Shown one piece after another: positions 1 through 64,000 of a stretch of 64,000 nucleotides of DNA; position 1 is the first letter of the stretch; each line of letters opens with the position of its first letter. The notes below the pieces were generated by a model, which ran no database searches, was not told where the DNA came from, and was given only the letters and a program-made list of their open reading frames with translations. Source of the stretch: a virus; IMG/VR virus record IMGVR_UViG_3300015265_000001, positions 1 to 64,000 of that record. One strand, written 5' to 3'. A program made the position numbers and the translations under genes.

Positions 1-1
1 G

Positions 2-82
2 ATGGCGGCAGAAACACAACGCGATATCGACAAAGCTGTTGCTGTGTACACTGGCTTCTACGGCCCAATCGATAACTGGTAA
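2..82 (+). CDS. 3' end of an unidentified gene (partial)
   Basis: An open frame enters from the left edge and stops with TAA at 80-82; the visible C-terminus ends TGFYGPIDNW. An ATG at position 2 is in frame, but nothing shows that it is the start, so the gene is treated as truncated by the window. The stop is followed at once by a perfect hairpin. The product cannot be identified from 26 residues. Confidence 0.55.
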   Translation: MAAETQRDIDKAVAVYTGFYGPIDNW

Positions 83-89
83 TCCGTTA

Positions 90-123
90 TACTCCTCCTA
101 ACCCACGTGGGTTAGGAGGAGTA
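90..123. terminator. Perfect palindromic bidirectional terminator
   Basis: Two 17-base arms (TACTCCTCCTAACCCAC and its exact complement) meet with no unpaired loop. The hairpin sits between two genes that converge on it (2-82 rightward, 133-1131 leftward), so it can serve both strands. The same arrangement recurs at most convergent junctions in the window. Confidence 0.8.
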
Positions 124-132
124 CTCTGGTTA

Positions 133-1131
133 TTAGTTTTCTTTTGTTTTCACGCAGCAGCTTTCGATGGATTTAGCCATTTCGCTAACACACTCACGCG
201 TTCTCTCAGCAGTCTTGATGACCGTCATGATGGTCGCCATTACGCGCTTAAGGTCGGTGATCTCTTCGATCAACTCCTGTTTGCTGTACTGACTCTTCTG
301 GAGGCCGTCGATTTTCGCCTGAGTATCCTTGATGGCATGCTCATGCTCAGACTTCATAGCCCGGATTGTCAGAAGGCTGTTGTCTGTAGCTTCGAGACAG
401 CGCTTAGCATGAGAGACCCAGGCCTTGGACTCAGCCAAACCTTTACGTGGCTCCTGCATCCCCGTGAAGCCGTTCAGGAACGTTTGGATGGCACGACCCA
501 ACACTTGACGATCCCCATCAGCCGCCGAGAGTTCTTCCTGACGAGCCTTCAGATCACCGGCCAGCTTGTTGAACTCCTTGGCCACCTGATTCATCTTCGG
601 CTTGTCGATGAGCGATTCGTCAAAGACTTCCTTGATCAGCTGGGTCGCTGTAGCTTTGGCTTTGGCGGGTGCTTCAGCTTTGGCAGTCTCGACTTTCTTC
701 TTGAGTTCCTTTTTCTTTCGGGAGGTCTCTGGGAGTTTGTCGATTTTCTTTTCGATATTGGCGACAACTTGTTTAACGTTCGCTTCAGTCACCTGAGGAG
801 ATTCAACGTCCTTGACCGCGTCTTCCACCGATTTAACGGATGCCTTGGCGGCTTCGGAATCTTCCTTGTTCTTCTTGCCGAAGAAGAAGTCCCAGATGGA
901 CTTGAACATCTTCATGACGTATTGCCAGGCGTTGGCAATACCCGTACCGATTTCACTGAAGAAGCCCTCAGTGCCCGTTACGGAAGAACGAGTGATCTCG
1001 GCACCGTCCAGTACGCCGATAACGTAAAGTTGAGCACGGGAGAGGTCAAGGCTCTCAGTGCCGGTAAGCGAATCCAGGATGCCATCCATCATGGTTTCTA
1101 CGTGACTTACTTCTGGGAGTTCTTCGTACAT
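133..1131 (-). CDS. Unknown coiled-coil protein, probably virion (inner head type)
   Basis: A 332-residue protein with a charged, lysine- and glutamate-rich body. An amphipathic/aromatic stretch (WQYVMKMFKSIWDFFFGKK) lies near residues 69-87 and is followed by long helical, coiled-coil-like segments. The C-terminus carries a Cys pair (ESCCVKTKEN). No enzyme motif is visible. phiKZ-type phages carry families of such low-complexity head proteins that are packed with the DNA, and this gene could belong there; that is inference from composition only. It lies just downstream of the helicase gene on the same strand, 10 bases away, so the two are probably co-transcribed and end at the hairpin at 90-123. 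Confidence 0.5.
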   Translation of the reverse strand: MYEELPEVSHVETMMDGILDSLTGTESLDLSRAQLYVIGVLDGAEITRSSVTGTEGFFSEIGTGIANAWQYVMKMFKSIWDFFFGKKNKEDSEAAKASVKSVEDAVKDVESPQVTEANVKQVVANIEKKIDKLPETSRKKKELKKKVETAKAEAPAKAKATATQLIKEVFDESLIDKPKMNQVAKEFNKLAGDLKARQEELSAADGDRQVLGRAIQTFLNGFTGMQEPRKGLAESKAWVSHAKRCLEATDNSLLTIRAMKSEHEHAIKDTQAKIDGLQKSQYSKQELIEEITDLKRVMATIMTVIKTAERTRECVSEMAKSIESCCVKTKEN

Positions 1132-1141
1132 CGCTTAGTCC

Positions 1142-3988
1142 TTAACAAAAGAGGGAAAGGACGCCGTTGCTCATTTGCAGTGGGCGGCCAATAGGTTCGT
1201 CGCTAATATCCAGGCACTCTTCACCCGTCACGTTGGCAAACGCCACCTGACCGTCCATACGACCCATCAAGACGTCCACCTGTTCTTTACTCCAGGCAAG
1301 GATGTCCAGACTGCGTGTGGTGATGTTGAGCTTGTTACCGGTGTCCATATCCAACATACGGAAGAAGCATTGAGTTGCGTCTTGGCCCGTACGCCAGATA
1401 CGACCTTTTACTTGTCGCAATTCGTTTTCCCTGAACGGGGAATCCAGTCCAATGATCTGGTTAGCCATTAGCAACGGGTAACCTTCTTTCAGACTATTGT
1501 ACACAGCTACCAGTGGGTTGGTCTTAGGGTCTTCATCGAACTGCTTGATGGTAGGTTCCCGATCACTGCTGTTCTCACCGTACACCGATACAGGCTTGTA
1601 GCCCTGGGCAGACAGATAGTCAACCGAGAGTTTCAAGGCTTCCACGTAAGAAGTAAAGATTACGGTCTTCTTCTCAACGTCGTCGATGAACTTAGGCAAC
1701 TCAGCGTACGCAATCAGATCTTTAATCGCATTGATGCGAGCACGACCCAATACGTTACCCAAAGCCTCACCACGGATCTTCAATGCCAAGTACTTAACAG
1801 CCGATTTCACATTACGGAACTCAGCCAGTTCAGGACCTTTAAGACCGCGCTCGATATCCTCCTCTACAGCCTTACAGAAGGCGCTGTCAGCCGCGTCCGT
1901 GAAGTTGTTATACCCTTGGGAGCGGAACCGATTAACGATCGCCTTGTAGCGTTGTAGAGCGGCCAGCTCTTTAGGCTGTTTGAGGATCGTAAACTCATAG
2001 CGCTGGACAACATCGTTATAGAACACGATAAAGTCGGCCATGTGTGCATTGTAGAAACGGACTCGGTCTACAATGTAGGTCTGCATCTCCAGACGGATAG
2101 CATCAAGCGTGTACTTTTCCCCGTTAGGGATTTTAACCTTGATGATCTCAAACGGAGGAGGATCACCCATACCAGCCAGTTCGGGGATCGAGAACTTACC
2201 TCGACCAATACGGTTGGCCAACAATGCCATCAACGCAGGACGGTTACGTCCATAGCTCGCCATGAAGAACTCTCTGGCGGTCTTGTCGAAGTGTTTGTCG
2301 ATAAGGCAGGTGATAGGGAAGATCTCACTCCCAAGCGCCTTCAGCGGCGTCCCAGACATCGGTAGCGCATCTTCAAACAACCCATCATCAGCTAACTCAA
2401 CCAAGCGACGAGTTTGCTTAGACTTAATGTCGTTGAAGTTATGCGACTCATCGAGGATAAGGGAAAACTTCGCCTTGTTACGCTTCATCGCCTCATTGAA
2501 CCACTTACGCAGATGATCGTAGTGATTGCCCTGGAGGAACTCGTAGTGGATGATGTAGTAGTCGTAATCGTCTGTTAGCAAACGACCCGACGTAGACGTC
2601 CACACGCGCGGCATCTCCTTCATGCGTTTCGTCATATTGCCAATCCAAACTTCCTCCACAATGTTCAGAGGGCAAATGATGATGCATTTGTTATCGCTAA
2701 CCAGCACCGACCACATCAGTGACGTCACGGTGTTGTGAGTGACGATCCAGTTATCAACAATGTAGAGATGGTCTTCACTGTCAATGCTGATGCAGGCTGT
2801 TTCGATCTGAGGCTGCTGCTGGATGGCCACGATCTTCAGCTTAAGCTTCATGTACTGGGTAACGTCGAGGATATTCCCCAGCGACTCCAGTATTAAACTG
2901 TCGACCAGCCACACCATATCACGGTGCTTGAAGTTAACCTTATACAGGTCTCCAAAGGGTTCAAGGTTAGCAACCCCTCCCAAGCTCCAGATAACCTTCT
3001 GGAAGTTGCTGGCCCCGTAAGCGTTGTCCGTAATAACTGACACGCCTACCTCGGACAGATGGCACCCTGATTGCTCGATCATGTGCTTAGCAATCTGACG
3101 ACGATCCACGTAGGAAAGTTCTGTCACTGGGTGTGCCATATGTATACCAGCAGTCAGCAGACCCGTGGCAATCTGTACCAGGTCCAGGCCGGATGGTTCT
3201 ACTGTGTCACCTACATCCCCTACCAACGGGATATGGTAACTGAACTGATCGAAGTGGTTAACGATGTCTTTGGTAGTGGTTACGTGGGTTTGTCCCACGG
3301 CATTACCATCTTCGTCAAACCCTGACTCGGCCACTTCCCACAGGTGCAATGGATGGGAGTCAGCAGTACGGCCGTCTTCAAAGGTAAAGCGGAAACTCTC
3401 GGTCACACCTTGGGGGAAGTAACCTGTGACATTGGCAACGTTCCCTTTGGGTCCTATCACCTGGTCACCTATCTTAAGGTCACCAAGACGTTTCCAGCCG
3501 CCCGGTACCTTTACCTGTGTACTCAGGGGCATTGCCTTACCACTACCCACCGCAGCATCCAGCAGCAATCCTTTAAGGTGATAGCTGGGTTTAACGATGG
3601 GGTATTGTTCCAGGAACTCACGTTGTTTAGGGAAAGGAGTAACGTTAAAACGCTCCAGTTTCTTGAAGTCGAACTGTTTACCTACGGGGTTGACAGTATC
3701 TTTAATCCAGGTTTCAGTTTCCAGCAGGTGTTTTAATTCTGCCAGCTCTCTACGACGACTACGAAGATTACGAACCTTTAGCAGTTCACCCAGGGCGATG
3801 TGTAATTCCACCAGAAAGAAGTTATGAACCTTGATGGTGTCCCAGGTCTCTCTACGGATCTGCCATTTGGTGATCAGTGAGCTGCTGTAGAACTTTTCGA
3901 TGTCTCGTGCTAGTGCGCCGTATGAAACTCCTGTGATATGTACATACACCCCAGTTTGCTTTACAGCAACTGAAAAGAAGTTAAACAT
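1142..3988 (-). CDS. SNF2-like superfamily 2 helicase with an intein in the P-loop
   Basis: A 948-residue precursor; removing the 268-residue intein (152-419) leaves a helicase of about 680 residues. Visible SF2 motifs are Walker A AAVGSGK/T (split by the intein), motif II LILDESH (about 510-516), motif III MSGTP (about 544-548), motif IV KTVIFTSY and motif VI GRIWRTGQ (about 862-869). The ESH, SGTP and GRIxRxGQ forms are typical of SWI2/SNF2 DNA translocases, so a role in phage DNA remodelling, replication or repair is likely. The start at 3988 is chosen because GGAGG lies 6 bases upstream; the open frame continues to 4219 but without a ribosome site. EL-type phages are remembered to have an intein-bearing helicase. 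The gene diverges from the gene at 4030. Confidence 0.88.
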   Translation of the reverse strand: MFNFFSVAVKQTGVYVHITGVSYGALARDIEKFYSSSLITKWQIRRETWDTIKVHNFFLVELHIALGELLKVRNLRSRRRELAELKHLLETETWIKDTVNPVGKQFDFKKLERFNVTPFPKQREFLEQYPIVKPSYHLKGLLLDAAVGSGKAMPLSTQVKVPGGWKRLGDLKIGDQVIGPKGNVANVTGYFPQGVTESFRFTFEDGRTADSHPLHLWEVAESGFDEDGNAVGQTHVTTTKDIVNHFDQFSYHIPLVGDVGDTVEPSGLDLVQIATGLLTAGIHMAHPVTELSYVDRRQIAKHMIEQSGCHLSEVGVSVITDNAYGASNFQKVIWSLGGVANLEPFGDLYKVNFKHRDMVWLVDSLILESLGNILDVTQYMKLKLKIVAIQQQPQIETACISIDSEDHLYIVDNWIVTHNTVTSLMWSVLVSDNKCIIICPLNIVEEVWIGNMTKRMKEMPRVWTSTSGRLLTDDYDYYIIHYEFLQGNHYDHLRKWFNEAMKRNKAKFSLILDESHNFNDIKSKQTRRLVELADDGLFEDALPMSGTPLKALGSEIFPITCLIDKHFDKTAREFFMASYGRNRPALMALLANRIGRGKFSIPELAGMGDPPPFEIIKVKIPNGEKYTLDAIRLEMQTYIVDRVRFYNAHMADFIVFYNDVVQRYEFTILKQPKELAALQRYKAIVNRFRSQGYNNFTDAADSAFCKAVEEDIERGLKGPELAEFRNVKSAVKYLALKIRGEALGNVLGRARINAIKDLIAYAELPKFIDDVEKKTVIFTSYVEALKLSVDYLSAQGYKPVSVYGENSSDREPTIKQFDEDPKTNPLVAVYNSLKEGYPLLMANQIIGLDSPFRENELRQVKGRIWRTGQDATQCFFRMLDMDTGNKLNITTRSLDILAWSKEQVDVLMGRMDGQVAFANVTGEECLDISDEPIGRPLQMSNGVLSLFC
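2732..3535 (-). other. Intein (class 3 type) in the helicase
   Basis: A 268-residue insertion begins with Ala directly after the P-loop Lys (VGSGK/AMPLSTQV) and ends VTHN before Thr (N/TVTSL), so splicing restores GSGKT. It lacks Cys or Ser at position 1. Instead it has the Trp-Cys-Thr set of class 3 inteins: HLW in block B (Trp at precursor residue 217), Cys 21 residues from the end (CISID, block F position 4) and Thr of VTHN. The middle shows only a faint LAGLIDADG remnant (ATGLLTAGIHM), with no acidic catalytic residue, so homing activity is probably lost. Confidence 0.88.
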
Positions 3989-4029
3989 GAACTGCCTCCG
4001 ATGGCACCCATTTAAAAAGAGGGAAAGTG

Positions 4030-5769
4030 ATGAGCGAAGAAAAGAAAAGTGCTGATGCCAGTATCGGTTACGTCCACCCTGATGCCTCCTACGAGACCGG
4101 TATGGCGAATGGCTTTGTAGGGACTGACGAAGAATGGCACACGTTGGTTGAAGAAACCCGAGCCAATGCACCGAAAGAAGGTTACATCGAAAAGATGGAG
4201 GGTGGCATCCCTGTAGCACTTACGATGGACCAAGGGCTGGCTGATCTTGTACAGCTGCCTGTCGGCACAGAAGACCAGTACAACTGCATCACCGCGCTGT
4301 CCCCGGAAGAACAAGGTATCGCCATTGCCAAAGCAGCGGCCGGCGAACCTTGCATCGGTACGTTCATCCTGCTCGATCCAGAAACCGGTAAGCCGGTAAA
4401 AGTCCACAAAGACTTCTTCAAGGTTGAAACTCACACCCCTGAAAGCTCGAAGGAGCTGTTGAAGGAAATGACCACGCCAAAAGAAGGCCAAGACACCGCC
4501 ACGCTTGCAGTCGGCCAGGTAGAAAGCTTCGCCAGTTCCACCAAAGAAGCCGACATTTCCGGCATGCTTGCAAAAGCAGTGCATTCCCTGCCACAGATCT
4601 TCCCGAATCGCGACAACTGTATTACTGTTCCGGTTGGCTGTCTGATCAAGTTCTTCATGCTGGCGGTTAACGACGTCCCGTTCACCAAAGTGGTTCACGA
4701 TCCTCGTATTGAGCTGGCCTACCCGGTCGACCTGCGTATTTTCCGTTATGAGGGCATGGACGGTGATCAGCCAGTGACATGGTTCCGCTTCCAGGTCGGA
4801 GAAGTCTCTCGCTCATTCGTTGTATTGAGCAAGGATGTTCCTGCGTTCTTCGCCGCAATGAGTGGTGACGAACCGATGAAGTGGACTCATCAACGTCGTC
4901 AGTCGGCGAAAGGTTTCAACCTCAATGTAACCCAGGCGCCTATAGAGTTGCCGCTGTCCTTCTTCCCGATGGACTTCAGCAAAGGGCCGATGGACGAACT
5001 CTTTGACGGTGACTTTATCCTGGTTGCCGAGGTCAACGAGCGCCTGAACGAAGACCTGCGTGTGCGCCTGGCAGAACTGAATCGCCTGGCGGTGAAACTG
5101 GCGGATCTGATCCCTCAGAAAGACCACGACCTGTACCTCAGCTTCAAAGGGGTAGACGGTCTGAAGAAGATGAACGTAGCGCTGGATCGCGTTTATCCTC
5201 GTCTGCCGGAATCCGGTGAAATCGTTCTGGGCGATGATCCAATCAACCTGTTCGATTGGACCGACTACAGCAAAGTGGTTCAGGTCAACGTTAAACGTAT
5301 CAGCCACGGTACGCGTCAGATCAACCGCATGTTCGAGAAGTACCGCGCGATGATCAACCCGCATCCGATGGTTCAGGCGATCTTTGATACCAACCTCAAA
5401 GAACAGCTGATGGCCTCCAGTCACTTCCTCAACCGTGTGTATGGCTTCTCTGCGGCATACGGCGTGAAGTACATGGAAGAAGTCGCCAACGAAGTTATCG
5501 GCAAGCTGAACGCTCACGGCGGTAACATCGGTCTGGATCTGAACGAGTGGGTCGTTTACGAGTACCACGAAGAAGGTCGTCCAACTCCGATTGAAAACGA
5601 AGAGCTGGACTTCAAGAAGCAGATCCTCAACAGCTACACGCAGAGCTTCGTAGATGCTCTCTACGGTTACCTGTTGGATGTGCAAAGTCCGTACATTCGT
5701 CCGTACACCTACCGCACTGTAGTGTCGGGCGATGACGGCATTGAAGTTGGGACGATTCGTCAGGTGTAA
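4030..5769 (+). CDS. Unknown 579-residue protein, probably abundant
   Basis: The start is ATG 4030, with AGAGGGA about 6 bases upstream; a GTG three bases earlier is less well placed. No known motif, membrane segment or signal peptide is visible. The N-terminal 60 residues are acidic. The middle (about 180-320) looks like a mixed alpha/beta domain (LPQIFPNRDNCITVPVGC, DLRIFRYEGMDGDQPVTWFRF), and the C-terminal half is helical. Codon choice favours C-ending codons such as ctg, aac and atc, more than in neighbouring non-structural genes, which suggests strong expression. It stands alone between a divergent promoter region and a convergent terminator. A structural or other abundant phage protein is possible; the function is not known. 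Confidence 0.6.
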   Translation: MSEEKKSADASIGYVHPDASYETGMANGFVGTDEEWHTLVEETRANAPKEGYIEKMEGGIPVALTMDQGLADLVQLPVGTEDQYNCITALSPEEQGIAIAKAAAGEPCIGTFILLDPETGKPVKVHKDFFKVETHTPESSKELLKEMTTPKEGQDTATLAVGQVESFASSTKEADISGMLAKAVHSLPQIFPNRDNCITVPVGCLIKFFMLAVNDVPFTKVVHDPRIELAYPVDLRIFRYEGMDGDQPVTWFRFQVGEVSRSFVVLSKDVPAFFAAMSGDEPMKWTHQRRQSAKGFNLNVTQAPIELPLSFFPMDFSKGPMDELFDGDFILVAEVNERLNEDLRVRLAELNRLAVKLADLIPQKDHDLYLSFKGVDGLKKMNVALDRVYPRLPESGEIVLGDDPINLFDWTDYSKVVQVNVKRISHGTRQINRMFEKYRAMINPHPMVQAIFDTNLKEQLMASSHFLNRVYGFSAAYGVKYMEEVANEVIGKLNAHGGNIGLDLNEWVVYEYHEEGRPTPIENEELDFKKQILNSYTQSFVDALYGYLLDVQSPYIRPYTYRTVVSGDDGIEVGTIRQV

Positions 5770-5779
5770 ACCACGACTA

Positions 5780-5811
5780 CCTCTAACAGCCCCCGCAAGG
5801 GCTGTTAGAGG
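5780..5811. terminator. Bidirectional hairpin terminator
   Basis: 13-base perfect arms (CCTCTAACAGCCC and complement) around a 6-base loop, between the rightward gene ending at 5769 and the leftward gene ending at 5825. Confidence 0.8.
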
Positions 5812-5824
5812 CGTTATGGCTGCT

Positions 5825-6565
5825 TCAGGGTACTGGGATAGGTGGAAGACCAGCCGCCACCAATGCCTCGTTAGCGCTTGCCAGCGCCGCCTGAGTCGCA
5901 GTGAGTTTGGTCTGGGTTGTAGCGAGGGTGTTCTTGGTAGTGATCAGATCGCTTTCCAGTTTACCGATATAGGCATCCTTGTTGGCAATCTGTTGCGTCA
6001 ACGCTCGGACCTTGGCTACATCATTACTGGAATCAGTGATGTTATCCTTACGAGTATTCTCATACGCGTCGGCTTGAGCCTGGCTCACGTAACCCACCGT
6101 TGGAATGGTCCCCAAACGGATAGTCGACGTAACCCCCAGCGTAGCAGCAATGTACTGCTTGGTGTGATCCAGCACTTGTTGCATGGCGTCTCGCATGAAA
6201 GGCGGTACAGGGCCCAGAGAAGCGACCATGCACATGTTCTCATACGACACACCGTCTACCAATGGGAACGACGTCAGGTAAGTGGTAGGAACATAAACTG
6301 GAACCCCATTACGGTCCAGCAATGCGCAGATAATAGCTCCGTCGGCTTTGGCACGTTTGAGTACAGTTGGGAAGTCTTCAGCAGTCACCCCAACTGGTGC
6401 AAACACCAGACTGTAGACATCCAGCTTGGCGCCTTCCATCTCGTGGATGGTACGGGTAGCCTCTACCGTGTAATAGGTAGACTGATTAACAATCTGGTCA
6501 AACGGCGCTGCCGCCTCGAAGCGACCCGCGGCATTAATAGCCGGGATCATGTTTTGATCAGCCAT
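5825..6565 (-). CDS. Probable virion protein with C-terminal coiled coil
   Basis: 246 residues. The N-terminal two thirds are a compact mixed domain without recognised motifs. From about residue 180 the sequence is a heptad-like helix rich in Ala, Thr, Lys and Leu, ending in a Pro-rich tail (AAGLPPIPVP). A coiled coil with a short flexible tail is common in phage structural or fibre-associated proteins. The gene follows the 447-residue gene with a 2-base gap and probably shares its transcript. Its ribosome site is weak (GTGAG), so translational coupling to the upstream gene is plausible. Confidence 0.5.
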   Translation of the reverse strand: MADQNMIPAINAAGRFEAAAPFDQIVNQSTYYTVEATRTIHEMEGAKLDVYSLVFAPVGVTAEDFPTVLKRAKADGAIICALLDRNGVPVYVPTTYLTSFPLVDGVSYENMCMVASLGPVPPFMRDAMQQVLDHTKQYIAATLGVTSTIRLGTIPTVGYVSQAQADAYENTRKDNITDSSNDVAKVRALTQQIANKDAYIGKLESDLITTKNTLATTQTKLTATQAALASANEALVAAGLPPIPVP

Positions 6566-6567
6566 GG

Positions 6568-7911
6568 TTAGTTACTCACTACACCGTCTTGCAGCATTTG
6601 CCAGCGCGTCATGACCAGGATTTTCACCTTGCCAATACGACGAGCCACGTAGACCTTGCCGAAACGTTCGATCCGAGTGATGCCCTGAGGCGGCAGGCTG
6701 ATAGGGGTTACCACTTCAGCAGCAGCCAGCAGGTTCTCCATCTGACGAACGAATTCCATCGTGACGTCAGACATCAGACCGAAGTCTGGGTCGAGTGGAG
6801 AGATCATCGAATAATCCGGGAACAACGCAGTGATTTTCTCCATTCCTGCACGGTTGTTCAACTTAGCCACGAAGGCGCAGTTGAGCGACTTATACATGAA
6901 AGGAACCATCTGCATGGATTTTATGACGTGGTCTGACGTCATGTTCGGAGTCAGGTACTTGTCTACCAACACCATCATGGTTTCACGATCGGTGATTGGC
7001 GAGAACTGTTTTGCACCGTTGGCCTTGTTCAGCAAGCCATAGCGGTCAAAGCTCGGAATGACGTACCATTCCAACGGGTTGAACAGGTCCGGGATCTTCT
7101 CTTCCCAACGGTCACGACCGTAGATGGAGTGATCAAGGATCTCTTGTTGCAGTTGATCGAACAGCTGATCTTCTGCATCTTTACCGTTACCCCACCAGAT
7201 ATAGGTCCAGCTACCGACGTTGTAGCTTGGGGTGTTAATGAGGTCCATGATCTGGAACTCCAACACATCCCGGTCGGTATAGGGCCAGGCACTGTCGTTG
7301 TTCAGTGTCTTCAGGCGGTCTTCGATGACCTTAGGGGTTTCCAGCTTCAACCGTTTTTCAATCTGGTTGTAGTTGGCTTCCATCAGGAAGTCCATCTCAT
7401 CCAGCGGAAGAGGGTGGACGGCGGTGAACTTGACCCGTGGGAACTGATCCTGGAAATAGGCGTCAGCAAACCACAGGTAGAACTCTTGACGCTCACCCCC
7501 TACCAGATGCGCGCCTTGCACAAAGCTTGGCAACCAGATGGTGTTGTCGGTGACCATTTCGCCAACATCGGTAATTTCGATGTTGTTCGAGAAGTTGGCT
7601 TGCAGCAGGGCGAGAGTGTTTGGACGACTGCTGGTAATATTACCCAGCTTCGCTTGCGCATACAGCCAGTCGCTGATGTTGATCTGTACCAAGGCAATAT
7701 CGCTTGGCATCTTGATTTCAACGTCATCTTTCAGGCTGAGGAAGTTGACCAACTCAGTAACCGTAGCTGCGTCAGTACGGGTAAAGGTACCAGGGTCTTT
7801 CTGATAGCTCCTGGATTTATTGGAGAGTTCGCCCATTGGAGCAGCGTTCTCTGGATTGTTGTTATAAAGGGGTGATATACTTCCGAAAGACAAAAACATT
7901 GTAACGCTCAT
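6568..7911 (-). CDS. Probable virion structural protein
   Basis: 447 residues, no signal peptide, membrane segment or enzyme motif. Acidic, with many aromatic residues (WTYIWWGNG, LEWYVIPSFDRYG), as in structural proteins of large phages. The start at 7911 has GAGGTG about 7 bases upstream. It is the first gene of a two-gene leftward unit with the coiled-coil gene at 5825-6565 and diverges from the membrane-protein gene at 7944. The function is inferred from composition and from its pairing with the coiled-coil protein, not from a recognised family. Confidence 0.5.
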   Translation of the reverse strand: MSVTMFLSFGSISPLYNNNPENAAPMGELSNKSRSYQKDPGTFTRTDAATVTELVNFLSLKDDVEIKMPSDIALVQINISDWLYAQAKLGNITSSRPNTLALLQANFSNNIEITDVGEMVTDNTIWLPSFVQGAHLVGGERQEFYLWFADAYFQDQFPRVKFTAVHPLPLDEMDFLMEANYNQIEKRLKLETPKVIEDRLKTLNNDSAWPYTDRDVLEFQIMDLINTPSYNVGSWTYIWWGNGKDAEDQLFDQLQQEILDHSIYGRDRWEEKIPDLFNPLEWYVIPSFDRYGLLNKANGAKQFSPITDRETMMVLVDKYLTPNMTSDHVIKSMQMVPFMYKSLNCAFVAKLNNRAGMEKITALFPDYSMISPLDPDFGLMSDVTMEFVRQMENLLAAAEVVTPISLPPQGITRIERFGKVYVARRIGKVKILVMTRWQMLQDGVVSN

Positions 7912-7943
7912 AAACTCTCACCTCTTCAGTAAGGAATGGTCCC

Positions 7944-8396
7944 ATGTTAGCGGTCTTTAGAGAGCTAACCAACAGATCTATAGAATTTGTACTCTCGTTG
8001 ACAAAGGGTGAAACACTTGAAGAGCAATTAACATCGGCCCTGAAGACCTTGATTTTCCTGGTTACCGTACTCATGTTTGTATCGACCAGTCTTGCGATTG
8101 CGAACTTCAACATGAGGACAGAGCTGGCGGATATGGAGGTGGGTATTTCTAAAGTTAACCTTTTGTTCGATGGGGATAACGGTGGGCCTATTAAAGGGTT
8201 CATTCGCATCAACGACATGCTGGCAGGTCAGAACATGGCCTTAAAGCAAGAAAATATCCTTTTCCTCAAGACTAACGCTCGTCTGCTCGAACAAAACCGT
8301 TGGTTGCGTTTGCAGCTTATCCAAGCACTGGACGAGAACATCCTCTTGCGGAAAAACAACAGTGTGCTGATGTTGAAGGTTCTGAAAAGTCCGTGA
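7944..8396 (+). CDS. Single-pass membrane protein with coiled-coil exterior domain
   Basis: 150 residues. One hydrophobic segment at about 35-54 (LKTLIFLVTVLMFVSTSLAI) follows a short N-terminal part. The C-terminal ~90 residues are helical and coiled-coil-like (LKQENILFLKTNARLLEQN). Basic residues before the segment suggest N-in, C-out, placing the coiled coil in the periplasm. That topology is the one of inner-membrane spanin subunits, but no lipoprotein partner or neighbouring lysis gene is visible, so this is only a possibility. It precedes the 505-residue gene by 60 bases on the same strand. Confidence 0.6.
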   Translation: MLAVFRELTNRSIEFVLSLTKGETLEEQLTSALKTLIFLVTVLMFVSTSLAIANFNMRTELADMEVGISKVNLLFDGDNGGPIKGFIRINDMLAGQNMALKQENILFLKTNARLLEQNRWLRLQLIQALDENILLRKNNSVLMLKVLKSP

Positions 8397-8456
8397 TGTG
8401 AATCTTCACCCGGGAGCTCATTAATGTGTAACTACACCTCTTAAGGGCACATCACA

Positions 8457-9974
8457 ATGGACGATATTATTCCCACGATAAACATGGTCGTTTATCTCAT
8501 TGCAAACGCCTTAGAACCCAAGGAAGGTCGTCGTAAACATCATTACTACCTGGGTGGCCATGGTTATACCTATGATGTGAACGAAGAGGGCAAAAAGAAA
8601 CTGGCCAAAGATGTAGCCACCTCGACAGGTTACTACACCGGCAACAAACAGAAACCGAACACCGTGGTTGTAGTACAGGATATCGTCAGTCTGACTGTTC
8701 CCAATGCACACAGTTATATTGACAGCTTGTTGAAAGGATTCTTGGAGGTTCTGAAACTAGCCAACGAACGTAAGCAAAAGAACCTGTGGATTGTAACACC
8801 CCACAAGGAACTGGAGCTGATCAGTAAGTTGCAGGAACCCGCGTGGAATGTAGTATCTGGGCAGGATGTGAAAGTTGGTAAGTACACCTTGTCCAAAGAA
8901 GAGATCAAAACCGGTCTCGAAGTTTACGAACAGCTGGAGATTCTGAAGAACGACAAGGAACGCAAGTTATTCTTCGATCTTCCGGGTTCTGCTGAAGGCG
9001 GCATGGGTAACCGGCTTGCACATAAGCAGATGGAAATTGCTGAAATATCCAGCGTATGGGGTCATGAGCAGAAGCCGAATATTTCGGTAATGTCTCGTAA
9101 GGAATACGAGAACCCAGAGACGGATTTTAACAAGATAGTCAGCGCCAGCCGTTGGTACTTCGAAACCGGGCAGTTCGAGAAGTTTTACGACTTGCTCCAC
9201 GGGTATCGGGTTTACAGCTTTGGTAAAGTTGAACCTGATAAAAACTATTACGGCAAGATTACCCCTGACGTTACGTACTCGAAGTTGTATACACTGACTC
9301 CGATCACGTTACTGGACAAGATGTTCGAGTTTACTGCCAAAAAGATTGCGAACCCAGACGGGTACCTGTCGGCAGGAACACTCAACAATCTGACGAGTAA
9401 AGACGTTGCTCGCATGTTGGATACCATTCCTGCTGTTAAGGAAGATAATAACCTTGTCTCGCCTGTTACTAAGGGCAATGGTAAGCCGGTATTGATCGAG
9501 TTGATCTCTCCGGTTTTGATGTCGTATCGTATCCGTGAGTTCTTGGACACCATGGACATTGTACTCGAGTCTTTCCTCAAGAAGGATGAGAACAACGTCT
9601 TTGGCGACACCAAGTTCTACAACATCACGGACATGATCTACGTCAAGGAAACCAACGGCAAGGGCATTACCAAGGTGAAGTTGCATCCTGACTTCAACCA
9701 ACTGAAGACAACCTTTAAGGTTCCGGTCGAACACCGTAATGCGGTTAAGCCGGTTCTGCTCACGTTGTCTGTAGGGTATGACCTTCCAGAGCGTAACGCG
9801 TTTAACTCGGTCGAAGATCCTGATGTGGAAGTGTGGGTGGCGGTTGACTCCCGTAACGCACAAGGCATGCGTTACTGCACACTGGTAAAGACAAACGACT
9901 TTATCTACGTGCACACCAGCGCAGGAGCAAACCTTCGGGTGTTGTCAGAAGCAGAGTTGGGCAGAAAGTCATAA
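8457..9974 (+). CDS. Unknown 505-residue protein, possible degenerate RNase H-like N-terminus
   Basis: The N-terminal ~130 residues alternate strands and a long helix in an RNase H-like order (NTVVVVQDIVSL, a helix NAHSYIDSLLKGFLEVLKLA, then LWIVTPHKELELISKL). The acidic residues expected at the active site (TDGS and TDS) are not conserved, so activity is doubtful. In phiKZ an RNase H gene lies a few genes from the UvsX-like gene, and here a RecA-like gene lies at 10960; this synteny, recalled from memory, is the main support. The rest of the protein is not recognised. The gene ends at a convergent hairpin. Confidence 0.4.
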   Translation: MDDIIPTINMVVYLIANALEPKEGRRKHHYYLGGHGYTYDVNEEGKKKLAKDVATSTGYYTGNKQKPNTVVVVQDIVSLTVPNAHSYIDSLLKGFLEVLKLANERKQKNLWIVTPHKELELISKLQEPAWNVVSGQDVKVGKYTLSKEEIKTGLEVYEQLEILKNDKERKLFFDLPGSAEGGMGNRLAHKQMEIAEISSVWGHEQKPNISVMSRKEYENPETDFNKIVSASRWYFETGQFEKFYDLLHGYRVYSFGKVEPDKNYYGKITPDVTYSKLYTLTPITLLDKMFEFTAKKIANPDGYLSAGTLNNLTSKDVARMLDTIPAVKEDNNLVSPVTKGNGKPVLIELISPVLMSYRIREFLDTMDIVLESFLKKDENNVFGDTKFYNITDMIYVKETNGKGITKVKLHPDFNQLKTTFKVPVEHRNAVKPVLLTLSVGYDLPERNAFNSVEDPDVEVWVAVDSRNAQGMRYCTLVKTNDFIYVHTSAGANLRVLSEAELGRKS

Positions 9975-9982
9975 AGTGCCTA

Positions 9983-10018
9983 CTAACTACAGGAGCCTGT
10001 GTGGGCTCCTGTAGTTAG
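9983..10018. terminator. Bidirectional hairpin terminator
   Basis: 15-base perfect arms (CTAACTACAGGAGCC and complement) with a 6-base loop between the convergent genes ending at 9974 and 10034. Confidence 0.8.
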
Positions 10019-10033
10019 GTTTATGGCTGCTTT

Positions 10034-10855
10034 TTATTTCAGGGTGGAGATGGTCTTGACTTGTTCGTTGAACACCGCGGTGAGGTCGTTCAGGAGCACC
10101 AGGATGGCACCCGAGAGGTTCACCAGGCCAACAAACTTGTTGACGATGGTTTCGATGTCGTCGATGCCTTGTTCGCGGATCACCAGTTCGTTGCTTTTGA
10201 TCTTCTGAACCAACAGTTCACCGAGTTCGTACACACCGGTCAGTTGCTTGGCCAGAATCTCGATGTCGCGTGCACCCAGCGTTTGCACAGTGGCGTTGAA
10301 GGCATCAATGCAGGCAAAGAACTCGTCGAAGTTGAAGTACACCTGACCGAGAGTAAACTTCAGTTTACGGCTGTCGGTAGGCAGTTGACGAACAAAGTTT
10401 TCGGTTTTGTTCAGTGCATTGTCGAAGTCGCGGATCGACCAGTTGAAGCTGCGATCGATACGGCCGGTACGAATGATTTGCTTCAGCCAATCATATAGTC
10501 TCGACGCCTCGGTTTTCAAACTGCACACGATGTAGATGCCGTCAGTCACCGCTTTGGTGTGCGCCATCATGTTGCCCATGCCGGCCGCGTAACCTTCAGG
10601 AGTCAGGAGCTCCACCCCGGTATTTTTGACGTACATCACTTTGTTGGCACGGATGTTCTGATGTGCCGCTGAAGCATCTACCTTGTGGATCGACCGGCTC
10701 AGGGTCGCCATGCGGTTGTCGATCGAGGAAGTGAACTCTTTAAAGAACAGATTAAAGTTTTCACCCAGGCTCAGGGCTTCAAAGCCTTGAACAGTAAAAG
10801 GTTCTGGTTTTTTGACCAGTGCCAAGTAGTTAGGGGTGTCGGTAGATTGTTCCAT
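10034..10855 (-). CDS. Probable virion protein (inner head type)
   Basis: 273 residues, mostly helical, with no membrane segment or enzyme motif. The style (charged helices, repeated short hydrophobic runs such as LSGAILVLLNDLTAVF near the C-terminus) resembles the head-interior proteins of phiKZ-like phages. phiKZ has a head-protein gene next to its UvsX-like gene, and this gene lies beside the RecA-like gene at 10960; that is an inference from remembered gene order. The start has AGAGG about 7 bases upstream. It diverges from 10960 across a 104-base spacer. Confidence 0.5.
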   Translation of the reverse strand: MEQSTDTPNYLALVKKPEPFTVQGFEALSLGENFNLFFKEFTSSIDNRMATLSRSIHKVDASAAHQNIRANKVMYVKNTGVELLTPEGYAAGMGNMMAHTKAVTDGIYIVCSLKTEASRLYDWLKQIIRTGRIDRSFNWSIRDFDNALNKTENFVRQLPTDSRKLKFTLGQVYFNFDEFFACIDAFNATVQTLGARDIEILAKQLTGVYELGELLVQKIKSNELVIREQGIDDIETIVNKFVGLVNLSGAILVLLNDLTAVFNEQVKTISTLK

Positions 10856-10896
10856 TACTGACCTCTGTATTCATATAGTTTGGGGGAGGGCAGTTT

Positions 10897-10914
10897 GCCC
10901 AATAATGATTGGGC
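10897..10914. promoter_or_regulatory. Inverted repeat in a divergent promoter region
   Basis: GCCCAAT-AATG-ATTGGGC, two exact 7-base arms, in the 104-base spacer between the divergent genes starting at 10855 and 10960. A G-rich run (TTTGGGGGAGGGC) flanks it on the left. It could be an operator or an RNA leader hairpin; the sequence alone does not decide. Confidence 0.4.
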
Positions 10915-10959
10915 GGATGGCCCCTGGATTGAATTCATAAAATTATCAGGAAGAGCGCA

Positions 10960-12450
10960 ATGTCAAGTCCGCTTTCTTTTATCGCCGACATCAAATCATC
11001 TGATTCGCTGATTCCGGCTTATAATGTGTCGCCAATCAACGACATGATCAACGGCGAACACGTGATCGGCAAGGACGGCATCACGTACCTCAATGGCGGT
11101 GCTTGCCGTAACAACGCAGTAACCGGTGGTAACAACACGCAGAAAACTGGTGAAGCCGCTTTACAGATCGTTCGTATGTTGTTCCGACATCAAACGTCTG
11201 TTGCGTTCGTCATGGACATCGAGGCCACGTTGTCGGTTAAACGTATGGCCGACATGTATGACCGTGAATGTGGTATTCCGGGTTACTTCAACGAACACGT
11301 TCTCGGTAAACGCTTCTTCTACTTCAACCGTAACGACCACAAGGCCAACCCGTTCGGTCGTCTGGATCCAAAGGCTGAGATCGCCGGTGTGGATGGCACC
11401 TGGGTTCACAACTTCTTCAAAGACCTCAACACGAAGGTTAAAGAAGACATCAAGGCCAAGAAAGACATTTACATCGAAACGCCGTACCTCGGTAACGATG
11501 GTTTGCCAATCAAGCAGATCACCCCTATCGTTACCTTTGTGGACTCGATCTCCGAGATGCACTTCCACAAGATCTCCGCACACTTCCAAGACGGTGACGT
11601 CGACGAAGGCGGCGAGAAGCGTACTCGCGATATGGCAATCGGTAACATGCGTCGTATCGTCTACGAAGATGCTGACGTACTCGGCGGTGAAATCCACGCT
11701 GTACAGTTCTGGACTGCTCAGGTTGTTGACACCATCAACATGACCGGCCGTCCTCAGGAAAAGGAATCGGTCTTCATCCGTCCTGGTAAGAAACTCAAGG
11801 GGCCGAAGTCGATGATGCGCATCCCACAAGTGGGCTGGGAGATCATCAAAGGTTCCGCATTGAAGAACGGCCAAGAATGGCTGTACCCCAACCCGTATGG
11901 ACGAGACATTTTTGTTGATGCAGATGCTAAAGAAAACCCTGATCTTTTGTTCTACCCATTTACTGCCTATCGTAACAAGAGTGGCAGCAGTGGTGGCAGT
12001 TTCTTCTTTATTGGTTCCCAAAGTCTAGGGATCCAGGAAGGTCTGACCATGTATCATGCTATGAAAACGAATGGCATGTTCGGTCTCGAAGGTTCGGCTA
12101 TCAGCCACGCCTGCGTACTCTATCCTGAGCTGAAGCTGGGTCGTACCACCGTTTGGGAAAAGACCCTGATCGATGCCAAGCTGGACCGTGCGTTGACCAT
12201 CTGCTATCAGATGCTGCACATGCAGGCCTTCTGGCTGGATACACCGAAGCGTTATCGCATCACACCCCAAGAACTCTACGCGAAGATCAAAGAGCAGGGG
12301 TATAGCTGGGACGACATTCTGGAAAACACCGTGTACTACTGGCACACGAACCCAGAGATCAAGAAGCACACCGTCTCGACTATGGAGCTGTTGAAAATTG
12401 CGCTCGGCGAGCGTAAGCCGTACTGGCTTGAAAAGAAAGCCGCTAAGTAA
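10960..12450 (+). CDS. RecA/UvsX-like recombination ATPase
   Basis: 496 residues. A Walker A-like loop is at 56-63 (GGNNTQKT, preceded by AVT) and a Walker B-like strand at 188-195 (TPIVTFVDS followed by ISEM), the spacing and style of the RecA/UvsX core. VAFVMDIEATLSVKRM after the loop resembles the RecA segment that reads DTE. phiKZ gp152 is annotated as UvsX-like. The expected role is strand exchange in phage recombination and repair. The loop has Gln before Lys where Gly or Ser is usual. It is first in a rightward run with the small gene at 12513 and the polymerase subunit at 12887. Confidence 0.62.
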   Translation: MSSPLSFIADIKSSDSLIPAYNVSPINDMINGEHVIGKDGITYLNGGACRNNAVTGGNNTQKTGEAALQIVRMLFRHQTSVAFVMDIEATLSVKRMADMYDRECGIPGYFNEHVLGKRFFYFNRNDHKANPFGRLDPKAEIAGVDGTWVHNFFKDLNTKVKEDIKAKKDIYIETPYLGNDGLPIKQITPIVTFVDSISEMHFHKISAHFQDGDVDEGGEKRTRDMAIGNMRRIVYEDADVLGGEIHAVQFWTAQVVDTINMTGRPQEKESVFIRPGKKLKGPKSMMRIPQVGWEIIKGSALKNGQEWLYPNPYGRDIFVDADAKENPDLLFYPFTAYRNKSGSSGGSFFFIGSQSLGIQEGLTMYHAMKTNGMFGLEGSAISHACVLYPELKLGRTTVWEKTLIDAKLDRALTICYQMLHMQAFWLDTPKRYRITPQELYAKIKEQGYSWDDILENTVYYWHTNPEIKKHTVSTMELLKIALGERKPYWLEKKAAK

Positions 12451-12461
12451 CGCGGCAATGT

Positions 12462-12490
12462 ATAGGGGACTCAATTCATCGAGTCCCTAT
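12462..12490 (+). terminator. Hairpin terminator or attenuator
   Basis: ATAGGGGACTC and GAGTCCCTAT pair (one bulged G) around AATTCAT, followed by TCTTATTT. It lies between 12450 and the next co-directional gene at 12513, so it may only reduce read-through. Confidence 0.6.
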
Positions 12491-12512
12491 TCTTATTTAG
12501 GGGATTGCGGGC

Positions 12513-12884
12513 ATGGATACTGAACAATGTGGAAACGTCGTGTTGGTGGTTGCCGACAGTAATTTTATCAACATCTGCGCTGATCCTTTTGGTTACATGG
12601 CCAACTTGAAAGCCAAGTTGGCTGAACGCTCAGAAGACGGCATTACCATGTTTACTGTTTCTGGTAAGTACGGTCTGGGTAACGTTGACGAATCCATTCA
12701 AGTGATTCCGGTCGACGACAAGAACAAAACTGTGTTCGGTCAAACGTTGGAAAACGTAACCATGCTGTTCGACCGCCTGGTGACCATCACGATCGCACAA
12801 AACGATCCCTTCCTCTCGATGGCGTGTGAGGTGGTGACGAACGCCAACAAGCCTTACACCAAGTACGGGTACCTGAGGAAGTAA
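12513..12884 (+). CDS. Small protein of unknown function
   Basis: 123 residues, soluble, no recognised motif. It is rich in beta-type stretches (NVVLVVADSNFINI, GITMFTVSGKYGLG, LVTITIAQNDPF). The stop is 2 bases before the start of the polymerase beta C-terminal gene and shares its transcript, so it may act with the polymerase or the RecA-like protein; there is no direct evidence for either. Confidence 0.6.
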   Translation: MDTEQCGNVVLVVADSNFINICADPFGYMANLKAKLAERSEDGITMFTVSGKYGLGNVDESIQVIPVDDKNKTVFGQTLENVTMLFDRLVTITIAQNDPFLSMACEVVTNANKPYTKYGYLRK

Positions 12885-12886
12885 TC

Positions 12887-13567
12887 ATGGCAAAGAACCG
12901 TAAAGGATTCGAAGACTTTATCCTGACCTTTATGGGTAAAGTCACCAAGGGCGGTGGCAACCGGGTGATCTACGAGCGCCTGTTCAAAGCCATGAATGAC
13001 AAGCAGATGGATGTTTTCGTCGACAAGCTTGAAGAAATTGGAGTACTGGCCATCTGGGGGAGTAACAATGACCCGGATGAGATGATCGATTGGGAAAACC
13101 TCAAAAAGCTTGCAAAGGAATACGGGATTTCCATCGAACAGCGTTTGGTAATCTACGACGAGGAAACGGGCATCAAGTCGATGACTCCGTACACCGCGAT
13201 CGTTGGTACTGATGTACTGCGTAAGCAACGTCAGATGTGGGTAAAAAAGTTCTCCGCTGCCAAAGACGACACAAAAATCGACGACCTCACAGGGCAGGTC
13301 ATGGGTGACAGCCGTTCGACTGGTATCAGTCAGCCTGAAATCACTGTACTCCGGAACCTCGGACTTACGATCATGGCGAACGAGCTGTACAACGTCAAGG
13401 GTGGTGATCAGCAGGCCCTGCGTGCGTACAAGAACGACATCCTCACCACGGGTAAGACCAACACCAACTCCAGTCTGGAGCGGGGCGATATCGCCAAGGT
13501 GTTGAAAACCGCTCACTTCCTGATGCGGGCTCGTGGTATCGACAACAACTTTGATTCCCGGAGATAA
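12887..13567 (+). CDS. RNA polymerase beta subunit, C-terminal piece
   Basis: 226 residues. Residues about 88-190 align in order with the C-terminal part of bacterial beta: VIYDEETGIKSMTPYTAIVG (cf. VTLYDGRTGEPFDNRVTVG), MWVKKFSA, SRSTG, GQVMGDSRSTGISQPE (cf. the GGQRFGEMEVWALEAYGA segment) and ANELYNVKGGDQQ (cf. LTVKSDD). It therefore carries the end of beta as a separate gene, as in phiKZ, where the virion polymerase beta C-terminal subunit is gp149. The main beta body is encoded at 29596-33969, 16 kb away. The ribosome site is AGGAAG. The beta' C-terminal subunit was not found in the window. Confidence 0.72.
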   Translation: MAKNRKGFEDFILTFMGKVTKGGGNRVIYERLFKAMNDKQMDVFVDKLEEIGVLAIWGSNNDPDEMIDWENLKKLAKEYGISIEQRLVIYDEETGIKSMTPYTAIVGTDVLRKQRQMWVKKFSAAKDDTKIDDLTGQVMGDSRSTGISQPEITVLRNLGLTIMANELYNVKGGDQQALRAYKNDILTTGKTNTNSSLERGDIAKVLKTAHFLMRARGIDNNFDSRR

Positions 13568-13575
13568 GGTGCACC

Positions 13576-14022
13576 ATGGAAGACATGAATGACCTGTTGC
13601 ACCTTAAGCTGGTGATCAACAACGCGTTAATCGATCTTCAGCCTAAGGACATCCCTGGTTTGAAGATTCCAATGTCGACTGTCTTTTTGGTTCCGTTGGT
13701 TCGCTTCGGTGAGGGCTACGACGATTTCTTCAAAGGCGTCGGCAACGACGGTGAAGCTTACGACGCCTGGATCGGCTTCCAAATGCAGGTACTCACCGAC
13801 CTGGGTGCAAAGCGTGAACAGCTGATCGATCAGTTTGAAAAGCTGCTCCAGAGTGTAATCCAGGGTACGCCGGGTGGAGAGATCGCCAAGCAGCATAACG
13901 ACCACAGAGCACTGTCTTACCTTGTTCTGCTGGCAGTCCGTGTTTACGGCGACGCCATGCGCCTGGAAGTCACCCCTCCCGCTGACAACGCGAAAGGTGG
14001 TGAGAAGGGTGAACAGAAATGA
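13576..14022 (+). CDS. Unknown small protein
   Basis: 148 residues, soluble, helical. The N-terminus is MEDMNDLLHLKLVINNALID and the C-terminus is lysine-, glycine- and glutamate-rich (DNAKGGEKGEQK). No family recognised. Its stop overlaps the start of the next gene by four bases (ATGA at 14019), so the two are translationally coupled, and both sit directly behind the beta C-terminal gene. Confidence 0.6.
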   Translation: MEDMNDLLHLKLVINNALIDLQPKDIPGLKIPMSTVFLVPLVRFGEGYDDFFKGVGNDGEAYDAWIGFQMQVLTDLGAKREQLIDQFEKLLQSVIQGTPGGEIAKQHNDHRALSYLVLLAVRVYGDAMRLEVTPPADNAKGGEKGEQK

Positions 14023-14756
14023 ACCGGGTCTTGGAAATCTATACGGAGATTGATTGCATCTATGATCCCCGTCGCGGTTTGCTCAGTCTGTTGATGACTG
14101 AGGGTATCGAAGACGATGCCAAGCGTAAGGCCGAAGGTGATCGGCTGTGGGAACTGCATATCGCCAAGAACTACAAGGAACGTGAATTCGACACCTTCAG
14201 CTACCCGTTCTTCAAGATCGATCGCGAGAAGTATGAGGGTGTCTGGAAGAAGCGTTCTCTGAGCGACTGGCTGATGTACTACCCCTCCAACTTCTACAAC
14301 GACTTCCTCCGCACGGTGGTTGAGTTGGAACAGTTGGATGAACGACCGGTAGCCATCAAGACGGTTAACCTGAATGTCAACACCTTTCCTTATGAGTTTG
14401 ACCAGGCAATGTTGGATGACTTTATCCTGCACTGTCGGGCGGCCTTTAAAGGGTTGGTAACGGTCAAGACGTTCAGCAGTGATCCGGCGAAGATGACGTC
14501 GTCGTATTACAAACAGTTCCGTTACGTGTTTAAGTACGACTCGTTGATCGGTGAGGATTCCAAGCTGTTGATGGAGTCGCTGAGTAAATTGCCGATTCCG
14601 AATACCGCGTTCATTGTGCCAGACATCCTGGCCAAGAAACTCGATACCTTTACTGGCAGTCCATCTGATCTGATCTTCAGTCTCAGTCTGTCGGTTGGTA
14701 CGGCGATTACCTTGATCCCGATCAAGCACCAGTTCTTTGATTATTCTGAAAAATAG
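14019..14756 (+). CDS. Unknown protein coupled to the preceding gene
   Basis: 245 residues, no signal peptide or enzyme motif. Begins MNRVLEIYTEIDCIYDPRRG and contains several aromatic- and Asp-rich stretches (SDWLMYYPSNFYNDFLRTV). The last gene of the rightward unit, ending at a convergent hairpin. Structural or accessory; function unknown. Confidence 0.6.
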   Translation: MNRVLEIYTEIDCIYDPRRGLLSLLMTEGIEDDAKRKAEGDRLWELHIAKNYKEREFDTFSYPFFKIDREKYEGVWKKRSLSDWLMYYPSNFYNDFLRTVVELEQLDERPVAIKTVNLNVNTFPYEFDQAMLDDFILHCRAAFKGLVTVKTFSSDPAKMTSSYYKQFRYVFKYDSLIGEDSKLLMESLSKLPIPNTAFIVPDILAKKLDTFTGSPSDLIFSLSLSVGTAITLIPIKHQFFDYSEK

Positions 14757-14765
14757 TCATCCTCA

Positions 14766-14795
14766 CTAGAGTGGAGGCGTGAGCCTCCACTCTAG
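14766..14795. terminator. Bidirectional hairpin terminator
   Basis: 13-base perfect arms (CTAGAGTGGAGGC and complement) with the loop GTGA between convergent genes 14019-14756 and 14817-15374. Confidence 0.8.
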
Positions 14796-14816
14796 CTTTT
14801 ACGCGGTCTATTATTT

Positions 14817-15374
14817 TTACACAGCGTTGCCATCAATATCGACCAGACTGTTGCCCTGCACCAATTCTTCTGGTTTGATCGGAGCAACCTCCTTGACGCC
14901 TTCCAACAGTGACTTGTTCGGATCGAGCAAGAAGTTGGACATGTCGAATACCGGCAATGCTACTGCGCCACTGCTGATGCTCTTCATGGCTTCCAGCATC
15001 TGGTTGAAAGCCAGTACGTTGGTTTCGCCTTCTTTCTTTTTGGCTTTTTCCTTACGGTTATCCCGTACGGTTTTTTCCATGTGTCCCAACAGAGAACTGA
15101 CGCCTTCCAGAAGAGAGGCGCTGCTCGGTTTGGACAGGTATTGCATCATCGCGTAGTTGAGCGCCAGTGCGCGACCTTGTTGGATAGCCTCTACCAGTTT
15201 GTTCTGGTCTTCGTCTTCCAGGTCAGCTGTCAGCGCTTTACGCAAGGTTTCCATCATGGCAGCGGCTTCGTCGTCTTCGGTCTTGTGCTTCTTATCAAGA
15301 TCAGACATCGTGTCCGCAAAAGGGGAGATCTCCTTTGGAGGGACAACTTTTACTGCTTCTTCTGTGGTGTCCAT
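14817..15374 (-). CDS. Unknown charged protein
   Basis: 185 residues, acidic N-terminal half (SDLDKKHKTEDDEAAAMMET) and basic middle (NRKEKAKKKEG), helical, no recognised motif; possibly a scaffolding or virion-associated protein. The ribosome site before ATG is poor (AGG then an A-rich leader). Its leader on the minus strand is the complement of the early-type promoter at 15388-15395, so the two strands share this 14-20 base region. Confidence 0.55.
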   Translation of the reverse strand: MDTTEEAVKVVPPKEISPFADTMSDLDKKHKTEDDEAAAMMETLRKALTADLEDEDQNKLVEAIQQGRALALNYAMMQYLSKPSSASLLEGVSSLLGHMEKTVRDNRKEKAKKKEGETNVLAFNQMLEAMKSISSGAVALPVFDMSNFLLDPNKSLLEGVKEVAPIKPEELVQGNSLVDIDGNAV

Positions 15375-15387
15375 AATTTTTTAAACC

Positions 15388-15395
15388 TATATTAC
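15388..15395 (+). promoter_or_regulatory. Early-type promoter motif TATATTAC
   Basis: The 11-mer CCTATATTACT occurs here and at two other places (39432-39442, 44462-44472), each in an AT-rich intergenic spot upstream of a rightward gene. TATATTAC is the core of the phiKZ early promoter, which the virion RNA polymerase reads. Here it lies 38 bases before the gene at 15426. Confidence 0.75.
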
Positions 15396-15425
15396 TAGTT
15401 AGAGAGCAGTAAGGAGCATGGATTC

Positions 15426-16052
15426 ATGATACTCACTAAACGTTCGTTGTTACAGCTGTTGGGGAAGGTTCCTTTTGTGGGTAAATGGGCACAAAAGGAA
15501 CACTGCAATATGTTACTGGCTCAATTCGATGAGGTTCAAAGAGGTTACGGGTCTGCAAAGGTCCGTTTTATTGACTCTGTGACACTTCTATACGATGCGT
15601 TGCTGGAAGTCGCTGCCTTCGAGCTGAAGGAAGATTTCGACTGGCTGTATACCCTAGAGCTAAGTGTTTACACGCGCACCTCTGGGGAGGCTCACAGGCT
15701 GTTAGAAGGGTTGTTCCGCGGTACGCCCGTCAAGGTGGAGGATGCGTTCCGTAGTTTTGATGTGGGAAGAAAGGTACCGTTCATGGACTGGTACAGCAGT
15801 GGGTATACATCGGAGCTCTTCTTTACGTATGGGGTTAACTTGCTCAAGCTGTACTGTGAACAACACAGTTCGCAGCTTACTCCTGAGCAGGCTAAGGCGA
15901 AGAAGAATTCCTTCAATCCACCACTCGATGCATTCTTGAGCAGCAAGCACTTCAAAATGTTAACTGAAGATCTTATCGCAATTGCTCGCTTGATCGTGCA
16001 TTCACAACAAAGGGTGCTCAATGGAGAGGCCAAAGAAAAACCTAAGGGCTAA
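15426..16052 (+). CDS. Unknown protein downstream of an early promoter
   Basis: 208 residues. No signal peptide. The N-terminal part has a hydrophobic patch (RSLLQLLGKVPFVGKW), not a clear membrane span; the rest is helical and mixed charge. ATG 15426 is preceded by AAGGAG about 10 bases upstream. The early promoter motif suggests that the protein is made at the start of infection. Its last 32 bases overlap the next gene, so the two are coupled. Confidence 0.6.
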   Translation: MILTKRSLLQLLGKVPFVGKWAQKEHCNMLLAQFDEVQRGYGSAKVRFIDSVTLLYDALLEVAAFELKEDFDWLYTLELSVYTRTSGEAHRLLEGLFRGTPVKVEDAFRSFDVGRKVPFMDWYSSGYTSELFFTYGVNLLKLYCEQHSSQLTPEQAKAKKNSFNPPLDAFLSSKHFKMLTEDLIAIARLIVHSQQRVLNGEAKEKPKG

Positions 16053-16464
16053 TCAGCTCGACAGTATTTCTCATAAATACGTAGACGACGACCAACTCCA
16101 GGATACGCCAGCGCGGTTGTTTCGTAAGCTGCTGCGCAAGATGGACATGAACCCACGTAAGTGGATCAGCTATCTCAGGGACTATCTGGATTGGCGCGTT
16201 ACGACGGAGGATCCTGACGCCGCTAAAGAGGAACGAACCACCCGTACAGGTAACATCAAGGACACGTATTTCCAGAAACCTGGTTTGACGTTTAACAAGT
16301 TTCTGGAGGGGCTTTCAATTTTAAGGATGGCCAAGGTGGAGATTATCTTTAAGGTAACTGACACTGAGGGCAAGGAATATGTCGTTTCGGAAGTACAACG
16401 CATAGTCGGTAAAGACCGTGCGCAGTTACCTCCAGTACGCGACGACGAACCTGAAAGTTCTTGA
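16021..16464 (+). CDS. Unknown basic protein coupled to the preceding gene
   Basis: 147 residues, strongly basic at the N-terminus (MERPKKNLRANQLD), with several Arg/Lys runs (RLFRKLLRKMDMNPRKW) that could bind nucleic acid; the C-terminus is acidic. No known motif. It overlaps the upstream gene by 32 bases in a different frame and ends at a terminator hairpin, making a two-gene early unit. Control of host or DNA binding is a guess only. Confidence 0.6.
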   Translation: MERPKKNLRANQLDSISHKYVDDDQLQDTPARLFRKLLRKMDMNPRKWISYLRDYLDWRVTTEDPDAAKEERTTRTGNIKDTYFQKPGLTFNKFLEGLSILRMAKVEIIFKVTDTEGKEYVVSEVQRIVGKDRAQLPPVRDDEPESS

Positions 16465-16476
16465 CCGGTACGGTAT

Positions 16477-16516
16477 AGGTGGGGCGCTTGCCCCACCTCA
16501 ACCTCTTTATTTTTTT
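16477..16516 (+). terminator. Intrinsic terminator
   Basis: AGGTGGGGC-GCTT-GCCCCACCT, a 9-base perfect stem, followed by CAACCTCTTTATTTTTTTG. It closes the early unit 15426-16464. Confidence 0.75.
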
Positions 16517-16535
16517 GTTTGAATGGAGAGATCCA

Positions 16536-17642
16536 ATGAACTTATTTGAAGGGCTGGACCTTAGCCCCTCTGTGAGCAGTTTCCAGAGCAATACCAACAC
16601 TGCCATGAAGTCGGTCAAGGAATCCTCTTTGACGCCGGCAGACGTTACCACAGCCAACCAGAAACAGGGTGTGGCGTTAAAGACCAGTCGTGACACTGGT
16701 GTAATGGGAACCATCAGTGAATACCGCTCGACTGCGGTAGAACAACTGAACGGCATTATCGGCTCTCTGTCGGGCGGTATCCTGAATCTCAAGGATCTCA
16801 CCAAAAGCATCAAGATGGGTCCTGATGGGGTGGTCTTCAGTGAGAACGCCATTATCTCGGCCGTAACGGGTGCGGCGGGTTACAAGATCAACGGTGGTCA
16901 GAATGGTGCTGCTCGTGCACTGTCTGCATCGTTGGCTGAGGAGTTCAGGAAGATTACTGGTTTGAATATCGGTAACATCTTGACCACCAACGGCACCAAC
17001 TTCCGTATCAACGATAACTGGCGGGGTCAACTGGGTAAGCAAGCGTTGAACATGGTGGGTAAAGCCGCTGGCTTGGATGACCTGCTCGACGTCAGTGTTA
17101 AGGGTGCGTTCTATAACAGCGTGCTGAAGAACGCAACCATCTTCGGCATGTCTGACAGTTACCGCAAGATCTGGGATTCCTATCCGAAAGGATTTGAACT
17201 GATCAAGCGGGATGCTGCACTGGAAGCCATGCAGAACGTGATCACCAATGGTGACATCGAATCCATGGATGCCATGCTGAAACTGTTCGATACACAGACC
17301 AAGAACGTGTTGCTGGGTAAATACCCACGATTCGTTTCTGTGTTGTTCAGCAACTTCCGTTTTGATAAGACGGCAATCCCTGAGCAATACCCGGCTATCC
17401 GTGACAAGCTGCTGGCCATTCTGACTGACTTGATTGGTCCTGACTGGTACTTGAAGCAGACTTACTTCGGTAAGGTGTTGGATCTCGGTTTGATGAACTC
17501 TGCCAGTCCGGATTTGATTAAGCTGCTGCAAACGTCGGAAGAACTGGTTCCCCTGTTGTGTACCGCAGGTATATTCCACGACCAGTCTGCATTGTTCCAA
17601 CTGAGAGCTCAGTTTCCTGGTGCCGCACAGTACGCGTTCTAA
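16536..17642 (+). CDS. Probable virion structural protein
   Basis: 368 residues, soluble, with a Gly/Ala-rich first third (SGGILNLKDLTKS, AVTGAAGYKINGGQNGAARA) and a helical rest. ATG 16536 has GGAGAGA upstream; an earlier ATG at 16479 overlaps the terminator region and is rejected. The composition resembles phage structural proteins. It is flanked by terminators on both sides, so it is transcribed alone. Function inferred only. Confidence 0.5.
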   Translation: MNLFEGLDLSPSVSSFQSNTNTAMKSVKESSLTPADVTTANQKQGVALKTSRDTGVMGTISEYRSTAVEQLNGIIGSLSGGILNLKDLTKSIKMGPDGVVFSENAIISAVTGAAGYKINGGQNGAARALSASLAEEFRKITGLNIGNILTTNGTNFRINDNWRGQLGKQALNMVGKAAGLDDLLDVSVKGAFYNSVLKNATIFGMSDSYRKIWDSYPKGFELIKRDAALEAMQNVITNGDIESMDAMLKLFDTQTKNVLLGKYPRFVSVLFSNFRFDKTAIPEQYPAIRDKLLAILTDLIGPDWYLKQTYFGKVLDLGLMNSASPDLIKLLQTSEELVPLLCTAGIFHDQSALFQLRAQFPGAAQYAF

Positions 17643-17647
17643 ACACG

Positions 17648-17689
17648 CTATAACCCCTCCTACCCTTTGCGGGGTAGGAGGGGTTATAG
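17648..17689. terminator. Bidirectional hairpin terminator
   Basis: 18-base perfect arms (CTATAACCCCTCCTACCC and complement) around TTTGCG between the convergent genes ending at 17642 and 17705. The loop differs little from the hairpin at 47197-47236. Confidence 0.85.
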
Positions 17690-17704
17690 TTACCACTGAG
17701 TTTT

Positions 17705-19876
17705 TTATCGGGCTACAGGTCTTACAAAGATACGAGCCAGGTCACCTACGATCGAGTCGTTCACCTTGGCTGCAATGTTGTCAGCCCGGATGCTTTGTTT
17801 CAGATCGAGGGAAATCCCGGTCAGGTTACGGTTGAGGCGAGCGTACTTCATTACGGTGTCAAGGTAATCAACACCTGTCAAACGAGCCAGATAGTTGTTG
17901 TACGCGGTGTCATCGTTGAACAACCGGTTGGCCACCTGCGAAGGGTTGGTCAGATCCAGGATGCTCAGCGAGCGGTCAACAGGAACAGTAATCAGCGGTT
18001 CCAAGTCAACAACCGTGAAATCCATCTTCAGGTTCAGAGGACGACGGTCCAGTGTCCAGCCACCGTCACCAGAACCCAGAGTGAAGTTCAGACTTTCCAT
18101 CATCCCGGTACGAATAATCGAACGAGACTTACAGAAAGCCTTCAACATAAACGGTGAGGTGTACGTCGAACCACCAGCGGTATTAGGAGCAACCATTGGC
18201 AGGAACAAAGACAGCAGCACCCAGATCTTCATGATCTGTTCATACGGGTGAGCGTAGTTGCAGACCGAAGTGATCGAGTAGCTTTCTTTATGCAGGTTTG
18301 TGGTCGAACCATCCCAGTGATCCGCAATCTTTACGTAGCTGTTGTTTACCAACGCCAACGGGATGTTGCCGATTACAGAACCCGACAACGCACCGATAGC
18401 GCCTTCCTTGATAGTGTTGACCACCGAGTCGATGATACCGATACCCGTTGCACCGCCGGCCACGTCGAAACGGAAGTCGTTCGCTGCTTTAACCACCGAG
18501 TTGAATTTCGATGCCATCGGTGAAGGTGAGTGACTGTTGGAGAAGCTGTCCGATACAGGACCTGCCGCACCATCCACCCGGAACGTAATGGCATCCAGAC
18601 CACCAGAGAACGCCGTCTGTACCAGGTCCATTACATCGCCAGCCCAGGTACGGTCGTTCGGGTTGTCTTCGTACGAAATGGTTTGGCCACTTGCAATGGC
18701 GGAGTTACCACCGACCATCGAAGAAGCTGGTTGAGGACGGGTAGACTGTTGGTTAGGGTTAATACCAGGCGTAGCACCTGGAGCACCCAGACTGGAGTTT
18801 TCCATACCTGCACTACTGCCAGCCGCCCCTGCACTGGCCGCTTGGTCAACACCCAACGACGCTACACCTTGTTCTGCGTTGTTGATGTTGCTGTAAGCAG
18901 TTTCGTTGAGATAAGAGCTGTCCTGTTCAATGAACTTACCCTCATCCTCCCCACGGTACTTACCGACCGATCCGAATTCTTTCTCGATAAAGTCTTGGGT
19001 TGGATCACCCGCCCAAACGGTATCGTCGAAAGTAACCTCTTCCATGAGTTGCTGAGCGCGACTAAATTTCTCTTCTGGTGTGGTCAGTGCCTCGTTATCC
19101 ATCGCCGCCAGTTTGTTCAACATGACTCGATGTTTACGAGTACCTTTCATGATCAACCGCATTAAGTCGATCGTGCCGTCTGCGTTGATAACGTCAGGCA
19201 TCAGCAGGCTGAGGTCTTGTACAGCCTTGCTGTTATCGTAATCAGGCTTACGGCCGTACAACGTGTCCGTTTGTTCCTGGTTACGCTTAGGGAGCACGGG
19301 GTCGATATAGCCCAACTTAACCATGAGGTCGTTGAGGATACCGGTGGCCGCCATGGTGTATGCACCCATTGCTGGCTTACAGGTCCAGAAGTTGTTCTTG
19401 GGTGATTCTGCCAGGAACGACAGGAACTGCACACCAATGCTGATCAGCTGCATTGGCCAGAATGCAATAGCCGTTGCTGCCTGACCCATGTAAAACGCAG
19501 TACCTGGAGCACGGCCTTTGTTAGCAATGATCGCCGCTGTAGGGCTGAACATGTTGGTGATGAAACTGAGCAACCCTGCAAACTGAGGGACACTTGGGGT
19601 AAGGGTAAGAAGGGTAACGTTGTTCTCGTACACCTCTTTGTACATGCTACCCATGCCGCCTTCCTGAGAGTTCAGGAAACGGCTGTAGCGAGGGTCGGTG
19701 GCAGGACTGCTTTGAGGAATAGGGTTAACGTAGCGGTTGTCGCCTGTCGCGCTGCTAAACACGTTGAAGTAACGATCCCAGTCCATTTGCTGTAGCAGGT
19801 CACTGGGTTGGACACCACGTGTAAGCAATCGAAACGACTTGGTGACAATGTCTCGATCTCGAATCGTTACGGCCAT
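17705..19876 (-). CDS. Large virion protein, probably tail or baseplate
   Basis: 723 residues. An N-terminal helical domain; hydrophobic patches at about 125-160 (PSVPQFAGLLSFITNMFS, IAFWPMQLISIGVQFLSFL); a low-complexity Ser/Gly/Ala/Pro/Gln linker at about 340-400; then a C-terminal domain. It follows the giant tail lysin on the same strand and is separated from it by a terminator. In phiKZ-like phages genes near the lysin encode tail or baseplate parts; this is inference from context. No known family recognised. Confidence 0.5.
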   Translation of the reverse strand: MAVTIRDRDIVTKSFRLLTRGVQPSDLLQQMDWDRYFNVFSSATGDNRYVNPIPQSSPATDPRYSRFLNSQEGGMGSMYKEVYENNVTLLTLTPSVPQFAGLLSFITNMFSPTAAIIANKGRAPGTAFYMGQAATAIAFWPMQLISIGVQFLSFLAESPKNNFWTCKPAMGAYTMAATGILNDLMVKLGYIDPVLPKRNQEQTDTLYGRKPDYDNSKAVQDLSLLMPDVINADGTIDLMRLIMKGTRKHRVMLNKLAAMDNEALTTPEEKFSRAQQLMEEVTFDDTVWAGDPTQDFIEKEFGSVGKYRGEDEGKFIEQDSSYLNETAYSNINNAEQGVASLGVDQAASAGAAGSSAGMENSSLGAPGATPGINPNQQSTRPQPASSMVGGNSAIASGQTISYEDNPNDRTWAGDVMDLVQTAFSGGLDAITFRVDGAAGPVSDSFSNSHSPSPMASKFNSVVKAANDFRFDVAGGATGIGIIDSVVNTIKEGAIGALSGSVIGNIPLALVNNSYVKIADHWDGSTTNLHKESYSITSVCNYAHPYEQIMKIWVLLSLFLPMVAPNTAGGSTYTSPFMLKAFCKSRSIIRTGMMESLNFTLGSGDGGWTLDRRPLNLKMDFTVVDLEPLITVPVDRSLSILDLTNPSQVANRLFNDDTAYNNYLARLTGVDYLDTVMKYARLNRNLTGISLDLKQSIRADNIAAKVNDSIVGDLARIFVRPVAR

Positions 19877-19896
19877 TGATAAATACCTGGTTTGTG

Positions 19897-19932
19897 AAAA
19901 TAAAAAAGAAGAGGTGGGTGTGACCCCACCTC
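19897..19932 (-). terminator. Intrinsic terminator behind the tail lysin
   Basis: Read leftward: GAGGTGGG, six-base loop, CCCACCTC, then a T-rich run (complement of the A-rich 19897-19910). It lies between the tail-lysin gene and the next leftward gene. Confidence 0.7.
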
Positions 19933-19940
19933 CTATACAG

Positions 19941-22900
19941 TCAGATGTTTACGCTGTTAGGCGCAGGCTCTGAGTTCTTCGCCATCTTTTCCAGCAGGCT
20001 ATGAATGCCAGCCAACAGTTGGTTGGTGTCACTCTGCTTACTTGTACCCTCACCGACAGCACTGGTGAGTTTCTCCATCAAGCCACCTGGATCTGCTGGG
20101 GCAGGCTCCTGGTTACTGGCTTGTTGTTTAGGCACTTGTTTGCCATAACCTTCTGGTAGAGGCTGACGATTACCCTGAGGAACATCGTTAGGACCAGCCA
20201 CAGGGCCTTGAGGGTTATCCGTGGTTCTGGCCCCGCCTGGCAACGGCAGGTTGGTGTATGGACCAGGGATTGCTCCCCCACCCGCTCCTGGTGCAGTTTG
20301 TGTACCACCTGCTTCAGGGGCATTGCTCTTCATTGCCGGAGTTGGAGTGGTCGTCGTGTCTGGCGGAGTCGACGGCATTTGACCTGGATCGTACTGCTGA
20401 TCTTTGGCTGTTACCGTACCGCCCGCTGTTGTATCCTGACCTGCTGGCTGAGCAGCACCGGCAGCTTGAGCAAACCTGTCAGCTGCTTCTTTGGACTTGA
20501 AGCCCACGTGCACATGACCACCAGTAGCACCAGCCGAAGCTTTAGCGTACTCGTTAAGCAACAGGAAGTCAGCAGGCCCCAGGTTAGCGGTCCGCAAGAT
20601 ACCTGCTACAATGCTCATGGCCTGACTAGCACCACTTGCACCGTTGGTCAAGGTAAAGTCCAACGCCAATCCTTGCGCGTGCTTGGATTGAGGTTTTACA
20701 CGTTGATGGTACGCGTCGTTCAACGCAGAGAAGTAACGGAAGTTAGGAACCTGAGTCTGGATCAGTTGCGCCAGACGGTTAATGCCAGGGTGAGCGTTAC
20801 CGCCCGCAATGGCCTCTCCTGACTTAAGACGCAAGCCACTCGAGTTAATACCCGTACCGCCACCTACCAGAGAACCAGGAGCCCCACCGCCGGCACCCGC
20901 CATACCACCGCTGTAGTCCGCACCACCGCCTCCTGGAGCCATCAAGCTTGGAGGAGTACCGTAGGCCGCCGCGTTACGCGAACCGCCACCAGGAGCCACA
21001 CCGATCGTTGGAGTGTTACCCCCACCAATGGTTGGACCCCCACCTCCGCCATACATCGAACCCGCACCCATGGTAGGTGCAACGTTCGTGCCTTGAGCGC
21101 TCGCATCATCCGCTTTCAACTGACCGCTGGTGAGTTGCTTCAGGTAGTCAGTGTAGAGCTGGAAGCGCTTAGGCATGCCTGGCAATGCATTACCACCATT
21201 CAAGCCGGTGGCCGCACGACCAAAGTCGCCGTCTGCTGTGATGCTTTGCAGGAGCTTACTGTTCTTGTAGAAGTTGACCGCAATCGCTGCCATAACGTTT
21301 GGATCGTTCGACGCCAGCTCTGGGTTGTTAACCAGGTCAATGCCCAGCTGTTGTCCAATGCGTGCGTACTGCGCCCGACCCGTCAGTTGTACCAAGCCAC
21401 GACCACGATACTTCCACCCATCCCCTGGGGCAACGTTGCCCAACGATTGACCTTTACCACCACCGTAAACAGTGTTGGCAATAGCCACAGGACCAGCCGC
21501 AATAAGCGCTCGCGCCTGTGCCAGACTAGTGACCTCACGGAAGGTCTTCATCAGGTTCTCAGGAGTGGTGTAGTTCATGTTTTCTACGGTACGACCAAAA
21601 CCACCGGTCTCGTAGTTGGTGAGCGCCAACATCTCAGCAATAGCGCGAGGGTCAGTAAAGCCCTGTTTCAACATCTCGCGAATGATGAGCTGTTCTGCCA
21701 ACGTTTTAGGGACCTTAACACCGTTATCCTTACCATCGGCCGCCTGCACGCCACTCAAGTCCAGGTGACTGGTGTCGCTGTCGCCTGTGAGCGGTTGGTA
21801 GCCGTAGGAATTACCCGGGGTCTGATAAGCACCGCCCAGGTTAAAGGTGTTGCCCGTACCTGAACCACGACTGGTACTTGTACCGTATTGCCCGCCCAAG
21901 GCAACGTCGCGACTATTTCTAGCCTTGCTCACATCATCGATGTTTGCTTGCTTCGTTGTAAAGTCACCACCCACCTTGCGAGGGGAGATTTCTTTAGCCC
22001 AGGCACTGGTACTGGTTTTCCCAGCTTCTTTCTCTGGATCCTTCAGCTTAGCCGTTGTACTCGCCTCACCCAGGATGTTCAGCATCCGGTCTACCCGGTC
22101 TGGCTTACCTGGAGACACGGAGTCTTTAAACGGAGCAGCCCTGACAACCCAAATCGGTACCAACAGCCCACGTCCTGGTTCCACCTTAGTCTCTACCAGC
22201 CCTCGGGCGATCTCGTAACGTGCAGTAACCGACAGCGTTCTCCAAACCACACCCGGGTTACCCCGACGGTAGTTTTGCATCAGGTTGAAGTAGTTGATGA
22301 GTACTGGCATGAACCGGTCTTTAAACCACCGGCACCAGTTGTCTGCATCACCTGCATCAAGGCGGAAGGAATCCTTGAAGATACCGAACATGTCACCGAC
22401 TTGACCTTTGAACTGAGCACCCCCTTCAGAAATCACCATCAGGGATTCGCAGTAGCGTTCCAGTTTCAGAACGGCTTCTACGCGCCAGGTTAGATCGAGG
22501 TCGTTACCGTAGCACGCCAAACGAATACCGGTGAGCATATCCACCGGACGGTTATCAGGCAGCAAGTCCTTGATAAAGACCTGAGCTGCAACCGCAGACA
22601 CCTTGTAGGTACTGTTCAGCTGATTAAGCTGATTGTTCACCTCACTCAGGCGCTTCTTCGCTGCATCGACGTTTTGGATACGTTCGTTACCACTGCCGAA
22701 AGCACTCAGCGGGCCGTTCAGTTTATCCTGGAGTGTCTGTTGTTCCTTTTGCAGCATGGCGACACTTTCAGGAGTTCTGATAGGTGCATCATCAGCTTTC
22801 GCATCGGTCTTGCGATCGATGTATTGCTTTAACTCTTCGAGCAAGTTGTTGCAACGGACAACGGTAGCCTTCTCGCCCAGCAGCGGGGTCTCCTGATCGA

Positions 22901-25900
22901 TCTTAGCCACAATCGAGTAAGGATACGGCATCACTGAACCGAGGGTCTGGTGGACCTGCTTAGCCACCTTGTAGACGTCTTGGCTAACCGCGTCGTCATA
23001 TTCCTTCAATGACTTCAACTTGATAACATCCAAGCAAGCCATGTAGGTCATGAAGACAGGTTTGAAACGACCGTTGAACCAACTGAACACGCTACCGATC
23101 TGCGTCTTGTCATTGGCGTTGGGGATGAAAGCTTGCAGAACTTCTTGCAACGGCGCATCCTTAGACAGCGATGCCTTGCCATTACCAATTACCACGAAGT
23201 CTTTCAGCTTCTCTTCAACCTGGAGAATCTTCTTCGCCAGATCGCTGTCTGGGTCAGACACACCGTATTGCGTCATGCGGAGTTCGTACTGCTTACCCGA
23301 ACCGCGTTTCACGTAACGATAAATGCCGTAACCAATCGCACCGACGGCGAGCACACCCAGCGTAATCGGGTTGAACAGCAGAGGAGCGGCCATGCCCCAT
23401 GCAGCCGAAGCCGCAGTCCCTGCACCTGCCGCCAGAGCACCTACCCCAATGTCTATCCCACCCGCCGCAGCAACGCTGGCTGCCATCTGGTAAGTACCCA
23501 AGGCGGTAGTTGCCGTACTCGCAATATCCCCAATCTTCTCCAGCGCCCCGCCTTCGTCGATCACGCCAGAACTGACTAGAGCATCAACACCCATACCCAC
23601 CGCAAGACCAGCTCCCACTTTCAAACCGCCGTTCTTGAAACGACCGTAATGGGATTTGCGACCAGCGCGGATCCTGTCGCGTTCAGCCTTGGTGCGCTTC
23701 TTACCACGAAGATGATCCAAAGCATCACCACCAGCGCCTGCCAGTCCTTCGCCACGAACCATGGCAAAGATCCCTTTAGCAATCGCCCCGATCCCTGTGG
23801 CGATAAACGGCAGAGTCTTGAGGCCCATACTGGCAAAGCTACCCAGAATCTTGAAGCTGTTCCACCACGAGCCGGTGAAGAACTTAGTCAGACCGAAGAT
23901 ACCGCCGGCAATTGCACCCAGACCGTCTTTCAACAGACCGAAGATGCCCTGACCTTTCTCCTTGTCTTTCTTATTCCCCCCACCAAAGAACCCCATACCC
24001 TGACTCATTTTGATCAAGGCATCTTTGGCGTCGCTGTCCTTCTTCTCTTTAGCCTTGGCGTCCTTATCGGCACGAGAGTTCAGTCGGACGTCTTGCTCGG
24101 GTTGCTCACCCAATTGCTCGCGAACACGCTTCTTGATTTCTTCGCTGACAGAACCGTAAGCACCACCCTTACCATTCCGATCGGCTTCTTCCCGACGTTC
24201 CACTTCCTCTGGGCTCACTTCTTGTTGCTGAGCGTTCTTCGGAATTTCCAGTGGATCGCCCTTACCGTCTTTCTTGTCATAAGCCGAGCCTTTCAGCTTA
24301 ACTTTCAACTTAGGCGGTTTGACTGGTGTTACGGGGATAGTGGTTTCCTCCCCGTCGACAACAGCGGGTGCAGTTGGAGCAGTCGGTACTTCCTCCTGGT
24401 ATCCCCAATGTTTCAACATCAGGTGGTAGATACGGTCAACCGAGTGAACGATCGGACTATAGTCAGCCTTAAAGACATTTGCAGCGCCGTCCTTAGCCTT
24501 ACCAAAGGCAGGAGCCGCTTTAGCCCTGGCTTTGTTGAACAGACCCATGGCCATAGAGCCGAAGCTCTTACCAGCCGCACCCAGCTTGTTGATGCTCACA
24601 CCCATCGAGGTTTTCAGACCGCGGTCGTATTCCTCTTGGGTAATGATGATCTCGCCATTCTCGTCATAGACGGGTCCGTCGATCTCATGCCAGCCGGTCA
24701 GCTGTACAGCCTGTCCACCTTCACCACGTTTCCAGTAAGCACCAGTGGCAAAGCGCTTACCGACCAAGGTAGGTGAACTTTCCCCTTCCTTGTAAACGTC
24801 CATCTGGTGGAAACGGTTAACGATCTTGTCCTTCAGCGCAACGGCTCGGCCAAATGGATCAGCCCAACGGAAAGCACGCATGGTCAAGTCGCGAATCTTG
24901 CTCAGGCCACTGAGGAGCACTTCCTTGTTCTCAGCAGTGAACAATTTCGCCGACAGACGACGAGCACCAATCACAACGCCGTTGTAGGCATCGGTACTGA
25001 TGATCTTGATGCTGCCGGTGATTTCGTTCCAGGCGTTAATGATCTTGTTCTTGGTCATGTCGTAATACTGACCGTCCTGGAGTCGCTTGGATTCCAGGAT
25101 AGGGGTATCCGACCCTTCCTCGTAGAGATCTTCAGTATCCTTGGCCGCCCGTGTCATTGCCATGCCGCGCAGTTTGCTGTAACCCACCGCAACGGCCGCA
25201 CCACCCGCCATCAAAGCAGCGGCTTTTGGATCGTGCAGGGCGTAGGTTGCCAGACCGCCCAACAGACCGCCCAGGATCAGCGGTTCTGCATCAAGCAGTT
25301 TACCCACACCCTTGTTGAACATGTCCTTCAGATTCGTTGCTTTCAACCGATCGATGATCGACCGCTTACCGGCTTCGATGTCCCGCTTGGCTTCTGGAGT
25401 ACTGTTCTTGCTGTTATCAGGCTGGCTGTTGAGGATGCGAGTCAGAAGGTCATTACGCTCCCCACCCATCTCCACCAAACGCTTAACCTGGTCGTTCAGA
25501 CTGCCGATGCCCGAAGTAACCGGCCCGAGGTCCAGCAACTGTCCCAGTGGGTGACTAGGACCCATGTTGTGAATCGCTGTCTTCAAATCACCCATTGACG
25601 CCAGGGATTCAGTCAGCTTGTCCATTCCTTGGACTTTAATGCCCTCTGCGGCTTCGTCTCCGCCGATTACAGGCGTTCTACCACCGAACTGCGGCACTGC
25701 GTAAGGGATGCCATTAAAACCGCCTGCACGAGTCGGTAGAGGTGCCTGATCAGGAACACCTTTATTACGACGACTTGGATCAGCGATGTAAGAAGCAATC
25801 GCCTGCTTGATCATGTCCATGTTGATGTCATCACGGTTATACTCATCCGTGACGATCAGACCTGATTCTTTCAGTGCGTCGTAACTGCCGGTGCCTTTAT

Positions 25901-27947
25901 GGATGTCCAGCTGTGCAGCAATGTCCGGAACCAGGTTACCCAGGCTACGAACAGCGTCAGCCACACCCACGACATTCTTCCGGGCCTTTTCAGTTGGCAG
26001 GTAACCCGCCATCTTGATCCGGTCCACATCACTACCCGTTTCGAAGTCGTTGATGTGTTTGTCGGTAATGTCGAAAGCAGCCTTCATGGCACGGCGGATT
26101 TCCTTAGCGATTTTTGGAGAGACATCGGAATGCTCATCCAGCTTCAGGAAGTTCCAAGGCGTGAACGCCTCTTCCTTATCGCTACCCATGATCAGTTCCA
26201 TCGCCAGCGCACGTTTGGCCTCAGGGCTGAGCGTGCCCATACCCAGTTGATCAATCGTGTCGGTGATGTTGTTCGAAGACTGAGCCACCGAACTGAAACT
26301 GTTACGATCCAGAACCTTGTTAACGACGTTGTTAACTTTCTGGTCATGGGTCATGAACCGCGCTTTCACGTAGTCATACGACATAGGCTTCAGACGGTCA
26401 TCACCAGTACGTTGTTTTTCCAACGACAAGTGAATCTGACTCAGCCACTGAGGAATGATTTCGTTCAGCGTGCGGTCACTGCGGCGGTTCCACTGAGCTT
26501 GCTCGTAGCTGTCAGCCAGCGTACGGTTAGTCAGGGAGTAACGGTTGCCGCTGCTGGACCAAGTGTTTTCATAGATCGAACCCAGGCCTTTGTTACCAGC
26601 TTTCTTCAAACCGGTCAGGACTTCCCATTCCAGTTTGGCAACAGGCTTAACACCAGGGGCCAGCGACGCCAGGTACTCATCGTAGTCAGCATGAGCATTC
26701 AGGTCCATGTCGCCGGCGTAGTGACGCTGCATGGCGTTGATCAAGCCAGTCGCGTTACCGGTGGTGTAGGTTGCGACGTTACCCAGGTCCTCCATTCGCT
26801 TATAGGCGTCTTCCGCCCACTTCGCTTGTTTCGGATAGTTCTTCTTGAACTTGGCCAGGTACTCACGCGCCTTACCAGACTTCAAGAGACGAGGGAGGTT
26901 GCTGATGAACAATCCAGCCGCCGCGTTACCAGCGATGTCGCCGAGATTGAGGTTCATACCCTCAGTCATTTCAGCAGCCATGCGGATAGAGCCTACAACG
27001 TCGCCTACGGCCTGTATCGAGTCACCCCTGGCGTCCTTACCGAACTTCTCGTTAATGAAGTCAGAGATACCGCCAAACTTGCTCTTGACGGTGTTGAAGA
27101 ACTCAGACCGAATTTGTTTGCGGATGGCTTGGCTGTGAGAGGTCTTCTCATAGTCGGACATCTTCGAGAATTCGCGGATGCTCTTCAGTTCGGTGATAAC
27201 CCGGTGCTGAGCCGCTTCCTGGAACTTGTAGTATTTAGCGTTCGTCAAGTACATCCGTGTCATGACGTTGAGTTGCATGGCGTCGTTGCGTGCCTGCACT
27301 CGGCGCTGATGATCGATCAGCTGTTCCATGAGTTGGTTATTGCGCACCAACGCACGGTTCAAGGTGTTCAAGCCACCGATGGTACGACCACCCACCTCAG
27401 ACATCATACTCATCGTACGGTCTGCGATGTTCTCCATGGTCTCGCGCTCTAACAGCGAGTTAGCCTCGCCGGCTTCGAGCACCATCTTGATCTCTTCTTC
27501 ACTGGTACCTTCCATCCGAGGAGTCTCTTCACCACTCGAAATATCGGGTTTTTCCCAGTCAGAGAAATCGTGATCACTGAATTTCATCAGTTGATCGGAG
27601 ATTTTATTAGGACCCCCTTTACCCAGTTTGGATGCGGCCCTTTTTGCGAGATACTGGAGATCCTGTACCGTCTGGTAACTTTCTCCCTTAATCTCCTCCA
27701 TCACCTCGCGGCGGCGCTGGTTCAGTTGAGCAACGTTACTGAACGCCCCGAGCCACGTATTGGGCAAAGCCATTTTGAGGGTGTTGATCCTGGCGTCTGT
27801 ATCGCCGATCGTTTTACCGACGACACCCGACAGGAAGCCTGTTGCGAAGCTTCTGACAAAACCATGTTTGGGTTTATCAAAATCGTCGTCAAAGTCTAGA
27901 TCGCCATCAAAGGGATCTTCACCCCATGAATCGAAATCATCGGCCAT
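19941..27947 (-). CDS. Giant tail lysin: GH19 plus M15 peptidase domains
   Basis: 2668 residues, the largest gene here. Recognisable parts: several hydrophobic segments at about 870-930, 1330-1400 and 1500-1570 (LLGGLATYAL; VLAVGAIGYGIYRYVKRG); a GH19 lysozyme/chitinase domain at about 2080-2270 (YETGGF, Glu near 2112; GRGLVQLTGRAQY; ENMNY); then a Gly/Pro/Ser-rich linker; and an M15-type metallopeptidase at about 2410-2500 (SKHAQGLALDF and GGHVHVGF supply His, Asp and His zinc ligands). The N-terminal 1500 residues resemble no known family. Expected role: local peptidoglycan digestion during DNA delivery, as for phiKZ gp181 and EL gp183, which also lie beside RNA polymerase genes. The start has AGGAG upstream. 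Confidence 0.9.
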   Translation of the reverse strand: MADDFDSWGEDPFDGDLDFDDDFDKPKHGFVRSFATGFLSGVVGKTIGDTDARINTLKMALPNTWLGAFSNVAQLNQRRREVMEEIKGESYQTVQDLQYLAKRAASKLGKGGPNKISDQLMKFSDHDFSDWEKPDISSGEETPRMEGTSEEEIKMVLEAGEANSLLERETMENIADRTMSMMSEVGGRTIGGLNTLNRALVRNNQLMEQLIDHQRRVQARNDAMQLNVMTRMYLTNAKYYKFQEAAQHRVITELKSIREFSKMSDYEKTSHSQAIRKQIRSEFFNTVKSKFGGISDFINEKFGKDARGDSIQAVGDVVGSIRMAAEMTEGMNLNLGDIAGNAAAGLFISNLPRLLKSGKAREYLAKFKKNYPKQAKWAEDAYKRMEDLGNVATYTTGNATGLINAMQRHYAGDMDLNAHADYDEYLASLAPGVKPVAKLEWEVLTGLKKAGNKGLGSIYENTWSSSGNRYSLTNRTLADSYEQAQWNRRSDRTLNEIIPQWLSQIHLSLEKQRTGDDRLKPMSYDYVKARFMTHDQKVNNVVNKVLDRNSFSSVAQSSNNITDTIDQLGMGTLSPEAKRALAMELIMGSDKEEAFTPWNFLKLDEHSDVSPKIAKEIRRAMKAAFDITDKHINDFETGSDVDRIKMAGYLPTEKARKNVVGVADAVRSLGNLVPDIAAQLDIHKGTGSYDALKESGLIVTDEYNRDDINMDMIKQAIASYIADPSRRNKGVPDQAPLPTRAGGFNGIPYAVPQFGGRTPVIGGDEAAEGIKVQGMDKLTESLASMGDLKTAIHNMGPSHPLGQLLDLGPVTSGIGSLNDQVKRLVEMGGERNDLLTRILNSQPDNSKNSTPEAKRDIEAGKRSIIDRLKATNLKDMFNKGVGKLLDAEPLILGGLLGGLATYALHDPKAAALMAGGAAVAVGYSKLRGMAMTRAAKDTEDLYEEGSDTPILESKRLQDGQYYDMTKNKIINAWNEITGSIKIISTDAYNGVVIGARRLSAKLFTAENKEVLLSGLSKIRDLTMRAFRWADPFGRAVALKDKIVNRFHQMDVYKEGESSPTLVGKRFATGAYWKRGEGGQAVQLTGWHEIDGPVYDENGEIIITQEEYDRGLKTSMGVSINKLGAAGKSFGSMAMGLFNKARAKAAPAFGKAKDGAANVFKADYSPIVHSVDRIYHLMLKHWGYQEEVPTAPTAPAVVDGEETTIPVTPVKPPKLKVKLKGSAYDKKDGKGDPLEIPKNAQQQEVSPEEVERREEADRNGKGGAYGSVSEEIKKRVREQLGEQPEQDVRLNSRADKDAKAKEKKDSDAKDALIKMSQGMGFFGGGNKKDKEKGQGIFGLLKDGLGAIAGGIFGLTKFFTGSWWNSFKILGSFASMGLKTLPFIATGIGAIAKGIFAMVRGEGLAGAGGDALDHLRGKKRTKAERDRIRAGRKSHYGRFKNGGLKVGAGLAVGMGVDALVSSGVIDEGGALEKIGDIASTATTALGTYQMAASVAAAGGIDIGVGALAAGAGTAASAAWGMAAPLLFNPITLGVLAVGAIGYGIYRYVKRGSGKQYELRMTQYGVSDPDSDLAKKILQVEEKLKDFVVIGNGKASLSKDAPLQEVLQAFIPNANDKTQIGSVFSWFNGRFKPVFMTYMACLDVIKLKSLKEYDDAVSQDVYKVAKQVHQTLGSVMPYPYSIVAKIDQETPLLGEKATVVRCNNLLEELKQYIDRKTDAKADDAPIRTPESVAMLQKEQQTLQDKLNGPLSAFGSGNERIQNVDAAKKRLSEVNNQLNQLNSTYKVSAVAAQVFIKDLLPDNRPVDMLTGIRLACYGNDLDLTWRVEAVLKLERYCESLMVISEGGAQFKGQVGDMFGIFKDSFRLDAGDADNWCRWFKDRFMPVLINYFNLMQNYRRGNPGVVWRTLSVTARYEIARGLVETKVEPGRGLLVPIWVVRAAPFKDSVSPGKPDRVDRMLNILGEASTTAKLKDPEKEAGKTSTSAWAKEISPRKVGGDFTTKQANIDDVSKARNSRDVALGGQYGTSTSRGSGTGNTFNLGGAYQTPGNSYGYQPLTGDSDTSHLDLSGVQAADGKDNGVKVPKTLAEQLIIREMLKQGFTDPRAIAEMLALTNYETGGFGRTVENMNYTTPENLMKTFREVTSLAQARALIAAGPVAIANTVYGGGKGQSLGNVAPGDGWKYRGRGLVQLTGRAQYARIGQQLGIDLVNNPELASNDPNVMAAIAVNFYKNSKLLQSITADGDFGRAATGLNGGNALPGMPKRFQLYTDYLKQLTSGQLKADDASAQGTNVAPTMGAGSMYGGGGGPTIGGGNTPTIGVAPGGGSRNAAAYGTPPSLMAPGGGGADYSGGMAGAGGGAPGSLVGGGTGINSSGLRLKSGEAIAGGNAHPGINRLAQLIQTQVPNFRYFSALNDAYHQRVKPQSKHAQGLALDFTLTNGASGASQAMSIVAGILRTANLGPADFLLLNEYAKASAGATGGHVHVGFKSKEAADRFAQAAGAAQPAGQDTTAGGTVTAKDQQYDPGQMPSTPPDTTTTPTPAMKSNAPEAGGTQTAPGAGGGAIPGPYTNLPLPGGARTTDNPQGPVAGPNDVPQGNRQPLPEGYGKQVPKQQASNQEPAPADPGGLMEKLTSAVGEGTSKQSDTNQLLAGIHSLLEKMAKNSEPAPNSVNI

Positions 27948-27974
27948 CTTTAACTCCTAAGGGATAATTTTTAA

Positions 27975-29591
27975 ATGAAACCCACAAACCTTACGTTGCT
28001 GGACTTTAACAAGATCGGGCCACCTGTGTTTAAGCCGGTGACGTCCACTGACGCGTTTGAAGGCATGACCAAAGACCTCAATGACGAAGGTCTGTACTCG
28101 TTGGAAATCTTTGGCAAGATGGGTAGCAAACAACGCGACGAAACCGAAGCGTACATTGACACCAAATTAGAAATTTTCAACCCAACTTACTTTAAAGCGA
28201 TGATTCAAACAAAGTCGCTTTACCTCGGAATTCTCAAAGGCACGGAATATGCCGTCTGGGACCCACAGGCCAAAGATTTCATAAAATCCAACCTCATCGA
28301 AGGTGAGACCGGTTTCAGTTTCTTTGCCAGTCATTTCAAAGAACTGATGCCAAGTTTGACCGACAGTTATAAGCGTAAGCAAAAGGTGGAGTTGGTGCAG
28401 CGGTTCAAGCCTATTGCGCTGGCTGCAAAGGTTTTGGTTCCACCAGCTGGTTTGCGGGATATCGAATTCCAACCGGACGGGTCTACTGTGGAGCCGGAAA
28501 TCACCGACCTCTACCGTAAACTGTTGTTCCGTACCCGAGTGGTCACTTTGGGTGTTCGGGAGGATGCGGAGAATCCACTGTACGATACCGTACGTTGGGG
28601 TTTGCAAAACTCCTACAACGACATCGATCAATACCTGTTCGATTTGATGGACGGTAAGTCGGGTCTTTTCCAACGTCGTGTTTCGACACGTGGTGTGGTG
28701 TCGGGTACACGTAACGTTATTACCGCGCGTAAGGTCTCCAGAGAGCACTTGTACAAAGGGAACGGGGTAAACCCCAACTCGGTGGACATGGGTCTCTATC
28801 AGGCGCTGCTGAACTTCCAGTACGTCTGTATTCATGCACTGCTCACCAAGTACCTTGGCGATATCTTTGCCACGGGCTCCCAAAACGTCAAGCTGGTTAA
28901 CACCAAGACCTTGGAGTACGAATATGTCGAAGTCTCAGCAAGTGTTGTCGAAAAGTGGTCAACTGCCACCGGCATCTCCAAACTCTTTAACGGATTTGGT
29001 AACGCAAGACTCCGTTCCAAGCCCATCATCCTTTCTGGGCACTATCTGGCGCTGGTGTACGACGACGGTCATGATGTTTGTGTCCTGAGTGACATCAATG
29101 ATTTGCCAGCAGGAAAAGATCGCAAACTGGTGACTCCAATCACCTACATGCAACTTTATTATCTCTCCTGCCACAAAGTTATTGGTGAGCAAGTTTCTCA
29201 GCAGACGCGTTATCCAGTAATCGGTATCGGTTCGATCTTCCCGGCCAAAGTTAACCTCCTCAGTATCGAAGGGGCTAAACCGCGAATGATTCGGGATGCC
29301 GAATGGAACGAGGTCGAAGAGTGCCTGCGTTATCCGCACAACGTTGATAAGCCGGACTACTATGACGCCATGTCGGTAGACCCAAGTCGTGAAGCCGGTC
29401 TTGATTCCGACCACGACGGTGACATGCTCAACAGTAACAGTGTGTGCGCTGAAGACAGTAAAGCTCAAGTGGCTGATCTCTTCGGTAAGCGCGAGTACTA
29501 CATCAGTGGCAGCGGTCGGTTCCTGTATGACCCTGTGAACGAACCCATCTTGTTTATGCTCAAAGCCGCCACCAGCGGTATGGAGAGTTAA
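27975..29591 (+). CDS. RNA polymerase beta' subunit, N-terminal piece
   Basis: 538 residues. Residues 477-483 (DSDHDGD) replace the catalytic NADFDGD of beta', giving three aspartates at 479, 481 and 483 that bind the active-site magnesium. Before them, RYPVIGIGSIFPAKVN corresponds to the RxPTLHR segment. The N-terminus (IGPPVFKPVTSTDAFEGMT) looks like the beta' clamp start. The product ends just after the metal loop, so beta' is split here; its C-terminal partner is outside the window. In phiKZ, gp180 is the equivalent virion-polymerase subunit and lies next to a tail-lysin gene, as here. The gene is divergent from the tail lysin, with a 27-base gap. Confidence 0.88.
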   Translation: MKPTNLTLLDFNKIGPPVFKPVTSTDAFEGMTKDLNDEGLYSLEIFGKMGSKQRDETEAYIDTKLEIFNPTYFKAMIQTKSLYLGILKGTEYAVWDPQAKDFIKSNLIEGETGFSFFASHFKELMPSLTDSYKRKQKVELVQRFKPIALAAKVLVPPAGLRDIEFQPDGSTVEPEITDLYRKLLFRTRVVTLGVREDAENPLYDTVRWGLQNSYNDIDQYLFDLMDGKSGLFQRRVSTRGVVSGTRNVITARKVSREHLYKGNGVNPNSVDMGLYQALLNFQYVCIHALLTKYLGDIFATGSQNVKLVNTKTLEYEYVEVSASVVEKWSTATGISKLFNGFGNARLRSKPIILSGHYLALVYDDGHDVCVLSDINDLPAGKDRKLVTPITYMQLYYLSCHKVIGEQVSQQTRYPVIGIGSIFPAKVNLLSIEGAKPRMIRDAEWNEVEECLRYPHNVDKPDYYDAMSVDPSREAGLDSDHDGDMLNSNSVCAEDSKAQVADLFGKREYYISGSGRFLYDPVNEPILFMLKAATSGMES

Positions 29592-29595
29592 AGGT

Positions 29596-32500
29596 ATGAA
29601 TATCCCACCGGCGATTACGCTGAGTCCCCTAGACGCTGTAACGGGGGAAGAAGCACTGTACCCCCAGTTCTACCGCGCCTTCGTGCAGCGGAAGCGTCAA
29701 GAGTTGATCGCCCCTGTATTCATCGGGATTGGCGAGATCATCTTGCCACGTTCCTCGCTGCTTCACTTCTTTCCAAGCAATCCACAAGAGATCGGTCCTT
29801 CGGTTTCTGAAGCGTTTATCAGCAACTATCCAGATGACGTGTTCATCGAGTTCCCGGCTAAGTACACCCCGGTGATTGGTAACGGTCGTGCTGTACAGAT
29901 CGAAGCCCGCAAGATCATCACCGGTTACCGTGGTACTCATTACAAGTACAACTGGACCAAAGACATCAACACGGTCTACAACAAAGAGAAGGTGCTGGTT
30001 GTTAAGAGCTACGGCCTCGCCGATCTTCTCTGGCACCCACGGGCTTCTCTGTTCATCAACTTCGAGCGGTATTACAACCACTTCAACCTGTTGATGGATG
30101 GCGTTAACGAAGAAGCTACTCGGGCAAAGCGGCGTAAGCAGTTCTACCGCATTGACCTGCCGCTGCACATGCCGTCTTTTACCGACCTGATGATCGACTA
30201 CGACCATTACGTTGGGAGTTTCCGTAACGGCTTGCCGCTGGCCAGCAACAAGACCGTACGGACCACCAAGCAAGAGAACTCCTACTGGTTGATGGACTGG
30301 ATGGCGTTCCTGTTTGGCGACTACGAGTACAGCTTGCTGAACAAGTTGTCTGCTGAAGCGATCGAAGATTTCCACCTGATCTTCGTATTCAACAGCCGTG
30401 CACTGGTGATTCACCTGGGTACGCTGAAAGGGTGGTTGGATGCCGAACTGGATCCAAAGGCAAAACTATCCGACAAGAGTTCGCCACAGAGCGAGCGAGA
30501 AAAGCACAGTAAACGTTTGAACGCGTCCAAGCGTGTTTATTTAGCCTTGCTTAACCTTACCCGAGGTGGTGTCTCGGAGGAGGAAGTGGTAAAAGAAGGA
30601 GAGTCGGATGAACGAGGAGAAAAAGCAGCGTCGGCTGAGCATGTGGCTGCAAAAGAGACGGGAACTCCGAAAGGGCAAAGTCAAGCACCCCATCGATCCG
30701 GAGAAGGAACGGTTCCTGGCAAAAATGACAAGCGGCCAGCTGCTACTCATTCTGATCCTCTCCGTGATGCTTTCGGTGGTGGTAAAGGAGCTGACGACGG
30801 AGTTCATGAAGGGGCCGGACAAGCGGGAGACGGAGCAAATCCTGAAAGCACTGAAGACTGGACATCCCATGTAGATGACCGCTTGCTCGAACAAGAGAAA
30901 GTGGTTGCTGAGGTCTCGGTCAAGAAGGATCCGTTTCCAAAGCTTGAAAGTGGTGTACAGGCAGCGTTGGAAGCCAAGACCCGCGAAAGCGGCATGACTG
31001 TCGCCGAGCAACAGTTCTTCATGCGTAAGGGTACTCAGGTTTATCACATCGAAATGGGTAACGGTCAGAGTCTGGCTGAATTCATGGAGATCAAACCTGA
31101 GGAGCTGAAGTCGCTTAAGGCGGACGGGAAGATCCAGGGTAACTTTACCACGATCAACGACACGTCTATGCTTGAGAGTCGTGCCAAGGTCTTGAAGCAG
31201 GGCTATGTGAACAAGTTCCTGCATAAGGACTACGCGACCATGGCAGTCGGCATTCAAAACGCCGGCTTTGCTTTGAACGACTATCGTCATGAAGTGGTAG
31301 AGGGCCCTGAAGGTTCCTACGATGTATTGACTATTCAGGTTCATCACCCTGATGGCGAACAGTCGACTCACCCGATTCGTTTCCCTAAGGTGAGTAACGA
31401 CGACGCTTCCTTTACGGTCGACGGCGTTAAGTCCCACCTCCAACTGCAACGCATGGAGCTGCCGATCCGCAAGATCGATGCAAGCACTGTGCTGTTGACA
31501 TCTCACTACGACCGCCAGTTGATGGTGACCCGTAGCAAGAAGGTGGTGGACGACCTGGGCGTGTGGATGAAGAAGCAGATCTTGTTGCGCGCTATGGCGA
31601 ACAAGGAGATCACTCTGAGTCGTGGTACCGGTCGCAGTCGCGAACACATCGGTCCTCGCATCTACAGCATCCTGGCGGGCAGCTTCCAGTGGATCAATGT
31701 CGGCGGTTACATGCTGGACTTCCGCATCGACAAGTTGCTGGAGGAGCATCCGGAGTTCAAGAAACTCACCAAGACAGACATGTTCCTGGTGGGGGTCAAG
31801 GACAAGAAGCCGATCACCATTGACAGCTACGGTTATCTCTACCTCGACGGTGTTGAGTTCAGCTCCTTCGAAGAGCTGATGGGGATCAACTTCAGCAAAG
31901 CGCCTAACGAACACGCCGTGATCAACATCAGCGGCTATCCGTTCCCTCTGGGTGTTGTGCTGTGCTACTACTTCGGGATTGATGAGCTGTTGAAAGTCAT
32001 CAAGGCTACCACCCGGACTGTGCCAATGGGAACCCGTCCAAAGCTGGCTGATGACGAGTACGCCATCCAGTTCAACGACGAGTACCTGATCTTTAACCGT
32101 CGTGAGAAGTTGACGACGTTGATCTTTGGCGGGATGCCTAAGCTGACCAACATCAGTAACTTCAGCCGAAGTGATCTGAACAGCCAAAACATCTGGGGCC
32201 CTCTGATGGGGGATCCAAAGGTACGGCCGGGTCAGTTCCTGGAAATGAACCTGCTTTACAAAATGTTCATCGATCCAATCACCAAGAAACAATTGGCTGG
32301 TATGGGTTACAGCGAGTCGTTCCATTACTTGCTCATCGATGCTGCTCGACTGTTGGAAACCGACTATACCCGTCATGAGGTAGAAATCGAGGAACAACGC
32401 TTTGTCGGGTATGAACGTTTTGCTGGGCACTTCTACAAGGTCATGGTGGGGGCTGCACGTCAGTTCTTTAACAAGGGTAAGGGTCGTAAGCAAAAGCTTG

Positions 32501-33969
32501 AGATCAATCCTGAAGCTGTGATCATGGCAATCCTCAAGGACACTTCGGTGAACCGTGTGGAAGAAGTGAACCCTATCCACCAGTTGAAGGATCAGGAAGA
32601 ATTGACCTTTGGCGGTACTGGTGGGCGCAGCGAAATCACTGTGGTTAAACGTGCTCGTGTACAACTGCCTACCTATCGCGGTAAGGTCTCTGAGGCGAAC
32701 AAGGACAGCGGTAAGGTAGGGTTTGTAACCTACACGACTTCTGACCCGTTGGTTCTTGACTACCGTGGCAATATCGACACCAAGAGTGAACCGTCTCCGA
32801 CTTCGCTGTATTCGGTCACGGGTAACCTGGCATTCGGTATGAATAAGGATGACACCAAGCGGGGGATGTTTACCTCGACTCAGGCGTCTCAGGCAGTAAG
32901 CGCTGAAAACTACACCATGCCGATTACCCGCACGGGCTATGATAACATCATTGCTCACCGGACCTCCGAACTCTACAGCAAGGTTGCTAAAGAGGACGGT
33001 AAGGTTACTGCGGTTGAAGCTGACCATCTGGAGATTACCTACACTGACGGCACTGCTGAGAAGTATCCGTTGGGTCTGGTGATTGGTGAAGCGAGCGGTG
33101 AATACCATCGTCACACCCGTGTTACCGATTTGAAAGTCGGCGACAAGTTTGTTAAGGGTGATGTGGTAGGTTGGGACAAGCAGTGGTTTGCACGTGACCC
33201 ATTCTGCCCGGGTCAGGTGACTTGGCTTAACGGCCGTCAAGTTCGTATTGCGCTGGTAGAAGACCAGGACACCTACGAGGACTCCATCGCTGTTTCTAAA
33301 GCGATTATGGAAGAATCGATTACCCCGTTTATTACGAAGAACACTTTCGTAGTGGATGTGGATAAAGTTGTGACCTTCCGGGTTAAACAAGGTGACCAGA
33401 TCGACTACGACGCGATTTTATGCGAGATTGAAGAAAGCCACCTGGCGGGGGTGGGAGAGGCCTCCACGCAAGTCGACGATATCAACCGTTTGGGGATCAA
33501 ACAACACCGCTCCAAGCACCACGGCGAGGTGGTCAAGATCGAAGTGCTTTACAACTCGCCTATGGAAAACATGTCTGACAGTGTGCGTAAACTGGTCGTC
33601 GCTGGCGACAAAGAACGTAAGCGCATGTCCTCGATTGATGGCAGCTTCCCAACAGGTAACGTGGGTAACAACCTTAACGTGGCTAAACCTGTATTGTCAC
33701 CAGGAAAGGTATTGTTTACTGTCTACGTGGAATCGATGGACGGGTCTACGACTTCGGACAAGTACGTAATCGGTAACCAGATGAAGGGTACCGTCAACGG
33801 TGTGATGAAGAAACCGTTGATGACTCAAGATGGTCGTGTGGTGGACGTCAAGTGTAGTTTTAAAGGCGGCTTTAACCGCATGGTATTGAGCTTACGTGAT
33901 CGACTGGGTACAAGTGAACTGTCGGTTGGGGTTACCAAACAGGCTATTGCCATTTACAGGGGTAAGTAA
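29596..33969 (+). CDS. RNA polymerase beta subunit body with an N-terminal extension
   Basis: 1457 residues. Beta-type segments: FTVDGVKSH near 610 (cf. beta FVINGTERV), DDTKRGMFTSTQASQAVS (cf. beta DADRALMGSNMQRQAVP), TYEDSIAVSKAIMEES near 1225 (cf. YNFEDSILVSERV) and GNQMKGTVNGVM near 1392 (cf. GDKMAGRHGNKGV). The extreme C-terminus is missing and is supplied by 12887-13567. About 325 residues at the N-terminus plus a hydrophilic linker (about 325-430) have no counterpart in beta; in phiKZ a separate gene lies between the two subunit genes, so this may be a fusion. The linker region also holds a second gene in another frame (30608-30874). Starts 5 bases after the beta' gene. Confidence 0.85.
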   Translation: MNIPPAITLSPLDAVTGEEALYPQFYRAFVQRKRQELIAPVFIGIGEIILPRSSLLHFFPSNPQEIGPSVSEAFISNYPDDVFIEFPAKYTPVIGNGRAVQIEARKIITGYRGTHYKYNWTKDINTVYNKEKVLVVKSYGLADLLWHPRASLFINFERYYNHFNLLMDGVNEEATRAKRRKQFYRIDLPLHMPSFTDLMIDYDHYVGSFRNGLPLASNKTVRTTKQENSYWLMDWMAFLFGDYEYSLLNKLSAEAIEDFHLIFVFNSRALVIHLGTLKGWLDAELDPKAKLSDKSSPQSEREKHSKRLNASKRVYLALLNLTRGGVSEEEVVKEGESDERGEKAASAEHVAAKETGTPKGQSQAPHRSGEGTVPGKNDKRPAATHSDPLRDAFGGGKGADDGVHEGAGQAGDGANPESTEDWTSHVDDRLLEQEKVVAEVSVKKDPFPKLESGVQAALEAKTRESGMTVAEQQFFMRKGTQVYHIEMGNGQSLAEFMEIKPEELKSLKADGKIQGNFTTINDTSMLESRAKVLKQGYVNKFLHKDYATMAVGIQNAGFALNDYRHEVVEGPEGSYDVLTIQVHHPDGEQSTHPIRFPKVSNDDASFTVDGVKSHLQLQRMELPIRKIDASTVLLTSHYDRQLMVTRSKKVVDDLGVWMKKQILLRAMANKEITLSRGTGRSREHIGPRIYSILAGSFQWINVGGYMLDFRIDKLLEEHPEFKKLTKTDMFLVGVKDKKPITIDSYGYLYLDGVEFSSFEELMGINFSKAPNEHAVINISGYPFPLGVVLCYYFGIDELLKVIKATTRTVPMGTRPKLADDEYAIQFNDEYLIFNRREKLTTLIFGGMPKLTNISNFSRSDLNSQNIWGPLMGDPKVRPGQFLEMNLLYKMFIDPITKKQLAGMGYSESFHYLLIDAARLLETDYTRHEVEIEEQRFVGYERFAGHFYKVMVGAARQFFNKGKGRKQKLEINPEAVIMAILKDTSVNRVEEVNPIHQLKDQEELTFGGTGGRSEITVVKRARVQLPTYRGKVSEANKDSGKVGFVTYTTSDPLVLDYRGNIDTKSEPSPTSLYSVTGNLAFGMNKDDTKRGMFTSTQASQAVSAENYTMPITRTGYDNIIAHRTSELYSKVAKEDGKVTAVEADHLEITYTDGTAEKYPLGLVIGEASGEYHRHTRVTDLKVGDKFVKGDVVGWDKQWFARDPFCPGQVTWLNGRQVRIALVEDQDTYEDSIAVSKAIMEESITPFITKNTFVVDVDKVVTFRVKQGDQIDYDAILCEIEESHLAGVGEASTQVDDINRLGIKQHRSKHHGEVVKIEVLYNSPMENMSDSVRKLVVAGDKERKRMSSIDGSFPTGNVGNNLNVAKPVLSPGKVLFTVYVESMDGSTTSDKYVIGNQMKGTVNGVMKKPLMTQDGRVVDVKCSFKGGFNRMVLSLRDRLGTSELSVGVTKQAIAIYRGK
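30608..30874 (+). CDS. Nested membrane-protein gene inside the beta linker
   Basis: An 88-residue frame in a different phase from the beta gene, lying exactly in its low-complexity linker. It starts ATG 30608 with a strong ribosome site (AAGGAGAG, 6 bases upstream). The N-terminus is very basic (EEKKQRRLSMWLQKRREL); a hydrophobic span at about 45-64 (GQLLLILILSVMLSVVVKEL) is a clear membrane helix; the C-terminus is short and charged. Predicted N-in, C-out. No family recognised; it lies 3 kb upstream of the endolysin gene, so a lysis role is possible but unproven. Confidence 0.6.
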   Translation: MNEEKKQRRLSMWLQKRRELRKGKVKHPIDPEKERFLAKMTSGQLLLILILSVMLSVVVKELTTEFMKGPDKRETEQILKALKTGHPM

Positions 33970-33971
33970 AG

Positions 33972-34898
33972 ATGAGCTTCCGGACAGTCAACGGGGTTAA
34001 AGACATTCAAGTGGTTCTCGGTGAGGGCCAAGTCTACCCCGGCGGTATTGACGGTGTCTGGGGAAATGGAAGTCGGGATGGGGTCCTGAAGTTGTTTCAG
34101 GACTACCACCTGTTCCTCAACGGGGGGCGCTCTGTGCCCCTGCCTGTTGCCTCAGGAGCTGGTTACGATGTTGCAGTACAAGCGATCAAGGATATCCAGA
34201 GCAACCTGAAGTTGGTAGGTCTCTATTCGGGTGCCGTTGATGGCATCCCAGGTAACGGCAGCATCGGCGGTCTGCGTCAATTGCTGTTCAGTTATGTCAA
34301 GCGTAACAAGCTGCCGTTCTACGACCTCGGTTGGAGTAAGCTGGTTCCTCCGGCTTTCGCTCAGAAGGTTCGTGACTGGTGCACCAAGAACAACATGTTC
34401 CCGGGTGCGGCTTCTGCGCTGATGGCATGCATGCACTTCGAATCGGGTGGTACCTTCCGCCCTGATAAGCAGAACAACGGCGGCAGCAACTACTGGGGTC
34501 TGATCCAATTCGGTAAGGACGCAGTCGCTGACCTGGCGAAAACCTATGGGTTGAAGATTACCCTGGACGACGTCAAGGCCATGAGCCAACTGGATCAACT
34601 CGATCTGGTGTTCAAGTATTTCGAAATGTGGCAAAAGCGCGGCAAGGTTTACAAGCGCCTCGAAGACTTCTATCTGACGATCTTCTATCCTGCTGCGGTG
34701 GGTAAAGGTCCAGACGAAGTTCTGTTCAGCAAAGATTCTCCGGTGCCCATCATTGCCAAGTCTTACCTGCAAAACAACGGGTTCGACATCAACAAGGATG
34801 GTGACATCACCGTAGGCGAGATCTGTACTCGTCTCTACGACACGTATTACACCGGGATGTCGGTCAAGAACCGTGTCTCCAGTCCTAACCCACTCTAA
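33972..34898 (+). CDS. Endolysin, EL188-like lytic transglycosylase
   Basis: 308 residues. Two peptidoglycan-binding repeats at about 10-48 and 70-108 (GIDGVWGNGSRDGVLKLF and AVDGIPGNGSIGGLRQLL), then a transglycosylase domain with MHFESGG (Glu157 likely catalytic), NYWGLIQFG and FKYFEMW. It matches the layout of EL188 (about 290 residues, N-terminal wall binding, C-terminal catalysis). Cleaves peptidoglycan at lysis. No signal peptide, so release needs a holin or similar. It follows the beta gene with a 2-base gap, so it is transcribed with the polymerase gene. Confidence 0.85.
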   Translation: MSFRTVNGVKDIQVVLGEGQVYPGGIDGVWGNGSRDGVLKLFQDYHLFLNGGRSVPLPVASGAGYDVAVQAIKDIQSNLKLVGLYSGAVDGIPGNGSIGGLRQLLFSYVKRNKLPFYDLGWSKLVPPAFAQKVRDWCTKNNMFPGAASALMACMHFESGGTFRPDKQNNGGSNYWGLIQFGKDAVADLAKTYGLKITLDDVKAMSQLDQLDLVFKYFEMWQKRGKVYKRLEDFYLTIFYPAAVGKGPDEVLFSKDSPVPIIAKSYLQNNGFDINKDGDITVGEICTRLYDTYYTGMSVKNRVSSPNPL

Positions 34899-34919
34899 CC
34901 CTACCAGGAGATCGGTCCG

Positions 34920-35096
34920 ATGACTGATAAAGAGCAACTCATCACCAACATCATCACGGGTGCGAATACCGTGGAGGTGGTTAAACGGACCCTCGCCAAA
35001 GTAGGGTTGCAATTCCTTGCCCCTCTGAGTGAGTCGGTGCTGGATGAAAAGATCAGCAAGGCCATCACTGGTCGTGTCCAAGGAGCGTCGAAATGA
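34920..35096 (+). CDS. Small protein next to the endolysin
   Basis: A 58-residue frame with AGGAGATCGG upstream. A weakly hydrophobic middle (VGLQFLAPLSESVLD) but no strong membrane span. Its stop overlaps the start of the next gene (ATGA at 35093), so translation is coupled. Position between endolysin and a downstream gene invites a lysis-related guess, but the hydrophobicity is too low to call it a holin. Confidence 0.6.
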   Translation: MTDKEQLITNIITGANTVEVVKRTLAKVGLQFLAPLSESVLDEKISKAITGRVQGASK

Positions 35097-36622
35097 TTCG
35101 TGAATCCAGCATTGCGCTTTCTGAACTGATCGCTGTAGGCGGCGGTAGCTTCCGTCCAAGTCCTGTTATCGCCGGCCTCAACGGTGAATCCGGCGGCGCT
35201 CTGGCGTTTACCGACAACTTCCGCCAGGAAATCATGGATGCCACCAAAGGCAACATGCACACCGAAGCGCTGGAAGCCAGTTCGGATCGTCTGGCGGAGA
35301 TCATCCGTGAGTCGTTGGAAAACATCCGTAACTACGGCGTTCCAATGGCGCGCAAGGTTCTGGCTGACACCAGCCTGCTGTACTCGCGTCAACAGCTGCA
35401 AAGCCTGACCGAGCAACTGGTTGAAGTGCAGTACGTCAACGTCGACAACGGCTTCTTCGAGTCCCCGCTGTATCCGACCGAAGTGCGCGACAAGACCCTC
35501 ACCTACACCGGTGTGGACCTGAACGCGGCCAAGCAGCTGAAATGGCGCTGGCCTGACCAGAAGGAGATCCTCGATTTCATCGCGGCCTCCCATGGTGATC
35601 TGGTAGCCATCCTCGAAGACGACGATGAAAGCCTGAGCGACGCGTGCAGCCGTATCAGTGACCTGGGCGAACTGCAAAACCTGTTCGTCAACAAAGACGG
35701 TATCTTCGACTTCTCGCAAGTTAAGTCGGTGCGTTTCGTCCTGCTGCTGAAGATGTACGTACTGCTGACCAAGATGTACTTCTCCGAAGATCCGGCGCCG
35801 TGGCTGCAAACGGGTGAACTGTCGACCTACCGCAGCTTTGTTAGCCTGCTGTGGAACGGCATGACCCTGTACCTCACCAAGCTGAAACAGACCGTCCAGG
35901 TTTACCGTCAGCGTCAACTGGTGATCGTGCCGGAGAAGCAACCGTCTCTGACCGTGCACAGCCAGTCGCAGTTCGGCGACACTCGTTTCATGCAGGCCAA
36001 GTTGAAGGTGTTCTACACCAACGCTATCCTGGACAAGATCCAGGCAGCCAACGTGGGCTTTACTGAAGCCATCATGGGTTACTACTGGGCTTCGCTGACC
36101 GGCTCCCCAATGTCGATCGTCGACTTCATTGCCGACGTGAGCCGTGGCCGTGGTCATGCAAAAGCCTACTACGACCACATCCACGAGAAACTGACGACCC
36201 AGTCGAAGGCGTTGTTCATCAAAGGTGGTGTTAAAGCCATCTTCGACTTCATCTCCGAAACCGGTCCGCTGCTGGCTCGTGCCAATGCCGTACGCGGTGG
36301 CAATCAGATGTTGCAGACCTGGGTGCAGGAGAAGTTTGCCGGTGAGTTGGAAAAGGCTCACTACATCCTCGCTGAGCGTTTCAGTGGTGGTGATGTCATC
36401 GATATCGCTCCGGGCTCTGAAGGTGCTGATCCTCGTCTGGACACCCTGCTGGAAACCACCCTGGTTCCTGCCTTCCTGCGCGCCTGTGGTGCTACTCTGA
36501 CCGCCGATGTCATCGAAGCCACCTTCGTGGACACCAGCAAAGAAGATAACGTCATGGACAAGCGCGAACGCCTGACCGTGGCTGTTATCAACGAGCTCGT
36601 GAAACGTCTGCTCGAGGCCTAA
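35093..36622 (+). CDS. Unknown 509-residue protein, probably structural and abundant
   Basis: No membrane segment, signal peptide or enzyme motif. Acidic N-terminal region and a long helical C-terminal region. Codon use is strongly biased to C- or G-ending codons, as in the sheath gene, suggesting high expression. It is the third gene after the beta gene in a tight run of overlapping or closely spaced genes (ATGA overlap with 34920-35096; 3 bases before the next). A virion role is the most likely; unproven. Confidence 0.55.
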   Translation: MIRESSIALSELIAVGGGSFRPSPVIAGLNGESGGALAFTDNFRQEIMDATKGNMHTEALEASSDRLAEIIRESLENIRNYGVPMARKVLADTSLLYSRQQLQSLTEQLVEVQYVNVDNGFFESPLYPTEVRDKTLTYTGVDLNAAKQLKWRWPDQKEILDFIAASHGDLVAILEDDDESLSDACSRISDLGELQNLFVNKDGIFDFSQVKSVRFVLLLKMYVLLTKMYFSEDPAPWLQTGELSTYRSFVSLLWNGMTLYLTKLKQTVQVYRQRQLVIVPEKQPSLTVHSQSQFGDTRFMQAKLKVFYTNAILDKIQAANVGFTEAIMGYYWASLTGSPMSIVDFIADVSRGRGHAKAYYDHIHEKLTTQSKALFIKGGVKAIFDFISETGPLLARANAVRGGNQMLQTWVQEKFAGELEKAHYILAERFSGGDVIDIAPGSEGADPRLDTLLETTLVPAFLRACGATLTADVIEATFVDTSKEDNVMDKRERLTVAVINELVKRLLEA

Positions 36623-36625
36623 TCG

Positions 36626-37351
36626 ATGGAAATCGACAACCTCAAGCATGATCCTGACATTGCTGACCGGTTGTGGACTGAAATGGAGGATGGGTCTGTT
36701 ATCGCTAAACGTGATTTCGAGATCCATCTTCCTAAACGGTTTGTAGACAGCGGCATGGCCGAGGTCGGCGAAACAGTCACAACGCCGGTGGTGCTTGGGT
36801 TGGTGATCCCGGGGGAGAGTTACGCTGCCCTGATGTCACTTATGGATGTCACCCTCGTACCGCTGAGCATTCGTGAAGTTGCAATCAAGGGCACTCAGTA
36901 TCTGGTGTTGGAGTTTACCAAAGGTGACACGGTCATCGAAAACACCAACGTACTGCAAGAGCCCAATCAGCCGTACGCGTATTACATGGAGTTCCTCTAC
37001 TACGCCAAACGTCCTTGGTATGTCGCTGAAAACGCGTTGTCGTCGATGTTTGACTTGGCGGCTTCGCAGAGCGGCGATCCGGTGGGTAGCAGTCCCCAGG
37101 TAATGCGTGTGTACATGTCATTAATGTTCCGCGATCCAGACAACCTGGAAAAGCCGTACCGGTACAGTAAGGCGATGTTGGAAGGACGACCTCCAGTAAT
37201 TGTGGGTCTTAATAACAGTGGTCTATTGATCGACGGGACCTTCCCGAAAATCATGGGCGGTTACCAACGTGATAACACGGTGGCGGCAATTGTGAACCCT
37301 GATGACCGCGTTACTGATCTGGAGAAGATTATTAAAGGGGTCCCCGTATGA
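36626..37351 (+). CDS. Unknown protein
   Basis: 241 residues, beta-rich (TTPVVLGLVIPGESYAAL, IREVAIKGTQYLVLEF), no known motif. Starts 3 bases after the 509-residue gene and overlaps the next gene by four bases (ATGA at 37348), so it belongs to the same tightly coupled unit. Possibly a small structural or assembly protein. Confidence 0.55.
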   Translation: MEIDNLKHDPDIADRLWTEMEDGSVIAKRDFEIHLPKRFVDSGMAEVGETVTTPVVLGLVIPGESYAALMSLMDVTLVPLSIREVAIKGTQYLVLEFTKGDTVIENTNVLQEPNQPYAYYMEFLYYAKRPWYVAENALSSMFDLAASQSGDPVGSSPQVMRVYMSLMFRDPDNLEKPYRYSKAMLEGRPPVIVGLNNSGLLIDGTFPKIMGGYQRDNTVAAIVNPDDRVTDLEKIIKGVPV

Positions 37352-38208
37352 GTCAGACGTTATCATTTGGCAGCACCCTGCTGCCGCAGACGGGTAAGAA
37401 GGGCATCCTCAAGCCCATGGAACCCGGCGGTCATTACTACCTGATGAACGCAGGTGGTTTCAACATCCTCAACCGTGGTGGTGTGGGTTATCGCCTCAAC
37501 GATTACATCAAAGAGTGCATCAACCCAGACAGCGACCTGAACCGTCGTGCCGCCGAGAACCAGCTCTGGTGTGAACTGGGGCACCCTCCGCAGTACTTCT
37601 GGGAGCGTAAAGACGGTCGCATCATTCAAACGCCGATCACTGAGCTCTATCAGTGGATCCACCGCCTGCGTACAGTGTTGGAACCCAACGTCTGTGCGTC
37701 GATCCGGAAGATTCACTTCCGCTTCACCGGTGGTGATCGTGACCCGGTGCACAACCAAGTAGAGATCCGTTCATTCGGCCCTCTCAAGGAAGTGTTCCAG
37801 GACAGCATCGAAGATCCGGACATGAACACGGCCATTTCCATCCGTACGGTGACCAAGCCGCAGCAGATGGGTGATCGTGTTCGTGAAGTTGAATTCTGGA
37901 CAGGGTACGATGTGGTTATGGAGCAGGGCATGTTGGAAGCCTGCAAATACCGCACCGCCGGCCTGGAAGACTTCCTGTCTTCTGCGCTGTATAACCCGAC
38001 TCCGGCTGAAGTGGAAACAACGGTAGACGAGTTCCTGTTCATGTGCAAACAGAAGGCTGGTAGCGACGCGGCGTTCTCCCGCTTTGCTGGCACTGAAAGT
38101 TTCGAACGGGTTACCTCGATGATCCGTGAAGTAGAACAACGCCTTCGTGGTCAACACGACAAGAAGGTTCAGATCGTTCGTTCCAGCGCTTTGTCTGTCT
38201 TCAAGTAA
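37348..38208 (+). CDS. Unknown protein, probably structural
   Basis: 286 residues, no enzyme motif. N-terminus Gly- and Tyr-rich (PGGHYYLMNAGGFNILNRGG); mixed alpha/beta. Codon use is biased like the neighbouring structural genes. Last gene of the unit that starts with the polymerase genes; it ends at a terminator. Confidence 0.5.
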   Translation: MSQTLSFGSTLLPQTGKKGILKPMEPGGHYYLMNAGGFNILNRGGVGYRLNDYIKECINPDSDLNRRAAENQLWCELGHPPQYFWERKDGRIIQTPITELYQWIHRLRTVLEPNVCASIRKIHFRFTGGDRDPVHNQVEIRSFGPLKEVFQDSIEDPDMNTAISIRTVTKPQQMGDRVREVEFWTGYDVVMEQGMLEACKYRTAGLEDFLSSALYNPTPAEVETTVDEFLFMCKQKAGSDAAFSRFAGTESFERVTSMIREVEQRLRGQHDKKVQIVRSSALSVFK

Positions 38209-38216
38209 GGCATCAT

Positions 38217-38250
38217 TAACCTCTACCAGGGATAGCCCTGGTAGAGGTTA
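38217..38250 (+). terminator. Intrinsic terminator
   Basis: 15-base perfect arms (TAACCTCTACCAGGG and complement) around ATAG, followed by TATTTATT. It ends the block from the polymerase genes; the next gene on the same strand starts at 38319. Confidence 0.8.
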
Positions 38251-38318
38251 TATTTATTAACGGTGTGGCAATAGATATAGCCATTAGTGCGTTTTGTTAA
38301 AACCAAGAGGATGAAGTA

Positions 38319-39395
38319 ATGGATACTCAATCGCGTGCAGCTACCCAGCTGTTGGAAGCGCTGTCTTTCGTAAATACGCTGCGCGAAACCGTAGGCGGGA
38401 TCAATGTGGTTCACGCTTTGCTGGAAACCTCCGCCAAGGAGTGGGCTAACGCCAAAGATGCCAGTACCGATAACCACCTGATCAAGGGTGTTGCGGTAAG
38501 CACGAAGAAGTCCGACGCCGTTCACATCTACATCGCCAAGATCGTTGCGCAGAACATGCGTTCCGTGGGCAACCGTCTGACCGCCTGGACAAAGGCCACT
38601 GTTGGTTCCGAAAACCATACCAACGTCGCTGTTTCCAACCGTATCTCCGCTGGCGACTTCAACGAACATACCGACCTGTTCAAAATGGTTGCTGGTCGTC
38701 TGCTCGGTTACGATGACGGCATCATTGCCTTTGCCATGGCTGAAACGCCGCGGGCTAAAGCAGAAGCGCTGGTGTCCTACCTGGCCACTCGTTTCGACCT
38801 CACCGAAAACCGTGAAACCGCACTCACCGAATACCTCGGCGCTATCGACCTGTTCGAAGCCATGTTCGAGAAGAACGGCTTCACCAACGAGTACTACCTG
38901 AAAACTATCGGGCGGGTAATCGCGTACTACCACTCGCCGGTGTCCGAAGGTACTGTACTGCTGGACAACCCGTTCGACCTGCTCGACATGCTGGCTACCG
39001 ATGCTCCATTCGATTCGCTGTCTGAAGCAATTACAACGCTGGGTGTCGTGCACACTGTGATCATCGACAAAGATGATCCGGATCCCCAGGCTACTATCGC
39101 TGAACTCCGCAAGATCTATGGAGCCGTCGTGTACGTAGCGCCTAATGGCGTAGTCGATCTGAACCTCGATGAGCCGACGGCGGTGCAAGTTGGGGTTGTT
39201 TCTCCGCTGCCGGATGATGTGCGCCAACTTCTGTCGACGGCGCAACTGTCGGTCCCTCAGGTAGTAGAGGCGATGCGTGCTTCCTCTCTGACTGTGGGGG
39301 TCAGTGCTGAAGGTTCTGCTGAGCAAGTCAAAGCTGACGTACAAGAAGGCATGGCTTTCGCCGGTGAGACGCTCGATAAGCCGCTGAGCGAGTAA
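38319..39395 (+). CDS. Unknown 358-residue protein
   Basis: Soluble, helical in its first two thirds (MDTQSRAATQLLEALSFVNT), then an alpha/beta segment (VVHTVIIDKDDPDPQATIAE, GAVVYVAPNGVVDLN). Ends in a Ser/Gly/Glu-rich tail. AGAGGATG upstream of the start. Biased codon use. No family recognised. Confidence 0.55.
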   Translation: MDTQSRAATQLLEALSFVNTLRETVGGINVVHALLETSAKEWANAKDASTDNHLIKGVAVSTKKSDAVHIYIAKIVAQNMRSVGNRLTAWTKATVGSENHTNVAVSNRISAGDFNEHTDLFKMVAGRLLGYDDGIIAFAMAETPRAKAEALVSYLATRFDLTENRETALTEYLGAIDLFEAMFEKNGFTNEYYLKTIGRVIAYYHSPVSEGTVLLDNPFDLLDMLATDAPFDSLSEAITTLGVVHTVIIDKDDPDPQATIAELRKIYGAVVYVAPNGVVDLNLDEPTAVQVGVVSPLPDDVRQLLSTAQLSVPQVVEAMRASSLTVGVSAEGSAEQVKADVQEGMAFAGETLDKPLSE

Positions 39396-39433
39396 GGTCC
39401 AGGTCTGTTGTTTGGGTAAGAATATTTCAAACC

Positions 39434-39441
39434 TATATTAC
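39434..39441 (+). promoter_or_regulatory. Early-type promoter motif TATATTAC
   Basis: Part of the 11-mer CCTATATTACT, shared with 15386-15396 and 44462-44472. It is preceded by an A/T-rich tract (AAGAATATTTCAAA) in the 140-base spacer before the gene at 39536, whose ATG lies about 95 bases downstream. Confidence 0.75.
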
Positions 39442-39535
39442 TTTCCCGAGCAACAGACTTACCGTCTGGGGGGACGTGGACACCACCTCTTCTTGCTTCC
39501 TTATTTTTCACACACCTGTACTCACGAGGTTTACA

Positions 39536-39976
39536 ATGAGCTTGAATCAAGAATACACCGAAGCACAAAACGCAGCCGTCAAACAACTGGTGGAAAACAG
39601 CACTTTCGAAAAGGCCACCAACCACGCTGTGTTCGATGCTTCGAAACTGGAACTGCCGGAAGACATCACTCCGGAATCCATGCAGGCGCACGTGACCTAC
39701 ATCAACCAGCTGTCCGGCCAGGTTGAAGTGGCTACCTCGCAAATCGCTCGTGATCAGTTCGCTGACAACAACAAGCTGACCACCATCGACGGCACCCTGG
39801 ACTTCGGCGGTTTCACCATCAACTCCCAGCATCACCTGAAACAGCAGGTGGGCGACGATTTCCTGCACGGCATCTCCAGCACGGCGATCGACTACTACCA
39901 TTCCGAAGAGCAGACCGACTGGCTGCAAGAACATCGTGACAACGCTACCTCGCTGGCAGCTAAGCTGTTCGGCTAA
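39536..39976 (+). CDS. Small abundant protein downstream of an early promoter
   Basis: 146 residues, no signal or membrane segment, mainly helical with a Gln/Asn-rich middle. ATG 39536 is chosen over an upstream in-frame ATG at 39476 because it has ACGAGG before it and a normal N-terminus (MSLNQEYTEAQNAAVKQL). Very strong codon bias toward C-ending codons points to high expression. Function unknown. Confidence 0.6.
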   Translation: MSLNQEYTEAQNAAVKQLVENSTFEKATNHAVFDASKLELPEDITPESMQAHVTYINQLSGQVEVATSQIARDQFADNNKLTTIDGTLDFGGFTINSQHHLKQQVGDDFLHGISSTAIDYYHSEEQTDWLQEHRDNATSLAAKLFG

Positions 39977-39993
39977 GTAACCCGCAGTAGTAA

Positions 39994-40023
39994 GGATGAC
40001 TAGGGAGAGATCCTTAGTCATCC
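39994..40023 (+). terminator. Hairpin terminator
   Basis: GGATGACTA and TAGTCATCC pair with an imperfect inner stem (GGGA/TCCT), in the spacer between co-directional genes ending at 39976 and starting at 40062; a U-rich tract (CATTTTCATTTTTTT) follows 15 bases later. Confidence 0.55.
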
Positions 40024-40061
40024 ACTATTACGCATTTTCATTTTTTTACTGGATGGAACCA

Positions 40062-40505
40062 ATGACCGCTACTCCTAACAAAGCAGATCCAAAAATGGCT
40101 CGTATTAACTATCGCGATGCTGTCGCCGATTTGGCGAAAGAAGAGAAGTTGCGTTTCCACGGCCTCTTCTACAAACCTCAGAAGGATGAGCCCAGTCCTT
40201 TTGGTGAGAAAGCTGTGGGCGTGGATGACCATCCTTGGGTAGTGTGGCGTCGTGAACGTTACTCAACTCCTCTGGGTGCCAAGGGTGATGAACATCGCCG
40301 TGCATTGATTGCAGCCCTGGAAAGTGAACCTCTGCGTCCGGTTAACAGCATCAGTCTGGTGAACTGTGAGCGTGAACGCAACGGTCATCTTACACTGGGT
40401 TGGGTTATCTGTATGTTCTACAACTTCGGGGGCAAGACCTGGGAGGAGATTCACCAGGTAGGTGTAGCCCGCAACGAATACTACCGTGAACACGGTCACG
40501 ATTAA
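40062..40505 (+). CDS. Unknown small protein
   Basis: 147 residues beginning MTATPNKADPKMAR; an ATG at 40053 is an alternative start in the same frame (3 residues longer). Rich in charged residues, no known domain; the C-terminus has FGGKTWEEIHQVGVARNE, which looks like a helix-turn-helix stretch but not clearly. It is followed by a short gap and another gene. Confidence 0.5.
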   Translation: MTATPNKADPKMARINYRDAVADLAKEEKLRFHGLFYKPQKDEPSPFGEKAVGVDDHPWVVWRRERYSTPLGAKGDEHRRALIAALESEPLRPVNSISLVNCERERNGHLTLGWVICMFYNFGGKTWEEIHQVGVARNEYYREHGHD

Positions 40506-40519
40506 CAGGGTAAACAAAC

Positions 40520-41290
40520 ATGATAATGCGTGATGATTACAACGAAGATCTGGCTCTTACCTTAGGGCTCGTACGCAGTGATCTTAGAAAGTTGATGGAT
40601 GGTCGAACGTACGCCACTCAGGACGATCTGACAGGTGGTGAGTCCACTTGCTTCTTCCTGCCAGATGGTTTTGCTGTTATGGCAGGCAGCCGTAACCTGG
40701 GCGAAGATTCTTCCGCTCAAATCATTTCTACGTTTAGCGTTATTGCTAAACCAGCTACCGTTGTTGTTCATGACGGCAGCACCGAATATGAGCTGATGTT
40801 TGCGTGCTTTAAAGACGAGAAATTGGACTGCATTTCTTTAGGTATGGAGCGTGCTGTTGAGTATCGCGACATCTCCTTGCATGAATTGCACCTCACCCAG
40901 GGCGGTGACTCTGGGGTGATTAATGTTCGCACTTCTCTGAACAACGCCAGCAAAGCATGCGTGGATAAAGTATCCCTGCGCCGAGTCGGCGGACATGAAG
41001 TGGCTAATCCAGATCCTTATTTTCTTGGATTGTTGGCTAGCCCTACTCTGGGGCATGAATGTCGTTCACTACATATCGCCATGACTATCGAGGGTGAGTA
41101 CAACATCTCTCGCGATGGCGATCAACACCGTTATATCCCCAATGCCTGGGTGTCTGCCAAAAAGCTGCTGTCAGACCCTAACACGTTTGAAAAACTATGT
41201 CCGTGGTCGGTACAGTTTGTTGAGGCGTTGCGGGTTAGTCATAAGGACTGGACTCCGCCTCGCGAACAAGGTTTGAAAACTATCTGTTAA
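40520..41290 (+). CDS. Unknown protein
   Basis: 256 residues, soluble, mixed alpha/beta, with several beta-type runs (FAVMAGSRNLG, ATVVVHDGSTEYELMFACF). No recognised motif. An ATG at 40526 is an alternative start. Co-directional with the neighbouring small genes. Confidence 0.5.
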   Translation: MIMRDDYNEDLALTLGLVRSDLRKLMDGRTYATQDDLTGGESTCFFLPDGFAVMAGSRNLGEDSSAQIISTFSVIAKPATVVVHDGSTEYELMFACFKDEKLDCISLGMERAVEYRDISLHELHLTQGGDSGVINVRTSLNNASKACVDKVSLRRVGGHEVANPDPYFLGLLASPTLGHECRSLHIAMTIEGEYNISRDGDQHRYIPNAWVSAKKLLSDPNTFEKLCPWSVQFVEALRVSHKDWTPPREQGLKTIC

Positions 41291-41317
41291 TCGCTTTATC
41301 CATCAGGAGTAATACCC

Positions 41318-42124
41318 ATGCTGTTGAAGTCTATCCCTAAAGGCGCTGAATTCACTTACGGTGTACACGGCCCATCCCTGGCCGCTATCGTCCCTGACAA
41401 CGCGTTCACGCTGTTGCCGCAGGAAGAGCTGCGTACCGCACTGCGCAAACTCGACGATATCACCATGGGCTCCGTGCGCGCCCTGAACGCCAAGTTCGAG
41501 CTGCTGCGTCAAGGTATCGGTTACATCCTGTTCTACCGTATCGAACGTGATTTCAGCGGCAACGTCTTCGTTGAATTCATGGTCTACCGCCGTAACAAGA
41601 CCAACAACGAAGGCCAGCTGGTCTCCAAGTTGAGCCTGGGCGCCGGTGGCCATATCGAAGGCTTCGACGTGTCTTACCACCAGATCGTGATTGACGAGTT
41701 GCTGGAAGGTACTCCGATCATCGACATGGACGAGACCACCGACGACTCCGTTGACCGTGAAGGTTGCGAAGAAGTCAAGCTGTTTGACAAGAACGGCCAG
41801 AACGTTACCGATATCGTCATGATCGATGCCAAAGAAGCCAACTTCAACAAGATCGGCTTCGTCATGGACAGCAAACCAGAACCTGGTTACGTCGGCAACA
41901 TCCACTACGGTGTGGTGTACGCCATCGATGCTTCTGAAGCCGTAACCTTCGATATGGCTGAGCCTCAAAACGACGCCGTCGCCTGGGCAACTTCCGAACA
42001 ACTCAAGAACGACGTGCTGTTCAAGAACCCTGAGTGTCCGCTCGAGCCGTGGTCGCAAATGATCGTTGATCAGATCGACGCGGTTGAAGACTACATCCTG
42101 TCGCACTTCGCGCCAGCGGCCTAA
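41318..42124 (+). CDS. Nudix-like hydrolase, altered Nudix box
   Basis: 268 residues. LSLGAGGHIE at 106-114, then a spacer and IDELLEG at 125-131, mimics the Nudix box G(x5)E(x7)REUxEExGU, but the Arg is Asp and the second Glu is Gly, and the helix is offset by two residues. Further on, NIHYGVVYAID matches the VHLGVVF strand of Nudix-type phosphoesterases. Expected substrates are nucleoside diphosphate-linked compounds; the box changes make activity uncertain. Strong codon bias. Has AGGAG upstream; followed by an intrinsic terminator. Confidence 0.55.
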   Translation: MLLKSIPKGAEFTYGVHGPSLAAIVPDNAFTLLPQEELRTALRKLDDITMGSVRALNAKFELLRQGIGYILFYRIERDFSGNVFVEFMVYRRNKTNNEGQLVSKLSLGAGGHIEGFDVSYHQIVIDELLEGTPIIDMDETTDDSVDREGCEEVKLFDKNGQNVTDIVMIDAKEANFNKIGFVMDSKPEPGYVGNIHYGVVYAIDASEAVTFDMAEPQNDAVAWATSEQLKNDVLFKNPECPLEPWSQMIVDQIDAVEDYILSHFAPAA

Positions 42125-42132
42125 CCGCAGCA

Positions 42133-42166
42133 CACTGCCCTCTTCGGAGGGCGGTGTTTTATTTTT
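42133..42166 (+). terminator. Intrinsic terminator
   Basis: CACTGCCCTC-TTCG-GAGGGCGGTG (10-base stem with one G-T wobble, stable UUCG loop), then TTTTATTTTTTG. Confidence 0.88.
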
Positions 42167-42187
42167 TGTTCAATGGGGGATTTATTA

Positions 42188-43138
42188 ATGACAGTGGTAA
42201 ACATTGCTTTCAGTTCTGGTATTGACTCCACCGCTTTGCTAATCATGGCTTTGCGTAAAGGGTTTCGGGTTAACCTGCACATGATCAACGTGTCGGGGAT
42301 TCTTGAAACAACAATGTTCGAAGCCTATGCCATGCAGCGCATTGTTGACGAAGTAAAGAAAATGGAGTTCAAAGGAAACGGCGGTATTGACAAGATTTCC
42401 TACGGCATGCGTGCACCATTCAAGGCTTGGCAGAGTGGTCCCGAAACCCCTGTTTGCAACAGCATTGTTCAGCAGTTTGCTACTGTTCTCGGTATGGCCA
42501 ATATACGCCGGATGAACAGTAATAGTCTTCCAGGAACCTGGATTGGGTGGAACAGAGAAGATGCGTCCGAATCCTCTTTCTGTGAGTACGATCACTCTGA
42601 GCAAGATTACGACGACATGGTAAACCTGTTACCCAAGCTTATTGGTCGTTTGGGTAATGGTGACAATCTTGAGACTCCATTCCGGTTACCGCTGTGGAAT
42701 AAGTCCAAGAAAGAGATCTACTCAATACTCCCGCCGTCTATTCGCAATCTGACTGTGGTAAATGGCCGGGCGAGTGTCATCCCTGAAAAGAACAAGGTGG
42801 TGTACAACGCTTATCCTCACAAGCTCAAAGAACTGGGCTTACAACTGGATATGGAGATGCGTGAGCATTGGGAAGTTCCACTGACCGATATCCCCGCTCA
42901 TATTCGCATCATGTGCGGCTACGGTCTTCCTGCTGATATTGAGATGGAAGCTACTGAAGAATCCCTTGAGCTGGTAATGGAGTTGAGTAAGGTTTACACC
43001 GCAGGTCAATTCGACATCGAGTTCGAAGAAGACAAGCACTCCATCATACGTGATTTCAAGCATTACGTTAATCGAAACATCGAGCTGGTTACCAGACTAT
43101 CCGCATTTAAACCGGCTAAAGAAGAAACAGTAGCTTAA
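42188..43138 (+). CDS. PP-loop ATPase, QueC-like
   Basis: 316 residues (start at 42188, preceded by GGGGGA; the upstream ATG 42173 is less well placed). FSSGIDSTALL at 8-18 is the PP-loop SGGxDS-type motif of ATP-pyrophosphatases, with the second Gly replaced by Ile. LPLWNKSKKEIYSILP resembles the QueC segment. QueC makes 7-cyano-7-deazaguanine, and some phages use deazaguanine to protect DNA; but the zinc-binding Cys cluster of QueC is not visible and no partner genes (queD, queE, folE) appear, so the reaction is open. Confidence 0.6.
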   Translation: MTVVNIAFSSGIDSTALLIMALRKGFRVNLHMINVSGILETTMFEAYAMQRIVDEVKKMEFKGNGGIDKISYGMRAPFKAWQSGPETPVCNSIVQQFATVLGMANIRRMNSNSLPGTWIGWNREDASESSFCEYDHSEQDYDDMVNLLPKLIGRLGNGDNLETPFRLPLWNKSKKEIYSILPPSIRNLTVVNGRASVIPEKNKVVYNAYPHKLKELGLQLDMEMREHWEVPLTDIPAHIRIMCGYGLPADIEMEATEESLELVMELSKVYTAGQFDIEFEEDKHSIIRDFKHYVNRNIELVTRLSAFKPAKEETVA

Positions 43139-43148
43139 GGAGATAACT

Positions 43149-43469
43149 ATGGGGACCGAACAGGCTTATGATTATAAAGGACTGCATGCCAGGCTGAAGG
43201 CTCGATCAAAGTTGAAGACGCTGGGTCCTCAAGAAGTGGCAGGATTCCTTATTACGCTGCACGACAGTTGGGGCAATGGCGCTCTGTCTGTGCAGAAAGA
43301 AGCCGATAAGGTAGTGGGTGATCGTTACAGACCATCGCGGCCATTACGCAAGGTTGTAGACTTCTACCCAGACGGTTCTGTTTGGGTGGCCCAACCACAC
43401 TTATTAAAAGACGCCATGGAAGCAGTGGAGTCGTTAATTATTTCTCTTGAGAAGGAAGTAAAGCAATGA
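43149..43469 (+). CDS. Unknown small protein
   Basis: 106 residues, soluble, basic N-terminal part (YKGLHARLKARSKLK), no motif. Has AAGGAG upstream, starts 10 bases after the PP-loop gene and overlaps the thymidylate kinase gene by 4 bases (ATGA at 43466). It is therefore co-expressed with nucleotide-metabolism genes. Confidence 0.6.
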   Translation: MGTEQAYDYKGLHARLKARSKLKTLGPQEVAGFLITLHDSWGNGALSVQKEADKVVGDRYRPSRPLRKVVDFYPDGSVWVAQPHLLKDAMEAVESLIISLEKEVKQ

Positions 43470-44185
43470 AGGGGCAACTTTGGGTAGTGGAAGGTCTGGA
43501 CGGTGCTGGCAAAACCACGATGATGGATAAAGTGGTTGAGTTCCTTACCAGTCATGGCGTACCGTATGTCCGTACACGTGAGCCGGGTGGTACGCCGCTG
43601 GCTGAACATCTACGAGACGGTTTGAAGTTTGGGTTCCACGGACTGCGGGATTATGAAATTTCCCCCATGGTTCAAACCATGTTGCTTAATGCGGCACGTG
43701 TGGATCACGTTGAAAAGGTGATCAAACCAAGCATGGCCGAAGGCAAGATCGTTCTCTGTGATCGCTTCATGGATTCCACTTTTGCCTACCAAGGCGGGGC
43801 GGGTGGTTTGGACTTTCAAACCTTGTGGCGGATTCACGTAACGGCTTGTAACTTCTTTCCGGACATGGTTATCATGATGGACGGTGACCCCAAGGTATTC
43901 GCAGAGCGCATGGCTGATCGTGGCGAGCCTGATAAACTGGATCAGCTCCAGATTGAAAAGGGTGAACGGATGCGTCAGTGGTTCCGTGATTCTTGTGATC
44001 GCTCGTCGAAGGTCTACAAGTTGATCGACGCAACCCAGAACCAAGAACAGGTTTACGCGCAAGTCCTTCCGCATCTGATGCAGAAGTTGAATGAACTTAA
44101 GCGACGTCCTTCGGTTGACCGTGACAGCCCGGTGATGGTGAAATATCCAACCCCAGGTGAAACCTTTAAGGGTCTGATGCTATAG
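43466..44185 (+). CDS. tmk: Thymidylate kinase
   Basis: 239 residues. P-loop EGLDGAGKTT at 9-18, TREPGGT near 38-44, LNAARVDHVEKVI and DRFMDSTFAYQG (DR motif and lid), as in dTMP kinases, which phosphorylate dTMP to dTDP. Supplies dTTP for phage DNA synthesis. Extends about 25 residues beyond the usual end. A second, motif-free relative lies at 60611-61177. It forms an overlapping operon with the PP-loop and small genes upstream. Confidence 0.93.
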   Translation: MKGQLWVVEGLDGAGKTTMMDKVVEFLTSHGVPYVRTREPGGTPLAEHLRDGLKFGFHGLRDYEISPMVQTMLLNAARVDHVEKVIKPSMAEGKIVLCDRFMDSTFAYQGGAGGLDFQTLWRIHVTACNFFPDMVIMMDGDPKVFAERMADRGEPDKLDQLQIEKGERMRQWFRDSCDRSSKVYKLIDATQNQEQVYAQVLPHLMQKLNELKRRPSVDRDSPVMVKYPTPGETFKGLML

Positions 44186-44204
44186 TCAACAAGAGGATAT
44201 GGCT

Positions 44205-44393
44205 ATGACACCTGATGACGAAATGCGTCAACGACTTCACCTGGATTCACTGGGTAAGGTCTACTCGACCGTTCCCCCAGAGCGTCAACCCTGGAGTCCT
44301 AATGGGCTCAAGGAAGATCCGAACTTTGTAAAACGTGCTGAACCGCCTAAGCAATTCGGTTACGGCATGGAACTGCAACTGCCGAAGAAGTGA
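44205..44393 (+). CDS. Small protein of unknown function
   Basis: 62 residues starting at ATG 44205, chosen because AAGAGGA lies 7 bases upstream; ATG 44199 is too close to it. Hydrophilic, Pro-rich (PPERQPWSPNG). No motif. It ends the thymidylate kinase unit, before a perfect hairpin. Confidence 0.55.
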   Translation: MTPDDEMRQRLHLDSLGKVYSTVPPERQPWSPNGLKEDPNFVKRAEPPKQFGYGMELQLPKK

Positions 44394-44400
44394 TCCGTTA

Positions 44401-44439
44401 ATAACCCTACCCAGCCCTTAACAGGCTGGGTAGGGTTAT
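44401..44439 (+). terminator. Hairpin terminator
   Basis: ATAACCCTACCCAGCC and its exact complement (16 bases) around CTTAACA, followed by TTTAAG. It separates the kinase unit from the next early-promoter unit. Confidence 0.85.
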
Positions 44440-44463
44440 TTAAGATACATTCTTTTTCAGGCC

Positions 44464-44471
44464 TATATTAC
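44464..44471 (+). promoter_or_regulatory. Early-type promoter motif TATATTAC
   Basis: Third copy of CCTATATTACT (44462-44472), just after the terminator and 46 bases before the gene at 44518, preceded by an A/T-rich tract (ATACATTCTTTTTCAGG). Confidence 0.75.
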
Positions 44472-44517
44472 TCCTGTGATTAAGACAATTATGTCTTTCA
44501 TACTCCGGAGTATTACC

Positions 44518-45405
44518 ATGACTACTTTTAACAGCGCTGTTGTAAAACGTAACTTCCTTTCCCTTTTCGACAAGCTCGATATTGCAATCCCATTCAACCC
44601 AGAATGGAAAAATGGCACCGGTTACTTTGACCACGCTGTCGATTGCTGGGTAATGAAAGGGAACGTGGTGAAGACGATTTGTCCAACAACGGCACGTCGC
44701 ATCATCCTGATCGGTACTGTGCTGGGTACCGTAGTGGTATTCGAGCGTTACTCGCCAGACATGGACCAACCGTTCATCCTGACCTGGCATGCACCAAAGG
44801 CATTACGTTCGTTCATCGGCGATCCGGCATTGACCGCTGAGAAGCTGGACTTCATTGTCTGCACCTACTACCCGCAAGAAAACATCAGCAAACACGTTGA
44901 TGCTCTGATCGACGCAGGCGTTAAAGCGCGCATTCCCGGGAGCGTTGATCTGGCCTCCAAAGCAGCGCAAGAGAAGGGCGTTGTTGCGCGTGCGGTGCCT
45001 GACGATGAAGTATCGACTGATGATCGTCCCCTTGTACTGGCCAATAATGCACAAGGTTACGGCTTTGCAAAAGTGGTAGAAGCAGTAAGGTCGGTTAACG
45101 GCCTGGTGATGGACGATCACCGCGCCTCGATCGGCGGTCAGTTGAAGTTGTGCGGTGTGGCGACTCTGGATAAAGATGGTATCTCCATTCCTATCGCTCT
45201 GATCGACGACGACTACTTCTCGCTCAACGAAGTGTATCTGGACGAAGCAGGCGTAGCTCACATCTCTACTCGTGCAGTAGCCGGTGTGGTCCATACGCCT
45301 AAGTCGCGGAACGTGACCGTAGAAGAAGGCATCGCTGCGTACAACAAAGCCATGGATGGGAATCGCTTCTCCTGTGGCTTGATCAACAACGTAACGCTGT
45401 TGTAA
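44518..45405 (+). CDS. Unknown protein downstream of an early promoter
   Basis: 295 residues from ATG 44518 (CCGGAG upstream; an in-frame ATG at 44476 gives a poor N-terminus). Soluble, beta-rich near the N-terminus (RRIILIGTVLGTVVVFERY). No known motif. Codon use moderately biased. The terminator and early promoter upstream make this the start of a new early unit. Confidence 0.55.
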   Translation: MTTFNSAVVKRNFLSLFDKLDIAIPFNPEWKNGTGYFDHAVDCWVMKGNVVKTICPTTARRIILIGTVLGTVVVFERYSPDMDQPFILTWHAPKALRSFIGDPALTAEKLDFIVCTYYPQENISKHVDALIDAGVKARIPGSVDLASKAAQEKGVVARAVPDDEVSTDDRPLVLANNAQGYGFAKVVEAVRSVNGLVMDDHRASIGGQLKLCGVATLDKDGISIPIALIDDDYFSLNEVYLDEAGVAHISTRAVAGVVHTPKSRNVTVEEGIAAYNKAMDGNRFSCGLINNVTLL

Positions 45406-45412
45406 CCGGGCT

Positions 45413-45449
45413 AAAAGACAGGGGAGCGATCCTCTGTCTTTTATTTTTT
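45413..45449 (+). terminator. Intrinsic terminator
   Basis: AAAAGACAG pairs with CTGTCTTTT (9 bases), enclosing GGGAGCGATCCT, followed by ATTTTTTG. Confidence 0.75.
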
Positions 45450-45489
45450 GGGGGATTAGAAATATTCCCCTTCATCAAAGGAGTTAGTT

Positions 45490-45954
45490 ATGCGATTGCT
45501 TACCGCGCTGTTTCTTATCCTTGTTTCGGTAACCGCCCATGCCGGAATCATGGCTGGCATTCCTAAGGATAAGCAAGAAGATGTTCTGTTAAGTTGTGAC
45601 ACAGAAGCCGCCAAAAGCCTGCTAGTTCTGCGTGACACCGAGACAGACACCTTCACGATACTCTACGGCAAGGACTTGATCCAGCCGGAGCAGACCATCG
45701 TTAAGCAGGGCAACGACATGGGCACCTCCTATCACCATTCAGCGGCGGAAGCAACCGACACTCGAGAGATCTACTCGGCGGATGGAAAGGAGTTCACTAC
45801 AGTGGGCTACATGGATAAGGGCGGTGTCCTCTCGGCGTACTACAAACTGCAAACAGGCGTGACGGTGTTGATCTCGGACAAGTGTACTGCGGCTAGTATC
45901 AGCAGTGCGTTTGATTTCTCTGAGCACTTCGCCAACATGACTGAGGTCGATTAA
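45490..45954 (+). CDS. Exported protein with a signal peptide and two cysteines
   Basis: 154 residues. The N-terminus (MRLLTALFLILVSVTAHA) is a classic cleavable signal peptide with AHA at the cut after residue 18. The mature part is about 136 residues, with Cys36 and Cys132 that could form a disulfide in the periplasm. AAGGAG upstream. Phage proteins exported early often act on the cell envelope or block superinfection, which is a guess here. No family recognised. Flanked by terminators on both sides, so it is a single-gene unit. Confidence 0.68.
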   Translation: MRLLTALFLILVSVTAHAGIMAGIPKDKQEDVLLSCDTEAAKSLLVLRDTETDTFTILYGKDLIQPEQTIVKQGNDMGTSYHHSAAEATDTREIYSADGKEFTTVGYMDKGGVLSAYYKLQTGVTVLISDKCTAASISSAFDFSEHFANMTEVD

Positions 45955-45997
45955 AAGGTGGGAGGGTTTCCTCCCCACCTTGACTTCTTTTATTTTT
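45955..45997 (+). terminator. Intrinsic terminator
   Basis: AAGGTGGGAGG-GTTT-CCTCCCCACCTT with one bulge, then TTTTATTTTTTTG. Confidence 0.8.
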
Positions 45998-46022
45998 TTG
46001 CCCTAATTTACAGGAGTAACCT

Positions 46023-46754
46023 ATGAACCGGTTTCGTGCCGCGGACCGAAAAAACTTCCAGCTCTTTCAGGGCATTCTTACTATTGTGGGTAACTACCTC
46101 CCTTTGGACTTCATTTCCACAATCTTCAATCACATGAAGAAGAACCCAGAGGGATACGATCACGAGTGGCTGTACAACGCTCTGTGTGCCACCAAGGAGC
46201 TGTCTTCTCTTCATTCCCTACCCGAGGGTACTCTTCACATCATGTACGCCGTGACGATGCTCATGGAGACGGGTAAGCGATATGACGGAGTCACTCCTGA
46301 CGCTTCAGCAGCCTTTGCAGTGGTTTTCTTGAATGAACGAGCTGATGGCTTCTTTACCGACGAAGACATTCAGAGCATTTACAAGAGTTGTCGTCGTGTC
46401 AGTTTGATGAACCTACGTCCCTCAGTGGATACCACCGTCGCCGTTATCGCCAATGAAGTTCGTTTGTTAACAGATGTCTTCTATCCAAACCCAGCAAAGG
46501 TTGTGGTCGATTTCGTTAGAAACAATTCTACGCCTAATCTCGCCCCCATGGACCCTGATGAATGGTGCTTGGCGTTGGCGAGTGGTTTTGCCGAACGCTA
46601 TGGCCGACGTGGAACGGCGTGGAAAACGCTGCCAGTCATGGTCCTTAACAACAAGCAGGAGCAGTTAAGAAACTTCCAAGCTTTAGCCGATGACCCTGAG
46701 TATATCGGAGGGCTTGTGAAGAATAACTATAACCGCATTTTTGCTCGAAGGTAA
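46023..46754 (+). CDS. Unknown helical protein
   Basis: 243 residues, mostly helical, no signal peptide. The layout loosely recalls HD-domain proteins, but the catalytic His-Asp pair is absent, so no enzyme is proposed. CAGGAG upstream. Ends 5 bases before the membrane-protein gene at 46760. Confidence 0.5.
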   Translation: MNRFRAADRKNFQLFQGILTIVGNYLPLDFISTIFNHMKKNPEGYDHEWLYNALCATKELSSLHSLPEGTLHIMYAVTMLMETGKRYDGVTPDASAAFAVVFLNERADGFFTDEDIQSIYKSCRRVSLMNLRPSVDTTVAVIANEVRLLTDVFYPNPAKVVVDFVRNNSTPNLAPMDPDEWCLALASGFAERYGRRGTAWKTLPVMVLNNKQEQLRNFQALADDPEYIGGLVKNNYNRIFARR

Positions 46755-46759
46755 TAGGT

Positions 46760-47188
46760 ATGTCAGAGCTCATCATGGATTTGATAACGGTCATGATCTG
46801 GCTATCCGTTATTGTCTTACTGGTAGTCAGGAAGAAGGAACGCCGTGGTTTGCTCTATGGTCTGACTTTAACCGACGATGGTTTGACGTTCTGGTACAGA
46901 TTGGGAATCTACGCCGGGACAGTAACAATGGTTCGCGACATAACGGTAAAGGAGCCGCAACTTTCTGGAAACGTTGTGGGTTGGCTATGTCGATTCCCTG
47001 TTCGCTACACGAACAAGGAGATGTGTGACTACATCAGGATGTACGCCCCTTTCTGTTCTGATAAGACACCTCACTCAAAAGACCTTTGGATCTTCAACGA
47101 GGTGGTTAATCGAAACAACAATGCTTTGATCAGCGTCTATGGTCAGATCTTTGTGTTTGACAATCGCGACGGTAAGGGCTTTTATTGA
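46760..47188 (+). CDS. Membrane-anchored protein
   Basis: 142 residues. One hydrophobic helix right at the N-terminus (residues 5-22, IMDLITVMIWLSVIVLLV), then RKKERR, placing the rest in the cytoplasm (positive-inside). The C-terminal domain of ~115 residues has no known motif. It pairs with the upstream unknown gene and ends at the hairpin at 47197-47236. Confidence 0.6.
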   Translation: MSELIMDLITVMIWLSVIVLLVVRKKERRGLLYGLTLTDDGLTFWYRLGIYAGTVTMVRDITVKEPQLSGNVVGWLCRFPVRYTNKEMCDYIRMYAPFCSDKTPHSKDLWIFNEVVNRNNNALISVYGQIFVFDNRDGKGFY

Positions 47189-47196
47189 AAAGCAGC

Positions 47197-47236
47197 TATA
47201 AGCCCTCCAGCCCTTTGCGGGGCTGGAGGGCTTATA
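47197..47236. terminator. Bidirectional hairpin terminator
   Basis: 17-base perfect arms (TATAAGCCCTCCAGCCC and complement) around TTTGCG between convergent genes ending at 47188 and 47244. Confidence 0.85.
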
Positions 47237-47243
47237 TTTACGC

Positions 47244-48146
47244 TTAACCCAGGTAGTCGCCGTTTTCGACGGTCGCTTTCGCTTGCGTCATACGTTCGAT
47301 GGTCCCCGCGTTGGTCAGGTTTTCCAGTACCGAAGTACGTTCCTGGAAGCCTACCGGCGCCGTCACTGCGTCAGGGTTGAACAGTGGCAGGAGTTGCAGC
47401 ATTTTGCGAGCGATCTGTTTCACCGCGAGGGTGTCCATTTCGATCACACCGGTGAATTCCATCTCGATGGAGCGGATCTGGTTTTCATCGGCTTTGTTGC
47501 GCTTGATCTCGATCGGAACGGTCGTGGTCGGCTGGCCCGCTACCAGGATCGCGGCGTGAGCTACGTCCTTCATGTTGCGGGTTGGCTCGAAGTAGATCGC
47601 CGAGTACGAGGTGTCGTCGAGCAGCATGTCGCCCGGATCGTCCAGAATCACCATTTTGGCGTTCAGGATTTCGGGGTCCATTACACCCCAACGCGACCAG
47701 GTCTTCAACATGTGGGTGAATACTTCACCTTCCACGTCGTAGGCCTTGTGGGTCACGCTACCCAGGCTGCGGGTAGCACCGGTTGCCACCGACATTTTGT
47801 GACCCGTCCACTCCATCGAACCGAAGTTGATTTCAGTGGAGTCACGGATGCCGCTCCATTCCTGCGAACGGTTCTCGAAGAACGCCTTGCACAGGGAATG
47901 AAGTTTGTTACCGCCCGGCAGACGGGAGAAGAACCCCGGGGTGCTCAGGACGATACACCAGCCCTGTTGAGACACATGTGGCTGAGCCGACATGTACTCG
48001 AATACGTTCCCGGCCCAACCGTACATGCCACCGGCGTCGCCATCGATAACGGGACGATTACCGAGGTCAAGGGCCTCGACAAACGGATCGCTCGACGGCA
48101 TCAGCGTGGTGTCTGTACGGTGCGGGTAGTTAGTATCAGCTGCCAT
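47244..48146 (-). CDS. Tail tube protein (predicted)
   Basis: 300 residues, beta-rich, Gly-rich, acidic, no enzyme motif. Its place directly after the sheath gene on the same strand (13 bases), its size and strong codon bias are what a tube protein of a contractile tail shows. In phiKZ the gene after the sheath gene has this role. No sequence motif decides. AAGGAG upstream. Confidence 0.62.
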   Translation of the reverse strand: MAADTNYPHRTDTTLMPSSDPFVEALDLGNRPVIDGDAGGMYGWAGNVFEYMSAQPHVSQQGWCIVLSTPGFFSRLPGGNKLHSLCKAFFENRSQEWSGIRDSTEINFGSMEWTGHKMSVATGATRSLGSVTHKAYDVEGEVFTHMLKTWSRWGVMDPEILNAKMVILDDPGDMLLDDTSYSAIYFEPTRNMKDVAHAAILVAGQPTTTVPIEIKRNKADENQIRSIEMEFTGVIEMDTLAVKQIARKMLQLLPLFNPDAVTAPVGFQERTSVLENLTNAGTIERMTQAKATVENGDYLG

Positions 48147-48159
48147 AACTACTTACTCC

Positions 48160-50334
48160 TTACGAGTTGGTGGCCAGATCTTCTTCATTGTAAGCGAAGA
48201 GATCCAGGTTCATCATGTACTTACCCTTGTTGAAGTAAGCATGGGCGATGGTGTTCAGTACCGCGCGTCCACCCGGTTGGGTTTCGTCGTAGGTCGGCAC
48301 GAACGTGATGGACTTGCACAGGCCACCGAGGCGATCGCGGCACTTGCGTTCCGCACCGTCTTTGAAGTTCGCCACGTAATCGGAAGCCGACAACGAGGTG
48401 TCACCGCAGACGTTGTTCCACTCGTCTTGTGCGATCTTTTCGATGCACACGCAGAGGAAGTTGGTGACCAGGTCCTTCAGCACGGAATCCGCGTTCGGGT
48501 ACAGGGTAACCAGGGATGGACGGAACAGGGTTTCGGTGTTGCGCGGACGCAACGTGATACCGCCGTTGGTGAAGTTGTCGCCAGCGACGAAGTCTTCCTC
48601 GAACTCGATGTTCGGGGAGTGCATGGTGCGCAGGTTACGGTTGTCCTTGCTGTCCGGCGAGAACGCCGCACGGATCACACCAGCGCTGTTACCAGCGAAG
48701 AGTGCAAACGCGTAAGCCAGGTCGAGGTTACCCGACATTGCTTCACCGCTCTTCTCGTCGATCACGTAAGCTTCGATGAGGTTGACGGCCGAACGGCAGG
48801 TTGGAGTACCCCAGTACTGGGATTCCGGGAACAGCTTGGCTTGAGCCGACAGCGAGGTGAAACGCGAGTACACGTCCGCCAGGGTGTTGGTCTTGCCAGG
48901 CTTCCACACCGTCGCATCTGGAATCACGATGATGTCTTTACGGCTGGCCAGGAGCTCCACCGCGAGGTCTTTCACTTCCTGGGAGAAACCAACGTCCCAG
49001 TAGAAGGATTGACGGTTCTTGGTGTAGTTCTTGGTTTCGGTACCGGCCAGGTACTCGGTCATGTCAACGGCCATCAGGTGGTTGTTCACCTGCCAGGCTT
49101 GTTCGTTGGTGATCGGATACTTGGCGTTAGCCAGAACGTTGAACGGATCGTCCAGTTCAGGCAGGGTCACGTACGAAGGCAGCTTGCCATCGGCGTCCAG
49201 GAACGGCGAGATACCGCCGGTCGCTTTAACCGAACCGGTCATGTCCCAGGTCACTGCGCCGGCGTTGACGATGGCGTAGTAAGGAGCACCGGTGTGGTTC
49301 ATGCAGGTGAAAGGGTTCATCTGCTGGTACGGGAACTGACCGACGTCGACGAGGCTTGGGTTGTTCGGTTCTTCAACCGCGTACATAGCCTGGCAGAGCG
49401 AGGTGATCGATTCTTCGTAGACGTGAACCGAGTTGAACGGCTGTTGAACCGGAACAACTTTACGGTTTACGTTGGTGCCGGTGAACTGGCCGAAGGCGTC
49501 TTTGATGCCGTACTTGGTCTTGTTCAGTTCAGTCTTGAACAAGGTGTAGGAAACGGTTTCCAGACGTTTTGGCGTCTTGGCGAAGGTGCGGATACCGGTG
49601 TCGCTTTCGGTAAACATCTTCAGATCGAACGGGAACACGCCCGTTGCGTTCACGAAGTCCGAAATCTGACGCCAGTTGATAGCGTTGTCCGCAACGCCGG
49701 TAACCAGACCGCCTTTGTTGTAGACGTCGCCCACACCGGCTACCGCTTCGTAAAGCGGGTAAACGATGGTGTCAGGCGTGGCCGGGATTTCACCGTTGGC
49801 CGGAGTGCCTGGGATAGTGCGACGAACCAGTTGACCGACGCCAACGCCTTTCTTCGCTTCAGGATCAGGTTTGATCTCGATGCTCAGGGCGGTGGTGAAG
49901 GTTTCACCGGTAGGAATCTTTTTGCCGTCGGCGTCACGCTTGAACTTGCCCGACATGTCACGCTCGTAGTCTGGCAGTGTCACCAGTTGAACGAACGCAG
50001 AGATCGCCACACGGGCAATTTCTTTGTTGGCAGAAACGCGACGGATACCGATCGTGGCCTGTTGGCCCAAAGCGAGCTGATTGATCAGCGCGGCGTTCGG
50101 GTTGTAGAACGGAGTGGTGTGGTCGAAAACGTTGCCAAACTTCTTGGTAACGTCAGTCGTAGCGATCCACTGGGTGCCTTTGTCATCGGCCAGATCACCC
50201 ACGGGGGTCACCATGGTAATCACTGGAAGGTGCAGCGGATATGTCGGCTCGGAGATGGTGTAATCGGGGATCGACTTGTCGTTGATACCACGATTATTCA
50301 CTTTCCCCGGAATGATGCTGTTAAGAACAGTCAT
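48160..50334 (-). CDS. Tail sheath protein (predicted)
   Basis: 724 residues, close to the 695 of phiKZ gp29. Beta-rich with several Thr/Val runs, no membrane segment, strongly biased codon use (highly expressed). The order sheath, tube, then three genes and the large terminase in the neighbouring rightward block matches phiKZ gp30-gp25, with changed orientation. The function (contraction during infection) is inferred from size, composition and this gene order. AGG upstream of the ATG at 50334; divergent from 50453 across 118 bases. Confidence 0.75.
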   Translation of the reverse strand: MTVLNSIIPGKVNNRGINDKSIPDYTISEPTYPLHLPVITMVTPVGDLADDKGTQWIATTDVTKKFGNVFDHTTPFYNPNAALINQLALGQQATIGIRRVSANKEIARVAISAFVQLVTLPDYERDMSGKFKRDADGKKIPTGETFTTALSIEIKPDPEAKKGVGVGQLVRRTIPGTPANGEIPATPDTIVYPLYEAVAGVGDVYNKGGLVTGVADNAINWRQISDFVNATGVFPFDLKMFTESDTGIRTFAKTPKRLETVSYTLFKTELNKTKYGIKDAFGQFTGTNVNRKVVPVQQPFNSVHVYEESITSLCQAMYAVEEPNNPSLVDVGQFPYQQMNPFTCMNHTGAPYYAIVNAGAVTWDMTGSVKATGGISPFLDADGKLPSYVTLPELDDPFNVLANAKYPITNEQAWQVNNHLMAVDMTEYLAGTETKNYTKNRQSFYWDVGFSQEVKDLAVELLASRKDIIVIPDATVWKPGKTNTLADVYSRFTSLSAQAKLFPESQYWGTPTCRSAVNLIEAYVIDEKSGEAMSGNLDLAYAFALFAGNSAGVIRAAFSPDSKDNRNLRTMHSPNIEFEEDFVAGDNFTNGGITLRPRNTETLFRPSLVTLYPNADSVLKDLVTNFLCVCIEKIAQDEWNNVCGDTSLSASDYVANFKDGAERKCRDRLGGLCKSITFVPTYDETQPGGRAVLNTIAHAYFNKGKYMMNLDLFAYNEEDLATNS

Positions 50335-50452
50335 GGAGAACCTCGTAGATGTCCTGTTTGTGGGTCCTAAAACAATCGTATGCTAGCCATTTCTGGGCCG
50401 TACAGTGTGTTATACCACTGGCACATAACATGTTATTTTTAGAGGTAACCCC

Positions 50453-51331
50453 ATGCTGATCAACGCCTATGACACTACGGTCGGGAAACCCTTCAAGGCC
50501 ACTGACAAGGTCGAGAGCACGATTAAGACCCTTCATGTGACCCGTAACCTGACCCCCACCAAGAAGCCTGGGGTGTTCGTGGTGACCAATGAATCGGACA
50601 TTCTCGTCCCTACTTTCGCCTTCCCTATCACCATGGAGGGTTTCAATCGTCAACGGATTACGGTCTACGACGAACGACTGTTTCGCAACAAAAGCAACGG
50701 TGTCGTGAACCCAAGTGAAATCACCATCATGCGTCTGGCTGCGTTCCTGCAACACGACGTGGCTGACGGTGATACGACCCCTTTGAAGAACTGCCGTTTG
50801 ATGGTGGCCAAGGCATTTGCTGAATCCTTCGGTGCCAAACTGATCAAGCGCGGTAGTCTGAACATGAACGCCGGCATGATCCTCAAAGTGCTTCTGGTGC
50901 ACTTCTTTGTCTCCATCACGGAAGACAACACCACGGATCTGGAACTGGTGGTGATGAACATGGTTCGCTCCATCTACGGCAGCGACAAAGGTTTCGTATT
51001 GGGTGTAATCGAGGGCAAGCCAAAGATCGCTACCCTTGAAGAACTGTACAACACCATCCAGGCACAACCTGGTTTGTTCCAAATGAGCGAGGTCGACTTC
51101 AAAGACTTCCTGGCTCTGCTGGGTAGCATCATCTTCATGTCGCTAGGCAGCAAGATCGTCCTTGCGGCGGCCGAAGCACCTTGCCTGTTGACTGCAATGG
51201 TCTACGGTGCAGCGCGTTTCAAAATGTACGCTAAGTTCCCGTTGGGGATGGCGTTGGAACCTAAATTCAACAAGGGTGTACTGGAGTCGTTCACCAAACA
51301 CATCGACTACACCTACGACCTCAACGGGTAA
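50453..51331 (+). CDS. Probable virion or assembly protein between sheath and terminase
   Basis: 292 residues. Two hydrophobic patches (MILKVLLVHFFVSITED, LALLGSIIFMSLGSKIVLAAA) could be buried helices. AGAGG upstream. First of three rightward genes that lead to the terminase, in the position of phiKZ gp28. No family recognised. Confidence 0.5.
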   Translation: MLINAYDTTVGKPFKATDKVESTIKTLHVTRNLTPTKKPGVFVVTNESDILVPTFAFPITMEGFNRQRITVYDERLFRNKSNGVVNPSEITIMRLAAFLQHDVADGDTTPLKNCRLMVAKAFAESFGAKLIKRGSLNMNAGMILKVLLVHFFVSITEDNTTDLELVVMNMVRSIYGSDKGFVLGVIEGKPKIATLEELYNTIQAQPGLFQMSEVDFKDFLALLGSIIFMSLGSKIVLAAAEAPCLLTAMVYGAARFKMYAKFPLGMALEPKFNKGVLESFTKHIDYTYDLNG

Positions 51332-51336
51332 ACATC

Positions 51337-64000: not shown

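Follow-up and report, generated by a model that had tools for sequence, protein, structure and literature searches.

Does an open reading frame that lies wholly within an RNA polymerase gene of a giant phage encode a protein of its own, and, if so, what would that protein do upstream of an endolysin gene? The question was raised by a sequence-only reading of a 64,000-nucleotide stretch of viral DNA (here called the window), which proposed that a membrane-protein gene is nested in the gene for the polymerase beta subunit. The virus record containing the window is 226,985 bases long, i.e., that of a jumbo phage. Our answer, taken as a whole, is that the nested ORF would be an overprinted gene for a single-pass inner-membrane protein with a holin-type function, a statement to which, function included, we assign a probability of about 0.5; its parts differ in strength and are graded separately.

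The nested reading frame and its surroundings

The host gene, on the plus strand at 29596–33969, encodes a virion-type RNA polymerase beta subunit resembling phiKZ gp178 (phrog_3148, 1418 bits), and among described phages its product is closest to the beta subunits of Pseudomonas phage EL (tblastn, 55%) and Erwinia phage RisingSun. Three genes of the same strand and cluster surround it: upstream, a second polymerase subunit resembling phiKZ gp180 (27975–29591; phrog_2986); starting 2 nt past the beta stop, an EL188-like endolysin (33972–34898), identified by a family profile match, with Pfam Phage_lysozyme2 and PG_binding_1 below threshold only; and, after the endolysin, a 58-amino acid soluble virion-type protein (34920–35096; phrog_17945) without a membrane segment (Kyte-Doolittle maximum 0.86). 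Two ORFs make up the beta gene in EL (L015) and FishSpeaker (L022), as they do in L107, L111, and L112; in EL and FishSpeaker, an HNH endonuclease gene interrupts the upstream polymerase subunit, and these features together suggest that mobile introns or inteins are active in the polymerase genes.

The nested ORF occupies 30608–30874 on the plus strand and comprises 88 codons in the +1 frame relative to beta. Its ATG at 30608 is preceded, 6 nt upstream, by an AAGGAG ribosome-binding site seen in the sequence (30596–30601), and its TAG stop (30872–30874) is formed from the GTA GAT (Val-Asp) codons of the beta WT..VDD motif; RNA folding at the start is not unusual (z −0.14). Most of the low-complexity linker of beta lies under the ORF, and the remainder of beta separates it from the endolysin by ~3.1 kb. 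A membrane-spanning helix is predicted for codons 42–67 (30731–30808, plus strand) by both Kyte-Doolittle hydropathy, whose strongest 19-residue window scores 2.35, and AlphaFold2, and T-ending beta codons underlie it. The strong ribosome site, the basic N-terminus, the membrane helix, and the placement over the beta linker upstream of the endolysin, all claimed in the sequence-only reading, were thus found as described.

Across the lineage, the predicted protein is ~80–110 amino acids long, with a basic N-terminus and one membrane helix. In its consensus, the basic N-terminal half carries W-L-x2-R, the helix contains L-S-L-(M)-F-S and is preceded by F-L-A and followed by K-x-L, and the charged tail includes E-x-R-E-x-E-x-I-L; the tail after the helix is ~20–30 residues in most members and ~20 in the 88-residue protein of the window. 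AlphaFold2, run on an alignment from which three rows were left out, gave helices at residues 2–25, 42–67, and 70–83 with moderate confidence (mean pLDDT 70, pTM 0.30), the second being the best-scored part of the model. That the product is a membrane protein is very probable. In membrane proteins, the basic side stays cytoplasmic (the positive-inside rule), and on this rule plus hydropathy, we infer a cytoplasmic N-terminus, i.e., an N-in/C-out orientation. Because the model shows only helices and had no match in BFVD, the predicted fold gives no indication of function.

The sequence-only reading had also suggested that the factor could be undescribed, and this held up: no sequence relatives were found in Pfam, PHROGs, or PDB, and no CDS is annotated at the nested place in the records of 16 carrier phages (EL, GXNNE2, RisingSun, pTD1, OBP, Miami, FishSpeaker, N1M2, AH04, PS1, Survivor, D3, ZPAH34, PDCC-1, Kc263, and Sureiya). 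A full-text literature search that covered few subscription journals or preprints likewise found no published report of the nested gene.

Conservation and constraint of the nested frame

Every distinct beta gene with an available linker and at least 38% identity, 35 in all (EL, RisingSun, OBP, pTD1, Miami, and others), contained the +1 ORF, these carriers spanning 38–87% beta identity. To test this expectation as a prediction, eight more phages were retrieved later, and it held in 8/8: AH04, Survivor, Kc263, Sureiya, PDCC-1, ZPAH34, and PS1 were positive by profile, and the ORF of D3 was recognised by inspection. Even when built solely from the EL/RisingSun side, a profile matched most of the new phages as well as pTD1, OBP, Miami, FishSpeaker, and N1M2, with E-values of 1e-11 to 1e-5, PS1 giving just 0.025. 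A tblastn search of phages with the window's own nested copy found no match, as the protein is too diverged for a single-sequence search. In most relatives, a Shine-Dalgarno-like site and ATG are recognisable and the stop uses the same GTA codon at the WT..VDD motif; the starts are ambiguous in OBP-like members. L046 was at one point scored as lacking the ORF, but inspection showed it to be there with a weakly hydrophobic helix. Loss of the start, or stop codons in the nested frame of close relatives, had been named beforehand as the result that would count against the gene; the comparison was run and the ORF survived it.

By contrast, none of 38 more distant beta genes, most of them with comparable linkers, contains such an ORF (phiKZ, SPN3US, Noxifer, Psa21, CR5, FLC8, Eowyn, Special G, and IMG/VR contigs). 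Stand-alone homologues were absent from phiKZ, SPN3US, Special G, Noxifer, FLC8, CR5, Eowyn, and Psa21, and no convincing second copy was found in carrier genomes, XC32 and N1M2 giving just weak secondary matches with stops inside. At 6815–6943 of L061, and at the same place in L063, L108, and L113 (AH04), no stop interrupts the +1 frame ahead of the usual start either, and this region contains a second segment of high hydrophobicity (Kyte-Doolittle ~3) that no obvious ATG precedes.

Could a low-complexity linker simply happen to leave its +1 frame open and hydrophobic? When the linkers of 25 beta genes were shuffled synonymously, an open +1 frame alone was fairly often to be expected (P 0.02–0.94). 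The length of the nested ORF therefore proves little, and open-frame length was rejected as stand-alone evidence. An open frame combined with an equally strong membrane segment was much rarer, with P < 0.01 in most of the 25 genes, although P reached 0.14 in the OBP-like genes. Nor was a product of stop-codon probabilities accepted as a P value, since the genes share ancestry and a stop in the +1 frame can only be built from codons of this kind.

The pattern of substitutions is more telling. In a +1 overlap, the third position of a beta codon is the second position of a nested codon. Among the six closest genes, third positions account for 0.68 of beta differences in the N-terminal part and 0.69 in the C-terminal part, but for only 0.19 inside the nested ORF; similarly, synonymous and non-synonymous codon differences in the beta frame number 3617 and 1364 in the C-terminal part versus 75 and 437 inside the ORF. 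When the window is compared with its five closest relatives, identity is 80–87% for the +1 protein, whereas over the same stretch it is 58–63% for the beta frame and 59–66% for the +2 frame; of the differences, 0.47–0.57 are silent in the +1 frame, against ~0.26 expected, and control stretches of the same beta gene show the opposite pattern. Third-position substitution, proposed in advance as a check, thus flips to the +1 frame exactly over the nested ORF in close relatives and nowhere else. From these identities, +1-silent differences, and the third-position flip, the nested frame is the one under stronger protein-level constraint, the overlapped beta linker being freer to change.

An overprinted gene is recognised either by protein-level selection on both frames of the shared DNA or by conservation of its new frame together with frame-specific substitutions, and the second pattern is seen here. 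Against a chance ORF, the frame-flipped substitutions are decisive unless an RNA element mimics codon-position constraint; the conservation across such divergent betas, the success of the out-of-sample prediction, and the absence of any such ORF from comparable linkers elsewhere in the family point the same way. It is on conservation and the frame-specific pattern that we exclude chance, which is left with a very small probability, and on the same comparisons, the nested ORF is almost certainly a real overprinted gene. The proposal of a membrane-protein gene nested in a polymerase gene is strongly supported in this respect.

Order of events at the locus

Overprinting had been invoked to explain the unusual composition of the beta linker. 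As an account of why the linker exists, this failed: betas without the nested gene have similar linkers (85–219 amino acids between the same anchors), so the linker is probably older and permitted the overprinting, which would have followed it. As an account of local composition, it stood, as 48–71% of beta codons end in T under the membrane helix compared with 18–42% elsewhere in beta (ranges of per-gene values).

A beta tree, rooted at its midpoint, was made from the core columns that follow the linker; in it, the carriers form one side of a single branch (SH-aLRT 100), requiring one change. From this tree, the nested gene appears to have arisen once, in the ancestor of the EL/RisingSun/OBP/pTD1/Miami lineage. 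Its nearest non-carriers, Special G and SA002, both have an endolysin after beta without the nested gene, and the simplest order of events is linker, endolysin insertion, and then a single overprinting. Alternatively, the nested gene may have been lost in the Special G/SA002 branch.

A possible role in lysis

In all 35 carriers, again by family profile match, no more than a few bases separate the beta stop from the start of an endolysin gene; of the 37 testable non-carriers of the same set, only one (Special G) has such an endolysin. The endolysin has no signal or membrane segment by hydropathy and, if it follows the canonical pathway, would need a holin (PMC6139136). Within the co-directional cluster at 28–44 kb, the nested ORF is the sole strongly hydrophobic small protein; it has one membrane helix, as a holin must have at least one, although that of L046 is weak, and it is encoded together with the endolysin. 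It cannot, however, be filed in any known holin family because nothing in Pfam or PHROGs matches it, nor did its fold match a holin in BFVD; searches of carrier phages with four holin Pfam families gave no match over the cut-off.

The literature searched names no holin for EL/OBP-like phages, making the nested gene a concrete candidate. As we picture it, the protein would be translated by independent initiation on the polymerase–endolysin mRNA, would insert N-in/C-out in the inner membrane, and would either give the cytoplasmic EL188-like endolysin access to the cell wall or set the timing of that access; if one mRNA served for it, for a virion protein, and for the endolysin, its amount would be coupled to late gene expression. 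A lysis or envelope role, as first suggested, plausibly fits the neighbourhood, and a holin-type role specifically has an even chance of being correct. Weighing against it, the endolysin association represents one evolutionary event in one clade, Special G and SA002 manage an endolysin without the nested gene, and no holin resembles it in sequence or fold; the holin could instead be some other membrane protein, encoded elsewhere in the genome. We are slightly more tentative about the broadest form of the proposal, that a holin-type protein overprinted lineage-wide on the virion polymerase gene is the missing holin and ties lysis to virion production.

Other genes of these phages bear on the cell envelope. 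In OBP and its relatives (L020, L061, L063, L108), the post-beta endolysin matches the EL188-type family weakly (168–272 bits versus 340–440) and has a different catalytic half; the enzyme was swapped and the overprinted gene kept. In the window, a 2668-amino acid tail-fibre-family protein (19941–27947, minus strand; phrog_3201) contains an endolysin-like (GH19/chitinase-type) domain at about residues 2090–2304, implying a second wall-cutting enzyme in the tail. Two neighbouring plus-strand genes encode putative exported or membrane proteins, one of 154 amino acids with a signal-peptide-like N-terminus (45490–45954) and one of 142 with an N-terminal membrane anchor (46760–47188). A 150-amino acid protein (7944–8396, plus strand) has one membrane helix (about residues 35–53) and, after it, a lengthy heptad-like stretch with the look of a coiled coil; its architecture makes it an i-spanin-like candidate, possibly another lysis gene of this phage.

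The nested protein might itself be a lysis regulator, or be i-spanin- or antiholin-like, modulating lysis rather than opening the inner membrane. It does have a single helix with its N-terminus inside by the positive-inside rule, an adjacent endolysin gene, and an embedded gene, as is usual among spanins (PMC6139136). An i-spanin, however, has an N-terminal helix and a long periplasmic coiled coil, whereas here the helix occupies residues 42–67 of 88, the ~20–30-residue tail is too short for a coiled coil spanning the periplasm, and the 7944–8396 product is the better candidate; we consider this reading distinctly improbable.

A role in infection or envelope takeover, e.g., as an inner-membrane anchor for the polymerase or for a compartment of early infection, in superinfection exclusion, or in altering the host membrane, would draw on the same gene-level evidence of conservation and frame-specific substitutions. 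The phiKZ homologue of the host gene is annotated as a structural head protein, and a virion polymerase is injected together with the phage DNA, which would make a membrane partner encoded at that locus reasonable. Nor does the strongly basic N-terminal half resemble a minimal holin. However, no nested ORF exists in the polymerase genes of 38 tested relatives, phiKZ and SPN3US among them, and the protein is thus not a general partner of the polymerase; the ORF is moreover limited to the lineage with the adjacent endolysin. This role is unlikely, if less so than that of a regulator.

Whatever its role, the nested gene would give at least 10 described phage genera, among them those of the model phages EL and OBP, a conserved protein family that annotation has missed. 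The best-known cases of overprinting come from very small genomes, whereas the genomes that keep it here are ~200–285 kb in size, the overlapped gene encodes an RNA polymerase subunit, and constraint is stronger on the overprinted frame than on the older one. In large phages, genuine genes are hidden when gene callers discard nested ORFs, and the codon-position flip among relatives offers a recipe for finding further overprinted genes.

The holin reading can be set beside several known systems. T4 holin T, of class III, has one membrane helix, an N-in/C-out topology, and a large periplasmic domain; the nested protein shares the single helix and, by hydropathy and the positive-inside rule, the orientation, but has only its short tail in place of that domain, and no carrier phage searched gave a match to PF11031 over the cut-off. 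In EL and OBP, the beta gene with the nested ORF directly precedes the genes for EL188 and OBPgp279, endolysins that have been described (PMC3352856), while the nested gene at these loci went unannotated. Lambda Rz1, part of a lysis cassette, likewise lies in the +1 frame of another gene, Rz, in a double-stranded DNA phage (PMC6139136), but it is a lipoprotein embedded in a second lysis gene and not a single-pass membrane protein embedded in a polymerase gene. A further parallel is gene E of phiX174, nested in D, whose hydrophobic helix is supplied by older-frame codons that end in T (PMC8227390). In both cases, a virion-assembly gene carries, in a second frame, an overprinted gene for a small membrane protein with one helix, and T-ending codons lie under that helix. 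The two have no sequence relation, and the helix is central here and N-terminal in E; here, the genome is 200–285 kb, the host gene is an RNA polymerase subunit, and lysis is a putative function. Since the phages studied here also encode an endolysin, E-type lysis by blocking wall synthesis is unlikely. Nested lysis-type genes as such were already known; what appears to be new is this family, together with the gene that hosts it and its presence in giant phages.
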